From the IMG/VR virus record IMGVR_UViG_3300042468_000009, positions 1-20,374 of that record: a DNA stretch of 20,374 nt, one strand, 5' to 3'. Source of the stretch: a virus. A program made the position numbers and the translations under genes. The notes under the pieces were generated by a model. It had not been told where the DNA came from. It was given only the letters and a program-made list of their open reading frames with translations, and did no database searches. Positions 1-20,374 of this stretch are shown one piece after another (position 1 is the first letter of the stretch; every line of letters begins with the position of its first letter).

Positions 1-1
1 T

Positions 2-190
2 GTTCTTGGTCAGTATGAGCAACTTTATCGGAAGTATTTGGATGGTCAGTTTATTCTTACCCATTGGTGCGGAGCTTGTGTGTTTGATATGCTTGAGAGA
101 TTGATTAGATACTGCGAAAGTCAAGATGAGTACATTAAGGCAATTAATCCTGTAACGGAAGTTAAAAAGAGAGGGAGACCTAAAAAATGA
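2..190 (+). CDS. C-terminal end of an unknown phage protein (5' truncated)
   Basis: An open frame enters from the left edge and ends at a TGA (188-190) that overlaps the ATG of the next gene. The 62 visible residues contain a Trp/Cys cluster (LTHWCGACVFDMLERLI, about residues 20-36) and end in a basic tail (KKRGRPKK) resembling an AT-hook or another nucleic-acid-binding tail. The 4-base overlap with the next gene suggests translational coupling within the same operon. I do not recognise the family, and the missing N-terminus prevents a functional call. The basic tail is compatible with DNA binding, but that is inference only. Confidence 0.6.
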   Translation, partial: VLGQYEQLYRKYLDGQFILTHWCGACVFDMLERLIRYCESQDEYIKAINPVTEVKKRGRPKK

Positions 191-1194
191 GAATACTCGT
201 AATCACTCAGCAGAACTCAGGAGTAGGATACCATCGCTTAATGCTTCCTGTTCACTTTCTCCCGAAGGCTTATGCTTTGATAACTGACGTTCTAAGCGAA
301 GAGACTCTCAAAGAAGGATGGGATATTGTTTACATTAATCGATTCATTCCGGCTATTCATATCTCAGTTTTAGAAGATTTTAAGGAGCGTTACGGATTCA
401 AGTTAGTGATTGATATCGATGACTATTGGCACTTAGACCAATGGCACATACTCAAAGATGTTTATCCTACTCAGGCGGTGATAGATCATATAAAAATAGC
501 TGACCTGGTTACTACTACTACCGAAAGGCTATGGAATGAAATTCGACTAATCAACTCAAACGTAGCAATAGTACCGAACGCTTTGCCATACGGAGAGGAT
601 CAGTTTACCGATGTTGTAACAAATAGCGACAAAGTTCGTTTCATCTACGCAGGTTCAATTACGCACGAGAAAGACCTTCAGCTATTACAGAACCCACTAA
701 AGAAAGTAGCATCGGACTCCGTACTGAAATCGAAGGTTCACTTCCGTTTGTGTGGCTTTGATAACCCGAATAGATATTCAGAAGCGGTATGGCATAAGAT
801 GATTCATTACTTTACTTGTGGGTTGAAGCTCGGAGATATCGAAAGGAATAAGAAAGTAACCGAGTATATGAACTTCTACAATAACGCAGATGCTACTATA
901 GTCCCTCTGGTTCATTCGAAGTTCAACTCAATGAAGAGTAATCTAAAAATCTTAGAGGCAGCGTGTAAGAAGATTCCTGTTATCATTTCTAACGTACCTC
1001 CATACGATGATGCACCTCACGTAATCAAAATAGATAAGCAGAACGAGTGGTATCCTGCGATTAAAAAAATCACCGATGATGCTATTTATAGGAAAGAACT
1101 CGGAGAAGCGAATTACGAATGGTGTAACGAGCATTTCAATCTACACAAAGTAAACATCCTTAGAAAACAATTATTCGAATCTATATGCCAGTAA
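187..1194 (+). CDS. GT-B fold glycosyltransferase (GT4/GT1-like)
   Basis: A 335-residue protein that probably transfers a sugar from a nucleotide-sugar donor. The N-terminus has a Rossmann-type strand followed by a GVGYHR loop (residues 12-17), as in phage GT-B enzymes. VIDIDDYW (74-81) closes the N-terminal domain and VPNALP (129-134) marks the linker. YAGSITHEKDL (154-164) starts the donor-binding domain, and SNLKILEAACKKIPVI (251-266) matches the donor-site helix with its conserved Glu and the following PVI strand. Length fits a compact single-domain-pair GT-B. It overlaps the previous gene by 4 bases and the next by 10, so it is in a tight operon. The acceptor is unknown: virion protein, host surface glycan or modified DNA base are all possible. 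The nearby Mom-like gene keeps DNA modification open, but nothing here proves it. Confidence 0.82.
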   Translation: MRILVITQQNSGVGYHRLMLPVHFLPKAYALITDVLSEETLKEGWDIVYINRFIPAIHISVLEDFKERYGFKLVIDIDDYWHLDQWHILKDVYPTQAVIDHIKIADLVTTTTERLWNEIRLINSNVAIVPNALPYGEDQFTDVVTNSDKVRFIYAGSITHEKDLQLLQNPLKKVASDSVLKSKVHFRLCGFDNPNRYSEAVWHKMIHYFTCGLKLGDIERNKKVTEYMNFYNNADATIVPLVHSKFNSMKSNLKILEAACKKIPVIISNVPPYDDAPHVIKIDKQNEWYPAIKKITDDAIYRKELGEANYEWCNEHFNLHKVNILRKQLFESICQ

Positions 1195-1385
1195 CTCAAT
1201 GTAAGAACGGAAAGTGGAAAATCGGTACAGGAGAGTGTCAGTACGATACAAAGGAGAAGGCTATGGAAGTATGGAAAGCAATTTTAGCATCAGGACAATA
1301 TGGCAAAGTTAACAACAAACAAAGTAACCTTCGGGAAACGGAAGGGGGGCAAAGCTCAGAAGAGCAGAAACAAAAACAATCGTAA
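1185..1385 (+). CDS. Small conserved-looking phage protein with CKNGKWKIG motif
   Basis: A 66-residue protein starting at an ATG that overlaps the end of the glycosyltransferase by 10 bases. The first 40 residues form a compact unit with two Cys (CKNGKWKIGTGEC, residues 6-18) followed by YDTKEKAMEVWKAILASG. This resembles short phage proteins of unknown role, in which a small beta hairpin precedes a helix. From about residue 40 the protein is low complexity (Gln, Glu, Lys, Ser) and the same DNA codes another small protein in a second frame (1300-1416), so the conserved part is probably only the first half. The two Cys might bind a metal or form a pair; this is speculation. No function can be given. 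Confidence 0.62.
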   Translation: MPVTQCKNGKWKIGTGECQYDTKEKAMEVWKAILASGQYGKVNNKQSNLRETEGGQSSEEQKQKQS

Positions 1386-1416
1386 AGAAAGAAACTACAG
1401 AGGTCAAGGAAGATGA
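1300..1416 (+). CDS. Overlapping 38-residue highly basic small protein
   Basis: A short frame from the ATG at 1300 to the TGA at 1414-1416. It begins MAKLTTNKVTFGKRKGGK and ends RKERNYRGQGR; about one third of its residues are Lys or Arg. Its stop forms an ATGA overlap with the start of the acyltransferase gene at 1413, the same junction type as most neighbouring genes, and this is the main reason to call it real. It overlaps the 3' part of the 1185-1385 gene in another frame (86 bases of dual coding). The GKRKGGKA...YRGQGR pattern recalls very small basic proteins in Bacteroidota phages, an impression I could not check. A nucleic-acid-binding role would fit the charge. It is easily missed by gene callers because of length. 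Confidence 0.55.
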   Translation: MAKLTTNKVTFGKRKGGKAQKSRNKNNRKERNYRGQGR

Positions 1417-1901
1417 TACACGAATCAGCTTACATACATCCGACTGCGGTTATCTACGATGGAGTAGTAATAGAAGAGAATGTCTATGTCGGTGCTTATT
1501 GTATTATCGGAAGTCCTGCTGAGTGGAAGGGTAAAGAGGATAACGTAGGTAAAGTGATTATCAAGAAAGGAGCAAGGCTCACAGGATTAGTAACTGTTGA
1601 CTCAGGAACGCATCAGAATACAACCATCGGAGAAAATTGTTACTTGATGAAACACTCTCACGTAGGACACGATGCGATTATTCAGAATGGAGTTACGATA
1701 AGCTGCGGTGCTAAAATCGGTGGGCATTGCATTATCCATCAGAATACTAACATAGGATTAAATGCAGTTATCCATCAGAAGGTAGTAGTACCCGAAGGAT
1801 GTATGATAGGAGCTTCCGCTTTCGTAGGTAAGAAATCAGAATTAAATCCTTTTCATAAATACGCAGGAGTACCTGTAAAAGATTTAGGATGGAATCGATG
1901 A
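1413..1901 (+). CDS. Left-handed beta-helix (hexapeptide) acyltransferase, LpxA-like
   Basis: A 162-residue protein built almost wholly of imperfect hexapeptide repeats ([I/V]-G-x-x-x-x), from residue 7 (YIHPTAVI) to about 140, the signature of the left-handed parallel beta helix. KHSHVGHDAII (residues 80-90) aligns with the active-site turn of LpxA-type UDP-GlcNAc acyltransferases, so His86 is the probable catalytic base. GGHCIIHQN (103-111) follows as in that family. It is shorter than LpxA and lacks the long C-terminal helical domain. Active proteins of this class are trimers that move an acyl or acetyl group from ACP or CoA to a nucleotide sugar. It lies between two glycosyltransferases, so it probably modifies a sugar they use. 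Its start overlaps the preceding small gene and its stop overlaps the next, both by ATGA. Confidence 0.83.
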   Translation: MIHESAYIHPTAVIYDGVVIEENVYVGAYCIIGSPAEWKGKEDNVGKVIIKKGARLTGLVTVDSGTHQNTTIGENCYLMKHSHVGHDAIIQNGVTISCGAKIGGHCIIHQNTNIGLNAVIHQKVVVPEGCMIGASAFVGKKSELNPFHKYAGVPVKDLGWNR

Positions 1902-2536
1902 ACATAAATGTCATACTCTTAGACTACGATAGGCACGACTATACTCAGAGGGTAAAGGATGTGAACTTCAATAACGCAGGTTATCCTTTTGACTTTACCA
2001 TAGTCGATATGAAAGGAATCTCACGAGCGTTGAATCACGGAATCTTTCAATCGAGAACATACGATGCGGTAGTTACAATGGCTAACGATATTCTTATGCC
2101 TAATAGTTGGCTCGAGAGAATGGTTCAAGCTATGATAACTATTCCTAATTCAGGGATGATAGGAATTCACACAGTTGAAAGTATCTCAGAGCCTACTACT
2201 ATAAACGGACTCCAAGTACACATACAAGAAGCAGCCTTCGGTAATGTTCTTATACCGATGAAAGCCATCGACAAAATCGGTTACTTCAACGAGGCTTATG
2301 ATCCTTATGGTATGCAGGATAGAGATTACTCCTATCGGTTACAAATGACAGGACATTTGAACTACTACCTAAGCGGACTCCGAGCAGAACACATCGGACA
2401 CGATGTAGGTCAAGATACTCCTTACCGAAAGATGAAGGATGAGGGACTAAGCAAGTGCGATTACCTATGGGCGAGAGAGACAGGAAAATACCAAGAAGAA
2501 AACAACTATACTATCTATCAAACAGAATGGCTATGA
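1898..2536 (+). CDS. GT-A fold (family 2-like) glycosyltransferase
   Basis: A 212-residue protein, from the ATG at 1898 that overlaps the preceding stop (ATGA). An ATG three codons upstream (1889) is also open but would break the overlap pattern. The N-terminal strand MNINVILLDY and the MANDILMP segment (61-68) resemble the nucleotide-sugar site of GT2 enzymes, where a D-x-D or N-D pair holds the metal. FNEAYDPYGMQDRDYSYR (130-147) matches the later acceptor/catalytic motif (usually E/Q-D-x-D-x-x-x-R). GHD (167-169) may supply the late metal-binding His. It is shorter than many GT2 enzymes and shows no membrane helix, so it is probably cytoplasmic. With the GT-B enzyme and acyltransferase it forms a glycan-modification set of unknown acceptor. 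Confidence 0.75.
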   Translation: MNINVILLDYDRHDYTQRVKDVNFNNAGYPFDFTIVDMKGISRALNHGIFQSRTYDAVVTMANDILMPNSWLERMVQAMITIPNSGMIGIHTVESISEPTTINGLQVHIQEAAFGNVLIPMKAIDKIGYFNEAYDPYGMQDRDYSYRLQMTGHLNYYLSGLRAEHIGHDVGQDTPYRKMKDEGLSKCDYLWARETGKYQEENNYTIYQTEWL

Positions 2537-3066
2537 TAAAGCTACCTATCAATCAAGTAAAAGCGAATCCGAACAATCCGAGAATAATAAAGGATGATAA
2601 ATTTAAGAAGCTCGTGCAAAGCATTAAGGAGTTTCCTGAGATGCTTGAATTAAGACCTATCGTAGTTAATGAGGATATGGTTGTCCTCGGAGGTAATATG
2701 CGACTCAAAGCCTGTAAGGAAGCAGGACTCGATAAAGTACCTGTTATCAAAGCAAGTAACCTAACCGAAGAGCAGCAGAAGGAGTTTATCATTAAGGATA
2801 ACGTAGGATTCGGAGAGTGGGATTGGAATGACCTTGCGAATAACTGGGAGACAGAAAAGCTACAAGAGTGGGGATTAGATATACCAGGTTTTGCTATCCC
2901 ACCTTCAGAAGATGAGTTAATAGGAGAAGAAAAGAATAAGCCTCCTACTATGAAAATTACTTTCCAAGCTGTGGAAGATTTACAACAGGCTGAAATAGAT
3001 ATAAGAGAATTGATAGATAGAAAATATCCGAAAGCCTATTTTTCAGTTTCAGCAGGAGAGATATGA
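2533..3066 (+). CDS. ParB/sulfiredoxin-fold domain protein
   Basis: From the ATG at 2533, which overlaps the previous stop by ATGA, the protein is 177 residues. Another in-frame ATG lies at 2527, and longer versions starting at 2455 would overlap the glycosyltransferase heavily. IKLPINQVKANPNNPR (2-17) is the usual start of ParB-like nuclease domains. LGGNMRLKA (52-60) corresponds to the GERR-type nucleotide-binding motif in its phage form. EFIIKDNVGFGEWDW (84-98) is the segment that in many phage proteins links a ParB domain to a fused DNA methyltransferase. Here the protein ends after an acidic tail without a methyltransferase domain, and a Mom-like gene follows with a 4-base overlap. Phage ParB-like domains may bind or cut DNA or bind CTP; a role assisting DNA modification is inferred from context, not shown. 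Confidence 0.8.
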   Translation: MIKLPINQVKANPNNPRIIKDDKFKKLVQSIKEFPEMLELRPIVVNEDMVVLGGNMRLKACKEAGLDKVPVIKASNLTEEQQKEFIIKDNVGFGEWDWNDLANNWETEKLQEWGLDIPGFAIPPSEDELIGEEKNKPPTMKITFQAVEDLQQAEIDIRELIDRKYPKAYFSVSAGEI

Positions 3067-3659
3067 GATTAGAGAAAGCATCACATAAGGCAATAGTTTA
3101 TGCTTGTATGAACTTTCATTATTCTAAAGCTATACCATCTACAAGAGCTAAACCATTAGGATATTCAGTATTTAATGATAAAAATGAATGGTGTGGAGTT
3201 ATCATTTTTAGTGGAGGTGCATCAGCTAATATGGGTACACCTTATGGATTAAAATTTGGTCAATATGCAGAATTAGTTAGAATGGCATTGAATGGTAAGC
3301 AAGAAAGCACTTCAAAAGCTATGAGTATAGCAATAAGGCTTTTAAGAAAATCCTGTCCATCAGTAAAATTACTGATAAGCTATGCTGATAAAGGTCAAGA
3401 TCATTATGGTACAATTTATCAAGCAACAAATTGGTATTTTGTAGGTGAAAGCGAAAGCTCAGGAATTGATTATTATTTTAATGGCAAATGGAGACACGAT
3501 AGAACATTGAATGATTATGGTAGAGATTTTCTTATCAAATTGCCAAAGAGAAAAAGAAGCGGAAAATATAAATACATTTATCCATTAGATAAGAATTTGC
3601 TATCTATGTGTAATAAGTTAGCTAAGCCTTATCCAAAGAAACAAGCGGATATAGCATAA
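3063..3659 (+). CDS. Mom-like DNA adenine modification protein
   Basis: A 198-residue protein that I read as the Mom family, named for the phage Mu protein that converts adenine to N6-methylcarbamoyladenine and so protects phage DNA from restriction enzymes. Matching features, in order: FHYSKAIP (18-25), GVIIFSGGA (45-53), YAELVRMAL (68-76) and ISYADKGQDHYGTIYQATNW (105-124), a GNAT-like layout with the conserved HYS, ELVR and SYAD groups. The C-terminal part (about 150-198) is basic, suitable for DNA contact. The start overlaps the ParB-like gene by ATGA. Codon use differs from its neighbours: Leu is nearly all TTA/TTG and Arg nearly all AGA/AGG, with many A/T third positions, which suggests recent acquisition. 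Its last 15 bases are also the 5' acceptor stem and start of a tRNA. The exact base modification made here is unknown. Confidence 0.82.
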   Translation: MRLEKASHKAIVYACMNFHYSKAIPSTRAKPLGYSVFNDKNEWCGVIIFSGGASANMGTPYGLKFGQYAELVRMALNGKQESTSKAMSIAIRLLRKSCPSVKLLISYADKGQDHYGTIYQATNWYFVGESESSGIDYYFNGKWRHDRTLNDYGRDFLIKLPKRKRSGKYKYIYPLDKNLLSMCNKLAKPYPKKQADIA

Positions 3660-3716
3660 TGGTAATGCACTGACTTTCCAAGTCAGGGATGGCGGTTCAA
3701 TTCCGACCTATCCGCT
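3645..3716 (+). tRNA. tRNA-Gly (anticodon UCC)
   Basis: The acceptor arms GCGGATA (3645-3651) and TATCCGC (3709-3715) pair perfectly. The D arm is GCAT/ATGC around AATGGTA, and the anticodon stem CTGAC/GTCAG (3670-3674, 3682-3686) holds loop TTTCCAA with TCC at 3677-3679. The T loop TTCAATT is normal, but its stem GGCGG/CCGAC has one G-A mismatch and an extra C before the acceptor stem. CCA is not encoded. The 5' end lies inside the last codons of the mom-like gene. UCC reads GGA, a Gly codon common in this phage, so it could aid translation. Alternatively, the element might be a remnant used as an attachment site. Confidence 0.85.
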
Positions 3717-3742
3717 CAATAAATTAGAAGGAATAAAGAGAA

Positions 3743-4105
3743 ATGGCAAACGAACAGAACTTAATACCGGCTAAGAAGGGAGAGGTAAGGAATCCAAACG
3801 GGAGACCTAAGAAATACGTAACGCTACTTAGAGAACAAGGATACAAGCTATCCGAGATCAACGATACTATACAGACTATGCTTCAGATGGACTTGGATGA
3901 ACTAAAGGAGGTATGGGATAACCCGAAGGCTACGATATTAGAAAAGACCATAGCCAACGCAATGAAGAAAAGCCTGGAGAAAGGTAGCCTGTATTCGGTT
4001 GAGACTCTCTTGACTCGTGTATACGGAAAGCCAAAAGAAACGCAGCAGGTTAGTACAGACTCTCGAATCGAGGTAGTATTCGTACAGGGTAAAACTATTC
4101 TATGA
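3743..4105 (+). CDS. terS: Terminase small subunit-like protein
   Basis: A 120-residue protein whose stop overlaps the large-terminase start by 4 bases (ATGA), the classical location of the small subunit. The N-terminus has KKGEVRNPNGRPKKY (11-25), the NPNGRP motif seen in small terminase-like and DUF5681-type phage proteins. A helical middle (about 26-105) and a short beta-rich end follow. The family recognises the packaging site on concatemeric phage DNA and regulates the motor. No clear helix-turn-helix can be picked by eye, so the call rests on context and the N-terminal motif. An AGAAGGAA stretch sits 13-20 bases before the ATG, further than a usual Shine-Dalgarno site. The tRNA lies just upstream. 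Confidence 0.72.
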   Translation: MANEQNLIPAKKGEVRNPNGRPKKYVTLLREQGYKLSEINDTIQTMLQMDLDELKEVWDNPKATILEKTIANAMKKSLEKGSLYSVETLLTRVYGKPKETQQVSTDSRIEVVFVQGKTIL

Positions 4106-5253
4106 GGCTTGAACTTCCTCAGCCACATACTAACCAACAGAAAATCCTCGACTCACAATCGAGGTTTCGTGTTGTAATGTGTGGGCGAAGATTCGGGAAG
4201 TCAGAGTTAAGCCAAATAGAGATCATAACGAACGCACTACTCGGAAAGAATGTAGCGTACATCACTCCTACCTATCAATTAGCCAGAGTATTCTTTGAGC
4301 GGTTAACTCAAGCAGTTCCGTTTCAATCCAACAAATCAGAACTCACAATTAAGTTCCCGAACGGTGGCTCGGTGGATTTCTTTACAGGTGAGAGACTCGA
4401 TAACCTTCGTGGTAGAAAGTTTCACCTCGTTGTAGTGGATGAGGCTTCGTTTATTCCTAACCTCGAAGATGGGTGGCTTAACTCTATCCGACCTACCTTA
4501 ACCGACTACAAAGGTCGAGCTATATTCCTATCGACTCCGAAGGGTAAGAACTTCTTCTACTCTCTATTCTTAAAGGGAGGCGAACCCGATTGGGAAGCTT
4601 TCCGATTTACCACATACGATAATCCTTACATAGATAAGGGCGAGATAGATGATGCACGCACACAACTCCCTGAGGTAGTATTTGAGCAAGAGTATATGGC
4701 GAACCCTGCTGAGAACTCATCTAACCCATTCGGTTCTTCATACATCAAGCAATGTACTTTCCCCATATCTCCCGAACCTGCGATAGTGTACGGAGTGGAC
4801 TTAGCTAAAGCGGTGGATTGGACTGTGATTATCGGACTCGACCGAAATGGCTCTGTCTGTCATTTCGATAGGTTTCAGAAGGATTGGAGACAAACAAAGC
4901 AAACGATTCTAAGCCTAAATAAAGCCCCTATTTTGATAGATAGCACTGGGGTAGGTGACCCTATCTTCGAAGATTTACAACGCGAAGGATTGGCTATAAA
5001 TGGCTTCAAATTCAGTTCTACGAGTAAGCAGCAGCTAATGGAGGGATTATCCTCAGCGATTCAGCAAAGAAAGATAACTTACCCTGAAGGGAATATAGTA
5101 AACGAGTTAGAGGTATTCGAGTATCAGTACACCGCTACAGGGGTAAGATACTCCGCTCCTCCTGGCTTTCACGATGACTGCGTTATGAGTTTGGCTCTTG
5201 CTTGGCATCACTATACTCGTAACTCAGGTCAAGGTAGGTATAGCTTTGCTTGA
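4102..5253 (+). CDS. terL: Terminase large subunit (packaging ATPase and nuclease)
   Basis: A 383-residue packaging motor protein. The ATPase domain shows Walker A GRRFGKSE (28-35; Lys33), a Walker B strand ending LVVVDEAS (109-116; Asp113, Glu114) and coupling motif STPKG (144-148). The RNase H-like nuclease domain begins at VYGVDLAKAVDW (229-240; Asp233), continues with ILIDSTGVGD (277-286; Asp280) and ends with FHDDCVMSLALA (356-367; Asp358/359), giving the expected acidic triad. Length is at the short end for TerL but all motifs are present. It cleaves concatemeric DNA and pumps it into the prohead through the portal. In most siphoviruses the portal follows TerL; here the tail module follows and the portal is about 10.6 kb downstream. 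It is the last gene of the left operon, followed by a 114-base gap. Confidence 0.95.
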   Translation: MRLELPQPHTNQQKILDSQSRFRVVMCGRRFGKSELSQIEIITNALLGKNVAYITPTYQLARVFFERLTQAVPFQSNKSELTIKFPNGGSVDFFTGERLDNLRGRKFHLVVVDEASFIPNLEDGWLNSIRPTLTDYKGRAIFLSTPKGKNFFYSLFLKGGEPDWEAFRFTTYDNPYIDKGEIDDARTQLPEVVFEQEYMANPAENSSNPFGSSYIKQCTFPISPEPAIVYGVDLAKAVDWTVIIGLDRNGSVCHFDRFQKDWRQTKQTILSLNKAPILIDSTGVGDPIFEDLQREGLAINGFKFSSTSKQQLMEGLSSAIQQRKITYPEGNIVNELEVFEYQYTATGVRYSAPPGFHDDCVMSLALAWHHYTRNSGQGRYSFA

Positions 5254-5254
5254 G

Positions 5255-5353
5255 GTTTGCAAACAGCGAACGTGAGCTGATAATGTTACTTATTCGGCTC
5301 AAAAGTAAACATATTTGCTTACTATAAGACGCATAGGACACAACTCTAAAAAT
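5255..5353 (+). promoter_or_regulatory. Gap between terL and tail module with dyad elements and weak promoter-like site
   Basis: The gap after terL holds a perfect 10-base palindrome GTTTGCAAAC (5255-5264) and an 18-base imperfect dyad (5305-5322, outer arms GTAA/TTAC, 7 of 9 positions pairing). Inside the dyad, CATATTTG (5310-5317) matches five of six fixed positions of the Bacteroidota -7 consensus TAnnTTTG. No convincing -33 element is visible. This is the best candidate in the window for a promoter/operator driving the tail genes, but the evidence is only pattern matching. No terminator hairpin was seen after terL. Confidence 0.35.
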
Positions 5354-5367
5354 ATCTATTTATGAAT
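5354..5367 (+). promoter_or_regulatory. ATCTATTTA-N5 initiation motif that places the start at 5368
   Basis: ATCTATTTA (5354-5362) is followed by exactly five bases and the ATG at 5368, as before the genes at 12087 and 15298. The ATG at 5362 would lie inside the motif and has T at -3, while 5368 has A at -3 and -6. The motif therefore favours 5368 as the real start. Confidence 0.5.
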
Positions 5368-6105
5368 ATGACTTGGAAAAACGTAAACGTATTTCAATGG
5401 CAGCAAATCGTGGATTTGTTCACGAAATCTAAAGACTTAACTGAGTTAGACTTAGCAGTTAAATGCGTGGCTATCCTCAAAGGGATGACTGAGTATCAAA
5501 TAGATTCGATGCCTCTCGGTGAGTTAAACCCACTTCTCAAGTCTATCGATTTCATTCACGAAGAGATAAAGCCTGAGCCTCAGAAGTTTATTAAGGTAGG
5601 TAAGAAACGCTACAAGTGTATCTACGATGTGCGTAAGATTCCTGCTGCTCGTTATATCGAGAGCAAGTACTTTGCTAAAGATGTTAACGCTAACCTACAT
5701 AGAATCGGTGCTTGTATGGTTATGCCTATGAAGAAAACCCTTTTCGGGTGGAAGGTAGATAAGTACGATGCGAGCAAGCACGAGGACTACGCTCAGGATT
5801 TGTTGGAAGCTCCTATAACTGCGGTACTCGGAAGCGTGGTTTTTTTTTGTCTCGTTTACAGGAATTGGATAAAGGCTTCGAAGGATTATTTGGTAGCAGA
5901 GATGATGGAGAAGAGCTTGACGAAGTACCAAGCAGAGGTTCTGTATCAAACTTTATGCGAGACTTTGGATGGATTTATCAAGCCTCATTGGTGGCTGAGT
6001 TCGAGAGAATCACGATGGAAGAGGTTTACGATATTCCTACAATCCAATTCCTTAACGACCTTTCTTACCTCAAAGCGAAAAACGAGTACGAAGCAGAGCA
6101 GTTAA
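5368..6105 (+). CDS. Tail-assembly-chaperone-like protein, zero-frame form
   Basis: A 245-residue protein (247 if started at 5362). Its position two genes before tail structural genes and four before the tape measure, together with a slippery run inside it, matches the gpG/gpGT-type tail assembly chaperones that bind tape measure protein. Residues 1-160 are a mixed helical domain (KVGKKRYKCIYDVRKIPAARYIE in the middle) resembling Bacteroidota phage proteins of this position. After the T9 run the zero frame continues FFCLVYRNWIKASKDYL and stays protein-like to about IKPHWW. It then becomes Ser/Arg/Thr-rich and looks out of frame, up to the stop at 6105. The last 77 or so codons overlap the -1 frame completely. 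Most ribosomes would make this form if the shift is programmed. A sequencing error in the T run could also explain the two frames. Confidence 0.7.
   Translation: MTWKNVNVFQWQQIVDLFTKSKDLTELDLAVKCVAILKGMTEYQIDSMPLGELNPLLKSIDFIHEEIKPEPQKFIKVGKKRYKCIYDVRKIPAARYIESKYFAKDVNANLHRIGACMVMPMKKTLFGWKVDKYDASKHEDYAQDLLEAPITAVLGSVVFFCLVYRNWIKASKDYLVAEMMEKSLTKYQAEVLYQTLCETLDGFIKPHWWLSSRESRWKRFTIFLQSNSLTTFLTSKRKTSTKQSS
5840..5848 (+). other. T9 slippery run, probable programmed -1 frameshift site
   Basis: Nine T bases follow GG at 5838-5839. Relative to the zero frame they contain the heptamer T TTT TTT (5841-5847), which lets both P-site and A-site tRNAs re-pair perfectly after a -1 slip. The -1 frame is open from here to 6131 with a conserved-looking sequence. 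T runs of this length can also cause RNA polymerase slippage, or assembly errors. Confidence 0.65.
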
Positions 6106-6131
6106 AGAAAGCCAATGGCAAAGTCCGTTAA
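5847..6131 (+). CDS. -1 frame extension of the tail chaperone (gpT-like part of the fusion)
   Basis: This frame has no ATG of its own near the start (it would need TTG at 5847), so I read it as the C-terminal part of a 254-residue frameshift fusion covering 5368-6131. The first 40 or so residues are an acidic linker (FGSRDDGEELDEVP). Then FMRDFGWIYQASLVAEF and MEEVYDIPTIQFLNDLSYL form helices typical of the second chaperone domain, ending in a charged coil KAKNEYEAEQLKK. Codon use is regular for this phage. It overlaps the next gene's start by 17 bases. If the family parallel holds, the fusion is the minor form that recruits tail-tube protein while both forms coat the tape measure. Independent initiation at TTG 5847 cannot be excluded. 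Confidence 0.65.
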   Translation: MSRLQELDKGFEGLFGSRDDGEELDEVPSRGSVSNFMRDFGWIYQASLVAEFERITMEEVYDIPTIQFLNDLSYLKAKNEYEAEQLKKANGKVR

Positions 6132-6801
6132 ACAATTACAGGATGAGGTACTGAGTTACTTAGACTCAAAGGGTCAGAGTAAGAACGCTTTTACTGATGT
6201 AGAAAAGTTAGAAGGTATTGAGAAGCTGCTCGTATTAAGTGCAGCTAATTTCATTATTAAGGTTAAGGAGAATCTAAACGAGTCGGGTCGGGTAGATACA
6301 GGTGCTTTGTCAAGCGATATAGATAGCGGAGAGGTACAGGCAGGGGCAGGTTCAGTAAGTATAACTGTCGGTTATCCTGCAGGCTCTAAAGCAGCTAAAT
6401 ACTATGACTTCGTTAATAAGGGAGTAAAAGGTACTCGCTCAGGTAGTCCATCGGATAGTCCCTATTCGTTTAAGAATGAGCGTGTAGGAGGTTTACGTAA
6501 TGCTATCGAAGGATGGTTGAAGCGAAATAACATAGCATCGAGAAACGAAGACCAAAAAAAGAATCTATCTCCAGTACAACGGAAGCGGAAACGTCTATCT
6601 AAGATGGTAAGTGAAAGCAGTAAAATTAAATCTCTTGCGTATGCGGTATCTGTTTCTATCAAGCGGAAGGGTCTTAAAAAAACAGGCTTCTTTGATAAAG
6701 CAGGTCAGTTCGCTTTCGGTAAAGAGTTTAATGATGCAGTAGCTAAAATAATAGGAAGAGAAGTAGTAATAAACATAAGAAATGGCAATAACATTAGATA
6801 A
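6115..6801 (+). CDS. HK97 gp10-like neck / tail completion protein
   Basis: A 228-residue protein. RVDTGALSSDI (about residues 59-69) followed by a beta strand (SVSITVGYP) and AKYYDFVNKGVKGT (about 94-107) is the pattern of the HK97 gp10-like family: an arginine and a T-G-x-L turn after a long helix, then the edge of a beta sheet. Family members join head and tail or complete the tail tube end. After residue 110 there is a long basic region (RKRKRLSKM) rather than a quick end, so the protein is longer than the usual 110-150 residues of the family. The ATG lies within the -1 frame extension (17-base overlap) and 10 bases after the zero-frame stop. The stop lies 20 bases inside the next gene. 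Confidence 0.62.
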   Translation: MAKSVKQLQDEVLSYLDSKGQSKNAFTDVEKLEGIEKLLVLSAANFIIKVKENLNESGRVDTGALSSDIDSGEVQAGAGSVSITVGYPAGSKAAKYYDFVNKGVKGTRSGSPSDSPYSFKNERVGGLRNAIEGWLKRNNIASRNEDQKKNLSPVQRKRKRLSKMVSESSKIKSLAYAVSVSIKRKGLKKTGFFDKAGQFAFGKEFNDAVAKIIGREVVINIRNGNNIR

Positions 6802-7966
6802 CGCTCCTAACAATTACCAATCCTTTCACGAGGATATGTGGTATGTAGCGAGTTCAACGAACACAGGACAGAGTAACTTTAAGTACGTCTTTGATGTGTA
6901 TATTAATTCAGTATTGGTAGCGAGAATAAAATCATTCCCTCAGCCTACTACCAACAAAGGCTTATTCAACGTAGCACCGATAATTAGAAACTATTGGGCG
7001 AGTTATTTTCAGCCTGCAACTTCTCAGACTGCGTTTAATTACATAGGTTCAGGAAATCGAGTTAACTATACGATTCAATTCGGAGAAGAGTACGGAGGTA
7101 CTTTATACACTAACTTAGGAGAGGATGAGCGAGATGCGTTTAACTACTATCCGAATATCACAACAGGTAAAGCTGCATTTGATGGTACTTGGTATCAAGG
7201 TCAGTATTTAGGATACCTATTAACCAAGCGAGATAAAACACAACTGCAAACTAATCAGACAGGGAATAGGTTATTTATTACTCTACAGAATACAGACATT
7301 AATACTCCTATCGATTGGAGAGTAGATGTAATCAGAAGTAATGGCAATACGCAATCTAACGGACCTATAATCTCAATCTCAGATATTGTAGTATTCGATA
7401 TTTCACCTACTGCACTTAATACATACTTAGGCTCTTCTTTTATCACATCAGCTACAGAATCATACGTAGTTAAATTCTTTAACGACACTACAGGAGATTA
7501 CTTTGATGAGGTAACAGTTACAAAGATATGTCAACCTCGACATACGCATATTCCTCTGCACTTCCTTAACTCAGTAGGTGGATACGATACTATGATCTTC
7601 ACTCTCGTTAATCGTGAGAGTAGAAACATAGAGCGTAAATCCTTTGAGCAAGCAGAGTGGCAGTATCGCTCTTCAGATATGTTCAGATGGAATCAGTACA
7701 ACGTATTTAACGGAGGCTCTGTTCAGTTTAATACTCAGCAGACTATCACCTATAAGCTAACGAGCGACTGGCTTAGTCTTACCGATTACACTTGGATAAG
7801 AGACCTTATAGCATCTCCTGAAGTCTATATGGAGAATGGAGGTACATTTATTCCTGTTAAGATTAGTACAAGTCAATGGACTCAAAAGAATCGCTATGTC
7901 GATAAGGTATATAATCTTGAATTAGATATTGAATTTGGTAGTAAAGAATTTAGCCAATACCGATGA
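6782..7966 (+). CDS. Tail/baseplate structural protein (Dit-like position), unassigned family
   Basis: A 394-residue protein rich in Thr, Asn, Tyr and short beta strands, with no signal peptide, membrane segment or catalytic motif visible. Its composition (many aromatic and Asn/Thr residues, almost no long helix) is that of a virion structural protein. The last part (KNRYVDKVYNLELDIEFG, about 370-387) resembles the end of beta-sandwich tail proteins. The stop overlaps the next gene by ATGA, and the next protein looks like a tail hub, so the two are probably partners in the tail tip. An alternative is a tail-tube-associated or carbohydrate-binding protein. I do not recognise the exact family, and the Dit-like label is inferred from position only. 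Confidence 0.5.
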   Translation: MAITLDNAPNNYQSFHEDMWYVASSTNTGQSNFKYVFDVYINSVLVARIKSFPQPTTNKGLFNVAPIIRNYWASYFQPATSQTAFNYIGSGNRVNYTIQFGEEYGGTLYTNLGEDERDAFNYYPNITTGKAAFDGTWYQGQYLGYLLTKRDKTQLQTNQTGNRLFITLQNTDINTPIDWRVDVIRSNGNTQSNGPIISISDIVVFDISPTALNTYLGSSFITSATESYVVKFFNDTTGDYFDEVTVTKICQPRHTHIPLHFLNSVGGYDTMIFTLVNRESRNIERKSFEQAEWQYRSSDMFRWNQYNVFNGGSVQFNTQQTITYKLTSDWLSLTDYTWIRDLIASPEVYMENGGTFIPVKISTSQWTQKNRYVDKVYNLELDIEFGSKEFSQYR

Positions 7967-10032
7967 GAACTGAAATCTACATAGAGAATCAACAACTTGA
8001 CCTTTACAAGGATATCTCAGCAGAGTTTACCTATAATATCGATGATGTTAAGGACTTCTCTTCTCGGAATACTAACTTTTCTAAAACAATTGTAATCCCA
8101 GGTAATGCAACTAATAACAAACTATTCGGGCATATCTTCGAGTTCGGTAATAGTAACTTCTACAATCCTACAGCCGATAACGTGGGTTACAACTTCAACG
8201 CAGCCAAGTCTGCTGCTTGTGTTGTGTATGTAGATAAGATACAAATCTTCAAAGGTATTATCCGACTACTTGAGATAATTATCGACAACGGAAGCATAGA
8301 GTACGAGTGTGCGGTATTCGGTGAGCTTGGTGGGTTTGTTTCTGCTATCGCAAATGGTAAAATAGAGGATTTAGATTTCTCTGCGTATAATCACGTTTGG
8401 AATGTAACCAATATAACTAACTCTTGGAATCAAGTAGATGGTAGCGGTTACTTCTATCCGCTTATTGACTATGGTCAGGTTTCAGTAAGTAAAAAGGATT
8501 GGCAGTATAAGGCTTTTAGACCTGCTTTGTTCGTTCGTGAGTACATTGATAAGATTATCACAGGAGCAGGCTATACGTGGGAGAGTTCGTTCTTTAATAC
8601 TAACTTATTCAAGCGATTAGTAATTCCTAACAATCAGAAGGACTTGAGTGCGTATTCTACTACTGCTTTCAAATCTGATGTTTTACCTAAGTTCGATACT
8701 ACCGATTATTACGCTGCTGCTGGCTCTAATATCAAGTTAGAGTATCCATCTCCTTCAATAGCAGGTAGTTTTACTGCATCTCTTAGCAATACTCGATTCA
8801 CTTATACAGGTGCTTCGACTATTTCGATTACTGTAACTGCTACTCTTAATGGTTCATACGAGGATAGTGCAGAAACAATGTATTTCGTAGTTAGAAAAAA
8901 TGGAACTACTGATATAGCTACTTCCCCATCTGTTGAAAATCTATACGATAGTTTTGATTTTACTTTTAGCGGTACAGGTACATTCGCTACCAATGATTAC
9001 TTCGAGGTTATAGCCATTCGCCAGAATAACGCTTTAGATTATCGCATCTTCATAAATAGCGGTAACATCGAGTTAAATACTGATGTAACGCAAGCGGTTG
9101 TCTTAAATAGAAATGAGTTAATTCAAATAAATAAAACAATTCCGAGAGGTGTATTCCAAAAAGACTTCTTCTCTTCAATTGTGAAGATGTTTAACCTGTA
9201 TGTAACAGAAAGCACAGATAAGACAAAGCATCTTATTATTTCTCCTTACATCGACTATTACGATTTCAATGATACAATAGATTGGAGTCTAAAGATTGAT
9301 AGGTCTAAGCCGTTTAGACTAAAGCCAATGAGCGAACTTAACGGAAGGTTCTTTGAGTACAAATACAAGCAGGATGCTGATTTCTACAATGAGAATTACT
9401 TTAAGAAATACAACGAAGGCTATGGAGATTTCATAGAGGATACAGGTTACGAGTTCGCTAATGAAAGACAAACCGCAGAGATAATCTTCGCAGCTACTCC
9501 TTTAATTATTCACGCAGGAGATGATAAAGTCCATTCTATTATTCTAAAGCGAAGCAATACTCAAAGCAATAACCCATCAGAGGATAAGATGGATAGCGTT
9601 ATCCGTATCCTTCAGGTTAAGAAGATAACAGGAGTTGCTTCATACAAGATTGAGGATGGAAATAGTAATCTACTAAACACTACTACCTACGGATATGGTG
9701 GACACTTGAACGATCCTTACACTCCTACTGCTGACATTAACTTCGGTGCTCCTAAAGAGATTTATTTTACTCTCAGTAACCCTTATCCTTCCGCTAATCT
9801 ATTTAATGGATATTGGGGAGATTACGTTGCTGAGATTTCCGATAAAGATTCTAAGCTACTTACCTGTAATGTGCGTTTAACGGATGCTGATATCTATAAC
9901 CTTGACTTCTCTCGACCTATCTGGATAGATGGGACTTTGTGGAGATTGAATAAGGTTATGGACTACAATCCAATGGTAGAAGATACTACTAAGTGTGAAT
10001 TTATTAAAGTAATAGAAACAACATACGCATAA
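7963..10032 (+). CDS. Large tail tip / baseplate hub-like structural protein
   Basis: A 689-residue protein. The N-terminus MRTEIYIENQQLDLYKD with DFSSRNTNFSKTIVIPG (about 32-48) is a pattern I recall in structural proteins of Bacteroidota phages. The following 100 residues are beta rich. A central block (about 260-340) of Ser/Thr/Gly strands looks like an inserted immunoglobulin-like or carbohydrate-binding domain. KDFFSSIVKMFNLYV (around 400-415) and the segment after it resemble the hub domain of tail proteins. No hydrolase motif is clear. It overlaps the previous gene by 4 bases and the tape measure start by one (TAATG). In most siphoviruses the hub lies after the tape measure, so its place before it is unusual. 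Function is inferred from size, composition and position. Confidence 0.55.
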   Translation: MRTEIYIENQQLDLYKDISAEFTYNIDDVKDFSSRNTNFSKTIVIPGNATNNKLFGHIFEFGNSNFYNPTADNVGYNFNAAKSAACVVYVDKIQIFKGIIRLLEIIIDNGSIEYECAVFGELGGFVSAIANGKIEDLDFSAYNHVWNVTNITNSWNQVDGSGYFYPLIDYGQVSVSKKDWQYKAFRPALFVREYIDKIITGAGYTWESSFFNTNLFKRLVIPNNQKDLSAYSTTAFKSDVLPKFDTTDYYAAAGSNIKLEYPSPSIAGSFTASLSNTRFTYTGASTISITVTATLNGSYEDSAETMYFVVRKNGTTDIATSPSVENLYDSFDFTFSGTGTFATNDYFEVIAIRQNNALDYRIFINSGNIELNTDVTQAVVLNRNELIQINKTIPRGVFQKDFFSSIVKMFNLYVTESTDKTKHLIISPYIDYYDFNDTIDWSLKIDRSKPFRLKPMSELNGRFFEYKYKQDADFYNENYFKKYNEGYGDFIEDTGYEFANERQTAEIIFAATPLIIHAGDDKVHSIILKRSNTQSNNPSEDKMDSVIRILQVKKITGVASYKIEDGNSNLLNTTTYGYGGHLNDPYTPTADINFGAPKEIYFTLSNPYPSANLFNGYWGDYVAEISDKDSKLLTCNVRLTDADIYNLDFSRPIWIDGTLWRLNKVMDYNPMVEDTTKCEFIKVIETTYA

Positions 10033-12071
10033 TGGCACAGGAAACAGTAGGTATAAAAATAGAAGTACAAGGCGGGGAAACTATTGGCAACCTTAAAAAA
10101 GATTTGAAGGAAGCCAATCTTGCATTAATACAAGCTCAAAAGAATTTCGGAGAATACTCTAAAGAGGCTATCGCTGCTGCTCAGAAAGTAGCAGGTCTAA
10201 AAGATTCAATTCAAGAAGCTAAAGAGACTGCTGATCTATTCGACCCAGGTAAAAAATTCCAAGCCTTTACGGGGGTTCTTAGTTCTGTTGCAGGTGGGAT
10301 AAGTGCTGTACAAGGTGCGTTCGGTTTATTGGGTGCAGAGGGTAAGCAAGTAGAACAGGCTTTATTGAAAGTTCAGTCTGCTCTCGCTTTGTCTCAGGGG
10401 TTGAGTACGATTAGGGATTCGGCTAAAGACTTTCAGAGATTAAATGCTATTATTCAGTCTACTGCTATTTTTCAGAAGGCGAATAACGCTGCGACTGCGA
10501 TAGCTATCACTTTGCAAAAGGCTTTCGGGGTAGCTACTGTTGGCACAGGTAGGGCGTTTACTATTCTAAAGGGTGCTATCGCTGCGACTGGTATCGGACT
10601 TCTCGTAGTAGGTTTAACTACTCTTATTGGCAAGATATCTGAATGGACATCAGCAAGTGAAGATGCAGCAAATGCTCAGAAGAAACTCGCAGAACAAAAT
10701 GAAGTAGTTAACGCAAGCCTTCAGAATCAGATAGATGTTTTAACTGCGGTAGGTAACAAAGAGAAGGAAATCTTAGCACTTAAAAAGCAGCAGATAGATA
10801 ATGAATTAAATGTTCTTCGTACATCTGCAAAAGCAAAGGGTGAACTTACTCTCGATGAGCTGAAAAAGTTTCGTGACCTAAAAACTCAGAAGGAAGTTTT
10901 AGACATCGAAGAGCAGAATAGGTTAAAGAAGATTGATGAAGATGCTAAAAAGAAGCAGGATGATAAAAATAAAGAGGCAGCAGAAAGAGGTAAAGCATTA
11001 AGAGAAAAAAGAAAGCAAGAAAATGATGAGATACTTCAAGAGCAAAAAGATGCTGCTCAAAATATAAGAGATTTACAAGATGAAATCTTTTTACAAAGTA
11101 TTCAAGATGAAACTCAAAGAGCGTTAGTAAAACTGAGTCAAGATAAGGAGAGGCAGATAAATGAAATTAATTCTACAAGAGCAACCGCTGAACAAAAGGC
11201 TCAACAAATAGCATTAGTAGAACAGAAGTTTCAGCAAGATAAAGATGTTATTGAAACAGATGCAAAAAAGAAAAGAGAAGAAAAGGAAAAAAGTGATTCA
11301 GAAAAAGCTGCAGCTAAATTAAAAGAGCGACTTGATTTAGAAACACAAATCAGATTAGATTCTATTAAGAATGAATTTGAAAGAAAGAAAGAAGAATTAC
11401 TTGTACAGGAAGAGAATGAAAAGATAGAACTTGAAAAGAAAAGAGCAGATGGATTAATAAGCGAAGAGGCATTTCAGCAAGCCTTATTAAACATTCGTGA
11501 TAAGTATGCAAAGGCTACTACTGAAGTACAAAAGAATCAAGCTGAAAATGAAAAGAAAATACAAGAAGCAAGAAAGACTGCTCAATTAGAATTAATAGAT
11601 ACAATAGGTGGCGCATTTGGTCAACTTAGTCAATTATTTGGTCAAACAACAGCAGCAGGTAAAGCGTTTGCATTAGGAGAGATTGCTATTAACTTAGCTA
11701 CAGGTTTTGCAAGAGGTATGACTATTGCACAACAAAGTGCAGCCGCTACTGGACCAGGTGCTGCGTTTGCTTATCCTATTTTTTATGCTCAACAAATTGT
11801 ATCCGTATTAGGTGCAATTAATAAAGCAAGAGGAATACTAAAGACAGTTAAAGGTGGTGGTGCTTCTGCTCCATCTATTGGAAGTACATCTGCTCCATCT
11901 GTTTCTGCTCCTATTGCTCCGCAAGCTCCACAGGCTCAGTTGACTCAGTTAGACCAAACAACTATTAATCGTATGGGTTCTGCTACTAATCGCTCTTATG
12001 TGTTAGAATCAGACGTTACTAACTCTCAGGAAAGAATTACTCGTATCAACAGAGCAGCAAGATTAAACTAA
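10032..12071 (+). CDS. Tail tape measure protein
   Basis: A 679-residue protein with the typical tape-measure plan: a helical N-terminus, a hydrophobic stretch with a strong membrane-type helix (KGAIAATGIGLLVVGLTTLI, residues 180-199), a long Lys/Glu/Gln coiled coil (about 210-530), a second hydrophobic Ala/Gly-rich region (about 535-610) and a Ser/Pro/Ala/Gln-rich end. The tape measure sets tail length and is ejected ahead of the DNA. By the common rule of about 1.5 angstrom per residue the tail would be near 100 nm. The coiled-coil part (about 10,940-11,840) uses more A-ending codons (GAA, CAA, AAA, AGA) than the ends, which may reflect composition or module exchange. It directly follows the hub-like gene, with one base shared. 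Confidence 0.88.
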   Translation: MAQETVGIKIEVQGGETIGNLKKDLKEANLALIQAQKNFGEYSKEAIAAAQKVAGLKDSIQEAKETADLFDPGKKFQAFTGVLSSVAGGISAVQGAFGLLGAEGKQVEQALLKVQSALALSQGLSTIRDSAKDFQRLNAIIQSTAIFQKANNAATAIAITLQKAFGVATVGTGRAFTILKGAIAATGIGLLVVGLTTLIGKISEWTSASEDAANAQKKLAEQNEVVNASLQNQIDVLTAVGNKEKEILALKKQQIDNELNVLRTSAKAKGELTLDELKKFRDLKTQKEVLDIEEQNRLKKIDEDAKKKQDDKNKEAAERGKALREKRKQENDEILQEQKDAAQNIRDLQDEIFLQSIQDETQRALVKLSQDKERQINEINSTRATAEQKAQQIALVEQKFQQDKDVIETDAKKKREEKEKSDSEKAAAKLKERLDLETQIRLDSIKNEFERKKEELLVQEENEKIELEKKRADGLISEEAFQQALLNIRDKYAKATTEVQKNQAENEKKIQEARKTAQLELIDTIGGAFGQLSQLFGQTTAAGKAFALGEIAINLATGFARGMTIAQQSAAATGPGAAFAYPIFYAQQIVSVLGAINKARGILKTVKGGGASAPSIGSTSAPSVSAPIAPQAPQAQLTQLDQTTINRMGSATNRSYVLESDVTNSQERITRINRAARLN

Positions 12072-12072
12072 A

Positions 12073-12086
12073 ATCTATTTAAGAAT
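12073..12086 (+). promoter_or_regulatory. ATCTATTTA-N5 initiation motif before the protease gene
   Basis: ATCTATTTA (12073-12081) lies five bases before the ATG at 12087, with A at -3 and -6. It is identical in sequence and spacing to the motifs before the genes at 5368 and 15298. No Shine-Dalgarno sequence is seen. Confidence 0.45.
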
Positions 12087-12977
12087 ATGGAAAAGGAATT
12101 ACCAATTTACAGACTCGATATAAACGAAGATGAAGAATCCAATGTAGAGGTGGACTTCGTTGCTTTAGTAGATAGACCTGCGATAGAGCGGTCATTTTTG
12201 GCTTTCGCTGACTCTTATAGCGATTACCCTGAGTCGGTTAAGAATAATGCAAAGAACGCTCTGAAATGGGCTGAAGAAAACGGATGGGGTTCGTGTGGTA
12301 CTCCTGTCGGTAAAATCCGAGCTAATCAGTTAGCTAACGGAGAGCCTATCTCATTAGAGACTATTAAGCGGATGTATTCTTTCCTTAGTAGGCACGAAGC
12401 TAACGCAGATAAGTCTAAAGGTTACGGAGATGGATGCGGTCAGTTGATGTACGATGCGTGGGGTGGTAAATCTGCTTTAAGTTGGGCAGAGTCTAAGATT
12501 CGCCAATCCGAGAAAATGAGTTTCGAGATTCAGGATGAAGAGGAAAGAATTATCTCTGGTCCTTTGATGTTAGCTGATACGCCTATCTACCGATACGATT
12601 CAAGCGGCGAATACTACGTCGTATTCACCGCAGACACTATCAAGAAAATCGCTCAGAAATACTTTAAGAAGGGATATCAGTCGAATGTAAATCTGATGCA
12701 CGATAACGGAATGACAGTCGAAGGAGTAACAATGTTTGAGAGTTGGATAGTCGATGAGAAGCGAGGAATCAAAGCGATGAAGGGATTTGAAGATGTAAAG
12801 GATGGCTCTTGGTTCGGTTCGTTCAAAGTCGAGAATGAGGATGTATGGGAACTCGTTAAAGAAGGTAAACTAAAAGGATTCTCAGTTGAGGGAGTCTTTA
12901 ACTATTCGAAGAGCGGAATAAGTAATCCACAGAAAATGATGCAGGATATTATTGATATCTTACATCAAGTATCTTAG
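12087..12977 (+). CDS. XkdF-like prohead protease with inserted domain
   Basis: A 296-residue capsid maturation protease. The N-terminus (VDFVALVDRPAIER, 22-35) and the later block match XkdF-type phage serine proteases: SGPLMLADTPIYR (157-169), NLMHD (202-206; probable catalytic His205), FESWIVDE (218-225) and GKLKGFSVEG (260-269; probable nucleophile Ser266). Between them, residues 46-140 form an extra helical domain with its own motif (SCGTPVGKIRANQLANGEPI, 69-88; RMYSFLSRH, 95-103; YDAWGGKSALSWAE, 122-135) that occurs as a separate module in other phage head proteins. The protease trims scaffold and capsid N-termini before expansion. It lies just before the scaffold and capsid genes, as expected, and a terminator follows. 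Active-site residues are assigned by family pattern only. Confidence 0.82.
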   Translation: MEKELPIYRLDINEDEESNVEVDFVALVDRPAIERSFLAFADSYSDYPESVKNNAKNALKWAEENGWGSCGTPVGKIRANQLANGEPISLETIKRMYSFLSRHEANADKSKGYGDGCGQLMYDAWGGKSALSWAESKIRQSEKMSFEIQDEEERIISGPLMLADTPIYRYDSSGEYYVVFTADTIKKIAQKYFKKGYQSNVNLMHDNGMTVEGVTMFESWIVDEKRGIKAMKGFEDVKDGSWFGSFKVENEDVWELVKEGKLKGFSVEGVFNYSKSGISNPQKMMQDIIDILHQVS

Positions 12978-13010
12978 TAGTCTCATAGCGTTTAGTTTTT
13001 GGTTAAAATC

Positions 13011-13040
13011 GGGGGGCGTTTCTACGCTCCCCTTTTCTTT
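13011..13040 (+). terminator. Rho-independent terminator after the protease gene
   Basis: GGGGGGCG (13011-13018) pairs with CGCTCCCC (13025-13032) over eight base pairs, with one G-T wobble and loop TTTCTA. TTTTCTTT follows. It separates the protease from the scaffold and capsid genes. Confidence 0.88.
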
Positions 13041-13087
13041 ATGTGGTCACATTTAACTCCCTCACCTATTTATGGTTAAATTATTTT

Positions 13088-13669
13088 ATGACCCCTTTAG
13101 AAGCACTCTTGCAAATCAAGCAGATGTTCGCTGAGATGCCTCAGCCTGTCCAAGCACAGGAAATCGAGGTATCAATCGAGCCTGCTGCTCCTGAGTACAA
13201 AGAATATGTACTCAAGAACGGAGCGAAGGTCAAGATGGATAAGCTCGAAGTCGGTGGTAAGGTTATGTTGGTAGATGATGCAGGTCAAGAAAGTCCTGCT
13301 CCTGCTGGCGAACACGAACTCGCTGATGGAATGATTATCGTACTTGATGAGAATTCTGTGATTACTGAAATCAAACAACCTGAAGCTGCTCCTGTTGAAG
13401 AAGTAGTAGATGAGGAAATGAAGAAGAAAATCGCAGAGATGGAAGCTCAAATCGAGGATATGAAGAAGGGCAAAAAAGCACAAGAAGTTAAGATGGCAGA
13501 AGCAGAAGCAAAGTTTTCGGCTGCTATCAAAGAACTGACTGATGTTGTTTTGCAATTGATTCAGACTCCTTCTGCCGATGCTACCGAGAAACCTAAGCAA
13601 ACATTCAACAAAGTAGTACCGAGCAAAGACGCTCGTATTAATAACTTTTTGAGTAAATACGCAAAATAA
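13088..13669 (+). CDS. Scaffold-like capsid assembly protein
   Basis: A 193-residue acidic protein from the ATG at 13088; an upstream GTG (13043) would add an unlikely hydrophobic leader next to the terminator. Residues 38-96 hold a small beta-rich unit (NGAKVKMDKLEVGGKVMLVD, 44-63; DGMIIVLDENSVITEI, 80-95) that also occurs in other phage head-assembly proteins. Residues 104-158 form a charged coiled coil. The C-terminus is short and basic (SKDARINNFLSKYAK, 179-193), a common way for scaffolds to bind the capsid protein. Position between protease and capsid fits a scaffold. It is smaller than many scaffolds, and a decoration protein is the main alternative. A second ATCTATTTA-like sequence (CTATTTA, 13066-13072) lies 15 bases before the ATG rather than five. 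Confidence 0.68.
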   Translation: MTPLEALLQIKQMFAEMPQPVQAQEIEVSIEPAAPEYKEYVLKNGAKVKMDKLEVGGKVMLVDDAGQESPAPAGEHELADGMIIVLDENSVITEIKQPEAAPVEEVVDEEMKKKIAEMEAQIEDMKKGKKAQEVKMAEAEAKFSAAIKELTDVVLQLIQTPSADATEKPKQTFNKVVPSKDARINNFLSKYAK

Positions 13670-13681
13670 AAATCTAAAATC

Positions 13682-13695
13682 TAAAATTTACAACA
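13682..13695 (+). promoter_or_regulatory. ATTTA-N5 initiation motif before the major capsid gene
   Basis: AAATTTA (13684-13690) is followed by CAACA and the ATG at 13696, giving the same ATTTA-five bases-ATG spacing and A at -3 and -6 as at other gene starts. No Shine-Dalgarno sequence is present before this presumably very strongly expressed gene. Confidence 0.45.
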
Positions 13696-14637
13696 ATGGC
13701 TTTTGACGTAACCGCACTAACCAACTATACCAAAGAGAATGAAGCACTCTTGGTTACGAGTTCTGTACTCGGTGCAAAAACCGCTTCTTTGATTAAGGCT
13801 CAAGGTAACGTAATGGTAGGAGTTAAATCCTCTGAGAAAATCAACATTATGGATACCGATGCTATCTTCCAAGCAGGTGGTACTTGCGGATTCAACGCAA
13901 GCGGTACTACTACTTTCACTCAACGTACTGTGACTGTTGGTAAGATCAAAGTTAATGAGTCTCTGTGTCCTAAATCTCTTGAGAGCAAGTATCTGCAAAA
14001 GGCTCTTCCTGAAGGAAGCCGCTACGATTCTATCGCTTTCGCTGCTGAGTACAACGACAAGAAGTCTGCTCGTATCGCTGCTCAGTTGGAGACTGCTTTG
14101 TGGCAAGGTGACACCGCTTCTGCTAACGTAAACCTGAATAAGTTTGATGGTTTTGTTAAGCTGATTGGTACTTCTGCTGTTGAAGCTAACAACACAACTT
14201 ACTACGGAACTCCTGCTACTTCTATCACTGCTGCTAACGTAGTTGCGATTGTAGATGCTCTGTATCGTGCTATCCCTTCTCAGGTTGTAGCTAAAGATGA
14301 TATGACTATCTTTATGTCTGATAGCGTATTCCGTACTTACACCATCGCATTGAAGAACGCTAATATGTTCAACTACTCTTTCGATGGTAAAGCTGACAGC
14401 GAGTTCGTTCTGCCAGGTACTTCTATCAAGGTAGTAGCTACTCCAGGTCTGAATGGTGTTAGCAAGTTGTATGCTATGCGTTTGAGTAATGCTTTCCTCG
14501 GTACAGACCTTCTGAACGAAGAAGAGCGTTACGAGTTGTTCTACGCTAAAGAAGCTGATGAGGTTCGTTTCGTAGCTGAGTTCAAACTCGGTGTAAACGT
14601 AGCCTTCCTCGATGAGGTTGCTTCTTTCATCATCTAA
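13696..14637 (+). CDS. Major capsid protein
   Basis: A 313-residue protein placed between the scaffold-like gene and a terminator. It has the composition of a HK97-fold shell protein: an N-terminal helical arm (TNYTKENEALLVTSSVLG), extended beta segments (CGFNASGTTTFTQRTVTVGK, about 68-87), a long helix with KKSARIAAQLETALW (about 122-136) and a final strand-rich end. Codon choice is strikingly biased to CGT, GCT, TCT, CTG and GGT, unlike the AGA/CGA/TTA-rich genes upstream, as expected for the most highly expressed gene. It lacks a long cleavable N-terminal scaffold domain, consistent with the separate scaffold gene. The HK97 fold is inferred; a structure prediction would settle it. Confidence 0.85.
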   Translation: MAFDVTALTNYTKENEALLVTSSVLGAKTASLIKAQGNVMVGVKSSEKINIMDTDAIFQAGGTCGFNASGTTTFTQRTVTVGKIKVNESLCPKSLESKYLQKALPEGSRYDSIAFAAEYNDKKSARIAAQLETALWQGDTASANVNLNKFDGFVKLIGTSAVEANNTTYYGTPATSITAANVVAIVDALYRAIPSQVVAKDDMTIFMSDSVFRTYTIALKNANMFNYSFDGKADSEFVLPGTSIKVVATPGLNGVSKLYAMRLSNAFLGTDLLNEEERYELFYAKEADEVRFVAEFKLGVNVAFLDEVASFII

Positions 14638-14643
14638 TAAATC

Positions 14644-14669
14644 GGGGGGCTAATCACCCCCCACTTTTT
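14644..14669 (+). terminator. Rho-independent terminator after the major capsid gene
   Basis: GGGGGG (14644-14649) pairs with CCCCCC (14657-14662) around loop CTAATCA, followed by ACTTTTT. The 5' arm and flank (AATCGGGGGGC) are identical to the terminator at 13011, so the scaffold and capsid genes sit between two related terminators. Confidence 0.88.
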
Positions 14670-14674
14670 AACTT

Positions 14675-14689
14675 AATAAATTTAATAAT
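14675..14689 (+). promoter_or_regulatory. ATTTA-N5 initiation motif before the tail-tube-like gene
   Basis: ATTTA (14680-14684), then ATAAT, then the ATG at 14690, with A at -3 and -6: the same spacing as before the genes at 5368, 12087, 13696 and 15298. Confidence 0.42.
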
Positions 14690-15202
14690 ATGCCTTGTGC
14701 TTTAACTCAGGGATACACTCTTGATTGTAAGGATAGTTTGGGTGGTATCAAAGCGGTTTGGATGATTGAATCAGGTAACGTAACTGCAATTACCGAAGCT
14801 TCTGGTATCGTTTCTGCTATCACAAAATCAGCAGGTAAGGTATTCCGTAAATATGAGTTAGTTAAGAACACAGGTGCTTTGACTGAGACTATTACTGCTT
14901 CTGTAGAAAACGGAACAGTATTCTATGCTCAGGAACTCAGCATTGTTCTTAATAAACTCCAAGCGAATACTCGTAATGAGATTCTGCTTCTCGCTCAGAA
15001 CACTTTGTTGGTTGTTGTTCAAGATGCTAACGATAAGTATTGGCTCTTGGGTCGCACACAAGGTTGTGATGTTACAGGCGGTACTGCTGCAACAGGTACT
15101 GCTCAGGGAGATCGTAGTGGTTACACTTTGACTATCACAGGTAGCGAAAAACAACTCGCTCCAGAAGTAGCAAGTGGTATCATTGCAGGTCTTACTACTT
15201 AA
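14690..15202 (+). CDS. Probable major tail tube protein
   Basis: A 170-residue beta-rich protein. The beginning (CALTQGYTLDCKDSLGGIKA, residues 2-21), the middle (ENGTVFYAQELSIVLNKLQA) and the end (GDRSGYTLTITGSEKQLAP, about 140-158) resemble tail tube-like structural proteins in Bacteroidota phages. The first two Cys (2 and 12) may form a pair. Codon use is strongly biased like the capsid gene, which suits a protein made in many copies. It lies alone between two terminators, just after the capsid gene. A capsid decoration protein is the alternative because of that location, although the sequence pattern favours the tail tube. Confidence 0.6.
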   Translation: MPCALTQGYTLDCKDSLGGIKAVWMIESGNVTAITEASGIVSAITKSAGKVFRKYELVKNTGALTETITASVENGTVFYAQELSIVLNKLQANTRNEILLLAQNTLLVVVQDANDKYWLLGRTQGCDVTGGTAATGTAQGDRSGYTLTITGSEKQLAPEVASGIIAGLTT

Positions 15203-15234
15203 TGCTTTCGTGGCTCGTTATAGGTAGGTAGATT

Positions 15235-15265
15235 AACCGTCTCTTCGGAGGCGGTTTTTCTTTTT
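15235..15265 (+). terminator. Rho-independent terminator with UUCG tetraloop
   Basis: AACCGTCTC (15235-15243) pairs with GAGGCGGTT (15248-15256) over nine base pairs with one T-G wobble, closed by a TTCG loop, followed by TTTCTTTTT. This is the third terminator within about 2.3 kb. Confidence 0.92.
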
Positions 15266-15283
15266 GGGAAAAAATCAGAAATT

Positions 15284-15297
15284 ATCTATTTAGTAGT
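15284..15297 (+). promoter_or_regulatory. ATCTATTTA-N5 initiation motif before the 15298 gene
   Basis: ATCTATTTA (15284-15292), GTAGT, then the ATG at 15298. It is identical in sequence and spacing to 5354 and 12073, with A at -3 and -6. Confidence 0.45.
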
Positions 15298-15672
15298 ATG
15301 ATTCACTTTACTAAGAACTCTACTTCTACGATTATACTGACTCTGACAGAGAAGCAGACTCTTACTACTCCGAACTATTTGTTTTGGTTTAAGAGTCGTG
15401 GAACTAATCAGATAGTCTCTTTTGTGGTCCTAAACGCAGGGGATTTGAGTCCGCATAAAGAAAGATATAACGAGTTCGATATAGTTGTAAATACTCATTT
15501 CGAGGATTCTCCCGAAGGGGATTGGGAGTATAAGATTTACGAGCAGACATCTACTACTAATACTGACCCCGATTTAGCGACAGGACTTGTAGAGGATGGA
15601 ATTATGCGTCTGAATAACTTGAGTAACCTATTGAATGTTAACGTGTACAATAACGTGTACTTAAATAACTAA
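15298..15672 (+). CDS. Conserved-looking phage structural protein of unknown function
   Basis: A 124-residue protein with mostly beta character. TSTIILTLTEKQTLTTPNYL (about 9-28) and FEDSPEGDWEYKIYEQTSTT (about 68-87) have the regular alternation of a beta sandwich and resemble a small protein I recall in Bacteroidota phage head and tail regions. The end is Asn/Val/Leu rich (NLLNVNVYNNVYLN). It is the first gene after the terminator at 15235 and begins the portal-containing operon. A head decoration, head-tail joining or tail-associated role is possible; none can be chosen from the sequence. Confidence 0.6.
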   Translation: MIHFTKNSTSTIILTLTEKQTLTTPNYLFWFKSRGTNQIVSFVVLNAGDLSPHKERYNEFDIVVNTHFEDSPEGDWEYKIYEQTSTTNTDPDLATGLVEDGIMRLNNLSNLLNVNVYNNVYLNN

Positions 15673-15673
15673 G

Positions 15674-15877
15674 ATGAATCCTGAAAGTGCTTTGATAATT
15701 AGCGATGAGAATTTCGATGGGTTCATTAAGCATAACCCCGATAACGGCTTTGTAGTTCGTGCTACTCAGCCTTCAGGGTTTACTATCTTGAATACGAATA
15801 GCTCTTTCAATGTTTATAGCGATGTAGATAATTCCTTTACATCTTACAATACAGATAATACTTATACAACTTTATGA
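15674..15877 (+). CDS. Small hypothetical protein upstream of the portal
   Basis: A 67-residue protein starting two bases after the previous stop, with A at -3 and -6, and ending in an ATGA overlap with the portal start. The spacing at both ends supports a real gene. The sequence is acidic and rich in Asn, Ser, Thr and Asp, with a repeated aromatic pattern in the second half (SFNVYSDVDNSFTSYNTDNT). There is no transmembrane segment or Cys. I do not recognise it. A small virion or portal-associated protein is the most natural guess from position. Confidence 0.55.
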   Translation: MNPESALIISDENFDGFIKHNPDNGFVVRATQPSGFTILNTNSSFNVYSDVDNSFTSYNTDNTYTTL

Positions 15878-17859
15878 TGGACAACATTGTTATATTAAGT
15901 TTCGCTGAGGCGAAGCAGCCTGAGTACCGAGAGAAAAAGGGTGTGGGGTATATTGAGTTTGGTGATAAGAACGATTATCCTACTTATCTCTTGGGTCTTT
16001 ACAATAAGAGTGCGAAGCATAATGCTATCGTGCGAGGTAAAGTTAACTACATCATCGGGAATGGTTGGCAAAGTGATGAGGTAGATGCTCAGGCAGAATT
16101 ATTCATCAAAGCTCCGAATCCATACGAGAGCCTTATCGATATTACTCGCAAAGTGTCAAGCGATGTTGAGATTTTCGGAGGTGCTTACTTGGAAGTTATT
16201 TGGAGTAAGGTCGGTGGATTATTGGCTGAGATTTGCCACATTGACTACACTAAGATTCGTTCTAATAAAGATAATACGCAGTTCTGGTATAAGAGTGATT
16301 GGTCAGATAGAAAAGAAGAGGCGAAGGTTATACCTGCTTACAATACTCAGAACCGAGTTGGTAAACAGATAATGTACATTAAAGAGTACCGACCAGGTTT
16401 GGATACTTACGCACTACCTGGCTATATGGGTTCTCTGAATTACATCGAGAGCGATGTAGAAGTATCTAAGCACGTTTTAGGTAACGCACAAACAGGGTTT
16501 TCTGCAAGTAAACTTATCACCCTTCCTAACGGAGAGCCTTCTCCCGATGAGAAAAGAAACATCGAGCGAAGGTTTACGGATCGCTTCAGCGGTTCGGATG
16601 GTAAGAAATTTATTCTTTCTTTCGTTCAGGATTCAGCACGCAAGCCAATCGTTGAAGATTTAGGAGCAAGTGATTTGACTAAAGAAGATTTCGGTCGTGT
16701 CGATGAGATGATTCAGCAAAACATTTTTGCAGGTCATCAGATTACTGCTCCTGATTTGTTCGGTATCTCTACTCCTGGGGCTTTAGGTTCACGCTCTCAG
16801 ATTCGTGATGCCTACGAGATTTTTAAGAATACTTACGTTAACGATAAGCAGCAATTCTTAGAGGCTATCTTTAACAACTTAGCCAAGCAGAGAGGGGTTA
16901 CTTCAGAGCTTACCATTAAGCCTGTTGAACCTATTAGCTACGAGTTTAGCGAAAGCATTATCGCTCAGTTTGCTCCTAAAGAATGGATTTTAGAGAAGAT
17001 TGGTGTTGATATGACTAAGTATCAGCCAGAACCTACTGCGGTTACTCCAGAGCCTTCTCAGGCTATGATTAACGAGCATCTGAAGGGAATGAAGGGTAGA
17101 GAGTGGCAGAACTTCCAAAGAATTATTCGTGAGTATAATAAAGGAAAAATTACTCGTGAGCAAGCCTCTCAGATGTTGAAGAGTGCTTACGGACTCGGAG
17201 AAGAAGAGTTAGCTACTTGGTTAGGTGCGGATGAGTTCTCAAATGATATGGATGCGGTTATTCAAGTATTCTCTGAGTACGGAGAATCCGTAGATAACTA
17301 TAAGACTTTAATGACTCGCCAAGTATTCGGTAAGGATTTGGAGCAGGAGGAGTTGGCTTTTCGGGATGAGGTAATCGATGACACTCTCGATAAGAAGATT
17401 CTGGATGTAATCGCTAAGAACAAAGGTATCTCCGATGAGGATATCGCTAAGGCGGTTAAAGAGGATTTGGTAGTCGTTAAAGAGCGTATCAACAAACTTC
17501 AGGAGTTGGACATTCTTAAAATCAATCCTAAGGGGGTTAGGAGCCTCACCAAGCCTCTATCTGAGATTATCGATAAACCTGTAAAGACTTCGTTCTTAGT
17601 CCGCTATTCGTACGAATGGAAGTCCATAGTACCTACGAACGAAAGAAATACCTCCGCTCATCCTTCTCGACCATTCTGTGCGAAGCTGATGCAATTAGAT
17701 AGGCTTTATTCTCGTTCTGAGATTGAGTCTATTTCTCGGAGATTGGGTTACTCAGTATTCGATAGAGGAGGTGGATGGTGGAATATGGGAGATGGAGTAA
17801 ACTCTCCTTCTTGCAGACATCAATGGGTAAGCCGTGTGGTAATTAAAAAAGACAAATAA
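15874..17859 (+). CDS. Portal protein fused to winged-helix-like and minor-head-like C-terminal domains
   Basis: A 661-residue protein. Residues 1 to about 390 form the portal core: YIEFGDKNDYPTYLLGLYNK (about 26-45), HNAIVRGKVNYIIGNGW and VEIFGGAYLEVIW (about 97-109) are typical of the clip/wing region, and the ITAPDLFGISTPGALGSRSQ loop (about 290-309) is typical of phage portals. Then comes a helical unit REWQNFQRIIREYNKGKITR (about 408-427), a winged-helix-like part LDKKILDVIAKNKGISDEDI (about 504-523), and a last domain (about 572-661) with SRPFCAKLMQLDRLYSRSEI and SPSCRHQWVSRVV, resembling the end of MuF/minor head proteins. The portal ring is the DNA entry point and binds terminase. The start overlaps the previous stop by ATGA; an ATG one codon later (15877) is also possible. 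The fusion explains the great length (usual portals are 400-550 residues). Confidence 0.85.
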   Translation: MMDNIVILSFAEAKQPEYREKKGVGYIEFGDKNDYPTYLLGLYNKSAKHNAIVRGKVNYIIGNGWQSDEVDAQAELFIKAPNPYESLIDITRKVSSDVEIFGGAYLEVIWSKVGGLLAEICHIDYTKIRSNKDNTQFWYKSDWSDRKEEAKVIPAYNTQNRVGKQIMYIKEYRPGLDTYALPGYMGSLNYIESDVEVSKHVLGNAQTGFSASKLITLPNGEPSPDEKRNIERRFTDRFSGSDGKKFILSFVQDSARKPIVEDLGASDLTKEDFGRVDEMIQQNIFAGHQITAPDLFGISTPGALGSRSQIRDAYEIFKNTYVNDKQQFLEAIFNNLAKQRGVTSELTIKPVEPISYEFSESIIAQFAPKEWILEKIGVDMTKYQPEPTAVTPEPSQAMINEHLKGMKGREWQNFQRIIREYNKGKITREQASQMLKSAYGLGEEELATWLGADEFSNDMDAVIQVFSEYGESVDNYKTLMTRQVFGKDLEQEELAFRDEVIDDTLDKKILDVIAKNKGISDEDIAKAVKEDLVVVKERINKLQELDILKINPKGVRSLTKPLSEIIDKPVKTSFLVRYSYEWKSIVPTNERNTSAHPSRPFCAKLMQLDRLYSRSEIESISRRLGYSVFDRGGGWWNMGDGVNSPSCRHQWVSRVVIKKDK

Positions 17860-17860
17860 G

Positions 17861-18451
17861 ATGAGCAGAAACATACTTTTTATTTCAGTACAGACTATTA
17901 AGGACAGAACAGGTCTGCACAATAACGTAGATGATAAACTGATTAACCCTGAGATTCTAACTGCTCAGGATATGTACATTCTCCCTGCGTTGGGTACAGG
18001 ACTCTACGAGAGATTGCAAACAGGTATTCAAGACCAAGACTTAACCAATGATGAAGCGACTCTTTTGGATACTTATATTACTCCTTGTCTGGTTTATTTT
18101 GTTATGTCAGAGCTTCCGATGGGGTTGTCCTATCAGTTCTACAACAAAGGAATGATCCGTAAGACAGGAGAAGGTCAAGAGAATCCGAGTGCTTCCGATA
18201 TGATAGATGTAGCGGATAGGTATAAGTCGAGAGCGGAGTTCTATAAGCAAAGACTCGTTAAGTATCTTAAAGAGAAGTCAGGTACAAATATGTTCCCTCT
18301 TTACAATAACCCAGGGAATGGCTACGATGTTATCGTACCTGATAACGAAGCCTATACTACTTCTATTTGGCTTGGAGATGATGACTGCTGTGCAGGAAAA
18401 TCTTTCGAAGAAAAATACCAAGGTAACATAACCCGATGCTGTGGCAAATAA
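17861..18451 (+). CDS. Head-tail adaptor-like protein
   Basis: A 196-residue, largely helical protein just after the portal, beginning one base after its stop with A at -3 and -6. FISVQTIKDRTGLHNNVDDK (about 7-26) and AQDMYILPALGTGLYERLQT (about 35-54) resemble the start of gp6/DUF6712-like adaptor proteins of Bacteroidota phages, which form a ring below the portal. LLDTYITPCLVYFVMSEL is a following helix. A long insertion with PLYNNPGNGYDV and four Cys (DDDCCAG and ITRCCGK) at the C-terminus is notable: two CC pairs about 23 residues apart could bind metal. The gene is followed by 56 bases before the next start. Adaptor role is inferred from position and helical profile. Confidence 0.65.
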   Translation: MSRNILFISVQTIKDRTGLHNNVDDKLINPEILTAQDMYILPALGTGLYERLQTGIQDQDLTNDEATLLDTYITPCLVYFVMSELPMGLSYQFYNKGMIRKTGEGQENPSASDMIDVADRYKSRAEFYKQRLVKYLKEKSGTNMFPLYNNPGNGYDVIVPDNEAYTTSIWLGDDDCCAGKSFEEKYQGNITRCCGK

Positions 18452-18507
18452 AACCTACTCACTTAAAAACCAAAAGAAGCTAAAAATCTTCTTAGAAAAA
18501 CAAGAGA

Positions 18508-18954
18508 ATGGCTCAGACATTAAACCAAGTGGTAAAAACGATAACGGACTTAGCGAACGCACATCAACAGATAAAGAGCGTTTACTTCGGAGACTTTCCC
18601 GATTACCTAAGTCGGGGGACTGATAACGTATATCCTTCCCTTTACTTTGATTTGACAGGTGGTCAGATTCAAGAGCGTAGTGTCGTTCTGAATTTCTCTT
18701 TGTATTTCTTCGATAGGATGCTACACGAAGAGACTAACGAGACTGAGGTTCTTAGTGATATGTTAGAGGTATGTCAGGATATTATCGCTCAGTTGCGTTC
18801 ACAGACTTTTGAATTTGATGAGGGATTGAGTGCTACTCTTTCTTTCTTTACTGAGGATACTCCCGATCTATTAGCAGGAGTTCGGGCAGATATTACCTTA
18901 GACTTACCTTACATAGCGAACAGATGTGTCGTTCCTTCTACTTATAGTTACTAA
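18508..18954 (+). CDS. Tail completion / tail terminator-like protein
   Basis: A 148-residue alpha/beta protein following the adaptor. The helix LNQVVKTITDLANAHQQIKS (4-23) is followed by VYFGDFPDYLSRG, a beta hairpin, then strands (VVLNFSLYFFDRM; SATLSFFTED; RADITLDLPYI) around a long central helix (ETEVLSDMLEVCQDIIAQLR). This order of helix, strands, helix, strands matches small tail terminator or head-tail joining proteins. It lies between the adaptor and the fibre, a usual place for the gene that caps the tail tube. A at -3 and -6 supports the ATG at 18508. Terminator and neck roles cannot be separated here. Confidence 0.6.
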   Translation: MAQTLNQVVKTITDLANAHQQIKSVYFGDFPDYLSRGTDNVYPSLYFDLTGGQIQERSVVLNFSLYFFDRMLHEETNETEVLSDMLEVCQDIIAQLRSQTFEFDEGLSATLSFFTEDTPDLLAGVRADITLDLPYIANRCVVPSTYSY

Positions 18955-18964
18955 ATAAAAGAAG

Positions 18965-20374
18965 ATGCCGAATAAGAAGATAAATCAGTTAACTCCCAGA
19001 ACTCCTACGCTTACGGATTTGATTTTAGTAGGAGACCCTGCAACAGGATACTCATATAAAGCGACACTATCTGCAATGATTAATTTTGTAGGTGGTAACA
19101 TTCAGTTTAGTTCTTTAGGTGGCATTTCTTTAACCAACCCTACAAATGGTCAGGTACTAACTTTTAACGGAACTAATTGGGTTAATCAGACTCCTGCTTC
19201 TGCTCCTGTTACAAGTGTGTTCGGTCGCACAGGTGCGGTTGTAGCTGCGGAAGGAGACTACTCTTTAACTCAGCTTTATGATGTTACTATCTCAAGTCCT
19301 ACGAATGGTCAGGTTATTAAATACAACGGAACTGCGTGGGTAAATGGTACTATCTCTGTTCCTGTTACTTCTGTTTTCGGAAGGACAGGGGTAGTGGTAG
19401 CTACTGAAGGTGATTACAATTTGGGACAGCTCGGAGATGTTACTATCTCAACTCCTACGAATGGTCAGGTTCTTAAATACAACGGAACTGCGTGGGTAAA
19501 TGATAGCGACACAGACACAGGAATTACTTCTCTGAATGGACTTACTGCAAATACTCAGACTTTCGCAACAGATACAAGTGGAACGGATTTTAATATCTCT
19601 TCTACTACTTCTACTCATACTTTTAATCTACCGACTGCATCAGCTACGAATCGTGGTGCGTTATCTTCAACTGATTGGAGTACGTTTAACGCAAAGCAGT
19701 CTGCGATTACTTTAACTACCACAGGCTCAAGCGGTTCATCTACTCTCGTAGGTGCTACTTTGAACATTCCTACTTATACTCTTGCAGGTCTCGGAGGAGT
19801 TTCAGGTTCAGGTACTACTAACTATCTTCCTAAGTGGACAGGTTCTACTGCATTGGGGAACTCGTTGATTCAAGATGATGGAACAAATGTTGGAATAAAT
19901 ACAACACCAAGTACATATAGATTAAATGTAAACGGAACAATTTATAGTAATAACGCATTATGGTTAAATAGTGGTAATGCATTAAGTCTTAAAATATCTG
20001 CATCAGGTGGAGATGCAACAAATGGAAGTACAGGGTTTGCATTTAGAATTGAAAACAATGCAAATAGTGGAAATCTTACAATTTTACCAACAGAAGCAAA
20101 TGCAAGAGCAGCAATATACGCGACTAATCCTATATGGTTTAGAAAAAATGTATTAATGTTTAATCAGACATTCGAAGTTTCTGATTCATCTGTTGTTACA
20201 AAATTTATCATATCTCCAACAAATGGGAACACAGTAATTGGTGGAAGTACATTGGCAGGGTTTATGTTAGATGTCAACGGAACAGCGAGAGTACAGAGTA
20301 CATTAAACGTAAGTGGAAATACAAAAATTGGGAATACAGTTTATTCAGACGCAAATAGTGCTTTAATAGTAGGT
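18965..20374 (+). CDS. Tail fibre protein, 3' truncated by the window edge
   Basis: An open frame of at least 470 codons from the ATG at 18965 to the window edge, with no stop. The N-terminus MPNKKINQLTPRTPTLTDLI suits attachment to the tail. Residues about 50-185 hold three imperfect repeats of about 52 residues with PTNGQV...NGT.WVN and, between them, SVFGRTG.VVA.EGDY, a unit common in phage tail fibres. Next come Ser/Thr-rich stretches (STTSTHTFNLPTASATNRGA) and TNYLPKWTGSTALGNS. From about 19,870 the protein becomes Asn/Gly/Thr-rich and its codons shift to A- and T-ending forms (ACA, GGA, AAT, TTA), which suggests a C-terminal module of different origin. The fibre binds the host surface, and its receptor-binding end is outside the window. 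Confidence 0.85.
   Translation, partial: MPNKKINQLTPRTPTLTDLILVGDPATGYSYKATLSAMINFVGGNIQFSSLGGISLTNPTNGQVLTFNGTNWVNQTPASAPVTSVFGRTGAVVAAEGDYSLTQLYDVTISSPTNGQVIKYNGTAWVNGTISVPVTSVFGRTGVVVATEGDYNLGQLGDVTISTPTNGQVLKYNGTAWVNDSDTDTGITSLNGLTANTQTFATDTSGTDFNISSTTSTHTFNLPTASATNRGALSSTDWSTFNAKQSAITLTTTGSSGSSTLVGATLNIPTYTLAGLGGVSGSGTTNYLPKWTGSTALGNSLIQDDGTNVGINTTPSTYRLNVNGTIYSNNALWLNSGNALSLKISASGGDATNGSTGFAFRIENNANSGNLTILPTEANARAAIYATNPIWFRKNVLMFNQTFEVSDSSVVTKFIISPTNGNTVIGGSTLAGFMLDVNGTARVQSTLNVSGNTKIGNTVYSDANSALIVG
19280..19502 (+). repeat. Two 67-base near-identical copies within the tail fibre gene
   Basis: The segments 19280-19346 and 19436-19502 differ at two positions only (156-base period, 52 codons). 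At protein level a third, more diverged unit precedes them (PTNGQV from about 19139), so there are three tandem repeats. The high DNA identity suggests a recent duplication and could allow repeat-number change by recombination. Confidence 0.8.

What the first reader, a model, noticed from the sequence alone, without database searches (positions are those of the whole stretch)
2533..3716. ParB-like + Mom-like cassette with a tRNA, next to the terminase genes
The ParB-like protein ends after a segment (EFIIKDNVGFGEWDW) that in many phage proteins leads into a fused DNA methyltransferase. Here that slot is taken by a Mom-like protein, coupled by a 4-base ATGA overlap. This suggests a two-gene DNA-modification system in which the ParB-like protein serves the Mom-type enzyme. 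The mom-like gene has codon use unlike its neighbours, so it may have been swapped in. Family knowledge: Mu Mom makes N6-methylcarbamoyladenine and protects from restriction. The pairing and its function are inference.
Basis: partly seen in the sequence, partly recalled or inferred. Interest (0 to 1): 0.85.

Follow-up and report, generated by a model that had tools for sequence, protein, structure and literature searches.

The report
Swappable DNA-modification cassette with dedicated tRNA-Gly
A phage DNA-modification enzyme (Mom) is encoded in an exchangeable cassette with a ParB-like partner and an odd glycine tRNA; in this phage group the tRNA always comes with Mom and never with other modification enzymes, which suggests that Mom takes glycine from a tRNA to disguise phage DNA.

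Summary
The ParB-like/Mom pair is real and conserved, and the finding is bigger than reported. (1) All 80 closest Mom relatives have the ParB-like gene directly upstream, 71 with the 4-base overlap. (2) It is a swap cassette. In close relatives the DNA is ~94% identical up to ParB codon 120 and resumes at base 3718; between them lies a fused methyltransferase, or elsewhere TET/JBP plus glycosyltransferase, a 5mC methyltransferase, an ABC-GNAT protein, or 7-deazaguanine genes. Each class brings its own ParB C-terminal tail. (3) The tRNA is the key part. A tRNA-Gly-like element lies beside mom in every Mom locus of this phage group whose contig reaches past mom, and in 0 of 100 non-Mom loci (900 kb). 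It recurs beside mom in 27 of 57 loci from many bacterial phyla. All 106 distinct elements keep G1-C72, C2-G71, G3-C70, U73; C35-C36 are invariant in both alignments. About 93% carry an unpaired A in the T-stem; about half of the phage-group elements have 8-nt anticodon loops. Best explanation: a non-ribosomal glycyl-tRNA donates glycine to Mom, whose product in phage Mu is a glycinamide adenine. Genomic facts: strong. Donor mechanism: inferred (~0.66). ParB's role is less certain.

The parts
2533..2892 (+). ParB/Srx-fold N-terminal module (residues 1-120), the constant part, shared up to 100% with ParB proteins that carry other modification enzymes
   Evidence: Pfam PF02195 1.5e-8; AF2 model pLDDT 84.5 and Foldseek to ParB 7bnr; N-part identity 100% between Mom-type and MTase-fused loci
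2893..3066 (+). Mom-class C-terminal tail of the ParB-like protein (one helix, residues 147-164, flanked by extended segments in the model; ...MKITF..EDLQQAE..ELIDRKYPKAYFSVSAGEI), part of the swapped cassette
   Evidence: class-specific tails; DNA homology to L083/L082 stops at 2891/2893; model
3063..3659 (+). mom: Mom-family GNAT-fold DNA modification enzyme, 198 aa; Ser84 aligns with Mu Mom Ser124
   Evidence: Pfam PF25680 1.2e-34; profile match to Mu Mom 8bv8 9.5e-29; AF2 model pLDDT 92, Z 19.6 to 8bv8
3645..3717 (+). tRNA-Gly(UCC)-like element overlapping the 3' end of mom; anticodon 3677-3679; unpaired A of the T-stem at 3706; U73 at 3716; full CCA not encoded
   Evidence: ARAGORN; covariance model 77 bits; Rfam RF00005 51.7 bits; pair counts
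2892..3717 (+). exchangeable cassette: ParB tail + mom + tRNA, replaced as a block in close relatives
   Evidence: blastn breakpoints against L083 (1-2891, 3718-5249), L087/L180 (to 2893, from 3718), L086/L187 (to 2880, from 3718)
3743..4105 (+). small gene in terminase-small-subunit position (DUF5681-like), conserved downstream border
   Evidence: Pfam PF18932 1.7e-4, below the curated cut-off
4102..5253 (+). terminase large subunit, used as the independent sampling anchor
   Evidence: Pfam PF03237 1.8e-12; phrog_2 3.9e-50

Best explanation
The locus is an exchangeable anti-restriction cassette. A constant ParB-fold module (residues 1-120) carries an interchangeable C-terminal tail that comes with one of many DNA-modifying enzymes; here the enzyme is Mom. 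The cassette also encodes a tRNA-Gly-like RNA. Proposed working: host glycyl-tRNA synthetase charges this RNA through its intact identity set. Its deformed T-arm keeps the glycyl-RNA off EF-Tu and the ribosome. Mom takes the glycyl group and puts it on adenine in phage DNA, giving the N6-glycinamide adenine known from phage Mu or its isomer, and so blocks restriction. The ParB-like protein probably tethers Mom to phage DNA through the tail. Shown by sequence: the cassette, the swap, the matched tails, the Mom-tRNA linkage and the RNA's identity set and covariation. Inferred: charging, EF-Tu avoidance, glycyl transfer, protection from restriction and ParB tethering.
For: Mom loci: R1 gave full-length hits (39-91 bits) beside mom in every locus of this phage group whose contig extends past mom (in L186 the contig ends inside mom). 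Controls: 0 hits in 100 non-Mom loci of the same phage group, 900 kb. In the TerL-sampled set, 9 of 9 Mom loci have it and 0 of 71 others (Fisher 4e-12, phylogeny not corrected). Sister phages with 94% identical flanks but a methyltransferase in the slot lack it. In 57 genome loci from many phyla 27 have an element beside mom, in Chloroflexota in the order tRNA-mom-ParB. Other carriers are Salinibacter, Arthrobacter and Microbacterium phages. Elements lie -17 to +54 nt from the mom end, on either strand, or 45-60 nt upstream of mom (L303: 547). 106/106 keep G1-C72, C2-G71, G3-C70, U73; C35-C36 invariant in A3 and A5; acceptor and anticodon stems covary. T-stem unpaired A in 95/102 versus 0/16 ordinary phage tRNAs; 8-nt anticodon loops in 41/79 and no D-loop GG in 25/79. 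3' CCA encoded in 16 of 23 genome elements. S. aureus cell-wall tRNA-Gly has weakened T-stem pairs and lost G18G19 (PMC4052509); U73 protects glycyl-tRNA from DTD (PMC6097841). Mu's product is a purin-6-yl glycinamide (Swinton 1983, cited in PMC3874153). ParB tails differ by enzyme class while the N-part stays up to 100% identical.
Against: Mu, Listeria, Proteus, Salmonella, Pseudomonas and Corynebacterium Mom genes have no such element beside mom, nor do Paenibacillus, Yersinia and some actinomycete loci, so a dedicated tRNA is not strictly required. Mom has a GNAT fold whose nearest solved relatives after Mu Mom bind acyl-CoA. Simple glycyl transfer gives N6-glycyl-adenine; the known glycinamide needs a rearrangement. 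The window's own element looks nearly canonical (7-nt loop, GG, TTC) and passes ARAGORN and Rfam. No charging, expression or modification data exist. R1 was trained on ARAGORN hits from these loci and also scores ordinary tRNAs at about 30-60 bits.
Confidence: 0.66

Rival explanations
1. The tRNA-Gly is an ordinary translational tRNA, or an attachment-site remnant, that hitch-hikes with the cassette.
For: The window's element passes ARAGORN and Rfam tRNA thresholds; phages often carry tRNAs.
Against: Sister phages with near-identical flanks and other modification enzymes lack any tRNA; only tRNA-Gly types occur; most elements have a broken T-stem or odd anticodon loop; 5 of 6 loci tested gave no Rfam tRNA hit; no integrase was recognised in the window; order and strand vary between lineages.
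Confidence: 0.13
2. The element is a tRNA-like regulatory or processing RNA for mom (as Com controls mom in Mu), for example a GlyRS- or RNase P-sensing control of mom expression.
For: It overlaps or abuts mom; Mom is toxic when expressed artificially (PMC12707154), so tight control is expected; tRNA mimicry in mRNA control is known (ThrRS, PMC7373986).
Against: In about a third of the phage-group elements it is on the opposite strand, and in Chloroflexota it lies upstream, so it cannot be a cis-acting part of one mRNA in all. CCA is encoded in 16 of 23 genome elements, which fits charging better than cis-control.
Confidence: 0.12
3. Mom here uses a CoA or other small donor, and the tRNA only affects the supply of glycine or of another precursor.
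For: GNAT fold; a review treats Mom as transferring an acyl group from an acyl-CoA such as glycyl-CoA (PMC7824862).
Against: Does not explain an invariant GlyRS identity set together with loss of ribosomal features.
Confidence: 0.15
4. (About ParB only.) The ParB-like protein is a packaging or nuclease/partition factor with no role in modification; enzymes are swapped next to it only because the site tolerates insertions.
For: It sits directly before the terminase genes; ParB-like proteins without an enzyme exist there (L091, L093, L192).
Against: The breakpoint is inside parB and each enzyme class has its own tail or is fused. ParB is next to Mom also in unrelated phages where no terminase lies beside it and in many bacterial phyla.
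Confidence: 0.25

Closest known systems
Phage Mu Mom (PF25680; PDB 8bv8)
   Same: Same family and fold (Z 19.6, 28% identity); conserved HY, R, D and YQAxN residues; Ser84 aligns with Mu Ser124, the residue mutated in the solved inactive mutant
   Different: Mu mom is preceded by com, has no ParB-like neighbour and no tRNA
Phage ParB-DNA methyltransferase fusions (phrog_498)
   Same: Same ParB module, up to 100% identical over 120 residues; same place before the terminase
   Different: The enzyme is fused and methylates; here the ParB ends in a tail and a separate Mom gene follows
Staphylococcus aureus non-ribosomal tRNA-Gly used by FemXAB
   Same: tRNA-Gly with altered T-stem, sometimes without G18G19, U73 kept, glycine given to a non-ribosomal acceptor
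   Different: Cell-wall acceptor, host-encoded, weakened pairs and no unpaired A; here phage/prophage-encoded and paired with a DNA-modifying enzyme
Cryoconite Mu-like phage variable region (PMC7468147)
   Same: Methyltransferase replaced by an acetyltransferase near ParB and TerL in otherwise similar phages
   Different: Single case, no Mom assignment, no tRNA and no tail matching described in the passages read
TET/JBP, GNAT-ABC, deazaguanine and Mom systems predicted by Iyer, Aravind and colleagues
   Same: The enzyme classes that occupy this slot were predicted there as DNA modifiers (cited in PMC7824862)
   Different: The 2013 paper is not held, so any remarks on ParB neighbourhoods could not be checked; no tRNA link found in the papers held

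Membership tests
Mom family (PF25680) | Profile match over the whole domain | tested here: met
   1.2e-34, residues 4-192
Mom family (PF25680) | GNAT-type fold as in Mu Mom | tested here: met
   AF2 pLDDT 92; 8bv8 Z 19.6, rmsd 3.5 over 181 residues
Mom family (PF25680) | Serine whose mutation inactivates Mu Mom (S124) | tested here: met
   Ser84 aligned by profile; entry numbering offset of 9 inferred
Mom family (PF25680) | N6-carbamoylmethyl adenine (glycinamide) in DNA | not testable with these tools
   needs LC-MS of virion DNA
Mu-type com-mom operon | com gene overlapping the mom start | tested here: not met
   the upstream neighbour is the ParB-like gene in the window and in all 80 close relatives
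ParB/Srx-fold family | ParB_N domain | tested here: met
   PF02195 1.5e-8; Foldseek to ParB and sulfiredoxin folds
Canonical chromosome/plasmid ParB | parS-binding HTH domain and C-terminal dimer domain | tested here: inconclusive
   protein is 177 aa; profile matches cover only residues 2-106 and the rest is a short tail, so there is little room for both domains
tRNA-Gly | Cloverleaf with covarying stems | tested here: met
tRNA-Gly | Bacterial GlyRS identity set (G1-C72, C2-G71, G3-C70, U73, C35, C36) | tested here: met
   acceptor set invariant in 106 distinct elements; C35-C36 invariant in A3 and A5; the identity set itself is general knowledge
tRNA-Gly | Glycylation by GlyRS | not testable with these tools
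   needs a charging assay
Ordinary elongator tRNA | Unbroken 5-bp T-stem | tested here: not met
   unpaired A in the window's element and in 95 of 102
Ordinary elongator tRNA | 7-nt anticodon loop | tested here: inconclusive
   met in the window; 41 of 79 related elements have 8 nt

The most novel reading that the evidence does not exclude
Mom is an aminoacyl-tRNA-dependent DNA-modifying enzyme: a dedicated, non-ribosomal glycyl-tRNA with a deformed T-arm is the glycine donor for adenine hypermodification, and a ParB module with class-matched tails is a general docking platform for many unrelated DNA modifications.
Probability: 0.5. Interest if true: 0.96.

Novelty: new variant of a known kind. 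Interest (0 to 1): 0.9.

Why it matters
The donor of the Mom modification is not settled in the papers I could read. If a dedicated glycyl-tRNA is the donor, amino acids reach DNA bases through tRNA, which I know of in no DNA-modification system, and the donor question becomes testable in one in vitro assay. The ParB platform with enzyme-matched tails gives a way to find new DNA modifications: look at what follows residue 120 in these phages. The tRNA-Gly with an interrupted T-arm is an RNA family that standard annotation largely misses.

Tried and rejected
Codon-likelihood test: mom is not an outlier on synonymous-codon likelihood (z 1.6); only its G+C and GC3 are extreme. The first bulge script mis-registered ordinary tRNAs that end at N73; corrected. 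A scan for GCG...CGCT hairpins around mom in loci without a model hit had too high a background (1 per kb) to claim more elements. The VIA-align list shows no aminoacyl-tRNA transferase above the GNATs; a missing family there is not evidence. Mirror-tree analysis was not done, since swap breakpoints answer the question more directly. No paper held links Mom to glycyl-tRNA; most preprints and subscription papers, including Karambelkar 2020 and Iyer 2013, are not held, so prior publication cannot be excluded.

Full report
WHAT IS THERE. The window is an IMG/VR virus fragment of 20,374 bases. A ParB-like gene (2533-3066) overlaps mom (3063-3659) by ATGA, and a tRNA-Gly(UCC) gene (3645-3717) overlaps the last bases of mom; terminase genes follow. 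Both protein assignments are secure by profile, by predicted fold and, for Mom, by match to the solved Mu Mom structure 8bv8. Mom's serine 84 aligns with Mu serine 124, the residue changed in that inactive mutant (numbering offset inferred).

THE PAIR IS CONSERVED. The 80 best Mom homologues in viral contigs (57-100% identity, many redundant) all have the ParB-like gene directly upstream, 71 with the same 4-base overlap. The pair also occurs in Enterococcus phage phiEf11, Salinibacter phage B2_17, Arthrobacter phage BarretLemon (one small gene between) and Microbacterium phage Appa (Pfam), and beside about 40 of 57 Mom genes found in bacterial genomes of many phyla, upstream in most and downstream in Chloroflexota. 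Mu-type Mom genes lack it.

IT IS A SWAP CASSETTE. Against the nearest phage, L083, DNA identity is 94% over window 1-2891, absent to 3717 and 89% from 3718. In that gap L083 has a methyltransferase fused to the same ParB. Other relatives break at nearly the same two places. Classified by content (Pfam; scripts), the slot holds Mom, a fused methyltransferase, TET/JBP dioxygenase with glycosyltransferase, TET-associated glycosyltransferase, C5-cytosine methyltransferase, ABC-ATPase/GNAT, QueD/QueE/FolE-like genes with a DpdA-like gene (the last by eye only, no Pfam match), or a PAPS-reductase-like protein. The fused and Mom classes were assigned by size and by profile of the window's own proteins. 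In a sample chosen by terminase similarity alone (80 loci) there were 41 fused methyltransferases, 9 Mom (one with the ParB end cut off), 14 other modifiers, 1 PAPS-reductase-like, 2 ParB without enzyme and 13 without ParB. Each class has its own ParB tail, while residues 1-120 can be 100% identical between classes. I infer that the tail couples ParB to the enzyme.

THE tRNA BELONGS TO MOM. ARAGORN found tRNA genes in 55 of about 236 loci; every one was glycine-type or had a defective anticodon, and every one lay beside mom. A covariance model (R1) then found an element beside mom in every Mom locus of the phage group whose contig extends that far and none in 100 non-Mom loci, 900 kb. The 17 training sequences came from these loci, but most hits were not in the training set. 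Ordinary tRNAs score about 30-60 bits with this model, so the model alone does not show that an element is special; the absence in controls is what counts there. In genome loci 27 of 57 have one beside mom, most of them invisible to ARAGORN. Position and strand differ between lineages.

WHAT KIND OF RNA. Over 106 distinct elements, G1-C72, C2-G71, G3-C70 and U73 never vary, and C35-C36 never vary in the two alignments. This is the bacterial GlyRS identity set (general knowledge). The other stem pairs change with compensation. What decays is what the ribosome needs: an unpaired A interrupts the T-stem (95 of 102; 0 of 16 ordinary phage tRNAs), the anticodon loop has 8 nt in 41 of 79, and the D-loop GG is missing in 25 of 79. 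S. aureus uses tRNA-Gly with weakened T-stem pairs and lost G18G19 for cell-wall synthesis (PMC4052509), and U73 guards such glycyl-tRNA against deacylation (PMC6097841).

MECHANISM. The Mu product is alpha-N-(deoxyribosylpurin-6-yl)glycinamide (Swinton 1983, cited in PMC3874153), that is, adenine plus the atoms of a glycyl residue. The simplest reading of a glycine-type, ribosome-avoiding tRNA tied to this enzyme is that it donates the glycyl group. Direct transfer would give an isomer (N6-glycyl); a rearrangement or a different attack would give the glycinamide. This step is inferred. Mom genes without an element may use host glycyl-tRNA or another donor.

CAVEATS. Contigs are redundant and related, so counts are not independent. 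The tree of Mom needs about 8 changes of the tRNA label against 23 when shuffled, which fits old linkage with losses. No expression, charging or modification data exist. Prior publication outside the held library cannot be excluded.

Noticed in passing
L117 and L119, ParB slot (L117:1962-5640): ParB slot filled with 6-pyruvoyl-tetrahydropterin-synthase (QueD-like), radical-SAM (QueE-like) and GTP cyclohydrolase genes plus a protein that looks DpdA-like by eye: a 7-deazaguanine DNA system behind the same ParB.
   Followed up: partly
L102, L104, L105, L118, L210, L220, L221, L230: ABC-ATPase fused to a GNAT domain as the ParB partner, with its own ParB tail (mostly DLSDKI..FRIEV..ECRLLTL) and no tRNA.
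   Followed up: partly
L091:4753-5199, L093:1244-1696, L192:1244-1696: ParB-like gene with a zinc-ribbon-like tail and no enzyme before the terminase; distant Mom-linked ParB proteins (phiEf11, B2_17, BarretLemon, Appa) also end in CPxC-type tails.
   Followed up: no
L290:4168-4234, L293:5583-5649, L295:5565-5631, L262:2276-2341: Shrunken 66-67-nt tRNA-Gly-like elements beside mom that keep the acceptor stem and CC anticodon but have reduced D or T arms.
   Followed up: partly
L151: ParB slot with a cupin-like protein, a PAPS-reductase/DUF3440 protein and a second ParB-like gene; possibly a sulfur-based DNA modification.
   Followed up: no
window 5838-5855: Run of T in the overlap of ORFs 5362-6105 and 5847-6131; possible programmed frameshift.
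   Followed up: no
window 187-2536: Two glycosyltransferase genes and a hexapeptide acyltransferase gene upstream of the ParB-like gene.
   Followed up: no
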